Source of the DNA: Fodinibius salinus
GTDB taxonomy: Bacteria > Bacteroidota > Rhodothermia > Balneolales > Balneolaceae
DNA length: 64,000 nt
Reading direction: 5' to 3'
Assembly (NCBI RefSeq): GCF_008124865.1
Contig: NZ_VNHY01000001.1
Coordinates: 124,001-188,000, forward strand
Position 1 is the first letter of the stretch, and each line of letters begins with the position of its first letter. The position numbers and the translations under genes are program-made. Positions 1 to 64,000 of this stretch are shown piece by piece. The notes under the pieces are model-generated. The model did not search any database. It was given only the letters and a program-made list of their open reading frames with translations, and was not told the origin of the DNA.

Positions 1-530
1 TCGATATTTTCTGATAGATGTTGTAATTGCGTAATAAAACCCTGGTTATATATTTCTCCAACGCTAATTAGGTGGCGGAGATTTTCCCGAACAGCACTAA
101 TTTCAATCTTTATGGGGTTGAGAAATAATATTGGCAGCAGTTCATGGATATCTTCTTTCCAGATAGGGAATTGACAGTTTAATCCCATTTGCCCAAAGAC
201 TTCTTCGCGCCAGTCTCTGATGTCTTGCAGGTACCAATCACCAAAAACGAGATTTCTAATTTCACTTTCTAATGTATTAAACTCTTCTTGAAGCCGACTC
301 AAGTAGATATCATTTGAACATTTGGGAGGAAGGGCAACGGTAATGAGATCCACGCCTAAATGATCAGCCTGCTTCTTTATATGAGAGAGTCTAATTTGCT
401 GATGGGGGACAACTTGGTTGGTTTCATCAAATGTAGTAAGTAATTGGATAGTGGAATCGGGGTGCATATCGCGATAAAATTGCAGTGCCAGGTAGGCATC
501 TTTGCCGCCGCTCCAAAAAAGAATATCCAT
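1..530 (-). CDS. Dph6-like ATP-pyrophosphatase (3' end outside window)
   Basis: The reading frame opens at the ATG at 528-530 (MDILFWSGGKDAYLA) and runs off the left edge. SGGKD near the N-terminus is the PP-loop that binds the pyrophosphate of ATP in the adenine-nucleotide alpha-hydrolase / ATP-pyrophosphatase superfamily. Further on, VFGDWYLQDIRDWRE followed by FPIWKED matches the FGD...HR.W.E / FPLW pattern of the diphthine-ammonia ligase (Dph6) family. Bacteria do not make diphthamide, so the substrate of such bacterial paralogues is unknown. It is divergent from dcd. The family call is firm and the exact reaction is not. Confidence 0.75.
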   Translation of the reverse strand, partial: MDILFWSGGKDAYLALQFYRDMHPDSTIQLLTTFDETNQVVPHQQIRLSHIKKQADHLGVDLITVALPPKCSNDIYLSRLQEEFNTLESEIRNLVFGDWYLQDIRDWREEVFGQMGLNCQFPIWKEDIHELLPILFLNPIKIEISAVRENLRHLISVGEIYNQGFITQLQHLSENI

Positions 531-550
531 ATATTAATATTCAGTATATC

Positions 551-606
551 GAATTCGGTAATCAGAATTAATCCGAGATCGATTCTGAATTCTGATTCCT
601 GAATTC
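551..606. repeat. Imperfect inverted repeat in divergent intergenic region
   Basis: Arms at 551-569 and 588-606 are near-perfect reverse complements, each carrying GAATTC at the outer end and AATCAGAATT-like sequence inside. It lies between two divergent genes, so it is not a terminator for either. It could be a small dispersed repeat or an operator. No poly-T tail is seen. Confidence 0.5.
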
Positions 607-685
607 CTATATTAAGCCACTCAATTGAGAAGTAAGGTATTAAAATTCTTTTACAAAAATATCGTCAAATTGTAGAATAAACTTC

Positions 686-1897
686 ATGAGCACCAATATT
701 CAAAAAGTTCACTTGCGTACCAAAGGCATCCTGCCCGTCCAAAAATTACGCGTCTTGGCCGAGGCGGGCATCATATCTCATGCGGACGGATATCCGTTGG
801 AAGAAAATCAGTTTCAGCCCAACTCCATTGATCTGCGGCTGGGTGAGAAGGCCTATCGCGTACGATGTAGTTTTTTGCCCGAAGATGAGTCAGTAGATCA
901 AAAAATTGAAAAGCTTAGTCAGTACGATTTTTCGATTACCGACGGAGCCATCTTGGAACCTAACTGCGTGTATATTATTCCGCTCTTGGAAGAGCTGCAT
1001 CTGCCGTCGCATATTTCTCCGCAAAAAACACTTTTTAACGGGAGTGATAATGGCGTAGGCTATGAGATCATTTCCGGCGAACATCTTTCCGCTAAAGCTA
1101 ATCCCAAAAGTACTACCGGGCGACTGGATGTGTTTACGCGGGTGATTACTGATCATTCACACCGGTTCGAGGAAATTCAATCGGGATATACCGGTAGAAT
1201 GTACCTCGAAGTAGTACCTAAGTCATTTCCAATCAGAGTCAAAACAGGTCACCAATTAAATCAGCTACGCATACGCCACGGTCATACAGTGCTTTCTGAT
1301 CAGGATATTCTGCGCAAACACAGTTCGGCGCCGTTATTATTTAAAGAAGATGGAAATCCAGTGCCAGTGGATGATGTAAAAGTAAATAACGGATTGTTTT
1401 TGAGCGTAAATCTGAGCGGCAAAAAAGGAGAAGTAGTAGGATATAAAGCCAAAAATCATCGCGATTATATTGATCTCGATAATATCAATTACTATGAAGT
1501 ATCGGAGTACTGGGAGCCTATTTATGCTCAGCAAGATGATCATCTGATTTTGGAACCTGAGGCTTTTTATATTTTTGCATCCAAAGAACGGTGCCGTATT
1601 CCCAAAGATCTTGCTGCGGAAATGATTGCTTATGACACCGGATCGGGAGAGCTGCGTACGCACTATGCCGGTTTTTTTGACAGCGGTTTCGGCGGTAGGA
1701 TAGAAGACAAGGGAGCGCGGGCCGTGCTTGAAGTACGTTCACACGATGTTCCGTTTTTGATTGAAGATGGACAAACATTTTGCAGCATGAAGTTTGAGCC
1801 CAACACACAAATTCCACCCTATGTATATGGTGACGATATCGAGAGTAATTACCAGGGACAAGAATTAAGACTGGGCAAACACTTTAAACAGGGTTAA
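686..1897 (+). CDS. dcd: 2'-Deoxycytidine 5'-triphosphate deaminase, long form
   Basis: The 403-residue protein converts dCTP to dUTP, feeding dTMP synthesis through dUTPase (encoded at 12968). It is the long, internally duplicated Dcd type rather than the ~190-aa E. coli form. QPNSIDLRLG near residue 44 is the conserved N-terminal motif of the trimeric dUTPase/dCTP deaminase fold. A second half with AHYAGFFDSGFGG-type sequence (HYAGFFDSGFGG about residue 326) repeats the fold. The ATG at 686 follows a 155-bp divergent intergenic region. The stop is one base before the next gene, so co-transcription is likely. Confidence 0.88.
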   Translation: MSTNIQKVHLRTKGILPVQKLRVLAEAGIISHADGYPLEENQFQPNSIDLRLGEKAYRVRCSFLPEDESVDQKIEKLSQYDFSITDGAILEPNCVYIIPLLEELHLPSHISPQKTLFNGSDNGVGYEIISGEHLSAKANPKSTTGRLDVFTRVITDHSHRFEEIQSGYTGRMYLEVVPKSFPIRVKTGHQLNQLRIRHGHTVLSDQDILRKHSSAPLLFKEDGNPVPVDDVKVNNGLFLSVNLSGKKGEVVGYKAKNHRDYIDLDNINYYEVSEYWEPIYAQQDDHLILEPEAFYIFASKERCRIPKDLAAEMIAYDTGSGELRTHYAGFFDSGFGGRIEDKGARAVLEVRSHDVPFLIEDGQTFCSMKFEPNTQIPPYVYGDDIESNYQGQELRLGKHFKQG

Positions 1898-1898
1898 G

Positions 1899-2111
1899 AT
1901 GAGTTCTCAGAAAGTTACCAAGTGTATTTGTCATGATCAGAGTTTTGAGACGATAAAAGAGTATGCCCGGGAGAAGAATCTTTCTACGATAGATGGGCTG
2001 CAGAAGCATGATTTTTGCAGCAATGGCTGTCAACTTTGTTCTCCTTATGTAGAAGCACTGCTTGAAACAGGGCAAACCGAGTTTTTGCCCGGCGAACCTT
2101 TTGGGAAGTAA
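1899..2111 (+). CDS. BFD-like [2Fe-2S]-binding small protein
   Basis: This 70-residue protein has CICH near residue 9 and CSNGCQLCSPY near residue 41. That gives four cysteines in the Cx1C...Cx3-4CxxC arrangement of bacterioferritin-associated-ferredoxin-like domains, which bind a [2Fe-2S] cluster. It starts with no gap after dcd and is followed 11 bp later by rsmE, so it probably sits in that operon. Partner and role are unknown. Similar stand-alone domains act as electron-transfer or iron-sensing adapters. Confidence 0.7.
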   Translation: MSSQKVTKCICHDQSFETIKEYAREKNLSTIDGLQKHDFCSNGCQLCSPYVEALLETGQTEFLPGEPFGK

Positions 2112-2122
2112 GTAATTAGCCA

Positions 2123-2827
2123 ATGAATATATATTACGCTCCGCCTTCGCAGGTACATTCCCAATTTGTAGAGCTTACCGGCCAGGAAGCTAAGCATGCG
2201 TCAAAAGTGATGCGAGCGCGCGAAGGGGATAAGCTTACCGTTGTTGATGGAGAGGGCGGACGGTATGATGGAACTATAGCCCGAATTTTGGATGAGAGCA
2301 TCCAGATTAATGTCAAAGAATCCGATCGGACTAGCTACCCCCACCCCGAAATCGTACTGGGGTTAGGGATTATTAAAAAGAGAGATCGCCTGGAATTTGC
2401 GGTTGAAAAAGCCGTGGAGCTGGGAGCGGCCGAGATTGGTCTTTTTCGGTGTGAGCGGACAGTAAAAGAAAATGTGCGCATGGAACGGTTGCAGTCAAAA
2501 GCCCTTTCTGCAATGAAACAGAGCCTCCGCGCCTGGCTTCCCGATATACGATTATTTGATTCGCCAGGACAGCTGGTAGATCATTACCCTGATAGTAATA
2601 TCTATGTGGCTCATGAAAAGATTAATCCAGATGATCCTGAAAATAGGGCTGATGGTATCAGTACAAAATCACCTCAAAAAATGTTACTGATGATTGGTCC
2701 GGAAGGCGGATTTTCTGTTTCTGAGGTCAAAGAGATGAAGGACAGGGGAGCAAAAGTAGTATCCTTAGGGCCAAATCGGCTGCGAGCAGAAACAGCAGCC
2801 ATAGCTTTTCTGAGTCAGTTTTTATAA
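2123..2827 (+). CDS. rsmE: 16S rRNA (uracil-1498-N3)-methyltransferase RsmE
   Basis: The 234-residue SPOUT-class methyltransferase uses SAM to methylate U1498 in the decoding region of 16S rRNA. The N-terminal PUA-like part contains LTGQEAKHASKVMRAREGD. The C-terminal SPOUT knot shows MLLMIGPEGGFSVSEV (about residue 188) and LGPNRLRAETAAI, the SAM-binding trefoil signatures. Length is normal for the family. It is the last gene of the dcd operon and converges on the S41 protease gene. Confidence 0.93.
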   Translation: MNIYYAPPSQVHSQFVELTGQEAKHASKVMRAREGDKLTVVDGEGGRYDGTIARILDESIQINVKESDRTSYPHPEIVLGLGIIKKRDRLEFAVEKAVELGAAEIGLFRCERTVKENVRMERLQSKALSAMKQSLRAWLPDIRLFDSPGQLVDHYPDSNIYVAHEKINPDDPENRADGISTKSPQKMLLMIGPEGGFSVSEVKEMKDRGAKVVSLGPNRLRAETAAIAFLSQFL

Positions 2828-2993
2828 ATCAAAAAAATCTCTTCTCTCTGAAGACAGATAGCAAATTTGTGCTGGGCGAAATGGTCACTCAGCGATAGAC
2901 TTATGGTCTCAATTGCCATTCTTTATGTACAGGAGGGGACGGATACAATTAATATTTTTCATTTTTGTTGCCCTGCGTCGGTATAGTATTCCG

Positions 2994-4886
2994 TTATTTC
3001 TGCTTTCCTGGATTAACACTGGCAGAAGCACCATTTTTAAGTTTGGCAATTTCGTCCCACATTGTCATCGCCTCTTTAAGCATGTTGTCAAATACATCAT
3101 TAATCACGGGATAGTACTTCTTGAGTCCCCAGACCTGTCGTGCGAGCCGAGCTTTAGTAGCACCGCGAACCATCCACTCAACCTGCTGAAAATGATTTTG
3201 TGGGATATACAAGGTATCAGACTTAAAATCAGGTTCAGAAAGAGTGTCAGCATTGCTAACAACCATATTACTGTCTTTTAGCATGCTGTACATTTGTTGT
3301 ACATCTTTATCTTTCCATTCAAACTCATCGCGAAATCGTTGATAGTTGTTTTCCCATTCATTGCGAAATTGATCACCGTTGTGATCAAGATAATTCCGCA
3401 CAAAGTTAAAGCCGATGCGTTTTCTACGCATATAATTTAAGACAGCTGCTGATTGAGAAGTATCTTCCTGAACGATTTTGTCAGGCACAATACCCCCTCC
3501 GCCATAGACAGTTCTTCCACCATCAGTTTTATATTTTAGTGAGTCGGGTACATGTGAAATAAATTCCTCAATATCGCTTTTTGCATTTTGTTCGCGACGA
3601 TAAATTTCATAGGCATAACTTTTACCGCTTTTCTTACGGTATGGTTTTTGAATGAGCCTGCCTGATGGAGTGTAGTACTTCGAGATAGTTACCCGTATTT
3701 TACTTGAGTCAACAAGCTGATACTGTTGTTGTACTAAGCCCTTGCCAAAAGTACGTTGACCCACAATGTATCCGCGATCGTGGTCCTGAATTGCACCACT
3801 GACAATTTCACTGGCCGAAGCAGACCCCTCATTTACAAGAACAATTACTGAGGTATTTTTGAATTGTCCATCGCGTCGAGAAAAGTAAGAGCTGGTAAAT
3901 CGCTTATGCCGGCTTTTCGTAGATACAATTTGTGTTCCGCTGGGAAAGAATTCTTCTGAAATAGCAATAGCCTGTTTCAAGTATCCGCCCGGATTGCCTC
4001 GTAAGTCAAGGACAACGCGCTCCATGCCTTCTGCTTTCAGATCGCTCATAGCCGACATGAATTCGCGGTGTGTGGTTTGGATGAAGCGATCCAGTTTAAC
4101 ATATCCGGTTTTGTCATCGAGCATGTACGAAGCTCCCAACGAATACAAGGGGATATCATCCCGTGTTATCGTAAAGTCAATGGGTTCGCTAACATGTGGC
4201 CGTTTAATCGTTACGTCAACTTTTGATCCTTTGGGGCCTCGCAGCGTACTTCGAACATCTTCGTTGGTAAATCCAATAGCACTGCTGTCATCAATAGCAA
4301 TAATACGATCGCCAGACTGAATACCGAGCTCGTCACTGGGTCCGCCGGCGATAGCGGTAATAACAGTTATCGTGTCTTGTATAACATTAAATTGTACACC
4401 AATGCCCTGGAACTTACCGGCAAACTGTTCATCTTGTAACTTCCCCATTTGGGGTGAGATATATACCGAGTGTGGATCAAGTTCATCAAACATATGCGAA
4501 AGCGCATCCTCGGTGCGCTTGGTCATATTCTCATCGGGGAAAGTATTAGAAATATACAGGTACGCTTCCTCAAACTTTCTTGTTGATTCACTTAAATCGT
4601 TAATAGACACATTTTTAAATGTCGTATCAGCCGGCGTACCTTTCAGGTTGGCGGTACTGTCGGAAAGGTTCAGTATGAGTCCCCGAAGGCTATTTTTGTA
4701 GAGCGACGAAAGTTTTACCTGGTCCACATAATTATCCAAAATGCGCCGTTGGGTTTGAACGTATTTTTTTAGATTCTTTTGGTGATCATCATCACCTTTC
4801 ACAATATTTTCTACACCTGCAAACCAAAAAAGCGATAAGAAGAGGAGGATTGCTATATTGGGAGCTATAAATTTTTTAGCGCTCAT
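2994..4886 (-). CDS. S41-family C-terminal processing peptidase (CtpA/Prc-like)
   Basis: This 630-residue secreted or membrane-tethered serine protease starts with a hydrophobic signal segment (residues ~5-24). A PDZ domain follows at ~140-225 (GVQFNVIQDTITVITA... LGIQSGDRIIAIDD), then the S41 catalytic domain. GSASASEI carries the catalytic serine and FGKGLVQ the catalytic lysine. A ~160-residue C-terminal extension follows, as in Bacteroidota Prc relatives. The ATG at 4886 is preferred to an upstream TTG because it gives a clean Lys-Lys-hydrophobic signal peptide. It probably trims periplasmic or cell-envelope proteins. Confidence 0.88.
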   Translation of the reverse strand: MSAKKFIAPNIAILLFLSLFWFAGVENIVKGDDDHQKNLKKYVQTQRRILDNYVDQVKLSSLYKNSLRGLILNLSDSTANLKGTPADTTFKNVSINDLSESTRKFEEAYLYISNTFPDENMTKRTEDALSHMFDELDPHSVYISPQMGKLQDEQFAGKFQGIGVQFNVIQDTITVITAIAGGPSDELGIQSGDRIIAIDDSSAIGFTNEDVRSTLRGPKGSKVDVTIKRPHVSEPIDFTITRDDIPLYSLGASYMLDDKTGYVKLDRFIQTTHREFMSAMSDLKAEGMERVVLDLRGNPGGYLKQAIAISEEFFPSGTQIVSTKSRHKRFTSSYFSRRDGQFKNTSVIVLVNEGSASASEIVSGAIQDHDRGYIVGQRTFGKGLVQQQYQLVDSSKIRVTISKYYTPSGRLIQKPYRKKSGKSYAYEIYRREQNAKSDIEEFISHVPDSLKYKTDGGRTVYGGGGIVPDKIVQEDTSQSAAVLNYMRRKRIGFNFVRNYLDHNGDQFRNEWENNYQRFRDEFEWKDKDVQQMYSMLKDSNMVVSNADTLSEPDFKSDTLYIPQNHFQQVEWMVRGATKARLARQVWGLKKYYPVINDVFDNMLKEAMTMWDEIAKLKNGASASVNPGKQK

Positions 4887-4988
4887 AATATTCAATTATT
4901 GCTAATTACAGTGTACGTTATAACGTAGTGTTATGATGGTATTATTGCTCTCTGTTTCGGAGAATATTTTTTTGTTCGTGGCCACTCC

Positions 4989-6425
4989 TTACAGAATATA
5001 ATGACTTAAATCTTTGTCTTTAACAAGATCATCAAGCTGTTTGTTTACATACTCTTTGTCAATAGTGATATCACTGTTGCTAATATCGTCAGGGATAGCA
5101 AACAACAGTTCATCCAGCAGCGAAGATAAAATAGTGTGCAACCGGCGCGCCCCAATATTTTCGACCTGCTCATTTACCTGGGCGGCAATAGCTGCTACTT
5201 CTTTAAGAGCATTTTCCGTAAACTCTACCGCAACATCTTCTGATGCCAGCATGGCTTGATATTGTTTAGTGAGTGCATTTTTAGGTTGCGTTAGGATATC
5301 ATAAAAATCTTGCTCTGTGAGTGAGTTAAGCTCAACACGGATCGGGAATCTACCTTGCAGTTCAGGGATCAGGTCAGATGGTTTAGAAACATGGAAGGCG
5401 CCCGATCCAATAAATAAAATATGGTCAGTCTTAACCATACCATGTTTGGTTGAAATATTGCTGCCTTCGACGATAGGGAGCATGTCGCGCTGCACACCCT
5501 GACGACTTACATCAGGACCGCCACCGCCTTTGTTACTGTCACTTGAAGATTCAGCAACTTTGTCAATTTCATCAATAAATACGATTCCCTGCTTTTGTAC
5601 GCGCTGGAGTGCTTCTTGCACCGCTGACTCGTGATCAATGAGTTTTTCTGCTTCTTCTTCCAGCAGAATTTTGCGTGCTTCTTCAATAGTGACAGTGCGC
5701 TTAGTTTTTTGTTGGCCGCCCATGTTACCCATCATACTTTGCAGATCAATACCCATTTCTTCCATGCCGCCCTGGGGACCAAATACCTGCATCATGGGGG
5801 ACTTGCCGGATTTTTGCACTTCGATTTCAATTTCACGGTCTTCCAGTTCACCGTCACGTAATTTTTTCCGAAACTTTTTACGCGTACGCTCATTCAGCTC
5901 TTTATTTGAAGCTTGGTCAGGATTAAAATCTTGATCATTCGCTTGAAACCCACTGGTGCTATTCCCCGAATCATTTTGAGTAACAGGAGGGATAAGAATA
6001 TCCAAAATACGTTCTTCGACTATCTCTTTGGCTTCCTCTTTTACGCGATCCTGCATTTCAGTTTTTACCATCTCAATGGCGATATCAGTAAGGTCGCGGA
6101 TCATGGATTCCACATCCCGGCCTTTGTATCCCACTTCGGTAAACTTGCTGGCTTCAACTTTGATAAAAGGGGCATCGGCCAGAGTAGCGAGCCGTCGTGC
6201 AATTTCCGTTTTACCAACTCCGGTAGGTCCGATGAGCAAAATGTTGTTAGGCATAATCTCATCGCGAATTTCCTCATCTGCATTCATACGACGCCAGCGA
6301 TTACGCAGGGCAATAGCAACAGAGCGCTTAGCTTCGTTTTGTCCCACAATATAATTGTTTAGGGCATCAACGACCTGCTGAGGAGTTAGATTCTTTTGGG
6401 TAACAGTTGGTTGTAAAGTGCTCAT
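4989..6425 (-). CDS. hslU: ATP-dependent protease ATPase subunit HslU
   Basis: HslU is the AAA+ unfoldase that feeds substrates into the HslV peptidase. The protein has Walker A GPTGVGKTE (about residue 67), Walker B IVFIDEIDK (about residue 280), the GYKGRDVES pore-loop region and the C-terminal sensor-2 segment NIGARRLHT. The I-domain with acidic and basic tracts lies between residues ~110 and 240. The ATG at 6425 overlaps the hslV stop as TGATG and is preferred over a TTG one codon upstream. Translation is coupled to hslV. Confidence 0.96.
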   Translation of the reverse strand: MSTLQPTVTQKNLTPQQVVDALNNYIVGQNEAKRSVAIALRNRWRRMNADEEIRDEIMPNNILLIGPTGVGKTEIARRLATLADAPFIKVEASKFTEVGYKGRDVESMIRDLTDIAIEMVKTEMQDRVKEEAKEIVEERILDILIPPVTQNDSGNSTSGFQANDQDFNPDQASNKELNERTRKKFRKKLRDGELEDREIEIEVQKSGKSPMMQVFGPQGGMEEMGIDLQSMMGNMGGQQKTKRTVTIEEARKILLEEEAEKLIDHESAVQEALQRVQKQGIVFIDEIDKVAESSSDSNKGGGGPDVSRQGVQRDMLPIVEGSNISTKHGMVKTDHILFIGSGAFHVSKPSDLIPELQGRFPIRVELNSLTEQDFYDILTQPKNALTKQYQAMLASEDVAVEFTENALKEVAAIAAQVNEQVENIGARRLHTILSSLLDELLFAIPDDISNSDITIDKEYVNKQLDDLVKDKDLSHYIL

Positions 6426-6973
6426 CAATCTTCCAGTTCTAAAATACTCAAATTATGATTCGTATAAATACAGATATCAGCGGCAATATCCAGTGACTTT
6501 TCAACAATTTCGCGGGCAGAGAGGTTCGGTGCATTTTCTTTAAGCGCACGTGCTGCAGACAGGGCAAATGAGCCGCCGCTGCCTATAGAAAGTATTTGAT
6601 CGTCAGGCTCAATAACATCGCCCTGACCAGAAATAAGCAGTGCTTCTTCCTTACTCATTACTACCAGCAGAGCCTCAAGCTTTCGCAGAAATTTGTCATT
6701 ACGCCATTCCTTAGCCATTTCTACGGCTGCCCGCTGCAGATTGCCATTATACTGCTTTAGCTTTTCTTCGTATTTTTCGAAGAGGGTAAAAGCATCGGCC
6801 GTAGATCCTGCAAAGCCGGCCGCTATTTTTCCATCATATAGCGTACGGACCTTGTTTACAGTGGCTTTCATTACGGTGTCGTCCATCGTGGCCTGTCCGT
6901 CGCCGCCGATAGCTGCCTCTCCATTATGGATGATGCCTAATACCGTTGTAGCTTTTAAGTCTGATATACTCAT
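6425..6973 (-). CDS. hslV: ATP-dependent protease peptidase subunit HslV
   Basis: HslV is the 182-residue threonine protease that forms the double-hexamer core of HslVU. The N-terminal [14 protein letters not shown] places the catalytic threonine of the mature enzyme at the TT pair. GGDGQATM and the [14 protein letters not shown] segment are typical of the proteasome-like fold. The stop overlaps the hslU start by one base, the usual hslVU arrangement. Confidence 0.95.
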
Positions 6974-7099
6974 GTAGTTGTCGGGTCGTTCAAATTCAAT
7001 TCAATCTTATGAAGGTCTGGAAAATATCCAATCGTGTTATTCTATTTGCCGGCTGGGATCAGAACTTTACATCTTTCAAAGAATATCTTACAACGAAAA

Positions 7100-7129
7100 T
7101 CCTGAGTGAATATTGAGCCAAACTCAGGA
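7100..7129 (-). terminator. Probable terminator of the RNase G gene
   Basis: TCCTGAGT (7100-7107) pairs with ACTCAGGA (7122-7129) around a 14-base loop. On the minus strand the hairpin is followed by TTTTCGTT. It lies directly downstream of the rng stop at 7188. Confidence 0.5.
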
Positions 7130-7187
7130 CTATAACCCAAGATGACAAGTTAAGCTTTACCAGCCTTGTATATCCCGGGGCTCGGGA

Positions 7188-8912
7188 TTAGTTATAATAT
7201 TTAGACTTTGATTTATCTTCGGATGGCGATGGTCGCGGCTTACGCGAATCGCGTTCCTCACGGTCGTCATTTTTATAAATCTCTGCCCGACTGCCAACGC
7301 CATTACTTCGTTCGTTGGCAATGAGCGCATCAATATCATTTTCTTGCATAACCACATCTGTAATATCAATATCAGAGCCGGCAATGGTCGCTTTGTATTC
7401 ATTAAGGGAAACCGTGTCGTCAGCAATAAGCGTAATCTTTAGCCAGTAGCGGAACATCCATTTGCGGCGCAGGCTAAAGAATCCTTTTTCGAGATACGCT
7501 TTCAAATATGGATTAATGTAAATATCTACTGCACGATAATCAGTCGTCGTGCGGAATTTGCTGAGCCAGGCATCAAGATCTTCAATGATTGTATTCTTCG
7601 TAACGACATCTCCTGATCCGCCGCAGGTAGGACAGACATTAGATACCGAATTCACTACGCTGGGACGAATGCGCTGGCGTGTAATTTGGACGAGTCCAAA
7701 ATCGCTCATCCCAATAACATTGGTTTTAGCGGGATCTTTTTTGAACTCTTTCTTGAGCTCGTCATAAATTTTCTTGCGATTTTTGTTCTTTCTAAGATCA
7801 ATAAAATCAATGACAATAATACCGCCGATGTCGCGCAGCCGAAGCTGTTTGGCCACTTCGCGTGCCGCTTCCAGGTTCGTCTTCAGAGAATTATCTTCTT
7901 GATTGTCTTTTGCGGCATACGGGCCGGAGTTGACATCCACCACGTACATGGCTTCGGTCTGTTCAAAAATGAGATATCCGCCAGAGGGCATACGAACGCG
8001 GGGACTAAAAATAGAATCGACATCTTTGGCAATTTTCATGTAGTCAAAAATGTGTTCGCGGCCATTGTATAATTCCACATTGGGAATCATCTGCGGGGCT
8101 ACTTCGCTGACGTATGACTTGATATTATCGAACGTTTCTTCATCGTCAACCAGTACGCGATCATACTGTTTCGCAAACAGGTCGCGAACCAAGCTTTCAG
8201 TCATATCCAGATCTTTATACAAAAGCTGTGGTGGTTCAGCCGTTTCAAGGCGTTCTAAAATGTTCTCCCATTTTTTGAGCACATTCCGCATATCATCTTC
8301 GATGGCACCTTTATCTTTACCGCGAGCTACTGTGCGGATAATAACGCCGAACCCGTCTGGCAACATAGATCCCACCAAGCTTTTAAGGCGGTGCCGTTCT
8401 TTGTTGCTTTTTATTTTTCGGGATACTGCAATGTATTCGCCCATCGGGATAAGTACAAGAAACCGGCCTGCAACGGTAATATCAGTAGAAATGCGAGGCC
8501 CCTTAGAACCTATAGGTTCTTTGACAATTTGTACCAACAGCTTATGGCCGGGCTGCAGAATCTTGCCGGCCCAGTTTTGTTTCTCGTAGTTAGATATGTT
8601 CTCAAAATTAGTTTTCTCAAGCTTCTTACGGACGTTTTTTTGAATGGCGTTACGTCCATTAAGCATTTGGACATACTCTTTAAGATGATCGCCTGCATCA
8701 GAGAAGTGCAAAAAGGCATCTTTCGGCGTACCCATATCAATAAAGGCTGCCCGAATGCCGCTCATTACCTTGTGAACGTTAGCTACATAAATGTTACCTA
8801 CAGTACGTTCATTTTGGTCAGATTCTATAAAAAGTTGGGCAAGTTCGTTATTTTCCAGCAGTGCAATACGCGTCTGCTTGCCCGAAGCGTGAATTATAAT
8901 TTGGTTTTCCAT
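7188..8912 (-). CDS. rng: Ribonuclease G/E family endoribonuclease
   Basis: The 574-residue endonuclease is involved in rRNA 5'-end maturation and mRNA decay. An S1-like RNA-binding segment lies near residues 35-110 (GNIYVANVHKVMSGIRAAFIDM). The DNase I-like catalytic core has MYVVDVNSG (~305) and IIVIDFIDL (~350), which carry the Mg2+-binding aspartates. CPTCGGSG (~430) is the zinc-link that joins subunits. The protein ends with a charged tail instead of the long RNase E scaffold, so RNase G is the better call. Confidence 0.92.
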   Translation of the reverse strand: MENQIIIHASGKQTRIALLENNELAQLFIESDQNERTVGNIYVANVHKVMSGIRAAFIDMGTPKDAFLHFSDAGDHLKEYVQMLNGRNAIQKNVRKKLEKTNFENISNYEKQNWAGKILQPGHKLLVQIVKEPIGSKGPRISTDITVAGRFLVLIPMGEYIAVSRKIKSNKERHRLKSLVGSMLPDGFGVIIRTVARGKDKGAIEDDMRNVLKKWENILERLETAEPPQLLYKDLDMTESLVRDLFAKQYDRVLVDDEETFDNIKSYVSEVAPQMIPNVELYNGREHIFDYMKIAKDVDSIFSPRVRMPSGGYLIFEQTEAMYVVDVNSGPYAAKDNQEDNSLKTNLEAAREVAKQLRLRDIGGIIVIDFIDLRKNKNRKKIYDELKKEFKKDPAKTNVIGMSDFGLVQITRQRIRPSVVNSVSNVCPTCGGSGDVVTKNTIIEDLDAWLSKFRTTTDYRAVDIYINPYLKAYLEKGFFSLRRKWMFRYWLKITLIADDTVSLNEYKATIAGSDIDITDVVMQENDIDALIANERSNGVGSRAEIYKNDDREERDSRKPRPSPSEDKSKSKYYN

Positions 8913-9436
8913 TACAATAATCCTTCACGCAGATGCTGTCCTCCGGATTTTCATCCTTGTCATCAATGATTCAAAAAAGTCTTACAATATGGCAATCTGT
9001 AAAATACATCTTAGCGGAGGTTCAGCACCCGCTACATTAAAATTCCTGTTAGGAGAAAATTTGATCAAAAAATGTCAGGGTATTCAGCGAAGGAAGGGGA
9101 AACAGTAGATTATTTCAACAGCATGGCGAACGTCGAGCGTTCGATTTAAAGATCAAAAACCAAGTTCCTAAAAAAGAATATTAAAAAATTGAAATAATAC
9201 TGCTGAAAACATCTAAAACTACACAAAAACTTTAAATCCTTCGTACACTGAATATCATCAATAAATACCACACAAATATACAAGTAGTTTTACTATTATG
9301 TAAACGGTAATCTGCCGGCTGTGATACGATTAATGGTTTTAAGTAAACTATTCGGAGAATTGGTTGTTTTCTCAGCTTATCGTATACCTTATGATATTAT
9401 GTATGCGTGAATGTATACTGCCCCCTTATCTTCTTG
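8913..9436. other. 524-bp AT-rich intergenic stretch, no gene seen
   Basis: The stretch lies between murA (3' end) and rng (5' end), both on the minus strand. A short palindrome, CGAACG...CGTTCG, sits near 9127-9143. No open frame with a credible start was found. It should contain the rng promoter, but no clear motif could be assigned. Confidence 0.4.
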
Positions 9437-10708
9437 TTATTCCTCTTGTGTAGCCCGTGTGATGTTAGCTCCTACATTGGTAAGTTTTTGCTCCAAATCT
9501 TCATAGCCACGATCAAGGTGGTAGATACGCAGTACATCCGTCTTTCCTTCGGCAACCATGCCTGCCAGCACCAGACTTACACTGGCCCGCAGATCGGTAC
9601 TCATAACGGAAGCACCTTTAAGCGTGGTTTTACCGTTAATCCGTACCGTATTTTCTTTTACATTCATTTCAGCGCCCAGCCGTACAACTTCGGGCACGTA
9701 ACTAAATCGATCATAATAAACTGTATCAGTAACCGATGATTGACCGTCAGCTTGCGTCATCATGGTAGCCCACTGGGCCTGTAAATCGGTAGGGAAGCCC
9801 GGATATATTGCCGTTTCTATAGAGGTAGGATTAATTTTTTCAGGCGCTTTAATATGAATGGAATCTCCGTTGATATCCATATCGACGCCCGTCTTGCGAA
9901 AGGTCTCAGGAAAATGACCCAAGTCGTCAACATCTACATTTTCTAATGTTACATTTGATTGCGGATGCATAGCGGCACCAATCATAAAAGTACCGGTCTC
10001 AATACGATCGGATGCATTGCGGATATGAGCTCCCTTGAGACTGTCAACGCCACGGATAGTGAGCGTGCTAGTGCCGATGCCTTCGATATTGGCCCCCATT
10101 TCGGACAGTTTTTTGCACAACAGCACAACGTCAGGCTCTTTGGCGGCGTTTTCAATGGTAAACTCTTTTGCTCTGAGTACTGAGGCCAGCACAAGGTTCA
10201 CTGTTGCACCGACACTGCTGGGTTCCAGCTTAAAACGGCCGCCTTCCATCATCTCAGGAGCATTGGCCAGTACATATCCTTCTTCAAGATCGATTTCGGC
10301 ACCCATGGCGCGCATGCCGTCGAGGTGCAGGTCAACGGGACGCGGTCCCCACGCACAGCCGCCGGGTAGTGATACTTTTGCTTCTCCATATTTACCCAGT
10401 AGGGCACCCAGCATATAAAAAGAGGCGCGCATCTTACGGACCAGCTCGTAGGGCGCTTCCAGGTGCGTCAGATTTTTGGGATCGATAGTAAGTCTCCCAT
10501 CATCTTCATCAAAATCTACGCGGCAGCCGGTGACCCGAATTACGTTATTAAACGTATAAATGTCGCGCAGTTTGGGAATATTTGTAATGGTGGTCGGCGA
10601 ATCGCCGAGAATAGCTGCTGCCATTAGTGGCAGGGCAGCATTTTTAGATCCGCTGATTGGAATAGTGCCTTGCAGGGGAGTAGGTCCTTCTATAACAAAT
10701 TTATCCAC
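9437..10708 (-). CDS. murA: UDP-N-acetylglucosamine 1-carboxyvinyltransferase MurA
   Basis: MurA is a 423-residue cytoplasmic enzyme that transfers enolpyruvate from PEP to UDP-GlcNAc, the first committed step of peptidoglycan synthesis and the fosfomycin target. ISGSKNAALPLMAA (~18) holds the Lys/Asn pair that binds substrate. PGGCAWGPRPVDLH carries the active-site Cys118. The start is a GTG at 10708 overlapping the end of the biotinyl-protein gene by 8 bases (GTGGATAA), which indicates translational coupling. Confidence 0.95.
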   Translation of the reverse strand: MDKFVIEGPTPLQGTIPISGSKNAALPLMAAAILGDSPTTITNIPKLRDIYTFNNVIRVTGCRVDFDEDDGRLTIDPKNLTHLEAPYELVRKMRASFYMLGALLGKYGEAKVSLPGGCAWGPRPVDLHLDGMRAMGAEIDLEEGYVLANAPEMMEGGRFKLEPSSVGATVNLVLASVLRAKEFTIENAAKEPDVVLLCKKLSEMGANIEGIGTSTLTIRGVDSLKGAHIRNASDRIETGTFMIGAAMHPQSNVTLENVDVDDLGHFPETFRKTGVDMDINGDSIHIKAPEKINPTSIETAIYPGFPTDLQAQWATMMTQADGQSSVTDTVYYDRFSYVPEVVRLGAEMNVKENTVRINGKTTLKGASVMSTDLRASVSLVLAGMVAEGKTDVLRIYHLDRGYEDLEQKLTNVGANITRATQEE

Positions 10709-11210
10709 TTGCTTCTATCTCTAAAATTAGTGCGTCTTTTTCTAATGAATCTCCTTCAGCTATGTTGATAGATACTACTTTGCCATCGATGGGCGCTTTT
10801 AGCTCATTTTCCATTTTCATGGCTTCGAGGATGGCTACGGGCTGTCCAAGTTCTACTTCGTCGCCTTCAGATACCAAGACTTCCAGAATCTTACCCGGCA
10901 TGGGAGCGTTTAGCTCACCTTCACCAATTTCTCCGGCCGTTTTAAAACCTAGCCTGTCAAGCAATAGGTCTTGCTCATCTCGTACCGTAACTGAATGCCA
11001 GTTGCCATTGAGCGTAAACGTTACCGTATGCTTGTCGTATGATACATTATCAATTTGGTACAGTTTTGTTCCCATCCGTAGTAGGTAACGCCCATTCTTT
11101 TGCCGGCTGAACTGATAAGATTGGTGCTGGTCACCGAATACTGCTGTATTATCGTCTTCCAGCAGTTCCAGTTTGGTTACTTTGTCATCGAAGGTTGCTT
11201 CAAATTCCAT
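10701..11210 (-). CDS. Biotin/lipoyl-attachment domain protein (BCCP-like subunit)
   Basis: The 169-residue protein has a C-terminal biotinyl domain (about 95-169). EAMKMENELKAP contains the lysine that receives biotin, and APMPGKILEVLV opens the domain. The N-terminal 90 residues form a beta-rich segment like that of acyl-CoA/pyruvate carboxylase biotin-carrier subunits. The carboxylase partners are not in this window. It is co-transcribed with the 89-aa gene upstream and murA downstream. Confidence 0.82.
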   Translation of the reverse strand: MEFEATFDDKVTKLELLEDDNTAVFGDQHQSYQFSRQKNGRYLLRMGTKLYQIDNVSYDKHTVTFTLNGNWHSVTVRDEQDLLLDRLGFKTAGEIGEGELNAPMPGKILEVLVSEGDEVELGQPVAILEAMKMENELKAPIDGKVVSINIAEGDSLEKDALILEIEASG

Positions 11211-11213
11211 AAG

Positions 11214-11483
11214 TTAGTGTGATTTTATTTCTCCAAGTCCTTTGCTGGTAGCCTGAAAGGTAAAATCTTGCAGGTTATCGGTATCATAAAAGCTGGTGAG
11301 CGAAATTTTATTGCCGCTCCGTTCGTATGCTTCAATAAATCCAAAGCTAAGCAAATTGATAAGATCATCGCGCAGCTCACCGTGCAGAAGTCCCGTTTCT
11401 TCCAGAATATCCTGATATTTTTCCGGAAAAATAAGTTTTTCCAGTACGCGCTTTTCTGTTTGTGATATCTTTCGCTTGCTCAT
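11214..11483 (-). CDS. Conserved small protein, possible winged-helix fold
   Basis: This 89-residue protein is not recognised. The first 50 residues alternate helices (TEKRVLEKLIFPEKYQDILE, GELRDDLINLLSFGFI), resembling a small winged-helix that ends in a beta strand (FTFQATSKGLGEI). It lies three bases upstream of the biotinyl-protein gene in the same operon. Its role is unknown. Confidence 0.6.
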   Translation of the reverse strand: MSKRKISQTEKRVLEKLIFPEKYQDILEETGLLHGELRDDLINLLSFGFIEAYERSGNKISLTSFYDTDNLQDFTFQATSKGLGEIKSH

Positions 11484-11535
11484 AACTGCTTATCTTAAAA
11501 ATCATGAAAATAGCAGGCCGACAGGGATTTCCCAA

Positions 11536-12054
11536 TTATTCAATGCGAACATCTCCGTAGCTTATCAGGTTTTGCTTACCGTCGTAAATAAGGATGCGAT
11601 ACAAACCTTCCTTTGTGGTATTCTCAGCGATGTTACTCCCTTCAAGGGCAATGGAATTAAAATCAATAAGTTCACTTTGATCTAACTGTCGAAGCAGGGG
11701 AAATTGGGTATCAGTAGGTAAACGAAATTTTCGAATTACGATGACATTAACAGGATCTGAGACATTGAATTCTATTTGTAAATTAAGAGTACTGTTATAA
11801 GGCAGGGGATTAGGATGGGGAGGGTCAGACAGTTCAGAGCTGATGGAAATCAGCCGATTATACATTGGGCCCACCCGCCAGTCATCGGGATCAGTTTGGC
11901 CAACAATTTCACCATTGCTATCGGTCTTAGTGATTTTATCCGGAGTGGTAAGTGCTCGATTTTCAAAATCGCGCTGGTCGTTGCTTTTGGAGCATCCCAT
12001 AAGCAATAAGACACTGAATACAGTAATCCAAAAAGCAAATTTGTTGATAATCAT
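11536..12054 (-). CDS. Putative lipoprotein, function unknown
   Basis: Starting at the ATG at 12054, the protein opens with MIINKFAFWITVFSVLLLMGC, a type II signal peptide with lipobox LLMGC. The mature part (~150 residues) looks beta-rich: NLQIEFNVSDPVNVIVIRKF, then YRILIYDGKQNLISYGDV at the end. An upstream in-frame TTG would add 38 residues without a sensible signal, so the ATG was chosen. It is predicted to be anchored in the envelope. Confidence 0.68.
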   Translation of the reverse strand: MIINKFAFWITVFSVLLLMGCSKSNDQRDFENRALTTPDKITKTDSNGEIVGQTDPDDWRVGPMYNRLISISSELSDPPHPNPLPYNSTLNLQIEFNVSDPVNVIVIRKFRLPTDTQFPLLRQLDQSELIDFNSIALEGSNIAENTTKEGLYRILIYDGKQNLISYGDVRIE

Positions 12055-12104
12055 AGCTGGAGCGGCATAATAGCATTTCAAATTAAGCAGTATAATATCG
12101 AACT

Positions 12105-12971
12105 TTGGGAACTTATTTGAAACTAAATTATCATATTTTGGAGAGTTCACCAATAGCCAAACGATCAACTATTCTCATTTTATTTTGTCTGCTTTGCGTA
12201 GGGATTACCAAACAAGGTTCTGGGCAAGACTTGTTGTTAACCTATAACCACTCCGAACGTCCACCTACAATGGATGAGATGCTCGAGTGGAAAGAGGAGT
12301 TTACCTATAAGGTTAAGTACGGATTTTTTAAGCTCGGCCAGGTGAAGACGCAAATTGTGCGTGATACCACTTACCGCGGTCATCATCTTTGGTGGCTGCG
12401 AACAATTATTACCTCTAATTCCAGTATTCCTTTTATAGGGGAAGAAGAAAATCATTATAACACCTTGTTTGTAGCTACCGACAGCCTGCCCCATACTAAA
12501 CTTTATTGGAGGGATAATGTTGAGGAAGAAGAGTTTAATGATGAACGATATCGTTTTGACTATGAGAATGAGAAGGTTTACGCTTCGGCAAAAGGGGCCG
12601 CGGTGGATACGTTTAAAGTAACGGAGCCGTCTAGTTCGGGGCAGCTCATTTTTTACTATTCGCGTTTGTTTGCAGGTCGTAATGAAGAATATCAGCTGCC
12701 GGTATATATCCAGCAGCAAAAAGGATATATCACAGCCAGGGCCACATCAAGAATGGAAACGCGCGAATATGAAGCATTTAAAAAGCCGGTTGAAACTTAT
12801 TTTACCAAAGGAAATGCCGATTTTGAAGGCCCGTTTGGCTTTACAGGGGAATTTAAGTCCTGGTATGTTACGGATGACTTGCGCGTGCCGGCCGAAGCGC
12901 ATGTCAAAGTTTGGCTGGGCAATGTAAAAGTGCGACTAATTAACTATAAAAAAGAACGACGTAACCAATGA
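12105..12971 (+). CDS. DUF3108 domain protein, secreted
   Basis: The protein has about 288 residues, with a hydrophobic signal segment ([15 protein letters not shown]) and a mature domain typical of DUF3108: [17 protein letters not shown], then a lipocalin-like run of beta strands ending in the [11 protein letters not shown] segment. The start is uncertain. The frame opens with TTG at 12105, and another TTG or even an ATA behind a GGAGAG sequence is possible. The stop overlaps the dut start by four bases (ATGA). Members are thought to be periplasmic or cell-wall proteins of unknown role. Confidence 0.75.
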
Positions 12972-13411
12972 ATATACCGTTTAAAAAATTATCACATGCA
13001 GTGGACTTGCCACTGCCGTCTTACGAATCTGAATATGCCGCAGGCATGGATCTCCGCGCTGCTCTTACCGAGCCTATGACCCTGGCACCGGGCAAGCGGG
13101 CATTGGTACCCACCGGATTAAAGATGGCACTTCCCAAGGGATATGAAGCCCAGATTCGCCCCCGAAGTGGATTGGCTTATCGAAACGGTATTACCATGTT
13201 GAACACTCCGGGTACCATTGATGCCGACTACCGTGGGGAGCTGAAAGTACTGGCCGTAAATTTGGGTGAAGAGCCGTTTAAGATTACCCATGGAGATCGT
13301 ATAGCGCAGATGGTTATCGCTCCGGTTATTCAGCCTGATATTGATGAAGTGGACACGCTACCCGAAACCGAGCGTGGAGAAGGCGGATTTGGCAGTACAG
13401 GAGTTCAATAG
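12968..13411 (+). CDS. dut: dUTP diphosphatase
   Basis: The 147-residue trimeric dUTPase hydrolyses dUTP to dUMP and pyrophosphate, preventing uracil misincorporation and supplying the dTMP pathway downstream of Dcd. All five family motifs are visible: [43 protein letters not shown] and [11 protein letters not shown] (the C-terminal P-loop-like arm). It is coupled by an ATGA overlap to the DUF3108 gene. Confidence 0.96.
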
Positions 13412-13507
13412 AAAGTTAGAACGTATTAGGTCGAAAAGATTGCTAACTGAGAATTGGAACTCAGTTCTTAAGAAGAAACGTAGAAAAATTCAGTCTGTAA
13501 ACCGCCA

Positions 13508-14794
13508 GTGCTCGAGAATATACGTCCATATATTGACTTAGTTTCCAACAATCGGGATTACCGCCGGTTGTGGCTTAGCCAAATTGTATCTAATTTCGGC
13601 GACTGGTTTGGCATCTTAGCAGTTTATGCGCTCATCACGCGCTATTCAGATTCTGAGTTTTTGCTAGGATTAATCATCGTGGTCAAGATGTTAAGCCTGG
13701 CAAGCTTTTCACCCTTTGCGGGATATTTGACGGATCGATTCGATCGCCGTCGAATTATGATAGCATGCGATCTGCTTCGGGGACTTTTGGTAGCGTGTTT
13801 ATTACTTGTAGTCTCATACGAAACGCTTTGGCTTGCCTATGTGCTTACCGCTCTGCAGATGATGTTATCTGCCGTTTTTGAACCGGCCAAGACCTCGTCC
13901 ATTCCCAACGTTACCACCAAAGAGGAGTTGGTAGATGCTAACGTACTATCTTCGGCCAGCTGGAGCATAATTTTTACAATGGGTATGGGATTTGGCGGCC
14001 TTGCTACGGCATGGCTGGGTACTGATTTGGTATTCATCATTGATGCTCTTTCGTATGGACTGTCGGCCTGGTTTATTTATGGTGCAGTTATCCCGCAGGA
14101 AAAAATGTCGGAAAAAGAATTACACCGAACGAGAAATCCACTTGTGGGTATCAAAGAAGGATTTCAATATTTACGAGATAACCCACAGGTACTGCGTCCT
14201 ACGTTGGCCAAAGCTTGTTTTACTATGTTCTTAGGGGCCCTTACCTATATGCTGATCCTGGTATCCGAGGAGGTGCTGCTTATGGGCAGTGTAGGGCTTG
14301 GACTATTATACGCCTCTCGCGGTGTGGGAACGGGGATTGGTCCAATTATTGGCCGACGTATTTTTAAGCAAGAGAGCGGTTGGATACGTGCCATGGGGTT
14401 TTGCATGATGTTTGGCGGATTGATGTATGCTGTGGTGGGATGGACCACGAGTTTGGTGGTGATGCTGGTGTTTGTATTTATTGCTCACGCGGCCTCGGGT
14501 GCCAACTGGGTGATGAGTACCGTACTTCTTCAGCGCCGCACTCCTGATACTTTTCGAGGGCGCATCTTTAGTACGGAGTGGCTGCTGTTTACAGTGGCGC
14601 AGTCAATATCGGTTATGGCCGCTTCATGGATTCTTGAAAATGGATGGCTCACCATTCAGCAGACTATGATAATATTTTCGATGCTGCTGAGTTTAGCCGG
14701 AGTTTTTTGGCATCAAACGCTTACGCAGGATGAGGATCACTATCAAGAGGGCGTAGAGGATTTAACAACGGCGGGAACCGTAGATCATGCTTAA
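13508..14794 (+). CDS. MFS transporter (enterobactin-exporter-like MFS_3)
   Basis: The protein has 428 residues with about 12 hydrophobic segments. The N-terminal pattern RDYRRLWLSQIVSNFGDWF and the loop GYLTDRFDRRRIMI (motif A equivalent between TM2 and TM3) fit the MFS_3 group, which includes EntS-type and macrolide-type exporters. The substrate cannot be read from sequence. The start is taken as GTG at 13508, about 100 bp after dut. An in-frame start downstream is less likely because the conserved N-terminus would be lost. Confidence 0.8.
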   Translation: MLENIRPYIDLVSNNRDYRRLWLSQIVSNFGDWFGILAVYALITRYSDSEFLLGLIIVVKMLSLASFSPFAGYLTDRFDRRRIMIACDLLRGLLVACLLLVVSYETLWLAYVLTALQMMLSAVFEPAKTSSIPNVTTKEELVDANVLSSASWSIIFTMGMGFGGLATAWLGTDLVFIIDALSYGLSAWFIYGAVIPQEKMSEKELHRTRNPLVGIKEGFQYLRDNPQVLRPTLAKACFTMFLGALTYMLILVSEEVLLMGSVGLGLLYASRGVGTGIGPIIGRRIFKQESGWIRAMGFCMMFGGLMYAVVGWTTSLVVMLVFVFIAHAASGANWVMSTVLLQRRTPDTFRGRIFSTEWLLFTVAQSISVMAASWILENGWLTIQQTMIIFSMLLSLAGVFWHQTLTQDEDHYQEGVEDLTTAGTVDHA

Positions 14795-14841
14795 TTGGTG
14801 TTATGCTTATATCTGCTATAAATGACTAAATTAGAGGCGGA

Positions 14842-15369
14842 CTATTCAAAATGCTTTTTTTCCTCTTTGTAGTCCTCGTCAGAAACCAGTCCTTGTTGCC
14901 AAAGTCCGGTAAGGTAATTCATCTTCTCCATGCTCCCGGGATTGTGTTCCGGTTCTTTGGGTTTGCTTTCTTCTTTCTCTTTGTGACGCTGTTGCTCGGC
15001 AAAAATAGCTTTTTCAAGCAGTTGTTTTATCTTTTCAGGACCTTCAAGTCCCTGCAATGTTACAGAAGAAGCTGAAGTTTGCAGTATAATGTCACCAACG
15101 CCCATCTTTCGTTGGATGAAGGTTTGATCAACCCGGATTTTCTTAATATTGACCAGATCAATATGCCGTTCGTATTTCTTGCCCTGAGAGGTAAGCTGCG
15201 TATCGCTGAAGGTATAAGAATAGGTATGTTGTTTTATGTATACCCAGTAGAGGCCAATGAACCCAATACCCAAAAGGGGGATACAAAGTATAGATAGCAG
15301 GTAGCCAACAATGTGGTTTTTCCAGCTCGGCTCAAGCGTAATTGTGCTGTCGTTAAACTGTTTAGACAT
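14842..15369 (-). CDS. Membrane protein with bPH and SHOCT domains
   Basis: The 175-residue protein has two hydrophobic segments (residues ~18-45), then a bacterial PH-like domain (YSYTFSDTQLTSQGKKYERHIDLVNIKKIRV). A charged linker follows, and then a C-terminal SHOCT-type helix pair (KMNYLTGLWQQGLVSDEDYKEEKKHFE region). SHOCT modules are thought to mediate oligomerisation. It is predicted to lie in the cytoplasmic membrane with the PH domain inside. No operon partner. Confidence 0.72.
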   Translation of the reverse strand: MSKQFNDSTITLEPSWKNHIVGYLLSILCIPLLGIGFIGLYWVYIKQHTYSYTFSDTQLTSQGKKYERHIDLVNIKKIRVDQTFIQRKMGVGDIILQTSASSVTLQGLEGPEKIKQLLEKAIFAEQQRHKEKEESKPKEPEHNPGSMEKMNYLTGLWQQGLVSDEDYKEEKKHFE

Positions 15370-15525
15370 AAAACTAAAGGTTGATGATCAGGAACGTACA
15401 ACAAGTATATTAAGTTAGGTAAATTTGATAAAATACAAAGTGAAATCCCTAAGTTTTTCCAAACAAATTTCATATATTATCACGCTTCTTAACGGCTGGG
15501 CACTGCTAAGTTTGTAAACATGTAG

Positions 15526-16194
15526 ATGAAGATGAAACCGTGGAAATATATTGTCGCTCTCTGGATGACCGGAGTTGTTATTGCAGGATTTCTGATCCCA
15601 ATTCCAGAAATTCCTATTCTTAAAGAATCAGCACGGAATCTGTTTTTGCACGTGCCTATGTGGATGACGATGTCGGTTTGTTTTGCGCTGGGACTTTTTT
15701 ACAGCATCAAATATTTACACGATCCCGATTTGTCTGTTGATCGCAAAGCCGAGACGACCACACAGATAGGATTAATTTTTGGAATTTGTGGACTGCTGAC
15801 CGGCTCAGTATGGGCGCGGTTTACGTGGGGAACTTGGTGGACGTTCTCGGAGCCTCGTATGAATCTGGCAGCCCTGGGGATGATGATTTATGTGGCTTAT
15901 TTTGTACTGCGCACCGCATTTGACAATCCCGAGAAGCGTGCCAAAATTGCGGCTGTCTATAATGTATTTGCCGCAACAACCATACCGTTTTTGTTATATA
16001 TTATCCCCCGCCAGTTACCCAGCCTGCATCCCGGGGCAGATGGCAATCCGGCCTTTAGCGAAATAACAGCGCCGGAACTCCGCTACATTTTTTATCCGGC
16101 CGTTATTGGATTTATTGGGCTGGCAATTTGGTTGATTGATATCCTAAACCGGTATAAAAAGGTTAAGTACCAACTAGAACAACAAGAACTATGA
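15526..16194 (+). CDS. ccmC: Cytochrome c biogenesis protein CcmC
   Basis: CcmC is a 222-residue, six-TM membrane protein that hands haem to the chaperone CcmE. The tryptophan-rich periplasmic motif is WGTWWTFSEPRMN (about 105), and conserved periplasmic histidines lie in FLHVPMWM and SLHPGA. It is the first gene of a ccmC - ccmD-like - ccmE - ccmF operon. The stop overlaps the next start (ATGA). Confidence 0.9.
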   Translation: MKMKPWKYIVALWMTGVVIAGFLIPIPEIPILKESARNLFLHVPMWMTMSVCFALGLFYSIKYLHDPDLSVDRKAETTTQIGLIFGICGLLTGSVWARFTWGTWWTFSEPRMNLAALGMMIYVAYFVLRTAFDNPEKRAKIAAVYNVFAATTIPFLLYIIPRQLPSLHPGADGNPAFSEITAPELRYIFYPAVIGFIGLAIWLIDILNRYKKVKYQLEQQEL

Positions 16195-16457
16195 ATTTTT
16201 CTTTGATACAGCTACAGCAAGATACTGTTGCGGCTGCCGATACGCTATCGGAGGCTTATGCCTCCAAATGGGAATCCTCGTCGGGACTTGAACAGGCCGG
16301 TCCGTTGATGCAGACGTTGGCCTCACATGATCTTATTTTTATTGTCTTAATTGTAAGTCTAATTATTTGGTTGGTATTGCTTTTTTTCATTATCCGTACG
16401 GATAAAAAAGTGGAACAGCTCGAAGACCAAGTTGAACAGCTAAATACAAGCGATTAG
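16191..16457 (+). CDS. CcmD-like single-TM protein
   Basis: The 88-residue protein has one strong membrane helix (about 48-70: LIFIVLIVSLIIWLVLLFFI), followed by a short coiled coil (DKKVEQLEDQVEQL). Position between ccmC and ccmE, size and topology match CcmD, which helps release holo-CcmE from CcmC. The N-terminal extension is longer than in proteobacterial CcmD, so the identification rests mostly on context. Confidence 0.7.
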   Translation: MNFSLIQLQQDTVAAADTLSEAYASKWESSSGLEQAGPLMQTLASHDLIFIVLIVSLIIWLVLLFFIIRTDKKVEQLEDQVEQLNTSD

Positions 16458-16459
16458 TT

Positions 16460-16864
16460 ATGAAACCGAAACTTATTATCGGTATTGTGGCTATTGTCGG
16501 GTTTACCTCTCTATTGATGTACAACTTTGGCAACAGCATCAGCACCTATGTGAATTTTGAACAAGCTTCTGGCATGGAAGGAGCCCATGTAGTGGGTACC
16601 TGGGACGATTCTCAGCAGTATGGTTTTTCCATGGAATCTAAACAGTTTTCATTTTATATGAAGGATCAGGAGGGTAATACGCGGCGTGTGGTCTACCCTA
16701 AGAGTAAACCCAACAATTTTGAGCAGGCAGAGAAGCTGGTTGTAATTGGAGAGATGGAAGACGGTGTGTTTTATGCCAACGAGATGCTAATGAAGTGCCC
16801 CTCGAAATATAACAACGCTGACGCTGCTGAATTTGAAAAGGCCAACACTTCTAAAAGTTCCTGA
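16460..16864 (+). CDS. ccmE: Haem chaperone CcmE, Cys-x3-Tyr variant
   Basis: The 134-residue protein has an N-terminal membrane anchor (residues 4-24) and an OB-fold periplasmic domain. In the classical family haem is held covalently by the histidine of an LAKHDENY motif. Here the corresponding segment reads MLMKCPSKYN, so Cys113 replaces the histidine and Tyr117 is kept. This is the CxxxY type described for sulfate reducers and archaea. It lies between the ccmD-like gene and ccmF. Confidence 0.9.
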   Translation: MKPKLIIGIVAIVGFTSLLMYNFGNSISTYVNFEQASGMEGAHVVGTWDDSQQYGFSMESKQFSFYMKDQEGNTRRVVYPKSKPNNFEQAEKLVVIGEMEDGVFYANEMLMKCPSKYNNADAAEFEKANTSKSS

Positions 16865-16867
16865 TTG

Positions 16868-19357
16868 ATGATTGAGACGTTTGGTAAACTTTTTGTCAAT
16901 GCATCATTTGTATGTACCATTCTAGCTGTCATTGGTTATTTTATATATTCCCGCAATAATCGCAATACTTACTTTCGAGTATCAAACTGGCTGTTTGGCA
17001 TCCAGGGAATATTCTTGTTGGTAGCCTCTGGGTTTTTGCTGTACATCATACTGACCCATCAGTTCAACTTTTATTACGTTTACAATTATACCAGTAGCGA
17101 CCTGCAGCTCAAATACCTGATTTCTGCCTTCTGGGGCGGTCAAGAGGGTAGTTTTATGCTGTGGGTTTTATTTTCCACCATACTTGGTCTGGGGCTTATG
17201 AAATGGACTGACGAGCCGTATCGCGGTCCTGTACTCTTTTTCCTGGCGCTTACCCAAGTGTTTTTATTGTCAATGGTATCCGGCATCTCATTTGGTGACT
17301 TTACGCTCGGAGCATCACCCTTCCGGTCATTGGCCGAAGCCATGCCCAACGCACCTTTTTTGCAATCCAATCCCGATTTTGTTCCGCAAGATGGTAAAGG
17401 GTTGAACGATCTGCTTAAAAGTCCCTGGATGATGATTCATCCGCCCATCTTGTTTGTAGGATTTTCAATGATGACAATTCCGTACTGCTTTGCCATGGCT
17501 GCCCTTTGGAAGCGGAAATATCATGAGTGGGTTAATCCCGCACTGCCATGGACGCTCGGTGCAAACGTAGCACTGTTAACGGCGATCTTTCTCGGTGGAT
17601 ACTGGGCATATGTCACGCTTTCATTTGGCGGTTATTGGGCATGGGATCCGGTAGAAAATGCCTCTTTTGTACCATGGCTGCTGGGCACAGCGGGAATTCA
17701 TACCATGATTATCCAGCGCAAGAGTTCAACTTCCCAGAAAGCCTCAATCATCTTTGCCATACTGGCCTATGTAGCTGTCGTCTATGAGACGTTTTTGACG
17801 CGTTCGGGCGTGCTTTCGGATGCATCGGTACACAGCTTCGTTGACCTGGGGCTGTATAATCAGCTGGTAATATTCATGGTAGCCGTGACGGCTATCGGAC
17901 TTGGGTTGTTTTTCTATCGTTACAAAGATTTACCTTCCCAGGAAAAAGAATCGAAACTGCTGAGCAGAGAATTTATGACCTTTGCCGGGGCTATGGTCCT
18001 GTTTCTACTGGGACTGGTAATTATCTTGGGGACAAGTTCTCCCATTATCGGCCGACTTTTTGTAGAAAATCCCACTCCGCCGGAGGTTAGTTTTTATAAC
18101 GAGTGGACGATGCCACTGGGGATGATTGCGGCTGTACTGACTGTATTGGGACAGTACCTCTTTTGGAAACGTCAGGATGCTGAATCATTAGCTTATGAAC
18201 TTACCTGGCCGGTAGCTGTAAGCTGTGTAGTTGCACTGGCATCAATCATCATAGGGGATGTTAAAAATATTTATTATATGGTGTATCTGCTTACGGCGTG
18301 GTTTGCGCTTATCGGCAACGGCGTAATAATGGTTCGTCTTATCAAGAAGAATAGCTTACTTATAGGCGGAGCATTATCGCATGTGGGCTTTGCTGTTCTG
18401 TTGCTTGGTATTCTTGCATCTTCGGCCTATAACACGAACTTGCTTGACGAGTCAATGGAAAAATACAACGCCGCCATTGAACAGGGCAAAGTGACGGACG
18501 AGCAAGGTTTTAAGAAAACACAGAAAGTTAATTTTTTGGAGCTGAAACTTAATCAGCCCAAAATTATTGGTGATAAATATAAAGTAACATACCAGGGATA
18601 TACGCTAAAAAACCAGGAACGTTCGGGGCAACAAGAGTATCAGATAAAGTTTGAGCCCGCCGACGGTAACGGTAAGCAATTTACATTACATCCGCAGGTA
18701 TATCCTATGCTTTCTGCTTCTTCGCGATCAAATATTCAATGGTCGGTTGATCCGGATGTACGTGCTGGATTATTCAGTGATACCTATCTGTATGTATCGG
18801 GTAGCTCATATGTAGAGCGTAAAAATGAGCAGGCTAAAGAAAATGCTCCTCAAACAAAGCCTGATTCAACTGCACAAGAAGATTCGGTGGCGACACAAAA
18901 AATATCGGTTGGTAAGGGTCAAACCATTGCTATTGGTCATCTGGACCTGAAATTCCATGATTACAGTAAGGCCACTGATGCCGAATTACAGGATAGTACG
19001 GCCGTAGCGGTACGCGCCAACCTGGAGGTTTGGGAGCGCGGTAGTGACAATTCCGTTAATCTGAAGCCGATGTTCTCGGTCTATAGCAAAAACGGTGAAA
19101 ACTGGACGTATGCACCGCCGGTTGCTGTTCCCGGCTATAAAGATGCAACGATACAGTTTTCGAGCATTGATCCATCCAACGGTGAGATTGAGCTTACCGT
19201 GCGCGGTATTGACGAAAAAGTACAGCAGGAATGGGTGCTGCTGGTGGCCGAAGAAAAACCATTTATTTCGGTAGTATGGCTGGGTACATTTTTGTTGATG
19301 GCTGGATTTAGCGTTTCCATTTTCCGACATTGGAACAGAGAACGCAAGGAATATTAA
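16868..19357 (+). CDS. ccmF: Haem lyase CcmF/NrfE
   Basis: This 829-residue polytopic protein attaches haem to apocytochrome c at the periplasmic face. The WWD domain is GGYWAWDPVENASFVPWL (about 255). Histidines for haem binding occur in MMIHPPILFVGF and near VHSFVDLG. A large soluble C-terminal part (about 540-800) lies before the last TM helix. The ATG at 16868 is four bases after the ccmE stop, and a TTG just before it is not needed. Confidence 0.92.
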   Translation: MIETFGKLFVNASFVCTILAVIGYFIYSRNNRNTYFRVSNWLFGIQGIFLLVASGFLLYIILTHQFNFYYVYNYTSSDLQLKYLISAFWGGQEGSFMLWVLFSTILGLGLMKWTDEPYRGPVLFFLALTQVFLLSMVSGISFGDFTLGASPFRSLAEAMPNAPFLQSNPDFVPQDGKGLNDLLKSPWMMIHPPILFVGFSMMTIPYCFAMAALWKRKYHEWVNPALPWTLGANVALLTAIFLGGYWAYVTLSFGGYWAWDPVENASFVPWLLGTAGIHTMIIQRKSSTSQKASIIFAILAYVAVVYETFLTRSGVLSDASVHSFVDLGLYNQLVIFMVAVTAIGLGLFFYRYKDLPSQEKESKLLSREFMTFAGAMVLFLLGLVIILGTSSPIIGRLFVENPTPPEVSFYNEWTMPLGMIAAVLTVLGQYLFWKRQDAESLAYELTWPVAVSCVVALASIIIGDVKNIYYMVYLLTAWFALIGNGVIMVRLIKKNSLLIGGALSHVGFAVLLLGILASSAYNTNLLDESMEKYNAAIEQGKVTDEQGFKKTQKVNFLELKLNQPKIIGDKYKVTYQGYTLKNQERSGQQEYQIKFEPADGNGKQFTLHPQVYPMLSASSRSNIQWSVDPDVRAGLFSDTYLYVSGSSYVERKNEQAKENAPQTKPDSTAQEDSVATQKISVGKGQTIAIGHLDLKFHDYSKATDAELQDSTAVAVRANLEVWERGSDNSVNLKPMFSVYSKNGENWTYAPPVAVPGYKDATIQFSSIDPSNGEIELTVRGIDEKVQQEWVLLVAEEKPFISVVWLGTFLLMAGFSVSIFRHWNRERKEY

Positions 19358-19374
19358 GGGTTAAAGAATACATA

Positions 19375-19450
19375 ACAACCTGATGTCATCCTGAACCTGA
19401 GCCGCGAAGCTTTAGCGTAGTGGTACTTACTTTCAGGATATTCATAACCT
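19375..19450. repeat. Possible dispersed intergenic repeat
   Basis: The segment around TGTCATCCTGAACCTGAGCC and GCGAAGC resembles the short GTCATCCTGAGCGAAGC-type dispersed repeats common between genes in Bacteroidota-related genomes. Only one clear copy of this type is in the window, so the assignment rests on general resemblance. Confidence 0.35.
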
Positions 19451-19550
19451 GGTTGAAATTTGGAGCTGGAAAAAGACCATGGAAAAATTCTCAAAAGGAA
19501 GATTCATTTTTTGTCAGTCCATTTACCTTTGCCAATTTTAGTTAAACGTA

Positions 19551-20210
19551 ATGAAGTTACTGCTTTCACTTTTACTTTTCTTATCGGTATTTGCAGTGAA
19601 GGTGGTTTCTCAACCCATGTCGGAAACTGAAGAAGCAATACCCGATCCTAAAGTAGCCTTTCTAAAATCAATGGCCGTACCCGGTTGGGGGCATCACTAT
19701 GTGGATAAGTCGAATTGGCGCAGGGGCAAATTTCATTTAGGTGCCGACGCAGTTCTGCTATTGAGTTATTTGGGATTAAGGATCCACTCCAACAATGTGC
19801 AGCAGAACTGGTATTCTTATGGCAGTACCAATGCCGGGGTTCCTATCGAGGGACGCAGTCGTCGTTTTCAGCTGGCGGTGGGGGATTTTAATAGCCTCCG
19901 AGCTTACAACGATTTTCAGGCTCGCAACCGAAACTGGAATAAGCTTTTTAAAGATCGCCCCGCAAATCGCTGGCAGTGGGCTAATGATGAAGCCCGATCT
20001 CAATATAGTAGCCTGCGAAATCGTTTTGAGCGGATAGATCGGCAGCTGCCGGCTTTGTTAGGACTGATGGCTCTTAACCGTGTAATAAGCGGTATCAGCG
20101 CATTTAACCGTGCAAAGAAAAAAGCTGATCAGCTGTCCCAAAGTATGGTTTATGTAACGCCATATCGTTACAGCCAGGGTATTATGGCTAATTTTCAAAT
20201 CCGTTTTTGA
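19551..20210 (+). CDS. DUF5683-type secreted/membrane protein
   Basis: The 219-residue protein has a signal peptide (residues 1-20, ending VVSQ). The motif KSMAVPGWGHHYVDKSNWRRGK is typical of DUF5683 and related P-G-x-G-x-x-Y membrane domains, and a hydrophobic stretch (ADAVLLLSYLGL) follows. A charged middle and a C-terminal hydrophobic segment end in a beta-strand-like NFQIRF. The function is unknown. It ends two bases before truA. Confidence 0.65.
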   Translation: MKLLLSLLLFLSVFAVKVVSQPMSETEEAIPDPKVAFLKSMAVPGWGHHYVDKSNWRRGKFHLGADAVLLLSYLGLRIHSNNVQQNWYSYGSTNAGVPIEGRSRRFQLAVGDFNSLRAYNDFQARNRNWNKLFKDRPANRWQWANDEARSQYSSLRNRFERIDRQLPALLGLMALNRVISGISAFNRAKKKADQLSQSMVYVTPYRYSQGIMANFQIRF

Positions 20211-20212
20211 TT

Positions 20213-20962
20213 ATGCCGCGATTTAAAATGCTGATTGAGTTTAAGGGTACCAACTACTGCGGATGGCAAAAGCAGCCCAACAATGTAACCGTCGAAGAAG
20301 AAATAGAATCAGCACTCTCCCAAATTTTGCAGACACCTATTGATATCATAGGGCAGGGGCGCACCGACAGCGGAGTGCATGCCGAGGGACAGGTCGCTCA
20401 TTTTGATTATCCCGGACAGTTAGATGCTGACCGGTTGCTATTTGGATTGCTTGGTGTGTTGCCGCACGATATCGCGGTTTGGGATTTAGAAGAGGTAGAT
20501 GCCGATTTTCACGCTCGTTTTGATGCTCTTTCGCGGCGGTATCGATACCAAATTGCACTGCGCCCGATGCCGCTGTTGCGCTCCACTTCGCTGATGGTGC
20601 TTGAGGATTTGAACCTGGATGCCATGCGCCGGTGTGCTGAAGTAATTACAGGCACGCATAACTTTGACAGCTTTACCAAGCCGGATAATGAAAATCCCGA
20701 TTCTACTTGCGAAATTTTGCAATCCGGTTTTAGGTTAGATGGCTCACTTCTTACTTATGTTATTGAAGCTAATCGCTTTGTCCGCCATATGGTTCGGCGG
20801 CTGGTAGGCACTATGCTGCAGGTAGGCAAGGGTAAAAAAACAGTAGCTTATTTTACCGATTTAATTGCGTCTCCAAGCAAAGATAAAAATGCGCACGGCT
20901 CCGCTGCAAAGGGATTGATTTTAGAGGCAGTCGATTATGGAAACGACCAAAAAAGTTCTTGA
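20213..20962 (+). CDS. truA: tRNA pseudouridine(38-40) synthase TruA
   Basis: TruA is a 249-residue enzyme that isomerises uridines 38-40 in the anticodon arm of tRNAs. The catalytic aspartate is in GQGRTDSGVHAEGQ (about 50). YCGWQKQPN and NRFVRHMVRRLVGTML are the other family signatures. The ATG at 20213 lies two bases after the previous stop and is preferred to a TTG overlapping it. Confidence 0.95.
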   Translation: MPRFKMLIEFKGTNYCGWQKQPNNVTVEEEIESALSQILQTPIDIIGQGRTDSGVHAEGQVAHFDYPGQLDADRLLFGLLGVLPHDIAVWDLEEVDADFHARFDALSRRYRYQIALRPMPLLRSTSLMVLEDLNLDAMRRCAEVITGTHNFDSFTKPDNENPDSTCEILQSGFRLDGSLLTYVIEANRFVRHMVRRLVGTMLQVGKGKKTVAYFTDLIASPSKDKNAHGSAAKGLILEAVDYGNDQKSS

Positions 20963-21023
20963 CTTATCTAGGGGTAAACTGTTATATTTGTCTTCTGTTA
21001 AAAGCGATTCGCGAATTACATAA

Positions 21024-21098
21024 TCCTCGGTAGCTCAGCGGCAGAGCAATCGGCTGTTAACCGATCGGTCGTAGGTTCGAATCCTACCCGGGGAGCCA
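21024..21098 (+). tRNA. tRNA-Asn (anticodon GTT)
   Basis: The acceptor arm TCCTCGG pairs with CCGGGGA. The D-arm is GCTCAGCGGCAGAGC, and the anticodon stem ATCGG/CCGAT encloses loop CTGTTAA with anticodon GTT. The T-arm holds GGTTCGAATCC. The encoded 3' end is G-CCA (discriminator at 21095, CCA 21096-21098). It is the integration target of the island, because the recombinase frame on the other strand ends inside it. Confidence 0.97.
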
Positions 21099-22720
21099 TT
21101 AAAAGACGAAGTGCGAACTGGAAGTGACTTTTCACTACCAGATTCGCACTTTTCTATTTTAGGCCACTCTGCTTCCAGCTTTTTGTCAGCGATATATTCT
21201 ACTTCAATCATGCCGGTCTTATCTCTATCTACGTTGGAGGTAACCCTTCGCACTAATGCTTTAATGTGATCTTCGCGCTTATCAGGATCGCCATTTTCCC
21301 ACTCCTCAATGAAATGCTTGAGAATTTTTTGGTACGATTTCGTGTCAATGGTTTTTTGATCGGACAGTCGCTTTTTCTCGCTTGTACAAAATTCTAACTC
21401 ATCCTCGTGCTCTTCTTTTTTGAGTGCCAAATTTTCGAGCTGTTCTAAAAGAATCTCTTCTGAACGGTCTCCGGCGTCTTTGGTCAAGAGTTTCTTCGTC
21501 TTTGTAATATCTTTTGAGGTCGATTTAATCTGTTGATTCAGGCGCTTAATTTTCTTCTCCAATTTTTCAATTTGAGACTCCCCTTCAAACTTGGATCGCT
21601 TCTTTACAGCTTTTAGAATCTCAGGCTCTTCAAAAAGTAGCTTGAAGGTATTGAACACGAAATTATCAAGAGAGGGGACAGACAAAGGTTTTGGAGCATG
21701 GCCTTTGGTATTACCTTCGCGATTCTTTTTCAGGCACTTGTAGTAGTAATATTTCTTGCCGCTGGATTTTTTTGTACTCGTCGTTGTTAGGCTACTATCA
21801 CAAAGCCCACATTCTGCAACACTTGTTAAAACGGCGGGCGTATCTGTCTTATCATATTTCTTAGGTTTGATCCGGTTACTTTCCAATACTTCTTGAGCCT
21901 TATCGAACGTTTCCTGTTCAATAATTGGATCGTGCTTGCCTTCAAACACATCGTCATTGTGTTCAATTTTCCCTAAGTAAACCTGAGACTTTAAGATTCG
22001 AAGTATTTGTCTTGATTCGTATTTATCACCTCCACGAGGTTCACCCTTACTGGTGACCCAATCTTTGGTCGTGTAACCATCTTTGTTTAAAGATTGTGCA
22101 ACCTTGGTAGAAGACTTGAGTTCAAAATAGCGGTTGTATACTTCTTTGACTTCTTCTGCTTCCTTCTCATTTATCTGGAGAACTTTTTTATCTCCTACAT
22201 CATATCCCAGGGGAGGGTATCCACCTTGCCAACGGCCCTGTTTGGCTGATTCCAACATTTTTTCTTTGGTACGCTGGGAGTTCATATCTCTTTCGAATTC
22301 AGCAAATACTAAAAGTAATCGTTGAAGCGCTTTGCCAGCGGGCGTTGAGGTGTCAATCTGTTGCGTAACTACAGCAATATTCACGCCGTGCTCATCTAGT
22401 TCTGATACAAGTTTCAGGAAGTCATGCAGGCTTCGAGATACGCGGTCCAACTTGGTTACTACCAGAAGATCAAATTCACCGTCTTTGGCATCTTTTTGCA
22501 GACGTTTGATACCAGGTCTTTTAAGATCTTTGCCCGATTTCATATCCTTGTAAATTTCATGGATTTCGTAATCCTTAGATTCTATCTGATTTCTGTTATT
22601 GATCCATGCTTTACATTGACTCTCCTGACCATCTAACGAGCTGAAATCATTTTCTGATTGCTCAACGGTCGATACCCGGATGTAGATGGCTACTTTTTTC
22701 TTTTTAGTCTTCTTGGCCAT
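21035..22720 (-). CDS. Large serine recombinase (site-specific integrase)
   Basis: The 561-residue protein has an N-terminal resolvase domain with catalytic Ser17 in AIYIRVSTVEQ and conserved arginines in KLDRVSRS. Next come the Recombinase domain (about 185-290), a zinc-ribbon starting at CGLC, a coiled-coil segment (~400-480) and the C-terminal EVEYIADKKLEAEWP segment. The last ~20 residues (SPGRIRTYDRSVNSRLLCR) are simply antisense tRNA-Asn, and the stop lies within the tRNA gene. This is the expected scar of integration at the tRNA 3' end. It directs insertion and excision of the island. Confidence 0.93.
   Translation of the reverse strand: MAKKTKKKKVAIYIRVSTVEQSENDFSSLDGQESQCKAWINNRNQIESKDYEIHEIYKDMKSGKDLKRPGIKRLQKDAKDGEFDLLVVTKLDRVSRSLHDFLKLVSELDEHGVNIAVVTQQIDTSTPAGKALQRLLLVFAEFERDMNSQRTKEKMLESAKQGRWQGGYPPLGYDVGDKKVLQINEKEAEEVKEVYNRYFELKSSTKVAQSLNKDGYTTKDWVTSKGEPRGGDKYESRQILRILKSQVYLGKIEHNDDVFEGKHDPIIEQETFDKAQEVLESNRIKPKKYDKTDTPAVLTSVAECGLCDSSLTTTSTKKSSGKKYYYYKCLKKNREGNTKGHAPKPLSVPSLDNFVFNTFKLLFEEPEILKAVKKRSKFEGESQIEKLEKKIKRLNQQIKSTSKDITKTKKLLTKDAGDRSEEILLEQLENLALKKEEHEDELEFCTSEKKRLSDQKTIDTKSYQKILKHFIEEWENGDPDKREDHIKALVRRVTSNVDRDKTGMIEVEYIADKKLEAEWPKIEKCESGSEKSLPVRTSSFNGSPGRIRTYDRSVNSRLLCR
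21109..21160 (+). terminator. Terminator of tRNA-Asn, inside the recombinase gene end
   Basis: AAGTGCGAA-CTGG-AAGTGA (21109-21127) pairs with TCACTA-CCAG-A-TTCGCACTT (21132-21151), followed by TTTCTATTTT. This is a strong intrinsic terminator for the tRNA, and it also encodes the last element-specific residues of the recombinase on the other strand. Confidence 0.8.
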
Positions 22721-22835
22721 AGGATAGCGTTCTTTGGATTTTGTAAAATACTAATAACGCATTTTTTGAGGTCAAATTCACGGTGATATGGTGGACCCAC
22801 AGATCAGTAGGAGAGAGGGGGATTCATGAGAACTT

Positions 22836-23921
22836 TTAAAATCCGTCTGGAACCAGATCCAGCTGATTAATACTCTCGTTGACGTACTCCAAGTTTTCAT
22901 GGACATCCAAGACTTCTTTGTAATCCCAGAGCTTTAGCTTGTCTCGTAGACCCGTTACACCCTCAGCATGATCTTTGATCTTTTCCAGTTGTTTCCTGTC
23001 AGATACAGCCACCACACCCTGAACGGCAGGATTATTTAACGACTTCAACAGGTTCACAATCAGGCTATCAATACTTCCCTTGGTCTGCACTTCGAATACA
23101 TATATTACGCGCCCCATATTGCCAATAGTGGATTCCCAGACGGTATCTACCTGCGAACCGGCTGCTATTCTACGTTCAATATTTGCATTAAAGCCTAACC
23201 ACTGACCGATATTGCGAATTTTGTCTCGAATATCATTATGGATAAAATCCGAGGCATCATCTTCCAGGCTTTCTTCTTCGGCGTCTGACTGAGATTTCTT
23301 TCCGGAATTAGCTAACACTTCTTCTACCTGTAGCTCATGCCAGATGAAGTAATCGACCATCAGCATAGAATCATCCTCAAAGCCTGCCTTTCTTAGTTCC
23401 TGGGCAATATCTTTTTCAATCTCACAAAGCTCTTTGTACTTCTCACCGTCTAATTGATAGTCATACTTGGGCAAGCCATCCACACCCAAATAATTAAGAC
23501 CTACCTCTGCCCGGCGATTCCAGACGATGTATTTGTTGGGATGGGTTTTACAAAGAATCTCACTGATCATGGCTGGCCCCATCCCCTTAATATTCTTGCG
23601 GAATCGATCCCAGCGGCCTTCGATGGGCTTATTAGACCACAACAGTTCTACCAGCTCTTCCTTGAGATATTCCAGGCCATTATCTTCTACTAGATTATCT
23701 GTGACATACCGTTTATTGCCCCAGATCTGCATGGCCCAAAGCGGGGAGATATATTCGTACAGATCCTCTCCGTCCATGCTTCGAATTTTTTCCTGATCAT
23801 ACCCCTGGTATTTGGCAATATGCTCTTGGCGCTCGGACCAATCTTCTTGAAATTGCTCGGAATTATCGGCTTTCTCTTGTTGGTAGTTCTGGATGTGTTT
23901 TTGGAGTAATTTCTTATTCAT
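22836..23921 (-). CDS. HhH plus PD-(D/E)XK nuclease-like protein, element backbone
   Basis: The 361-residue protein is not a named family to me. A helix-hairpin-helix segment (KNIKGMGPAMISEILCKTHP, about 115) precedes YIVWNRR. The C-terminal half has a restriction-endonuclease-like core: SQVDTVWES followed by GRVIYVFEVQTKGSIDSL, the D...E-x-Q/K pattern. The ATG at 23921 begins one base after the stop of the 915-aa gene, so translation is coupled. A decayed second copy of this gene lies at 62494-63589 next to decayed recombinase. That suggests the gene belongs to the mobile backbone. Likely roles are DNA cleavage in defence or in element biology. Confidence 0.7.
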   Translation of the reverse strand: MNKKLLQKHIQNYQQEKADNSEQFQEDWSERQEHIAKYQGYDQEKIRSMDGEDLYEYISPLWAMQIWGNKRYVTDNLVEDNGLEYLKEELVELLWSNKPIEGRWDRFRKNIKGMGPAMISEILCKTHPNKYIVWNRRAEVGLNYLGVDGLPKYDYQLDGEKYKELCEIEKDIAQELRKAGFEDDSMLMVDYFIWHELQVEEVLANSGKKSQSDAEEESLEDDASDFIHNDIRDKIRNIGQWLGFNANIERRIAAGSQVDTVWESTIGNMGRVIYVFEVQTKGSIDSLIVNLLKSLNNPAVQGVVAVSDRKQLEKIKDHAEGVTGLRDKLKLWDYKEVLDVHENLEYVNESINQLDLVPDGF

Positions 23922-23922
23922 T

Positions 23923-26670
23923 TTATAATTTCCTATCATTAATTTTTTCTAAATGAGTTGCAATAAAATCTCTCTTCTTACTTAAATAGTGTTCATTAAT
24001 TTGTTCAACTTTTTCATTATAGCCTGATTCTTTCAAAACTTGTACTATATGTTTGATATGCTCTTTATCATAGTCTGGTGTGCAATTACTAAGCATTGAA
24101 ATATAAATTTTGGCTATAGAATCAGGATTTTCATTCACTAGTCTTGATAGTTCTTCTACTAAATAGGGAGCATTATAATTTAGGCAAGCAAAGGGAGCAC
24201 TTTGTAATAGATATTGTTCACTTTTATCATTAATACCTTCAAGATAGGTAGCCCAATAATTGAGGTTAGATAATGTTTTTTTGAGCGGCTTATCTTGTAA
24301 TTTTTCGTATAGTGTATCCCAAAGTTCTAAAACTTTTGCTTTTAGTTCGTCATCTAATTTTTCTCGAAGAGTCCAAATAAACCAAGTTAGTTTTGCCAGT
24401 TCTTCATCATTCCATCTTTTTATTAATGATGATATTGCATCTGACTCTTCGGCTCTAAAATAATTTAGACCGGCAAACTCAAGTAGCCGTTTCTTACTTT
24501 CAAATTTAAGTTTTTCTTCATCTAAAGCCTTGGTAAAATGATTAGCCTCAACTAAGTACTCAAAAATACTATGTAAATATTTTGAGTAACTGTATCCATT
24601 AATTGCTGCTTTCCAATTTACTTCGTTTGCCGTGGAAAATATTTTATCAAGATTCTTCTCTACCCAATCTTCACTTAGATAAATAACATTAGGTAAATAC
24701 CTTGTAATTAATGCATGAAACTCAAAGTTGTTATTTTCTAAATTTGCTAATTCAGCATTATAATAGCTTTTGAGATCATCCCATGCTTCTCGATGATTTC
24801 CTTTTGATTTGTCTTCTAAACGACATTTTCGTAAGGAATAATTTATAAGAGCCTCTACGGCATGCCCCTTGTTATTATTTATAGCTCTATTCACTTCATC
24901 TGAAGTGGATAAATTCTCATCATCTTCAGTATCAATATTAGTTAATAAATTATCCAGGGTATCATCAATGATTGGCAATAAGTCCTCTTGAAATGCATGG
25001 TCATCAGATTTAGTCCCCTCTGTAATATATTTGCAAATAGCTCTGATAGTTATTGAATGTCCCTTTTCATAAAGGTCTGTTCTTGTCTCTGTTATTTGTA
25101 AACAAGCATTTAGTGATTTTTTTAAATTATATGTCATCTCTTCATTCCATAGTGAAGAGAAAGCTTTTATTAACTGGCTTAAGTAAAGATCTTTAAGCTT
25201 TATAATGTCATCTAAATTGGAGGTAAATTTATTAGGATTAGATTTTATGCTTTTGAATAATTCATTTGCTAAACCACGTTTATTGGGGCCTTTCCAGTTT
25301 CTCTTATCTTCTTCGAACTCATTTAGTAGTTCAACTAATTTTTTAGCTTCATAGGTAATAAGATCTTGGGCAGAAATTGGACTCTTATCTTCAACAAATC
25401 CTGACTCCATATATGAGGAAAAGTCTGGATGAGATGGTTCTTTTCCCAAAACCTCATAGCATTCTTTATATAAACGAGCGGCATCTGAATTATTTGAATC
25501 TTTAATAGCAGATAGCCACTTTATCTTATTATATGCGATTTGCTCTAATTTATATTCATCATCTGTGTAATCATCAATAGATGATATTATATCAATGACA
25601 TTATTTTGTGAATCTTCCTCTAAGTCCGAGAAATGTTCTTGAAGAAACCGGTATACCTCATGTTGATATTTATAATTGAAGTAATCTTCTTGTAGAAATT
25701 TATGGGTTAACTCATGTAACTGATCCCAATTTTGAGTTACTTGATGAATAGCGATTCTTTTAAAAGTGATACGCTCTGATTCAAATAAAGCATCTATATG
25801 CTTTTTAACCTTTTCTACATCCCCAGATTCTAATAACTCTGTTAGAAAGTCACGAATTGATGCAATTAATAAATTCTTAGCTTTTTGAAACCCAACTTCA
25901 TTTTGTTCGTGATCCTCTATCGCTGGTCGCCAAATATTTGAATAAAGGTCCTCATCGGACTTATCAAATATAAAATCTAATTTGGTCTCTAAAGTTTTAA
26001 CGGCATCTAATCCTAACTTTGCAAGATCCTCTAAATTATTTTCCAATACTTTTTTAACTTGATAATCATCACCAAGAAAAGAGAACTTTTCCGCTTGATA
26101 CTTGGATTCTTCATTTGCTTTTATCTCAACTAATAATTCGAATAAAGAATGCGCTGTATCTTTGCGATCAGAATCTATTAGGTTGATTAACAGGTTATTA
26201 CCTAACTCATCAACTATTAAACCATTATCAAAAGTATCTTCAAACCATTTACTAATAATTTCTTCTATAAACTCTTTTTTAATGTACAAGGGAGGAATAT
26301 TAGAAAGAATCTGTGCAAAGTACCACCACGTTCTAAAATTCCTTTTTAATGGAACTTTCTCGTAAGTTTCTAAAGTAACTGCTTTTATAAAATCTAAGTA
26401 TTTTCCTATATACTCATCATTCTCTGCTTCAGATAGTTGACTAGATGTTTTAAGTAGATATTTAAGGACATCCCATGTCGGTATGCTATAAAACCCTTCT
26501 TTGTCTCCCGGTACAGGTTCTGGATTTCTTTCGGGATCTAAGAACCCTCTTTTTTGTAGCTCATCAAACCATTTTAAACCTTCTATTCGTTCAAAGGTAT
26601 AGAACTGAAGTTTTTCATCCTCCTCAAGTAAGTCTAATAGTTTTATTTGCTTTTCTGTTAATTCACTCAT
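23923..26670 (-). CDS. 915-aa helical partner of the SIR2 protein
   Basis: This large, AT-rich gene encodes a mostly alpha-helical, acidic protein without an obvious catalytic motif. The ATG at 26670 overlaps the SIR2 gene end as ATGAGTGA, indicating tight coupling. Regions such as WFIWTLREKLDDELKAKVLE are TPR/HEAT-like. Its total length together with the 327-aa SIR2 protein is close to that of single-chain DSR1-type sirtuins with a DUF4020 C-terminus. A split version of such a system is therefore a reasonable hypothesis. It would act as sensor or regulator of NAD hydrolysis, which is not provable from sequence here. Confidence 0.72.
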   Translation of the reverse strand: MSELTEKQIKLLDLLEEDEKLQFYTFERIEGLKWFDELQKRGFLDPERNPEPVPGDKEGFYSIPTWDVLKYLLKTSSQLSEAENDEYIGKYLDFIKAVTLETYEKVPLKRNFRTWWYFAQILSNIPPLYIKKEFIEEIISKWFEDTFDNGLIVDELGNNLLINLIDSDRKDTAHSLFELLVEIKANEESKYQAEKFSFLGDDYQVKKVLENNLEDLAKLGLDAVKTLETKLDFIFDKSDEDLYSNIWRPAIEDHEQNEVGFQKAKNLLIASIRDFLTELLESGDVEKVKKHIDALFESERITFKRIAIHQVTQNWDQLHELTHKFLQEDYFNYKYQHEVYRFLQEHFSDLEEDSQNNVIDIISSIDDYTDDEYKLEQIAYNKIKWLSAIKDSNNSDAARLYKECYEVLGKEPSHPDFSSYMESGFVEDKSPISAQDLITYEAKKLVELLNEFEEDKRNWKGPNKRGLANELFKSIKSNPNKFTSNLDDIIKLKDLYLSQLIKAFSSLWNEEMTYNLKKSLNACLQITETRTDLYEKGHSITIRAICKYITEGTKSDDHAFQEDLLPIIDDTLDNLLTNIDTEDDENLSTSDEVNRAINNNKGHAVEALINYSLRKCRLEDKSKGNHREAWDDLKSYYNAELANLENNNFEFHALITRYLPNVIYLSEDWVEKNLDKIFSTANEVNWKAAINGYSYSKYLHSIFEYLVEANHFTKALDEEKLKFESKKRLLEFAGLNYFRAEESDAISSLIKRWNDEELAKLTWFIWTLREKLDDELKAKVLELWDTLYEKLQDKPLKKTLSNLNYWATYLEGINDKSEQYLLQSAPFACLNYNAPYLVEELSRLVNENPDSIAKIYISMLSNCTPDYDKEHIKHIVQVLKESGYNEKVEQINEHYLSKKRDFIATHLEKINDRKL

Positions 26671-27646
26671 CTTGTATTGCCTCATTTGCAAATCTTATCT
26701 TTTTAGAAGTAGGAGTCGTTTCTGAGTTAATTTTAACCCCCCATTTGGCCATTATGTCCTCTAATGCTGAGTAATGCTTTTGATCCAATGAATACAATAG
26801 CATTTCAATATTAAAATTTTCGGAATAGTATTTTTTAAGTTGAGCATAGGTATTTTTTTCATGACTAAAACAACCCTGCAGCCAAAATCTGGTTCTTTGT
26901 TGTGTTCTAGAATCTTCAGATGAATCTTCCGACTTTGCAAGTATATATTCCAATAACTCAAGCTCCTGCAATCCATAACCAACAAAAAGGATCGTGAAAA
27001 AACCGTCAAATAACATCTCTAAGAAATCCCGAATCCCACTTTTCAAGTCATTATCGTAATAATAATGGTTTAAATAATCTTCTGTAGTTATGACAAGTTT
27101 TTCTGTACTTTCGCTTGAAAAACTACCATGAAGATGAACGACCGTATTAGGCTCAGAAAATGAGTCCGAATTAATATTGGAAGGATTGTAGATAATATTT
27201 TTATCAATAATTTTTCTTTCTCTTGCTTCATCCTGTGATTCAAAAGGCTTATGTATTGGTTGGTCTAAGTAATCATCATAGTTTGTAGTAACAAAATGTG
27301 AACCAATACCCAGCAGATGTTCATAAATTTTGCTTTCAGTAGAGTCTTTTTCAGAGGGCATAACTGATTTTTTATAATCAATTTCTACTCCTTCTTCTTC
27401 AGCCAAAGATCTCGCTATAGACAATCTTTTACGGGGATCTAGATTACTCAATTGGTCAATAAACGCGTAATCAATTATTTCTTTCTTTCTAAGTTGATTT
27501 AATACATTATCAGCAAATTGATTCCAATTTGCGGCGCCCATACTTATAGAGGGACCTGTACCTATAAATAATACTAAGCGATTATCTTTTGCTGCCTCAA
27601 TTATCTCAGTGGGTGGTTCAGGTATGTTTTCAAGTTTCGAAGCCAT
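26663..27646 (-). CDS. SIR2-like NADase-type defence protein
   Basis: The 327-residue protein has a SIR2 fold. Residues near 27 read LVLFIGTGPSISMGA (NAD-binding GxGxS loop), followed by VTTNYDDYLD (the TxNxD motif), VVHLHGS (catalytic His) and LFVGYGLQELELLEYIL. In defence proteins such SIR2 domains hydrolyse NAD+ when phage is sensed. The ATG at 27646 follows the restriction-modification stop by five bases; a GTG at 27652 overlapping that stop is the alternative. The stop overlaps the 915-aa gene start. Confidence 0.88.
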   Translation of the reverse strand: MASKLENIPEPPTEIIEAAKDNRLVLFIGTGPSISMGAANWNQFADNVLNQLRKKEIIDYAFIDQLSNLDPRKRLSIARSLAEEEGVEIDYKKSVMPSEKDSTESKIYEHLLGIGSHFVTTNYDDYLDQPIHKPFESQDEARERKIIDKNIIYNPSNINSDSFSEPNTVVHLHGSFSSESTEKLVITTEDYLNHYYYDNDLKSGIRDFLEMLFDGFFTILFVGYGLQELELLEYILAKSEDSSEDSRTQQRTRFWLQGCFSHEKNTYAQLKKYYSENFNIEMLLYSLDQKHYSALEDIMAKWGVKINSETTPTSKKIRFANEAIQDE

Positions 27647-27651
27647 ATACA

Positions 27652-30600
27652 CTAACCTATACTCTCTTCTATTATAGCAATTTCCTCTTCACTAAGTCCA
27701 TAAAGCTCATACACAAGCTGGTCTATTTCCTCTTCCAGCTTGCTAGTATCAGCATCAGAGTCTTCCTTTTTGGCGGTGAGGATTTGATCTACTAAAGATT
27801 CAAACTTAGACTGCAAAGTATCATTTAAAATGATCGGTATATTTTTTAAATATTTATATATGAGCTGATAGCCATTACGAATTTGAGTACAGTAATTAGA
27901 AATCAAAAACCATCCTAATTTTGAATTCAATATGGCTAAAAGCTGTTTATCTGTTTCTGAAACAAACCAAACAGCACTATTGCATATATGACCATCTAAG
28001 TCTAATGTAAAAGCTGGGTTTACTTGGAATTTTAGATAGAGAAGTTTAGGTGATTTAAACTCTTCAAAATAATCACAGGGTCTTAGTTCCCACCAATATT
28101 TGCCTTGATCATATCGTTTTTTAGCATCATCAGCGTATGGTTTTAAATGATTAGCTACTCCTGGATATGATTCTTTAAGCCAAACCCATTTATCTTCTAC
28201 ATTTTCTGTTGTCTTTTCATCCGTCCATCCACTTGGCATAAAAATTATATACTGGGACGAATTTAAATGAGAATATTTTCCAACATCCTTGCCTCTCAAA
28301 TAGGGAAATATTACTTCTTCACTTTTGCGATCCTCGTTTAAAATTTCATTCCTTTTTTCTTCATTAATCACAAAAGCATCATCCAGCCCAGAAATCACAC
28401 CACGAAATATATTACCGTCAACTATCTCCTCAAGCTTCTGCGCTTTATTTTCAATTTTACTAAGAAATTCTTGTTTACTTTTACCAATTAGAGACCAAGT
28501 CTCTTTTTTTAATTTGTTTTGATCAACAACAAATCTTTCGTTGGTAATCAACTTTTCAAGATCATCAAATTTAAGGTTCTCTACTTCTGTAGCTATAAAA
28601 TCTTGATTCACTTTACTTTTTGTTATTTGTAACAGACAGGGATATGCTGTGGCTTCTTGGAATACAGGTAGATCACCAAAATCAATAATTGATTTAATTT
28701 GATACTGTTGTATCCATGTTCGGAGGGGCTGGCCATAACTAGCTCGCATCCATTTATTAGATACGATGTAATGGAAATACCCGCCATTTTTTAGAATTGT
28801 TAATCCCCTTTGAACAAAATATTGATATAAATCAGCATACCCGCTGTAGACCTGATAATTTTCTTTTAAATAAGGTTTAATTTCTTTCAGTAATTCCTGT
28901 CGTATATATGGCGGGTTCCCAATCACCGCATCAAAACCGGTAAAGTTCCCGTCCTCATCCAGTACTTCGGGAAACTCAAATCGCCATTCAAACGCCTGAT
29001 CGTAAAAGGTAGCGCTTTCCAGCTCGTCCAATTCCTCTTCAAGCTTTCCAATTTTCTTCTTCGTCTTTTTGATCTTTTTCTGCTCCTTTTTGCTCTTCTT
29101 TTCGCCTTCAAAAAGGTCCAGCTTGGCCTCTTTTTTAATCAGGATTTCGCGCTGTTTCTTTAGTTTCTGTCGGACGGGGTGCAGTTCTTTGAGCCCTACG
29201 GAGAAACTTTCCTTAATAGAGCTGATCTGCTCTTTCAGCGCCCGTTTGTCCTCACCGTCACCGGTTTCCTTGTAGCTGCGGACTGCCTGCTTGTATTCCT
29301 CAATCGTCAGATCATCATTGTTGGCCAGAATCTGGGAAAGGTCCGCATCCAGGTCAAAACGGCTGACCAGCGAGTTCCCCTGCTTAATATTGATGTCTAT
29401 ATTCGGCAATACTTCTAAGGCCTGGAAGTCGGTATCCTTGCGGTAGTAGGCGTGCTTGAGCAGCTCAATCCAGAGGCGCAGCCGGCAGATATTGACTGAG
29501 TTGGGATTGATATCCACCCCAAACAGGCAGTTTTCAATAAGAATATTTTTCTCCCGAAAGAGAGCCTTTTGCAGGCGCTGGGTGTCGCTGCCTACGCTGC
29601 GCTCAACGCGGCCATTTTCTTTAAACTCTGAGGTCACCCGGTATTCGAAAAAGGGATCGGACCCCCATGCAATACTCAGCTCGTCGTTATCCACGCTGAT
29701 ATCCACATCCCGAAAGCGATGGTTATCCTCGTCTACAAAAATGCGGAGGTCGTTTTTTATAGCGATCAGCTCGTTCAGGGCCGAAACCAAAAAGTGACCG
29801 GATCCGACGGCCGGATCACAAATGGTGATGCTGTTTACAATCTCGTTGGCTTCCGGATAGGGGACTTCATATCGGGCAATTTTATCAGCTACCTCCTCAA
29901 CGGACTTACAGTCCCAGTCCTCGTAGGCTTCATTAAATTTTTGCACGACCGCCCGACGTATGGTTTCGCTACACATGTATTCGGTGATATAGCCAGGGGT
30001 GAAAAAGGAACCATCTTTGTACCCGTTAATCTTCTCGAAGATGCGTCCCAGCACCGAAGCGTTAATCAGGGTTTTGGCTTCTTTCTGTACTTCGGCCGTA
30101 CCTTCCGTATTGAAGTTATACGCATCGAGGAATCGCAGCAGGTATTCGAGGGTGGAGAGAGATTTGCCTTTCAACTGTTGGCCGTCCTTGTCGGTGATTT
30201 TACTTCGATTGTGCACCGGCATTTGAAGGCTGTCTTCCAATGCAGAAATCGCTAGCGCATCGCCCTCAATATCTGACACATCAAACAAAGAGCTATTCAA
30301 ATAAGGAATATGTCCAAAGTGTCTGTTGATGCGATCCGAACGCTCATCATACTTTCGAGCCAAGACCTGGAAGAACAGTTTATTAAGTTCGTCGTACTCT
30401 TCAATATCCTCATGGCTCAGAAAACGAAATCGATCCTCCTCTTTGTGATATTTATAAAGCTGAGCTTCCAGCAGTTTTAGAAACAGGATGCGGTTAATCC
30501 AGGTAATCAGCAGCTGGATCGCCACATTGAATACCTGCTCTTCTTCACTGTCGCCAAACTCTGACTTGTTGGACATCCGAGACAATACGCTCATGCTTTT

Positions 30601-31494
30601 GAGCTGGGTGATCGTATTCTCGATGAGGGAGGCATGCTGGCGGTTTTCCTCATCCAGCCGGGTAATGTAGTGGGTGCCTTTTTCTTTGTACTCTTTGAGC
30701 CCCATGATGTAGAGCAATTCCCGATAAAAGCCTTTATTCAGCTCATTGCTGTCGCTGGCAAAGGGTTCTTTAAGCAGATGCGTAGGCGTAAACAGTTTAA
30801 AAAGTGGAACCAACTTTTTCTGCTCATCGCGACTCAGTTCTTTTTTATCCAGCAGCTTGCGATAATTTTGGATATCAACCTGTGCAGCTTTGATGCTAAC
30901 ATCGAGGTCTTCGATAAACTCCGATAGGTGATCATACACAAACTGGGTACCCGAGCTTACTTTCTGTCCCTTTTTCCATTCTTGATACCAGTCTCGTAGC
31001 TTTTTAGAATTATAGAAATATCGCTCGTAATCTTGGGCATCAAAGATAAACCAATTATAAACATCAGTAACAATAACATACTTAATATCTTCATTCCCGT
31101 TATCGATGCGTTCCCGCAGGTAATAGAAGATAGACTGTTGAAATCCCTTCTTATTAACGTCCTCTTTAGTAATCATCTGGGAACGATTTGAAGGCCGTTT
31201 AGCCTCAATAATAACCCCTACATCCGACTTCTTGGATTCGCCATTATAAATAGCCAGATCTTGATCCTTCTTGGTGTTGATGTAATACTTTTCCTCAAAA
31301 TTAGTGTTGTTGAGAAACGGTTTAATCAACCCCTTGAGATGTTCTTCGGATTCTCCATCTTCCACAGCATCATCTGCTTGGTTTAGTAGTTTTAGCAGTC
31401 GCTGCCGAAAGGATTCAAATTCGGTTTCGGTAATCGTCTCTTGAAGGAAAGCGTTATCAACGGCTTTTCGTGCGGTAATCGTCTCTATTTGCAT
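27652..31494 (-). CDS. Type IIG restriction-modification enzyme (Eco57I-like)
   Basis: The 1280-residue single-chain enzyme has an N-terminal PD-(D/E)XK nuclease (about 75-110: DQDLAIYNG...DVGVIIEAKRP). A gamma-class adenine methyltransferase follows, with motif I CDPAVGSGHFLVSA (about 560) and motif IV GNPPYIRQ (about 858). A C-terminal target-recognition domain comes last. It first methylates its recognition site and cuts unmodified DNA. Base composition drops sharply right after the NPPY codons (near 28910), so the target-recognition part has a different origin from the catalytic part. It is the first gene of a four-gene operon. Confidence 0.9.
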   Translation of the reverse strand: MQIETITARKAVDNAFLQETITETEFESFRQRLLKLLNQADDAVEDGESEEHLKGLIKPFLNNTNFEEKYYINTKKDQDLAIYNGESKKSDVGVIIEAKRPSNRSQMITKEDVNKKGFQQSIFYYLRERIDNGNEDIKYVIVTDVYNWFIFDAQDYERYFYNSKKLRDWYQEWKKGQKVSSGTQFVYDHLSEFIEDLDVSIKAAQVDIQNYRKLLDKKELSRDEQKKLVPLFKLFTPTHLLKEPFASDSNELNKGFYRELLYIMGLKEYKEKGTHYITRLDEENRQHASLIENTITQLKSMSVLSRMSNKSEFGDSEEEQVFNVAIQLLITWINRILFLKLLEAQLYKYHKEEDRFRFLSHEDIEEYDELNKLFFQVLARKYDERSDRINRHFGHIPYLNSSLFDVSDIEGDALAISALEDSLQMPVHNRSKITDKDGQQLKGKSLSTLEYLLRFLDAYNFNTEGTAEVQKEAKTLINASVLGRIFEKINGYKDGSFFTPGYITEYMCSETIRRAVVQKFNEAYEDWDCKSVEEVADKIARYEVPYPEANEIVNSITICDPAVGSGHFLVSALNELIAIKNDLRIFVDEDNHRFRDVDISVDNDELSIAWGSDPFFEYRVTSEFKENGRVERSVGSDTQRLQKALFREKNILIENCLFGVDINPNSVNICRLRLWIELLKHAYYRKDTDFQALEVLPNIDINIKQGNSLVSRFDLDADLSQILANNDDLTIEEYKQAVRSYKETGDGEDKRALKEQISSIKESFSVGLKELHPVRQKLKKQREILIKKEAKLDLFEGEKKSKKEQKKIKKTKKKIGKLEEELDELESATFYDQAFEWRFEFPEVLDEDGNFTGFDAVIGNPPYIRQELLKEIKPYLKENYQVYSGYADLYQYFVQRGLTILKNGGYFHYIVSNKWMRASYGQPLRTWIQQYQIKSIIDFGDLPVFQEATAYPCLLQITKSKVNQDFIATEVENLKFDDLEKLITNERFVVDQNKLKKETWSLIGKSKQEFLSKIENKAQKLEEIVDGNIFRGVISGLDDAFVINEEKRNEILNEDRKSEEVIFPYLRGKDVGKYSHLNSSQYIIFMPSGWTDEKTTENVEDKWVWLKESYPGVANHLKPYADDAKKRYDQGKYWWELRPCDYFEEFKSPKLLYLKFQVNPAFTLDLDGHICNSAVWFVSETDKQLLAILNSKLGWFLISNYCTQIRNGYQLIYKYLKNIPIILNDTLQSKFESLVDQILTAKKEDSDADTSKLEEEIDQLVYELYGLSEEEIAIIEESIG

Positions 31495-31654
31495 GCTTTA
31501 CTTGTTAACTAACCAACTTTTTGTTTGATCTCATTCTAAGGACTGGAAGGGGAACAAGCAAAAAAGGAAATGCTTATCTGGAAAGGGGAGATATTTGTTT
31601 AGATCTAGAACTTCATTTTCTTTTAACTGTAGTTCACGTTTAAAACTAATGAGA

Positions 31655-31686
31655 AAAAGGGATACGGAATAACCCGCATCCCTTTT
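31655..31686 (-). terminator. Terminator after the histone-like gene
   Basis: AAAAGGGAT and ATCCCTTTT form a 9-bp stem. On the minus strand it is followed by TTTTTCTC. It separates the histone-like gene from the defence operon. Confidence 0.7.
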
Positions 31687-31709
31687 CATACTCCTACTCG
31701 ATCTTCTTC

Positions 31710-31901
31710 CTAAATTTCTTTGGCTTCGTCTACAGAAGCTTTCTTATAGGGAGTTAATAACTTCTTCAAGTTATTGGCAGCTTTCCTGGCTCTGCGACCA
31801 GCAGCTTTATTATCCTTTTGATCGAAGTCTTCGTGATTCTCTACTAACTTTTCCCACTCTTCTTTCATTTGATTGAAGAGACTAGCTGTGCTTTCATCCA
31901 T
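31710..31901 (-). CDS. Histone H1/Hc1-like nucleoid protein
   Basis: This 63-residue protein has the central motif DNKAAGRRARKAANNLKKL, matching the NKAAGTRxRKxLQELK signature of the Hc1-like histone H1 proteins of Bacteroidota and chlamydiae. The N-terminus is helical and acidic. Such proteins bind and compact DNA. Its presence inside a mobile element suggests a xenogeneic-silencing or packaging role, as inference. Confidence 0.75.
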   Translation of the reverse strand: MDESTASLFNQMKEEWEKLVENHEDFDQKDNKAAGRRARKAANNLKKLLTPYKKASVDEAKEI

Positions 31902-32037
31902 AATTATGTTTTGTTTATTTGTTTTAAGTAGATGGTCAAAATAAATATATACGAAAAGATAAGTAGAGTATGCAAATATGAAACTTTCAAAAAGTTGATA
32001 ATTGGATAATAGAAATGAACTCTAAAATCTTAACCTA

Positions 32038-32065
32038 AAAGAGAAGGAGGGAGGTCCTTCTCTTT
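32038..32065 (-). terminator. Terminator after radC-like gene
   Basis: AAAGAGAAGGA (32038-32048) pairs with TCCTTCTCTTT (32055-32065) around a 6-base loop. On the minus strand it is followed by TTAGG. It lies just downstream of the radC-like stop. Confidence 0.65.
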
Positions 32066-32072
32066 ATATGCA

Positions 32073-32549
32073 CTATAGTATTCCCTTCGCCCGCAGTGAC
32101 ACATAGCCATCAGCGGTGAGAATGATGTGGTCGTCCAGGGTAATGCCCAGCATATCACCAGATTTCTTAATCCGCTCGGTCAGACTTTTGTCGGCCTTCG
32201 ATGGATTCAGATTTCCACTGGGATGATTATGCGCTACGATAATTGAGGTTGCTGTTGCTAGCAATGCCACCTGAAATATCGCTGAGGGGTCCACGATTGT
32301 TGCTGAACTACCGCCCAGGCTTACCTTACTCCAGCCAATGCAGCGTTTACTAGTATTTAGCAAGAGCACCACAAATTCCTCCTTCAGCTGGATATGACCC
32401 TCGTTCCAAACTTCCCGCAGTACCTCCACGGCTTCATCCGGACTTGTAACCTGCGGAAAAGTCTGGGGAGATTTCTCGGTTTTATAGGACAGCTTCACTT
32501 CGGCTAGGGCCGGTGAGGTTTCAATGACTCGGTGTTCTGAATTATTCAT
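32073..32549 (-). CDS. RadC/JAB-domain protein
   Basis: The 158-residue protein consists mainly of the MPN+/JAMM metal-binding core: EEFVVLLLNTSKR (the Glu), then IVAHNHPSGNLNPSKAD (the HxHPSG...D zinc-binding motif). The N-terminal HhH of chromosomal RadC is absent. Such short RadC proteins are typical of genomic islands and plasmids. The function is unresolved; despite the name, a direct repair role is doubtful. It heads the downstream end of a five-gene minus-strand recombination module. Confidence 0.88.
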   Translation of the reverse strand: MNNSEHRVIETSPALAEVKLSYKTEKSPQTFPQVTSPDEAVEVLREVWNEGHIQLKEEFVVLLLNTSKRCIGWSKVSLGGSSATIVDPSAIFQVALLATATSIIVAHNHPSGNLNPSKADKSLTERIKKSGDMLGITLDDHIILTADGYVSLRAKGIL

Positions 32550-32584
32550 TCCTATGATACCCCTGTCTGTTTTTGGGTTAGGAT

Positions 32585-33076
32585 TTAATTTAGTTCGGGT
32601 CTGGTTCCAAGTACGGCGTTGCCGTGGGCATAGTCCGGTAGCTCATCATTGTAGATTACCGATAAGATGCCCGGAAAATGCGTCTCCATTTCATCGAAGG
32701 CCATACCGAGGCTTACATTCAGCTGGTAGCGGATATGACTGTTATCCTCCGCTGGGTCATAGCGCAAACTGCTTTTATACGCTAGTGTCCCATCGCTGAA
32801 GTCCAGCATGATATTGCCCTCGTAGCAATGGAAATTGGCCCGAGCGATATACTCTGCAATCTCGCCTCTCTTCGGCGGTGGTACTTTGATGGGAGCATTG
32901 AGCAACAATGTCACATTCTGATACTCACTGGATATGATAATCGTCAGTCGAAATGTTCCGCTTTCGAGTTCAAATTCTGTGAAGTACAGCACGTCGCCAT
33001 CTTCATCATACTGCTTGCTAGCTGGTATTCCAGCTTCTTGCAGGTACTCATCTATTAGGTTTTCCATGGCTGTCAT
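32585..33076 (-). CDS. YbjN domain protein
   Basis: The 163-residue protein has a YbjN-like core: KRGEIAEYIARANFHCYEGNIMLD... followed by DGTLAYKSSLRYD. YbjN domains resemble type III secretion chaperone folds and are of uncertain function. It lies between the radC-like gene and a terminator. Its frame is continuous with that of the 145-aa gene upstream across a TGA (22 codons apart); see findings. Confidence 0.72.
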   Translation of the reverse strand: MTAMENLIDEYLQEAGIPASKQYDEDGDVLYFTEFELESGTFRLTIIISSEYQNVTLLLNAPIKVPPPKRGEIAEYIARANFHCYEGNIMLDFSDGTLAYKSSLRYDPAEDNSHIRYQLNVSLGMAFDEMETHFPGILSVIYNDELPDYAHGNAVLGTRPELN

Positions 33077-33103
33077 TTTTAAAGGGTTGAAAGAAATAAG
33101 TAA

Positions 33104-33123
33104 GGGAGCCTCGATTGGCTCCC
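33104..33123 (-). terminator. Hairpin between recombination-module gene and YbjN gene
   Basis: GGGAGCC (33104-33110) pairs with GGCTCCC (33117-33123) around a 6-base loop. On the minus strand the tail is T-rich (TTACTTATTTC). It probably attenuates transcription into ybjN-radC. Confidence 0.65.
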
Positions 33124-33139
33124 TCTGTGAATTGGATGA

Positions 33140-33577
33140 TCAACGGTCTTTAATCCGCGTGTAATTGCCAGACCCCTTGAAAATATGATCGTCATTAGGC
33201 GGCATGATGCTATCGACCCGAACGTAATTATCATGTTGGGTTAGAAGCAGCATGCAAGCTTGGCCTATGATCTTCTCAAGATTAAAACCCTGAGAAAGCT
33301 CGTCATCGGAAAAGGGTTGCCCGCGCCAACGCTGAAGCTCTGCTCGGAGATTGCTCTTCGGATGCAGGCTTTTGGTGAAGACACTGGATAGAATAAAGTG
33401 CTCTCCTTCGCTGTTGGTTGCCTGAAGCTCAAAAATTAGACTCAGCTCGTGCCGTTCCCCAAACTTGTTCTGCTGAATCCCCCTATCCCACACATCCATA
33501 CAACATGCGGGTTGAAGCCCGGTCGGGGCCAGTTCTTTTTGTTTGGATTTGGGTTTGATAACTAATGAATTGTCCAT
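33140..33577 (-). CDS. Phage/plasmid recombination-module protein
   Basis: The 145-residue protein is placed at the ATG at 33577 because a clean AGGAG lies 8 bases upstream (AAGGAGAACACTATG). The longer upstream frame overlaps the YqaJ gene and is spurious. Residues 15-125 show a pattern recurrent in mobile-element recombination modules: PACCMDVWDRG, ELSLIFEL, SVFTKSLHPKSNLRAEL and IIGQACMLLLTQ. The biochemical function is not known to me. The neighbour is the YqaJ exonuclease, so a role with single-strand annealing or replication is inferred. Confidence 0.72.
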   Translation of the reverse strand: MDNSLVIKPKSKQKELAPTGLQPACCMDVWDRGIQQNKFGERHELSLIFELQATNSEGEHFILSSVFTKSLHPKSNLRAELQRWRGQPFSDDELSQGFNLEKIIGQACMLLLTQHDNYVRVDSIMPPNDDHIFKGSGNYTRIKDR

Positions 33578-33587
33578 AGTGTTCTCC

Positions 33588-34541
33588 TTATTTAATTCTG
33601 AATATTCTGATTTTATTGGTGTTTGCGTACTCTTTATAGAGCTTGGGATAGTCATCCTTAAAGTCGGATGTGCTGAACCTTCTCCGATTTGATGACTTCC
33701 ATGTGGCAAGTCGCTGGTTATTTCCATCCAGAAGGGTTTCCGTATCACCCATAAACTCTTTGAGGTCGTGCTCGTACGAGCTTTTAAGATCTTTGAGCTG
33801 AGAGATGCGCTCCCGGACATTCTTAAGAGCGTTGTAACTCCGTCGGATGCTATCGGTCGCCTGTTTAGAGCTGTCAGGTTCGGAGTCTGGGTAGGCTATT
33901 TTGAGATCCTCCGAGGACTCCATTGGTGGGGCAATGTCTCCCTCGACGTGTTTGACCCACCAGCTGGAAAGCTTCTGGTTCATCTCAGCGATCATGCTGT
34001 CGTCTCTGAGTATTAATAAGGGCGGTGGGTATGTGGCAGAGTCCCTGAAAAACAGTTGTAAATAGCAGTAATCAAGATTAAGCACGTTTAAATAATGCAT
34101 CACTTGGCACTGGTATTCAGTTGGTACGTCATCCCAATCTGCTAAGACAGGTATACGGCTTTGCAGCGTACACTTGATCTCAAGTATACCTCGTTTTGAA
34201 TGTTTCTGATTTGGTTCGATAATACCATCCACGTTAGCGGACAGCATTCCCAGCTCTGGGTCAGAATGAATAAACATCTGATCGGGCTCGGTGACCTCAA
34301 AGCCGGTGCGCCTGGAAAACTCGGTGCGCACCTGACCCTCCCACTGTCGTCCGAACTTCATCACCGGGTTATCAGCATCGAATGAGAACCGACCCGTCTT
34401 TTCGAGCCACAGCATGTATGGCGACTTCCATTTGCTCATTCCTAAAGCGACTGCAGCGTCCGACCCGCCCAGAAATGACGTTCTAAGATCCCGCCATTGC
34501 TCGTAGGTCTTCTCGGATACATCTATAGTATTCGCATTCAT
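33588..34541 (-). CDS. YqaJ-type viral recombinase / exonuclease
   Basis: The 317-residue protein starts with the family signature RTSFLGGSDAAVALGMSKWK. The catalytic PD-(D/E)XK core is SANVDGIIEP (Asp) and GILEIKC (Glu-x-Lys), then a downstream Gln in TEYQCQVMHY. A C-terminal coiled-coil follows. Such lambda-exonuclease relatives resect double-stranded ends for annealing-based recombination. It lies between the DUF932 gene and the 145-aa gene. Confidence 0.9.
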   Translation of the reverse strand: MNANTIDVSEKTYEQWRDLRTSFLGGSDAAVALGMSKWKSPYMLWLEKTGRFSFDADNPVMKFGRQWEGQVRTEFSRRTGFEVTEPDQMFIHSDPELGMLSANVDGIIEPNQKHSKRGILEIKCTLQSRIPVLADWDDVPTEYQCQVMHYLNVLNLDYCYLQLFFRDSATYPPPLLILRDDSMIAEMNQKLSSWWVKHVEGDIAPPMESSEDLKIAYPDSEPDSSKQATDSIRRSYNALKNVRERISQLKDLKSSYEHDLKEFMGDTETLLDGNNQRLATWKSSNRRRFSTSDFKDDYPKLYKEYANTNKIRIFRIK

Positions 34542-34565
34542 AGCATTTTGTTTAGGCTTAGGATT

Positions 34566-35303
34566 CTAATTTAGGTACAGCCGTCGGGTAAGCTCATGGA
34601 GGGTGCTGTGGCGCTTGATCACATCTTGCGGCGGGCTGCTCTTAAGAGCTTCGGTAGCCGCGTTATAACCACTCCACAGCGACTCGGAGGCAAACTCCTC
34701 ATGGGACGGCTCCCATATTTCCCGGTAGGCCTTCGAAGACTGGGTAGGTGATAGCACGCCCTCACCGGTAAGGATGCCAAGGTACTCGAACTTCTCTTGG
34801 CGCTGCATCGGGACTTGCTTCATCTTCTTCACATCGTCGCTTAGTTTGGTGAACTGATGCTGGCTTTTGTAGATAGCTGTAACAATCTGATCATGCAGCT
34901 CTTGGTTCATGGAATTCCCGGTATGTTTTCGCATGACTTTGATATCCCCCGCAAACATGAGGTTATCACAGACAATAACCGAGGACCCTGTTACCAGGCC
35001 AGCACTCATAGAGCGGTCGTAAGAATTTCTGATTCCGAGAGCGACCTTTACATCACTATGTTGCTCCGATGAATTCCGGTACGTCATTACGCCAAACATG
35101 CGCTTCCCTTCATTGCTTAATGCATAATGATCTCCATCGAACTGGTAGCCTTTCAGCAGATCAGATGCGATGGTTAACGTGTTGAGCGCGAAATCGTAAT
35201 GATTTAGTGGGGTGTAGGTGTCGGTTTTAGGCGGCTCTTCAACGGCCAGTAGCTCTTCGAGACTGCACTGCTGAGATCCGCATTGGGTTAGTAGTCCATT
35301 CAT
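34566..35303 (-). CDS. DUF932 family protein
   Basis: The 245-residue protein has the DUF932 core VALGIRNSYDRSMSAGLVTGSS, followed by VIVCDNLMFAGD and MRKHTGN. The family is common on plasmids, ICEs and phages and is of unknown function. A strong ribosome site AGGAGAATACTATG precedes the start, almost identical to that of the 145-aa gene. It is the first gene of the recombination module. Confidence 0.85.
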   Translation of the reverse strand: MNGLLTQCGSQQCSLEELLAVEEPPKTDTYTPLNHYDFALNTLTIASDLLKGYQFDGDHYALSNEGKRMFGVMTYRNSSEQHSDVKVALGIRNSYDRSMSAGLVTGSSVIVCDNLMFAGDIKVMRKHTGNSMNQELHDQIVTAIYKSQHQFTKLSDDVKKMKQVPMQRQEKFEYLGILTGEGVLSPTQSSKAYREIWEPSHEEFASESLWSGYNAATEALKSSPPQDVIKRHSTLHELTRRLYLN

Positions 35304-35417
35304 AGTATTCTCCTTTTTTAGTTGTTAGAAATTAGGTATAGCACTGCCATTGGAGTCGAAAAAGGGGCAAATGCTAAGATAGATTGGTCGTGCCTTTAAA
35401 AAGGCATAAAAACAGAA

Positions 35418-35444
35418 AAAGACCGCCTATTAAGAGCGATCTTT
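35418..35444 (-). terminator. Terminator of 33-aa gene
   Basis: AAAGACCGC (35418-35426) pairs with GCGATCTTT (35436-35444), with one G-T pair. The minus-strand tail is TTTTTCTG. It begins within the stop region of the small gene. Confidence 0.65.
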
Positions 35445-35531
35445 GGTTTCTTGGTCGGGATTCTCTCCAAAAACGATCACGTTTATGGCCGTTTCTAGAA
35501 ATGTTATCCCAGCTCGGATTAAGTCTTTCAT
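35430..35531 (-). CDS. Small 33-aa protein with strong ribosome site
   Basis: The frame ATG 35531 to TAA 35430 encodes MKDLIRAGITFLETAINVIV and ends in an acidic, polar tail (FGENPDQETKDRS). A near-perfect GGAGGTAAG lies 7 bases upstream of the ATG and an intrinsic terminator overlaps the stop. The gene is therefore a complete small transcription unit. The N-terminal 20 residues are an amphipathic or membrane-seeking helix. A toxin-like or regulatory peptide is possible, and no homologue is recognised. Confidence 0.55.
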   Translation of the reverse strand: MKDLIRAGITFLETAINVIVFGENPDQETKDRS

Positions 35532-35688
35532 GATTTCTTACCTCCGGTGACGATAATGACGATCACCTTTATGATTAGCTTTTTTAGCATTGGTATAAGT
35601 CAGATTAGGATTGGGTTGTTTGAAACAAAGGCTGCTTATAGCCTGCTTCAATATTCTTATACCAATAAATGGGAGATTCTGAGACAGG

Positions 35689-36240
35689 CTAAGTTAGATA
35701 TCGCACATACAATATAATTGATAATATGGCCGCTAATACAAGTTGATGGGAATGTTCCATATCATCGAAATGATTTTGCTCTCTTTTTATAGCTGCTTTT
35801 ATCCTTCCAGTAGCTGCTTTCAACAAATCAAAGTCATTGTATTGTTTAAGATGTCCTTGTTCAAGTAGGTAATCATATTCTGTCTCTATTATTTCATTTT
35901 TTACAAATTCTACCCATTCGCCTTTAAGTTTAAATAGCCTTTCATTGCTTTGTTTCTGGACCTTCTTTATAACCCTGTCTTCATATTCGTGATAATTATC
36001 GGGTGGATTAATACGATTCAAATGAGCTAATAACTCATTCAGCTCCTCCGTAAAACTATTTTCTTCTGGAATATACTGGCTATTCTTGCTATCCCAAGTT
36101 AGTTCCCAATGCGGGTGGATATGAGAAAGTGGTTTTAAGGCTAAAAGGTCTAGGTATGTACTTTCCCCGAAAAATGCATGCGCATCAATCTTTTCTTTTG
36201 ATTCTTTTTCCAAAACAATGAATGAAATTAATTGTGAGCC
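35689..36240 (-). CDS. Hypothetical protein with C-terminal membrane helix
   Basis: The open frame extends up to 36300 but its first codons lie inside a terminator hairpin, so the true start is probably further in (36240 is only approximate; a TTG before EKESKEKIDAHAF is one choice). The middle is charged and helical (RVIKKVQKQSNERLFKLKGE). The last 17 residues (LVLAAILSIILYVRYLT) form a tail-anchor-like membrane helix. AT-rich. The function is unknown. Confidence 0.45.
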   Translation of the reverse strand, partial: GSQLISFIVLEKESKEKIDAHAFFGESTYLDLLALKPLSHIHPHWELTWDSKNSQYIPEENSFTEELNELLAHLNRINPPDNYHEYEDRVIKKVQKQSNERLFKLKGEWVEFVKNEIIETEYDYLLEQGHLKQYNDFDLLKAATGRIKAAIKREQNHFDDMEHSHQLVLAAILSIILYVRYLT

Positions 36241-36278
36241 AAAATTGTAGCAAATATTACTTAAAAACTCAGAAAAAT

Positions 36279-36313
36279 AAAAAGGCCCCCAACATTTCAC
36301 TGGGAGCCTTTTT
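36279..36313 (-). terminator. Strong intrinsic terminator of the DUF697-like gene
   Basis: AAAAAGGCcCCCA and TGGGaGCCTTTTT form the stem. On the minus strand it is followed by ATTTTT. It lies 12 bases after the DUF697-like stop. Confidence 0.75.
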
Positions 36314-36324
36314 GCTAATTGGGA

Positions 36325-36699
36325 TTAATTTTTCTTTCGATAGTAATCGGCAGTTGCCCATCCGATCGTTTCTGTAACAGAGACAGCGGTAATGCCATTT
36401 ACAGCATTACCAGGTCCAGGTATGTACTTAGTAGCTTGACCAGCCATTTCTCTGCCTAGAACAGTAGCTATTTGGGATTCAAATAACGCCATAGCTGCAG
36501 ATTTATCAATTGATACCCCAAATTCCCCAGCAATTTCGATAATCATCTGGATCTGTAAAGCTCCCAATATGAATCGGTCACCTGGAACTGGGGCGGTAAC
36601 TAAACCTACTGTGCCTGTTTCCGCAGCCGTTCCATGGATTATGTATGCGAGTCTGGTTTCTCTATCGTTGAAGAAGTGTTTTATATTATTGATTAGCAT
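36325..36699 (-). CDS. DUF697/YcjF-like hydrophobic protein
   Basis: From the ATG at 36699 the protein has 124 residues. The pattern HGTAAETGTVGLVTAPVPGD, then LQIQMIIEIAGEFGV and YIPGPGNAVNGITAVSVTETIGW resembles the DUF697 hydrophobic domain found at the C-terminus of membrane-linked GTPases and as stand-alone proteins. A membrane location is predicted. The upstream in-frame ATG at 36741 is less likely because the family pattern starts later. Confidence 0.62.
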   Translation of the reverse strand: MLINNIKHFFNDRETRLAYIIHGTAAETGTVGLVTAPVPGDRFILGALQIQMIIEIAGEFGVSIDKSAAMALFESQIATVLGREMAGQATKYIPGPGNAVNGITAVSVTETIGWATADYYRKKN

Positions 36700-37342
36700 G
36701 TAAGCCTCACTTTTATGACGAAACGAGGTGGGATTTCTCAAAGAGAAACGGTTTCATCTGAAAATAGATATACCCGTAACGTCGGTTATTGTTTCGTCAG
36801 AATTATGTAGGAATTACCTGGTTGTTGGTAATTGGTAACCCCCGCTATTCTAACTGTTAAACCGGATATATCTACTTATTGATAGGAGGGAGCACTTTAT
36901 TATAAAGCGTGTCACTATCAAACCTAGAAAGAGGGTTTTAAGATGAGCAGAGCTGCTTTTATAGCAGATTAGTATGGAAAAAATATGAAAAGAATGGCTT
37001 TATTTCAATTTAGTAGCCCTAATTCATAAATCAGAGAGGGATAGTAACTCGTAAGCTTGTCGGATTTATATAAAGTGGAAGGATAGCAGCCCGCTTGCAT
37101 AGCGGGCTGCTTATTTTGTAGAACATTTATTTACCTCTAAAATAAGGCAAGATAGCTGTCGGTCGTTATCCAGATATCTATCTCAGATCGAGTGTGAAGC
37201 CACTGTTAGCTTGGCTGGTTGTTGGTAAGGAATCTTGGAATTAGTATTTGCAGATTTATTTTTCAGAGTATGGACAACCTACATCATTCAAAAAAGGATT
37301 GTCTGATTGATATTTTCCTTTTTGAAGGAGTTGTATTAAATC
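36700..37342. other. 643-bp region without a recognised gene
   Basis: The region is AT-rich. A GAAAGAGGG sequence precedes a nine-codon frame (ATG at about 36941, MSRAAFIAD). A strong plus-strand terminator follows at 37086-37110. The combination could be a small RNA or leader transcript, but no promoter was found. Confidence 0.35.
37086..37110 (+). terminator. Orphan strong terminator
   Basis: GCAGCCCGC (37086-37094) pairs perfectly with GCGGGCTGC (37102-37110) and is followed by TTATTTTGT. No plus-strand gene was recognised upstream of it. Confidence 0.7.
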
Positions 37343-37768
37343 CTACATAAGACGCTCTATGGTTTCTGGTTCGACCGAAAATTCTTTAGCAACGTATCTA
37401 ATAGCTTCCGACCACGAATTACCGTGATTATGGAGTGGCGACCACTTGTTTAATATCTGGTCTTCAACTTGGTGTACTACCTCATGCCATAGTTCCACTC
37501 TCCAGACTGGCCATTCCATTGGATGCAATTTGTTCCATTCTTTAGGGGGGAAGGAAGGTTCTCGAAGCGATGATGTGCCCTCGCCTGTCAAAGGGAGAAT
37601 AAGCTTATCCGGACTATAGCCCGCTGTTGCGTTATTTTTCGATGTACTGAGATCTGTTTTCTCATTCGAATCCTCTTTATACTCATATACGTCTAGTGGG
37701 ACTGGCTTTAGATCCAGCTTATTGCAGAGGTTTTGGTACTCTTGCATAATAAATTTGTATTTAGACAT
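37343..37768 (-). CDS. Small HExxH putative metalloprotein
   Basis: The 141-residue protein contains VELWHEVVHQVEDQ (about 95), an HExxH zinc-binding motif followed by an acidic residue. That suggests a minimal zincin-like domain. No signal peptide is present. The start is the ATG at 37768, and a GTG one codon upstream is an alternative. It is not assignable to a named family. An island-encoded regulatory protease, or an inactive relative, is possible. Confidence 0.55.
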   Translation of the reverse strand: MSKYKFIMQEYQNLCNKLDLKPVPLDVYEYKEDSNEKTDLSTSKNNATAGYSPDKLILPLTGEGTSSLREPSFPPKEWNKLHPMEWPVWRVELWHEVVHQVEDQILNKWSPLHNHGNSWSEAIRYVAKEFSVEPETIERLM

Positions 37769-37840
37769 CACTTACGAATTGACTTAGTTTCAGTACAACA
37801 ACCTTGTTCAAAATGATTTTAATCTACTTCGTGTCTACAA

Positions 37841-38125
37841 TTATCTAGGTGTAATAAGTTTTGAATAATCTTGGTTCCTTAAAGCATCAATAAGAGTTGG
37901 ATTATTTGAAATATAATATTCTTTTTGCATCTCGTAATCCCCCTCAATTGTGACTCGTAAAGCAATATTTGATAATTTTCTAGCATACTCTGAGCTTGAT
38001 TTTTTTAATGAATAGTCTCGAACAAATTTGGAAGAATTATAAGGCAAGGAAAACTTAAGTGAACCATGATCACTTAAGTCTTTTCTTCTTGGATGAATCG
38101 TTACTGTTGCATGATCATATCCCAT
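37841..38125 (-). CDS. Hypothetical 94-aa protein
   Basis: A small basic protein (MGYDHATVTIHPRRKDLSDH) without recognised motifs. It directly precedes the first attC-like repeat (38160-38265) on the minus strand, so it may be part of the cassette array. Confidence 0.45.
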   Translation of the reverse strand: MGYDHATVTIHPRRKDLSDHGSLKFSLPYNSSKFVRDYSLKKSSSEYARKLSNIALRVTIEGDYEMQKEYYISNNPTLIDALRNQDYSKLITPR

Positions 38126-38159
38126 AATTTGAAACTTTTTTAGATTAATTTTCTAATTA

Positions 38160-38265
38160 CTCTAACGGTCCTCACTAAGATGCGCACGGAGTAAAGCTTA
38201 TCTTTATTAGATAATGAACGAGAGGCTAAAAAGCCAAAAGTCGGCCAACCTAAGCGAGTTATGCC
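38160..38265. repeat. attC-like imperfect inverted repeat B
   Basis: Outer ends CTCTAAC (38159-38165) and GTTATGC (38259-38264 region) are complementary in their TAAC/GTTA cores. Inside, CCTCACTAAG faces CCTAAGCGAG. This matches the R''-L''...L'-R' layout of integron attC sites with mismatches. It lies between two minus-strand genes. Confidence 0.4.
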
Positions 38266-38277
38266 AACTTACTTTAG

Positions 38278-38988
38278 TTAGTCATTTAGAATCATCTTTA
38301 TATAATCTTTGCCTAAGGAAAACGATTTACTCTTTTGGGAAATATCATTGTCAGATAAAAATTGATGAATTTGATTAATCATCAATTCTACAGTTTTAAG
38401 AGAATTTTCTGCGGCCTCAATAGTAAGACCTAAACCGTTGGGATCATTATCCTTAATATTCTCAAGAGTTAATTTTTCATCTCGTTTATGGTGCACTAAT
38501 GCATTTCGGAATTTCAATAATTGAATAAAATTCTGAAATGGTTGTCTCCCTGTTTCGAATGTATTTTGGGCAATTTCTTGTGGTAGATCTGTCCACTTAT
38601 CTTTTATTTTTTTCCAGACGAAAGTTTCAAAATCACTTTCTGATAATACTTGTTGTGCAATTTCATTAATGTGGGCTTCCAAAGACGTTACTGATGAAAT
38701 GTGTACTAAGGCGACGTGTTCAATATATTTTTCAAGATTTTCTCTAAATATTTTCTCAGATTCTTTGATCTTTGATAGTTCCTCTTGATCTGCTACAACT
38801 GCTATATCAATTTCATCACCCCAGTCATTGCGAACAAATTCCTCATACCAGTCTGAGGAATTTAATTTATCAAGTTCAGAATCAACTTTTTTCTTAGCAG
38901 TGTAGGCATTTTCTAAATTTTCAGAAGCAGCACGATAAAATAGTTCATCTACTCCCATCCAAAATCTTGTGTCTGGCGATATATCCAT
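38278..38988 (-). CDS. HEPN-domain protein
   Basis: The 236-residue all-helical protein has the HEPN ribonuclease motif FRNALVHHK (about 170), an R-N-x3-H signature. A long helical N-terminal region precedes it. HEPN proteins of this type cleave RNA, or, paired with other domains, act in abortive defence. It is a single-gene unit bounded by inverted repeats B and C. Confidence 0.7.
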   Translation of the reverse strand: MDISPDTRFWMGVDELFYRAASENLENAYTAKKKVDSELDKLNSSDWYEEFVRNDWGDEIDIAVVADQEELSKIKESEKIFRENLEKYIEHVALVHISSVTSLEAHINEIAQQVLSESDFETFVWKKIKDKWTDLPQEIAQNTFETGRQPFQNFIQLLKFRNALVHHKRDEKLTLENIKDNDPNGLGLTIEAAENSLKTVELMINQIHQFLSDNDISQKSKSFSLGKDYIKMILND

Positions 38989-39000
38989 GATGAATTAAGT

Positions 39001-39127
39001 TGGTTTAACTGTCCAGGGCTTAAGGTGCAGGCGCCAATTTGTTAAAATTGTTTACAAATGAAAGAGTAAATATAAAAAGAGAGGTTGGCAAGAATTGGCG
39101 AGGCCTATCCGTTTAATGCGCTAATTA
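39001..39127. repeat. attC-like imperfect inverted repeat C
   Basis: The left end GGTTTAACTGTCCAGG and the right end CCTATCCGTTTAATGCGC are reverse-complementary with a few unpaired bases. AAGGTGCAG and GGCGCC sequences lie in the interior. GTTTAAC / GTTAAAC fits the attC core consensus. It shares the segment AAGGTGCAGGCGCCAA with repeat F at 41610. Confidence 0.45.
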
Positions 39128-39129
39128 GG

Positions 39130-39978
39130 TTAGTTTGCTAATTCGATACATTTAAAAGAGGCTCCATTATCTATTGATAGATAAACGTTAGCAAAATTAC
39201 CGATATCAAACTTTATTTGTTCAATGCCTTCAATGTATTTCTCTAAATTCATTTCTCTTTGTGGATCACATAATAATAACCACCAATCATTCTTTTTTAG
39301 CTCTTCACTACTATATTTTTTTGACTTAGATGAGATTTTGCTATTAATCCTTTCTTCAAGTTTATCAATTTTCCAATCATCAGATTTGTAGATTCTATTA
39401 GGATTGATAAACCACTCAAATTGCTCTGAATCTTGTAATCCTAAGCTATTTAACTTTGCAAATATTTCATCATCTTCATTTCGAATAAATAATGATTCCG
39501 TATCTCCTGTTAAAAAATCATCAATTTGCTCTTGAATAGTCTGTTTAACATGGTCATAAATTTTACTTTGAGAAGCTCGGGTAGAGAAATCTGGAATGGT
39601 AATTTCTGATGAACCTAAATCAGCAAATTCATTGCCGGGAAATAAATAAAAAACCACTCTTTTATTAGGCAGTTCTTCTCTTAATTCAAAGAATACTTTA
39701 TCTATAGATTCCTTAATAGTTTTTAAAAAACTATTTCTCTTAATTATTTCATCGAAGACTAGAGTCGTTATTTCTAAACATATAGTATCCTCATCAATTT
39801 TTATGAAGTAATCGGGTGGATCATCCTCGTTTCTATGTAATTCAATATCATCTCTTTCCTTTTTTTCTGAAATGAAATCTAAAAAATTGAAAGCTGGACC
39901 GTGTTCATAAATATAATCAGGATCCTCTCGTCTCTTTTTTGCTAATTCAAATAACTTTTGGAAGTCTTCTGGATCCAT
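39130..39978 (-). CDS. Nuclease-fold-like hypothetical protein
   Basis: The 282-residue acidic protein has DDPPDYFIKIDEDTICLEITTL near residue 52. This resembles a PD...E-x-K core in which the usual lysine is replaced by threonine (LEIT). Activity is therefore doubtful or metal-dependent in another way. KNDWWLLLCDP near the C-terminus is a hydrophobic strand. It is one gene between repeats C and E. Confidence 0.5.
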   Translation of the reverse strand: MDPEDFQKLFELAKKRREDPDYIYEHGPAFNFLDFISEKKERDDIELHRNEDDPPDYFIKIDEDTICLEITTLVFDEIIKRNSFLKTIKESIDKVFFELREELPNKRVVFYLFPGNEFADLGSSEITIPDFSTRASQSKIYDHVKQTIQEQIDDFLTGDTESLFIRNEDDEIFAKLNSLGLQDSEQFEWFINPNRIYKSDDWKIDKLEERINSKISSKSKKYSSEELKKNDWWLLLCDPQREMNLEKYIEGIEQIKFDIGNFANVYLSIDNGASFKCIELAN

Positions 39979-39992
39979 AATAATGAAATTAA

Positions 39993-40125
39993 CCTAACGA
40001 AATTGTGCTTAACCGGTGCACAGATTAATGAGAATTCAATTTTCAGTTTACTATCTGGAACTCAGAAAACAAAACGAGCTGGAAATAAGCAATATACGTC
40101 CGCTTAATGCCCTTCTTATGTCGCT
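39993..40125. repeat. attC-like imperfect inverted repeat E
   Basis: The left end CCTAACGAAATTGTGCTTAACCGG is related by inverted repetition to the right end CCGCTTAATGCCCTTCTTATG. It is a diverged direct copy of repeat D (41131), sharing CCTAACGA, TGCTTAACCGG, the CAGTTTAC interior and AAAACGAG-like sequence. It lies between a minus-strand and a plus-strand gene. Confidence 0.55.
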
Positions 40126-40240
40126 GAATATTAGAGTTTCTAAATTTTAGCTTATTTAATTGCTAAGGATGGTCATGTCAGTTATATTTGTTCACGTGAC
40201 CAACATTATCCCACCGGTTCAATTATAAAATGATACTATT

Positions 40241-41128
40241 ATGTCAGAAGATTATGAAATTTACCACGCGTCTCATCGTGGCTATTTAAAATTAGGAAAT
40301 GAAGAGAGTTATGTTGAAATACCCTGTGCAGTTCTTGAAAATGAAAAGCGAATAATTTCGCAAACAGGATTGTTTGACGCGTTTGATAGACCTAGAAAAG
40401 GAGAAAAAAGACTTGAAGGGTTACCATCAATAATTGGAGCTAAAAATCTGCTCCAATTTGTAGATGAAGAAGTACGAGAAAAATCTAAACCTATTCATTA
40501 CTATCATACAAATGGAACGACTGCAGTTGGTTATGATGCAGAATTAATTCCGCTAGTATGTGAACTTTATTTAAAAGCTGACGAGGCGGGCGTTGCGGTA
40601 GCTTCCCAAGAAAGTATAATAGAACATGCGCGTATTCTCGTAAGATCTTTGGCCAAGGTCGGTATAACAGCCTTGATTGATGAAGCTACAGGTTATCAAT
40701 ACGACAGAGAAAAGGATGAGCTTCAAAAACTTTTATCCAAATATATAGCAGAGGATTTTTTAAAATGGCAAAGTAGATTTCCCAGAAAGTTTTACAAAGA
40801 GGCTTTCAGATTACATGATTGGGAATATGATCCAATGTCTTTAAAAAGACCAGGTTATCTTGGGAAATTTACTAATAAATACGTTTACGAGCAGATGCCA
40901 CCAGGAGTACTTGAAGAACTAAGAAAAAGAAATCCAACTAATGAAAAGGGAAGAAGAGCAAGAAAGCATCATCAGCACTTATCACCAGAAATTGGGGTAC
41001 AACACTTAGAGCGACATCTTACAAAATTAATAACTGTGATGGAGCTATCCGATAACGTCAATCAATTTGAGTCAAATTTTCAAAGAGTATTTGAAAACAA
41101 TCATCAACTTACTCTTGAACTTGATTAA
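40241..41128 (+). CDS. P63C domain-containing protein
   Basis: The 295-residue protein contains ITALIDEATGYQYDREKDELQKLL and FLKWQSRFPRKFYKEAFRL (about 145-195), the diagnostic P63C domain. P63C proteins occur on phages and mobile elements and are of unknown biochemical function. Flanking repeats E and D, in the same orientation, make this a cassette-like unit. It is the only plus-strand gene in the array. Confidence 0.85.
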   Translation: MSEDYEIYHASHRGYLKLGNEESYVEIPCAVLENEKRIISQTGLFDAFDRPRKGEKRLEGLPSIIGAKNLLQFVDEEVREKSKPIHYYHTNGTTAVGYDAELIPLVCELYLKADEAGVAVASQESIIEHARILVRSLAKVGITALIDEATGYQYDREKDELQKLLSKYIAEDFLKWQSRFPRKFYKEAFRLHDWEYDPMSLKRPGYLGKFTNKYVYEQMPPGVLEELRKRNPTNEKGRRARKHHQHLSPEIGVQHLERHLTKLITVMELSDNVNQFESNFQRVFENNHQLTLELD

Positions 41129-41130
41129 AA

Positions 41131-41291
41131 GCGGCCTAACGACATTGCGCTTAACCGGCGCACGAATTAGTGTGAATGCGATTGCAGTTTACCAGTTGGT
41201 GGCCGGAAAATAAAACGGGTAGAGGCCAGGCACCTCGAAGCCTTGCGCGTAGGGGGTGTGAGGCACGTCCGGGTTGAAGCGCTGGTTATAC
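41131..41291 (+). repeat. attC-like site D, best example
   Basis: GGCCTAACGACATTGCGCTTAACCGG-type sequence opens the repeat and CCGGGTTGAAGCGCTGGTTATAC-type sequence closes it. TAAC/GTTA cores and GCGCTT / AAGCGC boxes pair, with one extra base in the second box, just as in integron attC sites (R'' GCCTAAC fits RYYYAAC). The interior (~110 bp) holds further inverted segments. It starts three bases after the P63C stop. Confidence 0.6.
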
Positions 41292-41299
41292 TTACCAAC

Positions 41300-41596
41300 T
41301 TACTTGGAAAGCTGTTCTTTCCGATATTCTTCTGGAGTTATTCCGACTTTGATATAAAATAAGGTTGAGAATTCTTCGGGATCTTTGTATCCAATCTCGT
41401 TTGCTATTTCAGCAATTGGTATTTCCTTACATTCAGGATTAGATAGAATTCGTTTTGATGCTTCAATTCTATGATGATTAATATAGTCGGTGGGAGTTTT
41501 ACCAACTGCATCTTTGAACTGTTTAACAAATTCGTCATTCTCATCTAACCTTCCACTGGAAAACCGATTTGTAAAATCCATAGTGTTTGGATGCAT
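41300..41596 (-). CDS. Short AraC-type helix-turn-helix protein
   Basis: The 98-residue protein is essentially one AraC/XylS DNA-binding domain: KTPTDYINHHRIEASKRIL and IPIAEIANEIGYKDPEEFSTLFYIKVGITPEEYR give the two helix-turn-helices. No ligand-binding domain is present. It lies between repeats D and F. It may regulate neighbouring cassettes. Confidence 0.78.
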   Translation of the reverse strand: MHPNTMDFTNRFSSGRLDENDEFVKQFKDAVGKTPTDYINHHRIEASKRILSNPECKEIPIAEIANEIGYKDPEEFSTLFYIKVGITPEEYRKEQLSK

Positions 41597-41609
41597 TATT
41601 TATTGAAGC

Positions 41610-41725
41610 GGTAAGTAAAACGACCTTGCGTATAAGGTGCAGACGCCAACGTGTTAAATTTTTACAGTTGATAAACTAACAATAAAGCTGACAAGATAGC
41701 GAGGCTTGCCAGCTTATTTTTTGAT
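41610..41725. repeat. Cassette repeat F, relative of repeat C
   Basis: AAGGTGCAGACGCCAACGTGTTAAA at 41636-41660 nearly repeats AAGGTGCAGGCGCCAATTTGTTAAA-like sequence in repeat C. Both are followed by A/T-rich DNA and then GCGAGGC near the far end. The inverted pairing is weaker than in D. It lies between two minus-strand genes. Confidence 0.4.
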
Positions 41726-41735
41726 TATAGAGTCT

Positions 41736-42551
41736 TTATAGCGATTCAATACATACCTCCCCGTCTATAATTTCAGCTTCTAATATCCTTATGTGACTGA
41801 GTTCATCAGGTATGGATTTCATCAAGTCATCTTTCTGTTTTTTAGGCATTTTAGCACCAATTATTAAACAGTTGTAGGAACTAGCAGGGACTTCAACTAT
41901 TCTATCTTCTTTAGACATAGTTGAAGAAGAAAATATGTGCGTTCTATACTCTTTCTCGAACTCCCACTTCTCAAGTTTTTTAAATACTTGTAAATAGTGT
42001 TGCTCTTTATATGAATAGAATGGGTGAATTTGTGGTAGCTCTTTTACATAATCGACTACTCCACCACCACCGAGTGATTTAAATAAAGATTTAGAATTGA
42101 AACCTAAACAAAATCCTCTATGATAATTTGAATATTTTTCCCACATCTGAGAATTTCGAGGCTCAGCAGTTAAACTCAATATCCCGATACGCTCATCATA
42201 TTCTTCAAACTTTTTTTCTTGCATCTTTTTTAGCTTTGCAGGGGCTCTTAATGGAGATTTATCAAAGTGTTTCTTAGCCCATTTAATATGTTCACTATTT
42301 GAAAAATTTGAATTTATTGATTGAGAATCAGACAAATATTTTTGAAAAATATCTTCATCAGTTAGTAAGTCATATCTAATTTTATTTTTGCAATCTAAAG
42401 GATCTTCAAAAGAGGTAGGAGCAGCAAAGTAAACTTGCTTCTCTGTCAGAATAGTTTTGTGGTAAATATTATCCCAACTTCTATACTTGTATAATATTTG
42501 AGGTATTGAATCGAGATCATCAATCGTTTTAATGCCAACGTTTTTAGTCAT
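41736..42551 (-). CDS. DUF2971 domain-containing protein
   Basis: The 271-residue protein has the DUF2971 layout: LYKYRSWDNIYHKTIL, then YFAAPTSFEDPLDCKN, and later GILSLTAEPRNSQMWEKYSN followed by HRGFCLGFN. The family is frequent in defence islands. Its biochemistry is unknown to me. AT-rich codon use like its neighbours. Confidence 0.82.
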   Translation of the reverse strand: MTKNVGIKTIDDLDSIPQILYKYRSWDNIYHKTILTEKQVYFAAPTSFEDPLDCKNKIRYDLLTDEDIFQKYLSDSQSINSNFSNSEHIKWAKKHFDKSPLRAPAKLKKMQEKKFEEYDERIGILSLTAEPRNSQMWEKYSNYHRGFCLGFNSKSLFKSLGGGGVVDYVKELPQIHPFYSYKEQHYLQVFKKLEKWEFEKEYRTHIFSSSTMSKEDRIVEVPASSYNCLIIGAKMPKKQKDDLMKSIPDELSHIRILEAEIIDGEVCIESL

Positions 42552-42590
42552 TATTGACTACCAATTAATTAGGTAATGAAACGCATAGTA

Positions 42591-43538
42591 TTACATTTCA
42601 TAAACCGATTCTATTAATTTATCAACATCTTGGTATTCCATTAATTCAGCTACCAATTTAAAAGAGGTCTCTATTATTTTTTCTTCTGAATCTAACAATT
42701 TCGCTAACTCTTTTGCCTCATCATATTCGTCTAAAGCTAATGAATTTAAAATTCCTCTTACGATTGGTTTTACAGCATCTGATTCTTTATCAATGACGTT
42801 ATTGTATTCCAATTTTGAAAAAGGTCCAGGAATTAAATAGGCGAGAGCATTTTCAAAATTAACGGTTACTTCTCCCTTTTCTTCTAATAGTGAATCTTTG
42901 ATTAAAGATAGATCTAATGCTTGGGTCACAGCTTTAGCTAAAAATAAAGACCCAGCCTTGGCACCTAAAGAGCCTAGTTCGTTACATTTCTTGGGGGAAG
43001 TTCTATAACGTGCACAGTAGCTTGAATGATGTTTTACAAATTCCAATTTTAAAAGTTCGTCAAGCAATATTTCTTCTTCCAACATTAATTCAAGACAATA
43101 GTAACCATTAAAATAATGGGTATCATTTTCTTGATTATACCACCAAGGCCCATTCTTTAATTTTGGTTTATATGCTTTTAGGTTAGGTTTTTCCTCATTT
43201 GTAATTAAGAATCTACAAGCTGGAATATCATAATCAATAGATTCAATCCAGTATATATTTTTTCCATCTATAAGTTCATCAATATTAAATTCAAAACTTA
43301 CATTGCCATATCTATAACCAATACCCCATTCATTTGGGGATAGCCAACAAACTTTCGTTCTTGTAGATCTTAGTTTTGATTTATCTGTAATTAGTCTCGG
43401 TTTAATTTTATGATCTTGGATAATATTTATCGCAGTCGAGATATGGCATACATGTCTTACATTTGAAAAGGGCTTACAACTTTGGTTAAAACGTGTACGT
43501 GTAGGTTTACCCACTTTAAATTTCTCAAATTCACTCAT
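42591..43538 (-). CDS. DarT/ADP-ribosyltransferase-like hypothetical protein
   Basis: The 315-residue protein has VRHVCHISTAINIIQDHKIKP near residue 27, reminiscent of the H-x-T...IL..G.I.P start of DarT-like/ART-fold proteins. WLSPNEWGIGYRYGNVSFEF and a distant Glu-containing strand follow. The resemblance is weak. The C-terminal ~90 residues are helical. It could modify DNA, RNA or proteins as a toxin; nothing in the sequence decides. Confidence 0.5.
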   Translation of the reverse strand: MSEFEKFKVGKPTRTRFNQSCKPFSNVRHVCHISTAINIIQDHKIKPRLITDKSKLRSTRTKVCWLSPNEWGIGYRYGNVSFEFNIDELIDGKNIYWIESIDYDIPACRFLITNEEKPNLKAYKPKLKNGPWWYNQENDTHYFNGYYCLELMLEEEILLDELLKLEFVKHHSSYCARYRTSPKKCNELGSLGAKAGSLFLAKAVTQALDLSLIKDSLLEEKGEVTVNFENALAYLIPGPFSKLEYNNVIDKESDAVKPIVRGILNSLALDEYDEAKELAKLLDSEEKIIETSFKLVAELMEYQDVDKLIESVYEM

Positions 43539-43779
43539 AAGTACTATAAATTATAATACAACCCAGTCTTATTTTATAATTAATAGTAGCCAAGTATTGT
43601 AATCATAATATTACTAAATGACCAGTAAGGGATTGAAACCCATAAACTTATGGTATAATCCATATGTAATTTAATAGCTTTTAAAAAGATAACATTTATG
43701 CATAATGAAATTTATTTGTAAGGATTTACACTCTTGCTTATGAAATGTATTTAGAGTGTTTATTTCTGACTATAACCGG

Positions 43780-43896
43780 ATGATTACCCGCTACCTTCAA
43801 AGGGGACTATCTGAGGAGCAGGCTTTTAAGTTGTTGAGGTATATGGTTTTACATCCGGAGGTGCTGGAGAGGCTGCAGACCTACTACTTTTGCTGA
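43780..43896 (+). CDS. Possible small 38-aa protein
   Basis: The short frame MITRYLQRGLSEEQAFKLLR continues with a helical, Leu-rich tail to a TGA at 43894. No ribosome site is obvious. It might be the remnant of a larger gene. The composition is protein-like, but support is limited. Confidence 0.3.
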   Translation: MITRYLQRGLSEEQAFKLLRYMVLHPEVLERLQTYYFC

Positions 43897-43907
43897 ACGA
43901 TGTATAG

Positions 43908-44159
43908 CTAATAAGTTCCTGTAACCAGGGATTCCTTTTCCTCTTTAGAATATTGCTTGATCTCATGCTCACGTTTGCAAGCCTCGGAGCGATTAGGATG
44001 CTGCTCAACAAACACTACAGCTCTAGGCTTTTGAGCCTGAAGATATTTGGCGCCGTTACCCTGTCGATGCTGGTGCCAGCGTCGGATCACATGGTTTGTG
44101 GAACCGGTATACAGGCTTCCATCGGTGCAACGGATTATATAGACGAACCATGTTTTCAT
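43908..44159 (-). CDS. GIY-YIG nuclease superfamily protein (UPF0213-like)
   Basis: The 83-residue protein starts with WFVYIIRCTDGSLYTGSTN, the GIY-YIG core (here VYI...LYTG). Conserved Arg and Glu residues follow in RRWHQHRQGNGAKYL and RSEACKREHEIKQ. Small GIY-YIG proteins of this type are structure- or single-strand-specific endonucleases. The gene stands alone. Confidence 0.85.
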   Translation of the reverse strand: MKTWFVYIIRCTDGSLYTGSTNHVIRRWHQHRQGNGAKYLQAQKPRAVVFVEQHPNRSEACKREHEIKQYSKEEKESLVTGTY

Positions 44160-44352
44160 ATAAATGTAAAAGATCAGCTAATAATTATTTAGATAATAAA
44201 GAAGTAGTGGAGCCTACTAATATTAAAGTTATCTGGGATTAATATGGTTATTTCTCAGATGTTCTTCTATTCCATCCCTATGGAATGCAACAACTTTCTT
44301 TACGAAAAAGATGATTACTTTTAAAAATCGTCGCAAGTAATTTTATTGAGTT

Positions 44353-44709
44353 TTATATTTCGTATTTAGGAAGATCTCTTAGTTTTTCCTCAGCAATATT
44401 TTTAATTCTGGCCAAAAGTTCTCTGTATTCAACAGTTGGTAGTAGAACGTGACGGACGTCTAGGGAACCATATATCAAATATTCGACAGGTTTCTCTAGT
44501 ATTTTTGATAACCCAGCTATTTCAATATAGGAGGGAGGGCGTACATCGTCTTTTTTCCACCGACTAAGATATTGTGGAGGTATACCAACCTTATCAAACA
44601 CTTCTGACACGGTATATTGAGAGTCCTGTATTTCTTCTTTTAAAAGATCAGCAAATTCGTCAAGCTCTAATGGTACTCGATTTTTTTCAATTTCTTTTGC
44701 TTTGATCAT
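44353..44709 (-). CDS. XRE-family (Cro/C1-type) transcriptional regulator
   Basis: The 118-residue protein has a helix-turn-helix at about residues 30-85: YTVSEVFDKVGIPPQYLSRWKKDDVRPPSY, then LSKILEKPVEYLIYG. It is a typical candidate repressor of a mobile element. It faces the long non-coding region 44710-45368, which carries DnaA-box-like sites. It may regulate the element's replication or the MazG operon. Confidence 0.78.
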   Translation of the reverse strand: MIKAKEIEKNRVPLELDEFADLLKEEIQDSQYTVSEVFDKVGIPPQYLSRWKKDDVRPPSYIEIAGLSKILEKPVEYLIYGSLDVRHVLLPTVEYRELLARIKNIAEEKLRDLPKYEI

Positions 44710-45070
44710 TTCAATTTATTTTAAGCTATCACAAGTGTTGGTTATTCCATTGAGGTACAGGCCATATCTCATTATGTATTTTAATCTTTCTTGGATGTTT
44801 ACTTTGGACTGATGTTTAAGTCAGATCTAAGCAAGTTACTCAAATTGTTCTTTCCTTCACGAACAGGCATTTTCTTTGATTTATACAGCACATTAAATAA
44901 ACAGATATCTTTTTAGAAACGAAGCAGGTTTAACTTATCTAATAGTTAAAAAATTTGTTGATAACATGGTACACAATTTAATATTAGTTAATAATAATGC
45001 CAAATTTACCTTGCTATGAATAAAATAATCAACTTAAGTGTAATTAAAGGGGGTTAATTCAAAGATTAAT

Positions 45071-45099
45071 TGTGGATAACTTACCCATTTTGTGGAAAA
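45071..45099. promoter_or_regulatory. DnaA-box-like pair
   Basis: TGTGGATAA (45071-45079) is the reverse complement of the consensus box TTATCCACA. TGTGGAAAA lies 11 bases further (45091-45099). The surrounding DNA is AT-rich. Two boxes alone do not prove an origin. Confidence 0.35.
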
Positions 45100-45162
45100 G
45101 TATTTGGGGTTTTTACTTGACCCCAATTATAGGCCCCTTATATTGTTAAGTGATCAAAAGAA

Positions 45163-45196
45163 AAGCCCGTTCGATGCTGGAACATCAAACGGGCTT
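45163..45196 (-). terminator. Strong hairpin, terminator-like
   Basis: AAGCCCGTTCGATG (45163-45176) pairs with CATCAAACGGGCTT (45183-45196). The minus-strand tail is TTCTTTTG. No minus-strand gene to its right was recognised, so it may serve an RNA or act as an insulator. Confidence 0.6.
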
Positions 45197-45368
45197 ATAA
45201 AAAACTCCTTTGGTAAGGAAAGTAACTTGGGAACTAGCGCCCCAAGTGTTTTTTGACTAGCGCTCGCAAAAGTATTAAGCCTGCTAACGCCTTTTGTCTA
45301 TTGGCAATTATAAACAGGCTTGTGCTTTGTTGCAACAACAAACTTGTAAAATGTTTGGAGGTCCAATC

Positions 45369-45503
45369 ATGGAAGATTCCAAAGATTCTGAGCATGAGCC
45401 TGGAAAGAAACTCATCTTTCGGGCTTATTACGTGCATCCAGAAACTGGAGAAAAGATTTATCCAAAGAATGGAAATGTTTTTCCCATTTGGGTAGACGAA
45501 TAA
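45369..45503 (+). CDS. Small 44-aa acidic protein with strong ribosome site
   Basis: From the ATG at 45369 the frame reads MEDSKDSEHEPGKKLIFRAY and ends with the segment PETGEKIYPKNGNVFPIWVDE. GGAGGT lies seven bases upstream. A hairpin precedes the gene and an intrinsic terminator follows it, so it looks like an independent small gene. The function is unknown. Confidence 0.55.
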   Translation: MEDSKDSEHEPGKKLIFRAYYVHPETGEKIYPKNGNVFPIWVDE

Positions 45504-45525
45504 TAAGCTAACAAATAGTAATAGA

Positions 45526-45547
45526 CCCTCCCGCTGGTTCGGGAGGG
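45526..45547 (+). terminator. Intrinsic terminator after the 44-aa gene
   Basis: CCCTCCCG (45526-45533) pairs with CGGGAGGG (45540-45547) and is followed by CTTATTACTCT. Confidence 0.7.
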
Positions 45548-45586
45548 CTTATTACTCTATTAAAATTTATAATTGCCAGAAATGTC

Positions 45587-46456
45587 ATGGATTTAAGAGA
45601 ATATCAAATAAAATCAAAGGATACGGATCAGAGACCCGGTTCTGATAAACTTATCAACTTTTTAATACCCATCTTGGGATTAGTAGGAGAGATGGGGTCA
45701 ACAATATCAGAATTTAAAAAAAGGTTGAGGGATGGTAAATCATACCGTGAGTTTAAACCACATCTTGAAGAAGAACTTGGAGATGTATTGTGGTATTTGT
45801 CCAATATCGCGACGAAAATGGATATCGATCTTGAGAGTATTGCACAGAAAAATATTGAGAAAACACAAAATCGGTGGAAGCTTAATGGAGGGGCTAGTTA
45901 CGGCCTATTTGATGAAGATTTTCCATCAGATGAACAGCTACCCAGACAGTTTGAATTAGAGTTTAAGGAGACTATAAATGGTGGTGACACAAAAGTAGAA
46001 GTCTACCTTGATGGTAAACAGGTTGGAAATCCCCTCACTGACAATTCACATGAGGATGATGGATACCGATTTCATGATATCTTTCACTATGGTTTTGCCG
46101 CATATCTTGGTTGGTCTCCAGTATTAAGAAAATTACTTAAGGTAAAGAGAAAAAGTGATCCCCAAGTTGATGAAGTGGAGGATGGGGCAAGGGCAGCAAT
46201 TATTGAGGAGGCAATTTCTTCTTATATCTATCCCTTTGCAAAAGAGACGAACTTTTTTGAAGACGTTGAAACCGTTGACTATGAAATATTGAAAACAATC
46301 CAACGCCTAGTAGAGCCTTTTGAAGTAGGACAAAGAACTTTAAAAGAGTGGGAGTATGCTATTTTAGAGTCTTACAAAATATATCGCTACCTCCGAAAAA
46401 ATAATGGAGGAAAACTCCATGTAAATCTGAAAGAACGATGCATCAATATAATTTGA
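45587..46456 (+). CDS. MazG-like NTP pyrophosphohydrolase with MazG-C domain
   Basis: The 289-residue protein has an N-terminal all-alpha MazG core: ILGLVGEMGSTISEFKKRL and HLEEELGDVLWYLSNIA hold the E-x2-E / E-x2-D metal ligands. A C-terminal domain of about 130 residues (GYRFHDIFHYGFAAYLGWSP ... DEVEDGARAAIIEEAISSY) follows. It probably hydrolyses a nucleotide or modified nucleotide. First gene of a five-gene operon with two TIR proteins, Nmad2 and SLATT, pointing to nucleotide-based phage defence. Confidence 0.82.
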   Translation: MDLREYQIKSKDTDQRPGSDKLINFLIPILGLVGEMGSTISEFKKRLRDGKSYREFKPHLEEELGDVLWYLSNIATKMDIDLESIAQKNIEKTQNRWKLNGGASYGLFDEDFPSDEQLPRQFELEFKETINGGDTKVEVYLDGKQVGNPLTDNSHEDDGYRFHDIFHYGFAAYLGWSPVLRKLLKVKRKSDPQVDEVEDGARAAIIEEAISSYIYPFAKETNFFEDVETVDYEILKTIQRLVEPFEVGQRTLKEWEYAILESYKIYRYLRKNNGGKLHVNLKERCINII

Positions 46457-46486
46457 CTTGTTTACTTTAACTAATCATATAACATT

Positions 46487-46963
46487 ATGGATAAGACAAA
46501 AAATGTATTCATAAGTCATCACAGCAAGGATGAAGAAAATATAAGTAAGCTCAAAAAGCTATTAAGAAAACAAGGCTATCAGATAAAGAATAGTTCTATA
46601 GATAGTTCTAAGCCTAATCAAGCAACAAACAAAAAGTACATTAGACGGTTGTTAAGAATGCGTATACAGTGGGCCGGTACTTTCATTTGCCTTGTTGGCC
46701 CGGAAACACACAACCGTGATTGGGTTAATTGGGAAATAGACCAAGCTCACAAAAAAGATAAGCAAATAGTCGGTGTTTATTTGCACGGAGGTACTGAAAA
46801 TGATGTCCCAGAAGGTATTAACCTATATGGTGATAGTTTGGTGCCTTGGCGATCTGAAAAAATTGTTGATGCTATTGAAGATAATCTAACAGGAGAAGAA
46901 AATTGGTGTGATCCGGAAGGAAATCCAAGAGAACCCGTTAATACAATTACACATTTAAATTGT
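46487..46963 (+). CDS. TIR-domain protein, first copy (ThsB-like)
   Basis: The 159-residue protein has NVFISHHSKDEENISKLKKLL at the N-terminus, the betaA/alphaA of a TIR domain, and FICLVGPETHNRDWVNWEIDQ (about 67), a pattern typical of Thoeris ThsB-like TIRs. In that family the TIR makes a cyclic-ADP-ribose-type signal from NAD+. The stop TAA (46964-46966) overlaps the Nmad2 start (TAATG). It lacks fused effector domains. Confidence 0.85.
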
Positions 46964-46965
46964 TA

Positions 46966-47583
46966 ATGAGATTTAAGACATACATAGTAGCCCGCGATTA
47001 TGGATTTGCTCCAAACCCATTCGGGAGATACTGTACTTTAGCCTGTTGTAAGCAGAGAATTCGAAGAAACCTGAATGTTGGTGATTGGATTTTTGGAACC
47101 GGCTCTAAGCAGAAAAATGCTGAGGGCAAGCTTATATTTGCAATGAATGTTACGGAGAGAATGACATATCAAGAATATTGGGAAGATCCACGATTTGAAT
47201 ATAAAAAACCTATAATGAATGGCAGCTTAGTTCAAATGTATGGTGACAATATCTACCATAAAGATGACAATGAAAATTGGACACAAGAAAATTCTCATCA
47301 CAGCTATGAAGATGGAACTGTGAACGGATATAACTTAGAAAGAGACCTAAGTGGCGATTATGTATTGATTTCTGAAAATTTTTATTACTTCGGGAACAGT
47401 GCCATTGATATTCCGGAGAATTACCAAGATGAAATGTGTGTATCTGGTCAGGGACATAAGAATGTAGACCAAGAAATTGCGCTCAAATTTCTAAGTTGGC
47501 TTTCAGATAATTATGAGCCTGGTAGACATGATGACCCCTCATTATTCACGGGTACTTTCGAAAGGTATGATGGGATAAGCTAA
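46966..47583 (+). CDS. Nmad2 family nucleotide-modification-associated protein
   Basis: From the ATG at 46966 the 205-residue protein reads MRFKTYIVARDYGFAPNPFG, followed by VGDWIFGTGSK, ERMTYQEYWEDPRFE and SGDYVLISENFYYFG. These match the Nmad2 domain, predicted from gene neighbourhoods to handle modified nucleotides. It lies between the two TIR genes and has no fused domain. The biochemical activity has not, to my knowledge, been shown. Confidence 0.8.
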   Translation: MRFKTYIVARDYGFAPNPFGRYCTLACCKQRIRRNLNVGDWIFGTGSKQKNAEGKLIFAMNVTERMTYQEYWEDPRFEYKKPIMNGSLVQMYGDNIYHKDDNENWTQENSHHSYEDGTVNGYNLERDLSGDYVLISENFYYFGNSAIDIPENYQDEMCVSGQGHKNVDQEIALKFLSWLSDNYEPGRHDDPSLFTGTFERYDGIS

Positions 47584-47599
47584 ATAATTTTTCAATACT

Positions 47600-48103
47600 A
47601 TGAGCTATAGAAACAAAACTTACGTGGTATTTGACGGCGATAATGATATGTGGGCCTACTCCTATATGAAAGGGTGGAAAAGTAATGATAACATTGATTT
47701 TGATTTTCATGATGCTCATGATATTGGGGCTCTAACAAGACGAGCTCAAAATGAGAGTTACATAAAATCTGAACTCAGGAAAAGATTTAAAACCGCTAAA
47801 CAGATTCTTGTTTTAATTGGCAAGAAAACAAAGAATCTATACCGGTTTGTGAGATGGGAATTAGAAATGGCTCAGGATCTAGACTTGCCCATCATAGCTG
47901 TTAACTTAAATGGGAAAAGGGGGCAAGACGAGGCACTTGTACCACCGATCATTAGAGATGAATATGTGGTTCACATTCCCTTTAAAATGGAAATTATTAA
48001 ATACGCTTTAAATAACTTTCCGGGAGAATATCATAGGAGACAATCATCTGATTCTGGTCCCCGATATTATAATGATTCTGTCTATCGCAAATTAGGTCTT
48101 TAA
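47600..48103 (+). CDS. TIR-like protein, second copy (DUF1863/ThsB type)
   Basis: The 167-residue protein starts KTYVVFDGDNDMWAYSYMKGW and has ILVLIGKKTKNLYRFVRWELEMA (about 89) and LDLPIIAVNLNGK, the ThsB/DUF1863 TIR-like pattern. It differs strongly from the first TIR, so the operon carries two divergent TIRs. They may sense different triggers or make different signals. It ends one base before the SLATT gene. Confidence 0.82.
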   Translation: MSYRNKTYVVFDGDNDMWAYSYMKGWKSNDNIDFDFHDAHDIGALTRRAQNESYIKSELRKRFKTAKQILVLIGKKTKNLYRFVRWELEMAQDLDLPIIAVNLNGKRGQDEALVPPIIRDEYVVHIPFKMEIIKYALNNFPGEYHRRQSSDSGPRYYNDSVYRKLGL

Positions 48104-48104
48104 T

Positions 48105-48977
48105 ATGCAAAATCAAGACTATCCAGCTTTATTCCAGGCAGCAGATACTGGTTCAAAGCGTACCCAATGGTATCATCATTTAACCGTCAAAGGCTATTTA
48201 GGCTGTTTAATTATTGGAGCATGTTTCTCTTTTTATGGGATAAATAATTCCACTCTAGCAATAGTAGCAGCAGTTGTGTTTTTCATTGCTCTAGCCTTAT
48301 CAATTTTAATCACTACTAAGAATTTTGAAAATAGCTGGTATAATTGTCGGGCTTTGGCAGAATCCATTAAGACAAGTACATGGAAGTATATGATGAGGGC
48401 TGAACCATATGAGGATTGTGATGATGTACAAATAGTAAAAAGCGAGTTTAGAAACTTACTGAAGGGTTTATTAAAAGAGAACAGAGAACTTTCATCTGAT
48501 TTTGCGGGAGAGGTTAGTGATAAGGAGCAAGTTACTGAATTTATGAATACAGTCCGGAACATGGATTTGAATGATAGAAAAGATTTTTATTTAACTCATC
48601 GAATTGATGAACAACGGACTTGGTATACCAAAAAATCGAAAGAGAACAGTGATAAAAAAGCATTATGGTTTGGTCTTTTAATCCTCTTCAATTTCTTAGC
48701 TCTTATATTGGTAATCCTACGAATAAAATTGCCCCATTTGCCATACTTCCCAGTGGAGATTTTAGTAGTAATATCGGGAGCCTGTTTGACTTGGATGCAA
48801 GTAAAAAAGTTTCAAGAGTTATCCTCTGCATATTCACTCACGGCTCATGAAATTGGTACAGTAAGAGGAGAAATCGAGAATGTAGATACTGAGGAAGAGT
48901 TTTCGGACTTTGTTAATGATTCAGAAAATGCTTTTTCACGTGAGCATACACAATGGCTGGCTAAAAGGATTCATTAA
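48105..48977 (+). CDS. SLATT/DUF4231 membrane effector
   Basis: The 290-residue protein has two pairs of membrane helices: residues ~27-70 (LGCLIIGACFSFYG..., LAIVAAVVFFIALALSIL) and ~190-240. The loop WYNCRALAESIKTSTWKYMM is the SLATT signature. SLATT proteins are predicted pore-forming effectors coupled to nucleotide-generated signals. As the last gene of the operon it would be the killing or growth-arrest arm, responding to the TIR product. Confidence 0.82.
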   Translation: MQNQDYPALFQAADTGSKRTQWYHHLTVKGYLGCLIIGACFSFYGINNSTLAIVAAVVFFIALALSILITTKNFENSWYNCRALAESIKTSTWKYMMRAEPYEDCDDVQIVKSEFRNLLKGLLKENRELSSDFAGEVSDKEQVTEFMNTVRNMDLNDRKDFYLTHRIDEQRTWYTKKSKENSDKKALWFGLLILFNFLALILVILRIKLPHLPYFPVEILVVISGACLTWMQVKKFQELSSAYSLTAHEIGTVRGEIENVDTEEEFSDFVNDSENAFSREHTQWLAKRIH

Positions 48978-49196
48978 AATTTTCTTTAGTAGGCAACTTT
49001 TAATTTTTTAAAATATAAAAATTTGAGTTTTCAGAGGTAGGGGGTGGTTTATATAAAGGGGGATCGTTTCTAAGGATGGAAATTTTAATTACGATTACTT
49101 GCGGACCCTACTTCGAACCTTGGGGGTGCAATAGGGGACCCATTTTCGGAAGATTGATTTTAAAGTACACCACCGGGGGTACCCCTTAATAAAAAA

Positions 49197-49222
49197 CGCC
49201 CCAGCCTATTATGGCTGAGGCG
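49197..49222 (-). terminator. Terminator of the recoded small genes
   Basis: CGCCCCAGCC faces GGCTGAGGCG. On the minus strand the hairpin is followed by TTTTTTATT. It lies about 50 bases after the TAA stop of the 97-aa gene. Confidence 0.75.
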
Positions 49223-49272
49223 CTCTGATTTCGGGCATTGCCAGATAGCAAGCCACAGTAGTTTTAGGGCAT

Positions 49273-49566
49273 TTACCCTTTCGTAACTCCCAGAAGTATT
49301 TTGATCGCTTCCAGTAAATACGTAGCCAGCTGTTCTTCGAAATAGGCAAAGGATTTGTCCACTTTCCGCAGGTGACGGTCTTCAAAGTCATTGCTCCGAT
49401 CAATGATTGCCTTCACCTCCGCAAGAGAACAAGCATTTTTGAGCTGCTGGTTTCAGGACAACCATTCCCGCAGTTCCCTGCAGTAGGTAAACGGTCCATC
49501 GTATTCTTTTATTCACGCTAAAAATAGTTTTTCAGTGTATCGTTCTAGTTCTTTCTTATTACTCAT
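49273..49566 (-). CDS. Small protein, complete only if TGA is read as Trp (1)
   Basis: Reading from ATG 49566 to TAA 49273 gives a 97-residue protein (MSNKKELERYTEKLFLA...) interrupted in frame by two TGAs at codons 18 (49513-49515) and 38 (49453-49455). Both sit in aromatic-friendly contexts (FLA-x-IKEYDG and REWLS-x-NQQL). There are no frameshifts and no internal TAA or TAG. Its ATG overlaps the end of the next upstream gene as ATGAGTAA, so the pair is coupled. The function is unknown. Confidence 0.6.
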
Positions 49567-49894
49567 TGTTATTTTTCTTTTCGTTTGAATTTAAATTGCA
49601 GTTGGTAAAGTCAAGGGTCTTGTAATGCTCGGTGCTTACCGTACCATTAAGGACGCCTTTGAGGATCGCCGGTGCTTTCTCAGCTGGCCTTTTTCACTCG
49701 TGTTTATGCGCTAAATAGCGGATCACATACGGTGAGGTATCCAACTTTCCGGCGGTTCGGTACATCCCACATTCTGTTCAGATCTCTTTGATCCTTTTCA
49801 GTCCATACTCTTCGATCAGCCGGTGGCTTTCCGAATAACTGGTATCGCGGGGTTTTCTGTTATTGGGATAATTGTGTGTTCTGCTCTTACTCAT
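49559..49894 (-). CDS. Small HTH-like protein, complete only if TGA is read as Trp (2)
   Basis: ATG 49894 to TAA 49559 encodes 111 residues if two TGAs (codon 39, 49778-49780; codon 67, 49694-49696) are tryptophan. The contexts are KRIKEI-x-TECG and YLAHKHE-x-KRPAEK. The pattern RLIEEYGLKRIKEI...YRTAGKLDTSPYVIRYLA looks like a helix-turn-helix that reads element DNA. The stop is TAA and overlaps the start of the 97-aa gene. A replication or regulatory role in the module is inferred. Confidence 0.6.
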
Positions 49895-50163
49895 AGTTGT
49901 ATTATTTAAGGTTACTGTTTTAGTGAATTAAATGATCTATATATAATAATCAGATTTTTTCGTCGGCTGTTGTCGGTCACCCTGCCACAGGTTATATATA
50001 AGGTGAGGGGTAGGTGGCTTATTTTGCAATATTATTTATTATAGTGTTTACAACAGTGTTATTTTTATTTCAATGTTCTCTTATAGGCCTCACCACCCTA
50101 CACCTATTAAGATAGTTTACTGTTCGTCAAGGACTTACAGGGTTAAGGGTACCTCAAGAAAGG
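49895..50163. other. AT-rich region between primase and small genes; candidate cis-acting site
   Basis: The region has no gene. An AT-rich core (about 50025-50085) is flanked by AGGTGAGGGGTAGGTGG (49994-50012 region) and its inverted relative CCTCACCACCCTACACCT (50087-50106). A third, similar GGTAGGGGGTGG lies at 49037. The layout resembles iterons of a replication origin beside its primase. Confidence 0.4.
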
Positions 50164-52188
50164 CTACCCCGAGCCGGATCCTTCCTCACCTTCATCGTGA
50201 TTTGATGCCCTAAAGGTAGATTCAAACGAATCTTTCTTATGAACCAGATAATACTTGGAGCCCTGACTTTTAACCGATTGGTACCCGTGTTTTGAGAGCG
50301 CTTGCCCCAAGCGTGTAACAGCCCGATGCGAGCTGCTGGGTAATCCCCCGCCGTGTAGCTTTTCAAGGATTTGGGTGGCCGTATATCGTTTGGCCTGCTG
50401 GTCACTTTTTTCAGCCTTTTCGAAATGCTCCAAGAGTAACTCTTCCTCAACCGACTGGGTTTCAAACTGCTTGTTGTGGCGGTTGATTTGCTGGATTTCA
50501 TTCCCGTCAAACCAATACTTGAACCCTTTCTTGTATAGATGCAGTGCTTGAGAATACACCTTGGTCATATCGATATTGTGCTGGTAGTTGATATCACTGA
50601 CACGGTGAATCAGGAAGCGCCTCGACCCCGTGGGATCATGCAGCATGGTACCCTGATTGATAGAGCCGCAAAGGCTCGAAAACCGAGTAAGCTTGTCGGC
50701 ATATCTGGCGTAGGGTCGCCGGACGCGTATTTCACTTTTGGTAATGAGTTCTTTGAGGGCGCCTTCCTTGTATTTGGTAAGGGTTTCTAGCTCATCAAGC
50801 TGGCAGATGATTGTCTCAGATAATTGTATGACAGAGTCTTTATTGTTTGGATTGAGATTGCCCGAGAAAACGTAGTCGGTAAGTTCATCCGGTGCTAGTC
50901 CGAGTAGAAACGTACTCTTTCCTATTCCTTGTCCTCCTTGGAGTATAAGCACCGTTTGGTTGACAACCTCTTGTTCCTTTACGCTGGCAACTAACGCTAC
51001 CAGCCACTTGCGCAGGCACCATTTCCAATACTGCTGATCTTTCGCCTTTACCTGCTCGGCCAACTTATTGATGTGGTCGGTACCGTCTCACTTGGGCAAC
51101 CCTTCGAAATATTCGTGGAAGGGATGGTATTTTTCCACAAAATCAGATTGCAAGAGGCTCTGCAGACGTCGTTGGCTGATCTTGGCCCCACGATTTCGCA
51201 TATCTCGAAGCACGCTGTTGAACTGATAGTCATCCATCAGCTTCCAGTCTCCATCTACCTTCACTTCGGTGCGGTTGGTCACCACATTGAAACGAAAATC
51301 GTAGAAATAGTTTAGAAATCCCTCGTGTTCGTCGCTGCTCGTAATCGGTTTGTTCTCAAAGGCCTTGCGGATGGTCATTTCCCCATAGGTCGTCCCATCT
51401 GAGCGGTGTTTTTCGTCCCATTTCGAGCGCATAAGCGCCGATTGTCGGTAAATTTGATCGGTAAGCTCGGCATCGAACTTGGTTCACTTTGCAAGGAGGC
51501 TAATATATCCCAATTCGGCCCGGGATTTGTCGCCAGCGTAGCGCGTCAGGTCGCCATGATCGTGCAATGCGCTAAAAAGGGGCCCGTCGTCGCTCTCTTT
51601 GATCTGTGAGAGTAGATAATCGTGTTTAGGACTGGAAACAGCCCGTTTTCGGCTCGAAGATCCTCCAGTAGTCGTTGGAATCTCCAGTTCTTGGATATTT
51701 ACCGTCCGAATAGGCTTCGAATCCCCATAAATATCGCCGGTCATCGTAAAATACCGCACTGAATCGTAGATTTCGATACATTTGAAGCCCACATGCTCCA
51801 TGGAGATCTTATTGGGGAAGTCATCTGCTAATATTCCTTTTACAAAGATGTGCAGGCCGTTCCCGCTGACTGATTTTTCGGTATAGGAGTCCGCCCACTC
51901 GACAATTTCGGCGGCAGCTGGCAGCAACTGACCACCGCTAAAACAATCATCGAGGTCAATACCAATAAACGGGTCATCTTTGGTAAACATATACCCGATA
52001 CCACTGATATTAGAATGTGTACCCACTGTTAGAGCCTGTAACGCCTCCTGAAAGGAACTTCAAGTGGAGGGATCATTGGATCTGGCCGGGCGGCCATTGG
52101 GTTGGAGGGGGATTTTATTGTCGCTATGACATACTCACTGATCTCGTCCGGTGAGTCCGGAGTTTATATTTTGAAAGTTACTATTCAT
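50164..52188 (-). CDS. Bifunctional primase-helicase with four in-frame TGA codons
   Basis: ATG 52188 to TAG 50164 gives a 674-residue protein if TGAs at codons 18, 43, 235 and 367 (52135-52137, 52060-52062, 51484-51486, 51088-51090) are tryptophan. Each falls where the family has Trp: RDQ-x-VC, DPST-x-SSF, LLAK-x-TKFD...RQSALMRSKW, and EGLPK-x-DGTD. The N-terminal half is a primase-polymerase domain (GIGYMFTKDDPFIGIDLDDC). The C-terminal half is a VirE/D5-like ATPase (LQGGQGIGKSTF Walker A; QLDELETLTK). Seven other Trp are TGG. This would initiate replication of the element. See findings for recoding versus decay. Confidence 0.75.
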
Positions 52189-52439
52189 TTTATTGAGATT
52201 AATTTATCAATTTATTTGACACTGGGATTAATTCATCCCTGTTCTTACTTAATACATTGCGTGATCTGGAGTGATTTGTCAAATATTTCTTACAACTGTT
52301 AAAAATGGCTTTATTAGTTATAAAGTTTTATATCATAAAATAAAGCCCTTTAAGTGTTATAAAACAGGTATTTAGTAATAATAAATAGATTTAGTAAAAA
52401 GTTTGATAAAATTATTTTATTCGCTAATTGTGTTGATAC

Positions 52440-54668
52440 TTAATTTTGAAGCTCCTCAATCAGTGTGATAGGAATAAGATAGAGGCTTTCATTATTTTGG
52501 GTCGTCGTGGCGTATTGACTATCTCTTCGTATGCCAAAACAATTTTCAATTAACTCGTTAAATTTTCCCTTTCTTCGTAGTACCTCATAATCCTCTTCAA
52601 AATCCTTTTTTAAGTCGAATTCCCAGAGTTTTTTGGTGATATATTTGAAATGGACTGTATCCTTATCATCCGGGTCATGTTCTTTAAAAAATGCTTTCAG
52701 TATATCTCGTATTGCGTCAAGCAGTTGACTCTGATTAGCAGCTTCTTCATACCAACAGACATCAAGGCCTTCCAAAATATTTCTTTTTACGTTGAGTTCG
52801 TCAACAAGCTGGGCAACTGTTAATAGTGGTTTGGCTAGCTGCAGTTTACGATTGTCAAGCTTGATATTACTGACCGGTAATCGAATATCGGTAGGCATAT
52901 TGGCAACCGCATCAAACAGGGTGGAGGTATTGGTGAGTCCAAAAGCGAAGCAGGAAAGTTGAATCAGGCGAATATCCTCAGCGATCTGATTGTCAAACTC
53001 AATGAATTGGTCCTTTGGAATACTTTTGGGCTTTTCAAGAGTCTTAATCTGAATGGATCGTGATTTCAAGGTATCAATAAAAATATCTCCAGTACCACCG
53101 AAGGCTTTAGGAGAATAGGTGTTAAGAATGACATTGTCATTCTTGGATCGTTTTTCGTAGGAACCCTTATAGTGATAGCCTCCATTAAGAAACCGGGAGA
53201 GATCATCTTCGGATTTCCTTTTTGAAGAGTAATCTTCAAATTCATCAATACACAGTGTAGAACTATGGTAATGGACCTGGTGAATAAGAGAGGAGGGGGT
53301 GGCTTTCGTCAAATGTTTGCCGTTGAACGATAGTTGTGAAAGGATTTCTAGGATCGTTGTTTTTCCCGTGCCCCGTTTCCCCATAAAGTGCAGATATGGA
53401 TAGGCTTGAAATAACTTAAACACATAACTACCAATCAGCCACGCAGTGAGAATGTCAAAAACCTGGCGATGCTCAAAATACAGAAATCGCCTAATGAACG
53501 ACCGAACGAATGGATATAACGAAGAGGGTTCCAAGAGTTCTTCTCGCTTTATATGGTCAACCATATCTTGGTCTAATCGACTTTGCACAGGAGTGCTATG
53601 TGAAGGCGTTAAGCTTTCCAACACATATAGGTGCCGATTCTTCATGGTTCTAATAGGATTAGAAAGGATCGTTCGAGTGCCACCATAGCTATAGATTAGC
53701 GAGCCCCTTTTAACATCTTGGGCTGGATTAAATGAGAGTTGCCCATATTCTTTGCGATTATCATTGTAATTTCTTCTACTTGGGACATCACTCGCTTCGA
53801 GCTTGGTTATATTCTTTCGAAGTTCTTCCAACAGCTTCTCCGGGGTATGCTCACTGAGCCATATGGCAATAGATGTATTGGAAAAAACATTGTAGAGGTT
53901 CGATTTATAAAGCGGTATATCCTCCGTTAATAAAACGCTTGCAAAGGGATAAATGGAGAAACTGAAATTCTTCCCAAAGTTACGCAGGCAGAATATGATT
54001 TCTTTATCAGACAATAGGGAGGGGTAACCATAGTAGCTTACTTCATCTTCGGAAGGTAAGGGAATGGCACATATCCTATGAGATTGAAGAAAGTCTGCTA
54101 TTAGGGGATTTTCTACGATCAACACAGTCTCGGATTCAGTGAACATCTGCACTGGAAGTCGAAAAACGCCACGGTGCTGCCATTTTAATCCATGAGCCTG
54201 AAGATTGTAATCCCTAATAGCTACCTCCGCTCCCGTGTTGCTTAAACTAAAATATCGGAGCGTATTCAGATGGGGAAGGGCTTTTATCTTTATATTTTTT
54301 GGCTGGTAGGAGAAAGGAAACTGTCTGGATAATGCCTGAATATCATCAGTCGATTGACCTGAGTCTTCTACATTTTGCTGAAATGCACCAAAGTAGTCCC
54401 CTTCGAAATTGAAGGCCACTTTTTGTCCACTGGATGCGATGTTATAGAGTTCACCATACAACTCCTCAATTGTGATCGACTCATTATCAAGGTTTAGTTC
54501 AAAACTGTTATTAACCGATAATGATCGACTTTCCCCACGCCAGTCCTGAATAGTTATCGATATCGGGAAGTTGTCATTGTGCACATCCCTAATGGGGAAA
54601 TTAGGTATATTTTGCTCAAGAATTAGCAGTTCGTGACGCTGAAGTTTTACTGATTGGAAATTAATCAT
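52440..54668 (-). CDS. Large P-loop ATPase, partner of the CDC48-like protein
   Basis: The 742-residue protein has a beta-rich N-terminal ~300 residues and a C-terminal ATPase. YLHFMGKRGTGKTTILEIL is Walker A (about 430), STLCIDEFEDY is Walker B, and YSPKAFGGTGDIFIDTLKSR follows. The ATPase part resembles helicase-like P-loop proteins of plasmids and viruses (DUF3631/D5-like). Its ATG overlaps the stop of the upstream double-AAA gene (ATGA). No in-frame TGA is needed here. The role is unknown. Confidence 0.68.
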   Translation of the reverse strand: MINFQSVKLQRHELLILEQNIPNFPIRDVHNDNFPISITIQDWRGESRSLSVNNSFELNLDNESITIEELYGELYNIASSGQKVAFNFEGDYFGAFQQNVEDSGQSTDDIQALSRQFPFSYQPKNIKIKALPHLNTLRYFSLSNTGAEVAIRDYNLQAHGLKWQHRGVFRLPVQMFTESETVLIVENPLIADFLQSHRICAIPLPSEDEVSYYGYPSLLSDKEIIFCLRNFGKNFSFSIYPFASVLLTEDIPLYKSNLYNVFSNTSIAIWLSEHTPEKLLEELRKNITKLEASDVPSRRNYNDNRKEYGQLSFNPAQDVKRGSLIYSYGGTRTILSNPIRTMKNRHLYVLESLTPSHSTPVQSRLDQDMVDHIKREELLEPSSLYPFVRSFIRRFLYFEHRQVFDILTAWLIGSYVFKLFQAYPYLHFMGKRGTGKTTILEILSQLSFNGKHLTKATPSSLIHQVHYHSSTLCIDEFEDYSSKRKSEDDLSRFLNGGYHYKGSYEKRSKNDNVILNTYSPKAFGGTGDIFIDTLKSRSIQIKTLEKPKSIPKDQFIEFDNQIAEDIRLIQLSCFAFGLTNTSTLFDAVANMPTDIRLPVSNIKLDNRKLQLAKPLLTVAQLVDELNVKRNILEGLDVCWYEEAANQSQLLDAIRDILKAFFKEHDPDDKDTVHFKYITKKLWEFDLKKDFEEDYEVLRRKGKFNELIENCFGIRRDSQYATTTQNNESLYLIPITLIEELQN

Positions 54669-56809
54669 GATTCAGTAGGTGAAGGGCTTAAGATGTTTTT
54701 AAATAGGTTTTGATCTGCTTTGTCTCCGTCAGCAGTATGGAATACAAGGTGCCGCTTGATGCTATTTATATAATCAGAAATCTCAGCTTGCGTTCTTTTT
54801 TGTTGGTATAGTAAATTGGCTAAAGAGTCAATTTGTGTTTCGGTAAGTTGATGGGGGATTTCTTCAAGCTGCTGCTTAAGCTGTTTCTTGATATTCGGTA
54901 ATTCTGGACGTTCTACCTCAATGTTCGTTCCAAACCGACCTGGACGAAGCAAGGCTGGATCAATCATATCCTTTCGATTGGTTGCTGCCACAAAGATGAT
55001 ATTTTCATTGTCAGCGCTATCCCCAAACTGAGTAAGTAGCGTATTGATGCTATCTGACGCATGACTGGATTCTGCAGAATTCCTAGTTTGGGCGATACTA
55101 TCAATTTCATCAATGAAAACTAGGATAGGTCTGAACAATCGAGCATTTTCAAAAAGCTTGTTTATATTTTTCACCGTTTCACCAATCCACTGAGATTTGT
55201 TTTCACCGGCATTAACGACTTTAAACAGGATATTCAGTTCGTTAGCCACGGCATTGGCAATACTGGTTTTACCCGTTCCGGGAGGTCCATATAATAGAAA
55301 CGCTTGGTTGGGTTTCACCTCAATATCGGTTCGAAACCGTTCGGGATGAAACATGAGTTCAGCTTCAGCACAAATCTGATCCACAAATCCTTCGGATCCT
55401 GGTAGATCTTCCTTCTTTACGGAAGGCCGTTCGATGTTCATTTCAGTTTCACAAAGCGGGGTAACAGCTTGTAAAGCATTTAATAGATCTTCTTTTATCA
55501 TGGGGAGAGAAGAAGTATTTGTTTCTTGCTTTCGAGCCCGGGCCTTTTGATATGTTTTTGTCTTTTCTACCAGTGTATTTAAATCTGAACCAACGTAACC
55601 AATAGTCTTCCTTGCAATGTCTTTCACAAACCCTTCAGTTATCGAACTGCTATCGACAGAATACTTATTAAGTTTCGTTCGTAATATTGCTGCTCTGCCT
55701 GTTTCATCGGGAGGACCAATGCCGATTTTCGTATCAAATCGACCGGATCTAGTAACGGCTGTATCTAATGATGAGAGGTAATTTGTTGCTGCGAATACCA
55801 AAACATTTGGGGGACGATTTTTGGGATCTAATAACTGCAGCAGGACATTTACATTTTCTCTATCATGGGCATGATTCATCTCCGAGCGATGCCCCGCAAA
55901 AGCGTCAAGCTCATCCAAAAATATGATTGCACCACCTTTAGCTTTTGCAGCTTTATCGAAGCGTGCTTTTAAATTCTTACCGAACTGATGAGCCCACTTA
56001 GATGCCAGATCTCCTATTTGAATTGAATCAAAATACACTCCGAGATCTTCTGCTATGGAAGTAGCTATCTCAGTTTTACCGCAACCTGGCGGTCCATAAA
56101 GAAGTACTCCGCCCATCGGGTCGGGGTTTGACTCTTCACCATTTAAGATATCAAGGAAAGGATATACAACCTCATTTTTTAAGCGCTGTATAGTGTCATC
56201 GACCCCCTTTACTTTGTGAAGGTTTTTAAACGTTAGTTCCCGTTTTTCGCCTGTAGTAATATCTTCTATAGATTCTTCCCGGTTTTCATCGTCCAGGTAA
56301 TATTGTTCTGCGTCTGGACCGTTCCCAAACTTCAGAAGGGTTTGTTCCGTAATGATCGCCTGAGAACGATCATTATCAATTGATAATACCTTGCAAATAT
56401 TACCACCATTACGGATATAGTGTCCTTTAAATATTACACTTTTATCTTTTATCCGTTCTGTGAGGGGAGGTAGTGAATCGCTCTCATCTTCATCAAGGAC
56501 TTTAAACTGGACTTTCTTTGCAAAAGAAGGCTCGATTAGTTTACATAGTGCAGAGGAGGAGGAAAAATTGTAAGCTTCTTTCCATTCCTCCGGCAATACG
56601 ACAACTGATCGGTCATGGTATTTAGCAGGGGCGGGGATTATCCTTCCAATTACTGATAGCTTATCATTAGGTCTTTGTATGCTGATAACTTTTTGATACT
56701 GGGTTTTAAACTCCAAGACAATTTTGGGCGGTAGCGCAATACCTCCCTCAATATAGTTGTCAAACTCGACAGGTAGAGAAAACTCCTTGGCTACGTTTTC
56801 TTGATTCAT
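54665..56809 (-). CDS. CDC48-like double AAA+ ATPase
   Basis: The protein has about 714 residues. A CDC48 N-domain-like beta region (residues ~1-150) precedes two AAA+ modules. D1 has LLYGPPGCGKTE and IIFLDELDAFAGH; D2 has LLYGPPGTGKTS and LVFIDEIDSIAQ, with arginine-finger sequences FAATNYLSSLDTAVTRSGRFD and VAATNRKDMIDPALLRPGRF. The ATG at 56809 is preferred over a TTG at 56857. CDC48/VAT-type proteins are rare in bacteria and more typical of archaea. It likely remodels a protein or nucleoprotein complex with the ATPase downstream. Confidence 0.85.
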   Translation of the reverse strand: MNQENVAKEFSLPVEFDNYIEGGIALPPKIVLEFKTQYQKVISIQRPNDKLSVIGRIIPAPAKYHDRSVVVLPEEWKEAYNFSSSSALCKLIEPSFAKKVQFKVLDEDESDSLPPLTERIKDKSVIFKGHYIRNGGNICKVLSIDNDRSQAIITEQTLLKFGNGPDAEQYYLDDENREESIEDITTGEKRELTFKNLHKVKGVDDTIQRLKNEVVYPFLDILNGEESNPDPMGGVLLYGPPGCGKTEIATSIAEDLGVYFDSIQIGDLASKWAHQFGKNLKARFDKAAKAKGGAIIFLDELDAFAGHRSEMNHAHDRENVNVLLQLLDPKNRPPNVLVFAATNYLSSLDTAVTRSGRFDTKIGIGPPDETGRAAILRTKLNKYSVDSSSITEGFVKDIARKTIGYVGSDLNTLVEKTKTYQKARARKQETNTSSLPMIKEDLLNALQAVTPLCETEMNIERPSVKKEDLPGSEGFVDQICAEAELMFHPERFRTDIEVKPNQAFLLYGPPGTGKTSIANAVANELNILFKVVNAGENKSQWIGETVKNINKLFENARLFRPILVFIDEIDSIAQTRNSAESSHASDSINTLLTQFGDSADNENIIFVAATNRKDMIDPALLRPGRFGTNIEVERPELPNIKKQLKQQLEEIPHQLTETQIDSLANLLYQQKRTQAEISDYINSIKRHLVFHTADGDKADQNLFKNILSPSPTES

Positions 56810-56963
56810 AGAAAATATGGGCTTAACTAAAACTATTTGCGAGGAATAGGTGAGCAATGTCCTCTATTAGTCGCAATGCAGATGATTTTTTAGCGACTTG
56901 TATATATTGAGAGAGGGCTTATATTGCAAGAAATGAATACAAGATTCTAAATACTTGAAGTAA

Positions 56964-57536
56964 ATGTCTGAAGAGAACGATGAGAATAACATTTTAAACC
57001 GCCTTAGACAGGCTAAACAATCATTCCATAAGGCAACTTATGGCGAGGTTGAAGAGCATAAAGTTGGAAGTCCGAAATATTTTGCCGCACTTCATGGGGT
57101 CTTGTTGGGCATATCTGATCAAAAGCTAGTTGAGGCTTTAAGCAAGTTTGGAGACCATATAAGAACAATGGGAGAAGGGGAGTATAACCCTGAACAAGGA
57201 ATGCAACTAATTAGATGCTATGCAGAGCTAAATGACGAACTAGAAATAATGTTAGTTCCTGAAGTCCAAAAACGATTCAGAAATATCCTGAAAAAAGATG
57301 TCGAGTTTATTCGGATGAAGGACTCAGACAACGGTGACTTGAACGAAATTGCCGATAGAACAAGAATGGCATCTGAAAAGCAAAAACCAATGTTGGGTTC
57401 TCTGGATGAACAAGAACAGCTTGTCAATTATTACCTTAGCAAACTTCTTGATTATCGGCTATCTACATTACCAGAAGAAGCAGCGTGGGATTTTGTAGCA
57501 CAATCCATTCTTGACCATTCTACGACAAAACCTTAG
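56964..57536 (+). CDS. Hypothetical 190-aa protein
   Basis: The helical, acidic protein has no recognised motif: ILNRLRQAKQSFHKATYGE at the start, EYNPEQGMQLIRCYAELNDEL in the middle. It is divergent from the AAA+ pair and its end overlaps the convergent HTH gene by 17 bases. It could be an accessory protein of the AAA+ genes. Confidence 0.5.
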   Translation: MSEENDENNILNRLRQAKQSFHKATYGEVEEHKVGSPKYFAALHGVLLGISDQKLVEALSKFGDHIRTMGEGEYNPEQGMQLIRCYAELNDELEIMLVPEVQKRFRNILKKDVEFIRMKDSDNGDLNEIADRTRMASEKQKPMLGSLDEQEQLVNYYLSKLLDYRLSTLPEEAAWDFVAQSILDHSTTKP

Positions 57537-57843
57537 AAACCCACGCACGACTAACTCCAAATTTTCGGGCAATTTCAGATTGGTTCTTGACTTTTCCGGA
57601 GTCCAATAATTCCTCATATATTTTACGTTGTTCAGCTCGGCTTTTCCGTTTCTTTTTCTTCCTCTTTTTGGGCTTTGACTTAACATTTTTCTCTGTTAAC
57701 CTATGGTTCGCATTATTCAAAAATGGCTGGATATTTAGTAATTTTGAGGTGTTAACTTCGTACCTAATTCCCCTTCGACCCTTGTTAACGACTCTGATAG
57801 GCCATTTTACGGAAAAAATAGTTCGCAGGTCGTTAACTGTCAC
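57520..57843 (-). CDS. Small helix-turn-helix protein
   Basis: The 107-residue protein starts with GTG at 57843. It has a very basic stretch (about 57-70, KKRKKKKRKSRAEQ), then NQSEIARKFGVSRAWVSKVL at the C-terminus, a clear helix-turn-helix resembling those of ParB-like or resolvase-type regulators. It is convergent with the 190-aa gene. It probably binds element DNA. Confidence 0.65.
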   Translation of the reverse strand: MTVNDLRTIFSVKWPIRVVNKGRRGIRYEVNTSKLLNIQPFLNNANHRLTEKNVKSKPKKRKKKKRKSRAEQRKIYEELLDSGKVKNQSEIARKFGVSRAWVSKVLS

Positions 57844-57860
57844 GGAGCTTTAAAAATTAG

Positions 57861-57903
57861 AAGGACTAATTGGCCAAAAGCCGATTAGTCCTTTTTCTTT
57901 TTT
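57861..57903 (+). terminator. Intrinsic terminator at the right island end
   Basis: AAGGACTAAT (57861-57870) with GGC faces GCC and ATTAGTCCTT (57884-57893), then TTTCTTTTTT. It stands just before the decayed tRNA copy. Confidence 0.75.
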
Positions 57904-57908
57904 AAGAT

Positions 57909-57965
57909 TGCTCCGCCAGAGCAATCCGCTGTTATTCCGATGGTTGTAGGGACGTAGGTTTTACA
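57909..57965 (+). pseudogene. Decayed partial copy of tRNA-Asn
   Basis: GCTCCGCCAGAGCAATCCGC and the following GTTATTCCGATGGTTGTAGG align with bases 21034-21076 of the intact tRNA-Asn (GCTCAGCGGCAGAGCAATCGGC...). The anticodon arm is recognisable, but the T-arm and acceptor are lost. The copy has the same orientation as the intact tRNA. It is probably the displaced tRNA end of an earlier integration. Confidence 0.75.
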
Positions 57966-58192
57966 AATGCGTTCGGATAATCAGGTTTTAGCTTCTTGTT
58001 AGCCATAGATTCCACTTCAATAGTACCCGTCTTATCTCGATTCGTATTAGAGGTAACTCTTTTGCACTAATGTTTTGATGTGATCTTCCCGATCATCAGG
58101 ATCCCCATCTGGCTAACGATCTTGTTTAGTTAATCCCAGCATTTTCTTTTTGGTGCGCTGGGAGTTCATATCCTTTCGAATTATAGAAATCA
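57966..58192 (-). pseudogene. Fragments of an older serine recombinase
   Basis: On the minus strand, EDHIKTLV and, after a one-base shift, VTSNTNRDKTGTIEVESMANKK-like residues align with the C-terminal VTSNVDRDKTGMIEVEYIADKK of the intact recombinase (21.2 kb). A second piece (58140-58192) encodes FERDMNSQRTK-like sequence matching its N-terminal half. About 1 kb between the pieces is deleted. Order and strand relative to the decayed tRNA are the same as at the left end. Confidence 0.85.
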
Positions 58193-58201
58193 ATTCAGAT
58201 T

Positions 58202-59962
58202 TTAGCTCCCTATTCCTTTAACCTCAGCCATCTCAAACTGTATAATGAACTTACTTCCATTTTCTCGCTGATATTCAATAGTTGCATCCAATTGTCCGCA
58301 CAGCGTTTGTATAATACGCATACCTAATGTTGAGGGCTGATGAATATCAAAATCGTCCGGCAATCCAACACCATTATCGGCAATAGTTAGGCTTAATTCC
58401 TGTTGGTTGGTTTTTAGGATGATATTGATGGTACCTTTGTCTCTTTGCTCAAAGGCGTGTTTAAAAGCATTGGTAACCAGCTCGTTAACAATTAATGCAG
58501 TGGGAATAGCTTGATTTACATTGAGTATTGCATCCTCCAACTCATAGTTGATGTCGACTTCCGTATCAATTCGTAAGGTATCATTTATGGTGGCTACCAG
58601 CTTTTCTATCTGATTGGTAAAATTAAGTTCTGTAAAGCTCTCCGAATCATACAATAACTCATGGACGGAGGCCATTGACTGTATCCGAAGTTGACTTTCC
58701 TGAAGTTTGTTTGACAAACTTTTACTTTCACTTTCCATGGCCTGCAGCTGCATCATGCCGGAAATAATCGCCAGATTATTTTTAACCCGGTGATGGATTT
58801 CCTGCAGCAGTACTGACTTTTCCTCCAGCGTCTCTTGTAATTGTTCTTCATAATTAATGTGCTCTGTAATATCCACACCCACCGTTTGGGTAGCATTTTT
58901 TCCATTATATACGATAGGCACAGATTCAAATTGAACGTAACGGTTCTCTCCGTCAAGCCGCTTTATGACATAAACTTCTGGTGCAATTTGTTCCTTTTCT
59001 TCTTCGATTCTTCTAATGCGGTCAATGGCCTGACTTTTTTGGGCCTGGTCGATATAATCGAAAACTGATTCACCAATGAGATTGTCAGCTGAATCAACAC
59101 CCATCATTTTGGCGCCACCTTCATTAATGAACTGAACTTCTCCCTCTATGTGGATGAGTACCATGCTCGGATCTTGGTCGACCAGTGTCTCCCACAGCTT
59201 GAGATTCTGTTCAGCTTTTTTCCTTATTTTTTGTTCTTCTTTAATATGTTCCTGTAACTTTTCTGTCATTTCATTAAAGGCTTGGGCTAACTCATTATGC
59301 TCCTCAAAACCCCCAACGGTTATTTTATCATCAAGGTTACCATTTGCTATAGACTTTGTTCCCTCGAGAAGTTTTCCAAGTGAAGCAAGAAGTTGTTTTC
59401 GTATCCGAAAGATCATATAAACAACAAATCCAATACCGGGAATCAAGATGAGTAAAAACTGAAGGCGCTGATATACTTGTAAGGTGCGAACTTCTTGCAG
59501 GCGGCTTTGTTCAAGTTTTTGGGATTCTGCCAGCAGCAACTGGATATCCGAGCGGATACGTGCGGTTGCACGTTCCAATAGGCGTTCCCGTTTTTCCGGT
59601 TGGTCCTGATACACCGATGGATTGTTATAAACTTCTTGAATTAGGGCAAATGACTGTTTTATTGAAGGAAGCGCATTAGTAACAACTCTGCGCGTTGGAA
59701 ATTTTTCTATCTTACTCTTTTTTTCCTGTAGATCCTCGTATAATGTATTCCACTTCTCATAATATCGTTGTTCTTCGTACGCCAGAAATTGTTCGGTAAT
59801 AATATTGAGCTCTGAAGCTCTCTTCGCGAATTGATTTACCCGATCTATTTGGTTGAGTTCATCACTAATTTGCCAGGTCGTGTATAATAAAAATCCGAAT
59901 AGCACCACAACAGTAGCTACGGACAAAAGCGCAACAATATTTAGACGAGATTTTATAGTCAT
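58202..59962 (-). CDS. Membrane sensor histidine kinase (HAMP-PAS-HisKA_2)
   Basis: The 586-residue kinase has two membrane helices (about 8-28 and 168-188) around an extracytoplasmic helical sensor. A HAMP domain (~190-245), a PAS domain (~260-375), the H-box EIHHRVKNNLAIISGMMQLQ (HisKA_2 type) and an HATPase with NELVTNAFKHAF and DNGVGLP follow. No response regulator is nearby. Its ATG overlaps the stop of the binding-protein gene (ATGA), so the two are translated together, suggesting that a bound ligand is sensed. Confidence 0.9.
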   Translation of the reverse strand: MTIKSRLNIVALLSVATVVVLFGFLLYTTWQISDELNQIDRVNQFAKRASELNIITEQFLAYEEQRYYEKWNTLYEDLQEKKSKIEKFPTRRVVTNALPSIKQSFALIQEVYNNPSVYQDQPEKRERLLERATARIRSDIQLLLAESQKLEQSRLQEVRTLQVYQRLQFLLILIPGIGFVVYMIFRIRKQLLASLGKLLEGTKSIANGNLDDKITVGGFEEHNELAQAFNEMTEKLQEHIKEEQKIRKKAEQNLKLWETLVDQDPSMVLIHIEGEVQFINEGGAKMMGVDSADNLIGESVFDYIDQAQKSQAIDRIRRIEEEKEQIAPEVYVIKRLDGENRYVQFESVPIVYNGKNATQTVGVDITEHINYEEQLQETLEEKSVLLQEIHHRVKNNLAIISGMMQLQAMESESKSLSNKLQESQLRIQSMASVHELLYDSESFTELNFTNQIEKLVATINDTLRIDTEVDINYELEDAILNVNQAIPTALIVNELVTNAFKHAFEQRDKGTINIILKTNQQELSLTIADNGVGLPDDFDIHQPSTLGMRIIQTLCGQLDATIEYQRENGSKFIIQFEMAEVKGIGS

Positions 59963-61005
59963 TGTATTACTGTTATGCCTTCGGGATGAGCTTTCTGGAG
60001 TGCATCAAAATAGATAGCATTGTGAACGTTAGATTGTTTCGTAGTGTCGGCAACACGTTGTTCCTGCATGAACCAACGCTGTTGTTCATTGAGTAGAGAA
60101 AGCATTCTTTGACCTATCGAAAGTTCATACTCAATGGAGGGCCAAAGATTCTCAATAGTTTCCAATGAGGTCTTCGTTTTCTGCGACACCAAGGTCTTTG
60201 TTTCTTCTGGATGGTGTTTGATATAATCTTGCGCTTTTTTAAGAGCTCGAAGATATTTTACGATTGTTTCAGGGTGTTGTTGGATATATGTTTCAGACGA
60301 TACGCCCAGCCACAATGTTGAATGGCCCAGGACGGAATTAAGTTTGAAAGTGTTATTCTTTAACTTTTTTAAAATTTGAGAGGCATGAGGTTCCCAGCTG
60401 ACTACTGCATCCACCTGGCCGTTTTTTAGTGCTTTATAATGTTCTGATATATCGATATTCACCTTCTCAACTTGCTTCTCCGGTATGCCATGTTCCAATA
60501 AGAACGTATCGAAAAAGTACTCCGACGTTGTTTCATAATACAAACCAACTTTTTTGTTTCTTAAGTCCTGAGGATTTTCTATCCCATGATCACGACGAGC
60601 AATAACTTTTTGACTATTGCTCGTGTAGATCATGCCCGTAAATATTTTGAGGTTGAATTCGTCGTACTTCGAATAGGGCAATGCCCCGGAAAGCGCACGA
60701 ACCACTGGAATTTCAGCAACATGTGCTATATCGAGCTTTCCCTGGTATAACTCTTTCAATGATTCCCTTCCGGCTGAATGAGGATGGTCAATGATTTCCA
60801 GTCCCTCTTCTTCGAAAAAACCTTCAGATTGTGCGATATAATAAGCAGCTTCGCCCCAGAAAGTGGTAACACCAACTCGAACTGTTGTAAGATCGGAAGA
60901 ATCATCATCGTTGCTATTGCAACCTACAAGCAAAACCAAAGCTAATATTGATGTTAGCTTCATAAAAAAAGCAGTATGATTGTTCTTTATTAAAAATACA
61001 TCCAT
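59959..61005 (-). CDS. NMT1/SsuA-like substrate-binding lipoprotein (copy 1)
   Basis: The 348-residue lipoprotein has the signal and lipobox LALVLLVGCNSN (Cys about 29) and the periplasmic binding fold TVRVGVTTFWGEAAYYIAQS, then LYQGKLDIAHVAEIP and NGQVDAVVSWEPHAS. This matches nitrate/sulfonate/taurine or thiamine-precursor binding proteins. No ABC permease or ATPase is present. The ATG at 61005 follows CAAACCTTATG, the same leader as its paralogue. It feeds the histidine kinase by operon structure. Confidence 0.85.
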   Translation of the reverse strand: MDVFLIKNNHTAFFMKLTSILALVLLVGCNSNDDDSSDLTTVRVGVTTFWGEAAYYIAQSEGFFEEEGLEIIDHPHSAGRESLKELYQGKLDIAHVAEIPVVRALSGALPYSKYDEFNLKIFTGMIYTSNSQKVIARRDHGIENPQDLRNKKVGLYYETTSEYFFDTFLLEHGIPEKQVEKVNIDISEHYKALKNGQVDAVVSWEPHASQILKKLKNNTFKLNSVLGHSTLWLGVSSETYIQQHPETIVKYLRALKKAQDYIKHHPEETKTLVSQKTKTSLETIENLWPSIEYELSIGQRMLSLLNEQQRWFMQEQRVADTTKQSNVHNAIYFDALQKAHPEGITVIQ

Positions 61006-61077
61006 AAGGTTTGCTTGTATACTAAAAGTTGTTTCATACATTAAATAAACTTTAGCGTTTTTAACGCCATGTTATAA

Positions 61078-62115
61078 TCATTGTATTACTGTTATGCCTT
61101 CGGGATGAACAGTCTGCATTGGCTCGAAATTGACCAGAGCTCTAAAATTGATATCAGAGGAATCTGTGATATTATTCCGTTCCATCCATCGTGCCTGATC
61201 ATCCAGCAGGGTAATCAGGCGCTCGTTAAGGGACAGTTCGTAGTCGATATTATCCCAAGATTCCTGAATGGCTGCTATCGAGACCCCCGTTCGCTGAGCT
61301 AACAGTTGCTGGGTTTTATTCGGATATTTGCTGATATATTTCTGTGCCTGTCGAAGTGCCTGCAAGTATTGGACCAAAACTTCGGGATTTTCCTCTGCAT
61401 AACGGTCACGCGCAGTAGCCAGCCATAAAGTAGAATACGTAAGTTTCGTATCAAGAGAAATGGCTTTATTCCCCAGTTCCTGTTTGATATAGGTGGCGTA
61501 CGGTTCCCAGTTTACGGCTACATCAACCTCTCCGTTTGCTATGGCGTTAACCTGCTTTTGGGGGTCTATATCGACAAGAGTGAGTTCTTCTTTTGCAATT
61601 TGATGCTCCAGCAGAAACGAATCCAGAAAATAGTCCAGTTGCGTACCTTGAGATATAGCCACCGTTTTTCCGCTGATATCCCGGGGATTGGAAATACCTT
61701 GGTCTCGACGTCCGATAATATGCTGTATTTCGTCCGCATAGATCATATCGGCAAATATCTGGAAGGAAGGAATTTCTTTTCTCGTATAATACGAACTATC
61801 GAGAAGTGCGTACATGATAGGAGTTTCCGCTACATGTGCAATATCAATTTTTTCATCGAATAACTCGCGTATGGATACCGCCCCCGAAGAATTTTGCTCA
61901 AGCTGAACATCAAGTCCTTCGTCCTTAAAGTATCCCTGTTGCTGTGCCACAAAGGTTGCGGCTTCTCCTAAAAATGATTTCGTAATACCCACTCGAACGG
62001 TAGTAAGATCGGCTGAATCCTCATCTTTGCTACTACAGCCTGTGAATAAAGCCAAAGCCAATATCAGCTTTATCGTAAATTTGAGGTAATTCTTATTTGA
62101 TAAGAATATATTCAT
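61078..62115 (-). CDS. NMT1/SsuA-like substrate-binding lipoprotein (copy 2)
   Basis: The 345-residue paralogue of the next gene has signal and lipobox LILALALFTGCSSK, then TVRVGITKSFLGEAATFVAQ, LFDEKIDIAHVAETP and NGEVDVAVNWEPYA. Both proteins end in HPEGITVIQ. The gene order (copy 2, copy 1, kinase) and shared leader point to tandem duplication. It may bind a different ligand from copy 1. Confidence 0.85.
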   Translation of the reverse strand: MNIFLSNKNYLKFTIKLILALALFTGCSSKDEDSADLTTVRVGITKSFLGEAATFVAQQQGYFKDEGLDVQLEQNSSGAVSIRELFDEKIDIAHVAETPIMYALLDSSYYTRKEIPSFQIFADMIYADEIQHIIGRRDQGISNPRDISGKTVAISQGTQLDYFLDSFLLEHQIAKEELTLVDIDPQKQVNAIANGEVDVAVNWEPYATYIKQELGNKAISLDTKLTYSTLWLATARDRYAEENPEVLVQYLQALRQAQKYISKYPNKTQQLLAQRTGVSIAAIQESWDNIDYELSLNERLITLLDDQARWMERNNITDSSDINFRALVNFEPMQTVHPEGITVIQ

Positions 62116-62493
62116 AAGGTTTTTGCTGTACCCTTAAATAGTTTTTATAAATCCAGCAACTCTTAGTGTTTAACCTTAGGTTGAACGAACCATTTGCAAA
62201 GGCGTTCTGTAACAATATTTCGAAATAGTACGATAAATTAAAAACGCATTTAAATAAAGACATCCTTTCTGCTATCACTGCTGAAACGCTATATCCCTTT
62301 TGCAACCAAAGAAGAAGCACTGGCTGCAGAGTCAAAGGTAAAGAGCTGGAAAGTATGAAGATGAGATCCGCCTTTTGGTTGAAGGAGAGATTACTGATAT
62401 CGCCCGAATCCATTTTTTTTGAGACCATTTCACGGTGAGATAGGAGGGGTAAGATCAGCAGGGGAGAGGGTAATGCATTTAATAAGTCCTTAC
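62116..62493. other. Non-coding scar between binding protein and decayed element end
   Basis: No intact gene. The part from about 62428 to 62480 (TTTCACGGTGAGATAGGAGG ... AGATCAGCAGGGGAGAG) resembles the DNA upstream of the intact recombinase (22770-22825). An open frame on the minus strand (62093-62428) overlaps the binding-protein start and is not protein-like. Confidence 0.55.
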
Positions 62494-62553
62494 CTAAAAC
62501 CCATCGGGCACCAAATCTAATTGATTTGTATGCTTGTTTTCAATACTGCTGAT
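62494..62553 (-). pseudogene. 3' fragment of the HhH/PD-(D/E)XK gene (older copy)
   Basis: The minus strand encodes NQLDLVPDGF followed by a TAG at 62494, identical to the last ten residues of the intact 361-aa protein (22836). Similarity fades ~20 codons upstream. The neighbouring upstream-like DNA (62428-62480) is also conserved with the region before the intact recombinase. Confidence 0.85.
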
Positions 62554-62568
62554 ATTTTAACGCGTTGT

Positions 62569-63327
62569 TTAAGTTGGACGGAGCGATTGTGGCAGGATAC
62601 TATACTGATTTTTAATTATTTGGGGATAGTAATTTTGTATCAGCTTAGAAGTAACGACAATTAATACAAGTACTAATAATCGGGCTATAATTCCAATAAT
62701 ACTTCCTTCTAGTCCATACTCACCACCGCTTAAATATTTTGTACCCACCGGATTAAGGTGTACAAAAATATCTGAATACCATGTTAATCCACTGACATTA
62801 AAACCCCAGAATGATTGTGCAAAATTCCAAAATACGTGAAGCGAAAAGGGCATCCATATTCGACCGGTATAAATTAATGCAATTGAATACATCAGACCTC
62901 CAATGGCATTGCTAAAAGCTGTTAACAGGGTAGCGCTTGGATTAGTAATGTGAAGCACACCAAATAGTATGATCTGCAATAAGATAGCCACCCAGATATT
63001 TTTTAATAAATAGATAAGTAATAGAAGCAGCCCAACTCTAAAAATGATCTCTTCAGCAGCTGCACCTATTGCATATGTACCAAGACCTTTAAAGAACTTT
63101 GGAGTATCGAGAGCAATGGATTTAATTTCTATAAAACCACCAATCTTAAGAGCAAGGAAGGCCAAAGTTACAGAAACAAATGCGATGGATATTCCCAATA
63201 TCAGCTCCCCGGGAGCCCATTTATCAAATGAGAAACCAAGCTTAATCTTATTTTGATACCTTAGGTATAAAATTGACAGCAAGGCTATAAGCCCGGATAG
63301 GCTAATAATTGTATTTAATATCTCCAT
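62569..63327 (-). CDS. CPBP-family intramembrane metalloprotease
   Basis: The 252-residue polytopic protein has the CAAX-protease/bacteriocin-processing motifs AAAEEIIFRVGLLLLL (EExxxR) and ILFGVLHITNP, with a third histidine in LHVFWNFAQ. About seven membrane helices. It lies between the 3' and 5' fragments of the decayed nuclease-like gene, so it entered the scar later or replaced its centre. Self-immunity or protein-processing roles are typical. Confidence 0.85.
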   Translation of the reverse strand: MEILNTIISLSGLIALLSILYLRYQNKIKLGFSFDKWAPGELILGISIAFVSVTLAFLALKIGGFIEIKSIALDTPKFFKGLGTYAIGAAAEEIIFRVGLLLLLIYLLKNIWVAILLQIILFGVLHITNPSATLLTAFSNAIGGLMYSIALIYTGRIWMPFSLHVFWNFAQSFWGFNVSGLTWYSDIFVHLNPVGTKYLSGGEYGLEGSIIGIIARLLVLVLIVVTSKLIQNYYPQIIKNQYSILPQSLRPT

Positions 63328-63437
63328 GGATGCACGAATTGAATTTCAATTTATAGTGATCCTACTTTACGAAAGATGAGTATAATTGTTACTTATTTGT
63401 TGTTGCTAGAAATGATAAATATTAGCGTTGATAGCTT

Positions 63438-63589
63438 GTAAACTATCTATCGAAATCACTTAGCTCATTATATCCTTAGTATTTAGTAATATGCTCTTGG
63501 CGCTCAGACCAATCCTCTTGAAACCGGTCGGGATTGACAGTTTCTTCTTGGTAGTTCTTGATGTTTTTTTGAAGGAGGTCTTTATTCAT
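63438..63589 (-). pseudogene. 5' fragment of the HhH/PD-(D/E)XK gene (older copy)
   Basis: From ATG 63589 the minus strand encodes MNKDLLQKNIKNYQEE and later RFQEDWSERQEHITKY, close to the intact MNKKLLQKHIQNYQQE...EDWSERQEHIAKY. A TAA (63476) replaces the next Gln codon, and GYNE follows in place of GYDQE. This nonsense mutation and the loss of the gene centre mark it as decayed. Confidence 0.88.
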
Positions 63590-63631
63590 TTGGATAAAAA
63601 TTAATTGTAATTATTCTTCTATTTCCGAAAC

Positions 63632-63714
63632 TGTCATGGTGAAGGAGGCGTGGCCATACCCTAATGAGGATGTGGTCGTTACGGCGTTGTGGGGATCGCA
63701 GCGTCGCGATGACA
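63632..63714. repeat. Imperfect palindromic repeat ending in TGTCAT/ATGACA
   Basis: TGTCAT at 63632-63637 and ATGACA at 63709-63714 bracket GC-richer DNA with GGATCGCAGCGTCGCG, unlike the AT-rich surroundings. It resembles a dispersed palindromic intergenic repeat. Confidence 0.4.
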
Positions 63715-63837
63715 CTATCCATTCAAACACGTTAAAGAAATAAATACCAATGAATAAGGGGGGGATATTTCGATGTTGAGAGATTGCAATAAAAAACTGA
63801 TGTTTGGAGTCAGCTAATTAGTTCATAACTTCGGGTC

Positions 63838-64000
63838 ATGAAATTTTCTAACGATTGGAAACAAAAGTGGATTAGGCTGCTTCGGTGGTGGCAAAGTTTT
63901 AAAAAGGATGTGAGTCTAAACTTTCACTACCTGCAAGATGATATTTATGAAATTGACAAGGTAGCGCACCCGTATCTCCGGGCATTTACTGTATTGCTTA
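63838..64000 (+). CDS. Hypothetical protein (3' end outside window)
   Basis: ATG at 63838 begins MKFSNDWKQKWIRLLRWWQS and continues with KKDVSLNFHYLQDDIYEIDK to the window edge. Nothing is recognised in the available 54 residues. A membrane protein or a large regulatory protein is possible. Confidence 0.45.
   Translation, partial: MKFSNDWKQKWIRLLRWWQSFKKDVSLNFHYLQDDIYEIDKVAHPYLRAFTVLL

Follow-up and report, generated by a model that had tools for sequence, protein, structure and literature searches.

Reassignment of stop codons was previously known from phages equipped with suppressor tRNAs of their own, and from organisms with an altered genetic code. The reassignments described for phages include TAG read as glutamine (code 15) and TGA read as tryptophan (code 4), and two papers present such recoding as a likely means of timing the expression of lytic genes (PMC9523058; PMC10879173; both citing Borges et al., 2022). 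Among cellular organisms, code 4 occurs in Mycoplasma and in insect endosymbionts (PMC8629427).

Integrated elements that depend on phages form another group to which the locus described here can be compared. Known P4-like satellites and phage-inducible chromosomal islands respond to helper proteins, which induce them by way of transcription or of repressors.

This article describes three genes of an integrated element in the bacterium Fodinibius salinus (Balneolaceae, a family with marine and salt-loving members), in which TGA appears to stand for tryptophan. The window is the whole stretch of 64,000 nucleotides that was analysed (assembly GCF_008124865.1, contig NZ_VNHY01000001.1, positions 124,001 to 188,000), and coordinates are positions in it unless a locus is named. 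As in recoded phages, many in-frame stop codons lie at conserved residues of selected genes, the host code is standard and a function in timing is probable; unlike in those phages, the stop codons lie in elements that are integrated into the chromosome and in which no capsid gene was recognised, the recoding affects genes for replication and regulation, and a suppressor tRNA was not found on the Balneolaceae element. UGA as tryptophan is shared with code-4 organisms, whereas the Balneolaceae host retains both RF2 and the use of TGA as a stop, and lacks a tRNA-Trp(UCA). UGA is also decoded as an amino acid in programmed read-through and in selenocysteine insertion, but the amino acid here is tryptophan, at many positions where TGG can stand instead, and no local RNA signal was seen. 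The elements resemble P4-like satellites and phage-inducible islands in their integrase, primase-helicase and defence cargo, in the lack of visible structural genes and in a replication that would stay off until a signal arrives; they differ in that the block would be translational, and their dependence on a helper is hypothetical. Within a partial coverage of the literature, no report was found of an integrated element whose replication module is recoded and which lacks a suppressor of its own.

Organization of the Module

An earlier note, made from the letters of the window alone, had described three adjacent minus-strand genes broken only by TGA. Translation with code 4 agrees with it throughout, giving proteins of 674, 111 and 97 amino acids with eight in-frame TGA codons (four, two and two, respectively), no internal TAA or TAG and no frameshift. 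The true stops are TAG for the primase-helicase gene and TAA for the two small genes, and the remaining eight tryptophan codons of the module are TGG (seven in the primase-helicase gene, none in the 111-aa gene and one in the 97-aa gene). The features of the module are as follows.

50164-52188, minus strand: primase-helicase, 674 aa if UGA is tryptophan (from domain matches and family homologues)
52135-52137, minus strand: TGA at W18 of the primase, the first tryptophan codon in the gene and a putative early gate
52060-52062, minus strand: TGA at W43 of the primase; TGA in 5/6 sequences having tryptophan there
51484-51486, minus strand: TGA at W235 of the primase (from the alignment)
51088-51090, minus strand: TGA at W367 of the primase; tryptophan in 60/75 external homologues
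49559-49894, minus strand: 111-aa protein, probable helix-turn-helix (HTH) DNA-binding protein, TGA at W39 and W67
49778-49780, minus strand: TGA at W39 of the 111-aa protein; TGA in 8/8 aligned sequences
49694-49696, minus strand: TGA at W67 of the 111-aa protein; TGA in 7/8 aligned sequences
49273-49566, minus strand: 97-aa protein, TGA at W18 and W38, overlapping the 111-aa gene
49513-49515, minus strand: TGA at W18 of the 97-aa protein
49453-49455, minus strand: TGA at W38 of the 97-aa protein
52189-52439, minus strand: region upstream of the module, with a TTTGAC box common to the relatives compared

The primase-helicase comprises a primase-polymerase N domain, an NrS-1-like HBD domain and a VapE-like helicase domain. 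The 111-aa protein probably resembles a helix-turn-helix protein, judging by its predicted helices (the structure model is helical and HTH-like, pLDDT 81), and any role given to it is a guess; a fold search with the model returned no significant match, and comparison of the protein with phage and plasmid collections gave no match. The overlap of the 111-aa and 97-aa genes, ATGAGTAA (ATGA), is as the earlier note read it, and in some relatives the 97-aa gene is joined to the HTH gene as a fusion. The terminator that had been placed after them (about 49237-49190, GCCTCAGCC-ATAATA-GGCTGGGGC-T run) can be seen by eye but is absent from the list of a consensus terminator scan. Upstream of the module, the TTTGAC box might conceivably be a promoter; a sigma-70 scan of the same region showed no excess.

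Distribution in and Outside Balneolaceae

Among 92 Balneolaceae genomes searched, 14 elements were found in 11 genomes, all 14 with TGA inside genes of the replication module; relatives carrying related modules include Gracilimonas. The primase occurs in nine places in eight of these 92 genomes (the window's own copy and eight others at 40–57% identity to it), each with two to six internal TGA codons, and the lone TAA of one relative falls beyond its 631-aa open frame. A profile of the 111-aa protein identified 13 places in 10 of the 92 genomes, every one with TGA. Four of the HTH-gene places adjoin an unrelated replication helicase of 826 aa which likewise has TGA at tryptophan columns, and another copy of this helicase, from a different genus, has seven TGA. 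Further recoded genes were observed in related modules (L048:10330-11202 and 11599-12132; L307:12235-12780), among them a primase-like gene whose codon 18 may be TGA and a family of about 180 aa with one to four TGAs.

Outside Balneolaceae, about 80 primase homologues show no internal TGA, save single TGAs at the alignment edges in two of them. In HTH homologues from other families, both TGA columns hold TGG wherever an alignment is possible, and the single long homologue of the 826-aa helicase (32% identical) is open and without TGA. No close relative of the module was found in IMG/VR.

Tryptophan Columns and Selection

TGA and TGG interchange within the same tryptophan columns in five alignments, which include the primase, the HTH protein, the small protein and the unrelated 826-aa helicase; a count over 28 genes gave 88 TGA and 111 TGG. 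The eight TGA columns of the module were expected to be tryptophan in homologues, and the alignment with relatives 40–57% identical places the TGAs at their tryptophan columns. A further example is the W395 column of the primase, which is TGG in the window copy, TGA in 6/9 aligned sequences and tryptophan in 81/82 external homologues.

The one pair in which dN/dS could be measured, the closest pair of recoded helicases (L210/L211), has a dN of 0.088, a dS of 1.10 and a ratio of 0.08; most other pairs are saturated at synonymous sites and are still 57–77% identical in protein. Both the recurrence of TGA columns in related elements and a ratio below 1, which the earlier note had anticipated, are thus seen, the latter in this single pair. 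The comparison argues strongly that the module proteins are under purifying selection. Taken together with the alternation of TGA and TGG in tryptophan columns, it shows that UGA is at some time read as tryptophan in the module genes.

The comparison with other classes of interrupted genes leads in the same direction. The module genes have no frameshifts or mixed stops and the dN/dS of the measurable pair is not near 1, as opposed to what a pseudogene would show, and the UGA columns correspond to tryptophan and not to cysteine or selenocysteine. The earlier argument that decay of the ordinary kind would produce other stops besides TGA is borne out by a decayed terminase gene of Balneolaceae (L256, in genome G063, contig C33), which mixes 3 TGA, 2 TAG and 3 TAA.

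A change at the level of the mRNA would also preserve the identity of the codon, since A-to-I editing of UGA would give UGI, read like UGG as tryptophan. We regard this as very improbable: the TGA codons share no common sequence context resembling bacterial TadA sites, and no deaminase was recognised among the element genes examined.

Confinement of the Recoding

The other genes of the island and of the host use the standard code. In the remaining 25 island genes counted, TGG occurs 130 times and recoded TGA not once, and four of these genes stop at TGA; the flanking genes in 10 relatives contain 480 TGG, with 25/105 stopping at TGA; and 8/22 host genes of the window stop at TGA, so that the earlier reading of TGA as a normal stop in host and island genes stands. 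RF2 is present in the host. Within the elements, TGA is found only in replication and regulator genes and the recoding is not concentrated in late or lytic genes. This comparison shows that only the replication and regulation module is recoded, and a change of code throughout the element or the host is contradicted by the presence of RF2, by TGA as a host stop, by the TGG-only usage of the other element genes and by the failure to find a UCA tRNA in the window genome, beside the modules or by pattern in the family.

These counts bear on two of the three causes that the earlier note had offered, namely that the module came from a code-4 replicon or that it was hit by G-to-A changes restricted to tryptophan codons. 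The only changes seen are indeed from TGG to TGA, as a decaying relic of a code-4 replicon or a product of G-to-A hypermutation would have them. An origin from a code-4 replicon is at odds with the other genes of the same elements, which have TGG only and of which several stop at TGA, and a G-to-A hit is at odds with the recurrence of the TGAs in genomes whose proteins are 40–60% identical. A recent hit was rejected as well on account of the strong purifying selection and the lack of internal TAG. Considering in addition that the same TGA columns are retained across several genera with no TAA, TAG or frameshift, and that the homologues outside the family use TGG, a relic or hypermutation product is extremely improbable.

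Position and Context of the TGA Codons

The TGA codons tend to lie early in the recoded genes. The first tryptophan codon is TGA in 23/28 genes against 15.4 expected (p = 0.0008), and the summed positions of the first TGA amount to 709 against 1661 expected, a value reached in 0 of 20,000 label shuffles; a deduplicated set of 14 genes gives the same tendency (p = 0.001). The first UGA is usually within the initial 10–50 codons, and two members of the 826-aa helicase are down to two TGAs, at W49 and W766/767.

The base following a stop codon affects the competition with the release factor. A is the next base after 51/88 TGA and after 41/111 TGG (p = 0.004), and T is rarer after TGA than after TGG (p = 0.03), as expected from such competition, although this bias may partly mirror the next residue. 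Both the position and the context tests partly ignore shared ancestry, and their significance is overstated; they lend support and do not amount to proof.

Search for a Decoder tRNA

The window genome (98% complete) has 38 tRNAs by the Rfam model with all anticodons read, its sole tryptophan tRNA has the anticodon CCA and none of the 38 has UCA, which answers in the negative whether the host has a tRNA-Trp(UCA). Within the island, Rfam sees only the tRNA-Asn at the attachment site, in line with the earlier failure to find a suppressor tRNA in the window, and none of the host tRNA loci was called as a Sec tRNA by ARAGORN. The stretches around the modules of eight relatives contain no tRNA, seven stretches from relatives contain none with Rfam at the gathering threshold, and the intergenic regions aligned among relatives have no conserved tRNA-like block. 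A hidden tRNA in the element was rejected, since neither ARAGORN nor Rfam with a permissive threshold nor the intergenic alignments revealed one; a relaxed ARAGORN run gave noise only. A pattern search for UCA tRNAs in 8 and in 92 genomes produced chance matches or tRNAs with other anticodons, and 70 of the family matches (most of them) contained 0 tRNAs when re-read with ARAGORN; several of these genomes are fragmented MAGs, and the pattern would miss unusual tRNAs.

A suppressor of the element or the host may nonetheless have been missed by the tools, being split, unusual, modified or unassembled. Odd tRNAs can escape ARAGORN and Rfam, and MAGs are among the genomes searched, but the full tRNA set of the nearly complete window genome and the empty stretches and intergenic regions of the relatives make this explanation rather improbable.

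Another candidate is the host's own tRNA-Trp(CCA). In the window host this tRNA (L029:276-349, genome G000, contig C3) has a G27.A43 mismatch and U28.G42; in E. coli tRNA-Trp, position 27-43 is reported to influence the reading of UGA. The tRNA-Trp of four other element hosts has a normal C27-G43 pair, and the mismatched tRNA was discarded as the common decoder. More generally, Balneolaceae hosts may read UGA as tryptophan well enough by means of the near-cognate tRNA-Trp(CCA), depending on context or stress, which would give the elements a low or growth-phase-dependent expression. The restriction of the recoding to Balneolaceae, like a host trait, the enrichment of A after TGA and the unusual tRNA of the window host speak for such decoding; the normal tRNA-Trp of the other hosts, the presence of RF2 and the common use of TGA as a host stop speak against it, as does the number of codons, since three to seven TGAs per gene read at a few percent each would leave almost no full-length primase. 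We consider host decoding unlikely. Since natural read-through of a few percent could not yield a protein with three to seven UGAs, the cell must at some times contain an efficient suppressor.

The Element and a Possible Helper

The module lies in an island that starts at tRNA-Asn with a large serine recombinase, which is probably the integrase of the island. The features of the island outside the module are listed below.

21035-22720, minus strand: large serine recombinase at tRNA-Asn (from gene annotation)
32073-35303, minus strand: RadC, YqaJ exonuclease and DUF932, common to relatives, TGG only
52440-56857, minus strand: 742-aa protein and 730-aa double AAA ATPase, conserved neighbours of the module, TGG only

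The reverse strand of tRNA-Asn encodes the C-terminal end of the recombinase. A search of the window for a right attachment repeat found none, and the right end of the island is hence not fixed. The 730-aa gene stops at TGA, the 742-aa protein has a HindVP-like match at its N terminus, and the pair adjoins the module in several relatives. Defence cargo lies within 22836-48103 and includes a type IIG restriction enzyme, a split Dsr1 (SIR2 of 329 aa and a protein of 922 aa), two ThsB-like (Thoeris-type) TIR proteins and PDC-S31. The gene content is of the satellite type, with an integrase and a primase-helicase and without structural genes in the annotated stretches: no virion gene was recognised among the island proteins scanned there, and no terminase match (phrog_2) in the genome of the window's host.

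IMG/VR contains phage contigs with UCA tRNAs of about 75 nt, and some of these contigs have open frames in which TGA is about as frequent as TGG, as in recoding of UGA to tryptophan; a decoder of phage origin is plausible on these grounds. Contigs matching the UCA-anticodon pattern include L188, L193, L199 and L205; ARAGORN labels the IMG/VR UCA tRNAs SeC where it calls them, and L199 is not called. No phage with a UCA tRNA could be linked to Balneolaceae, the terminase genes of Balneolaceae and their IMG/VR relatives were accompanied by no UCA tRNA, and a host-like UCA tRNA pattern searched against IMG/VR found nothing.

Of the three causes offered at the outset, only suppression of UGA as a switch is retained. 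It fits best, given that TGA is conserved across genera and in unrelated genes, lies early in them and has no suppressor nearby. We hold it to be slightly more probable than its contrary that the UGA codons of the module form a translational lock opened in trans by an opal suppressor, for which a phage tRNA-Trp(UCA) is the most likely source; that the lock acts on replication is inferred, and a phage with a suppressor tRNA as the helper is a hypothesis. According to this proposal, the three genes would serve a family of mobile elements integrated in Balneolaceae genomes as their module for replication and regulation. As long as the element rests in the chromosome, RF2 would terminate translation at the first UGA, and neither the replication proteins nor the HTH protein would be made; upon arrival of a tRNA reading UGA as tryptophan, the whole module would be translated and the element would replicate.

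A more specific version, to which we give less than even credence, is that the elements are satellites locked by the genetic code, whose replication is switched on only after the opal-suppressor tRNA of a phage redefines UGA. Such an element would sense the translation programme of the phage and not one of its proteins, and could be regarded as a satellite-like parasite or as an escapee.

Concluding Remarks

One operon of an integrated element here differs in codon meaning from its neighbours and from its host, apparently without a decoder of its own. If the decoder is borne by a phage, mobile elements can eavesdrop on the genetic code of phages. Standard gene callers split such modules into pseudogenes, and the class has therefore probably been overlooked.
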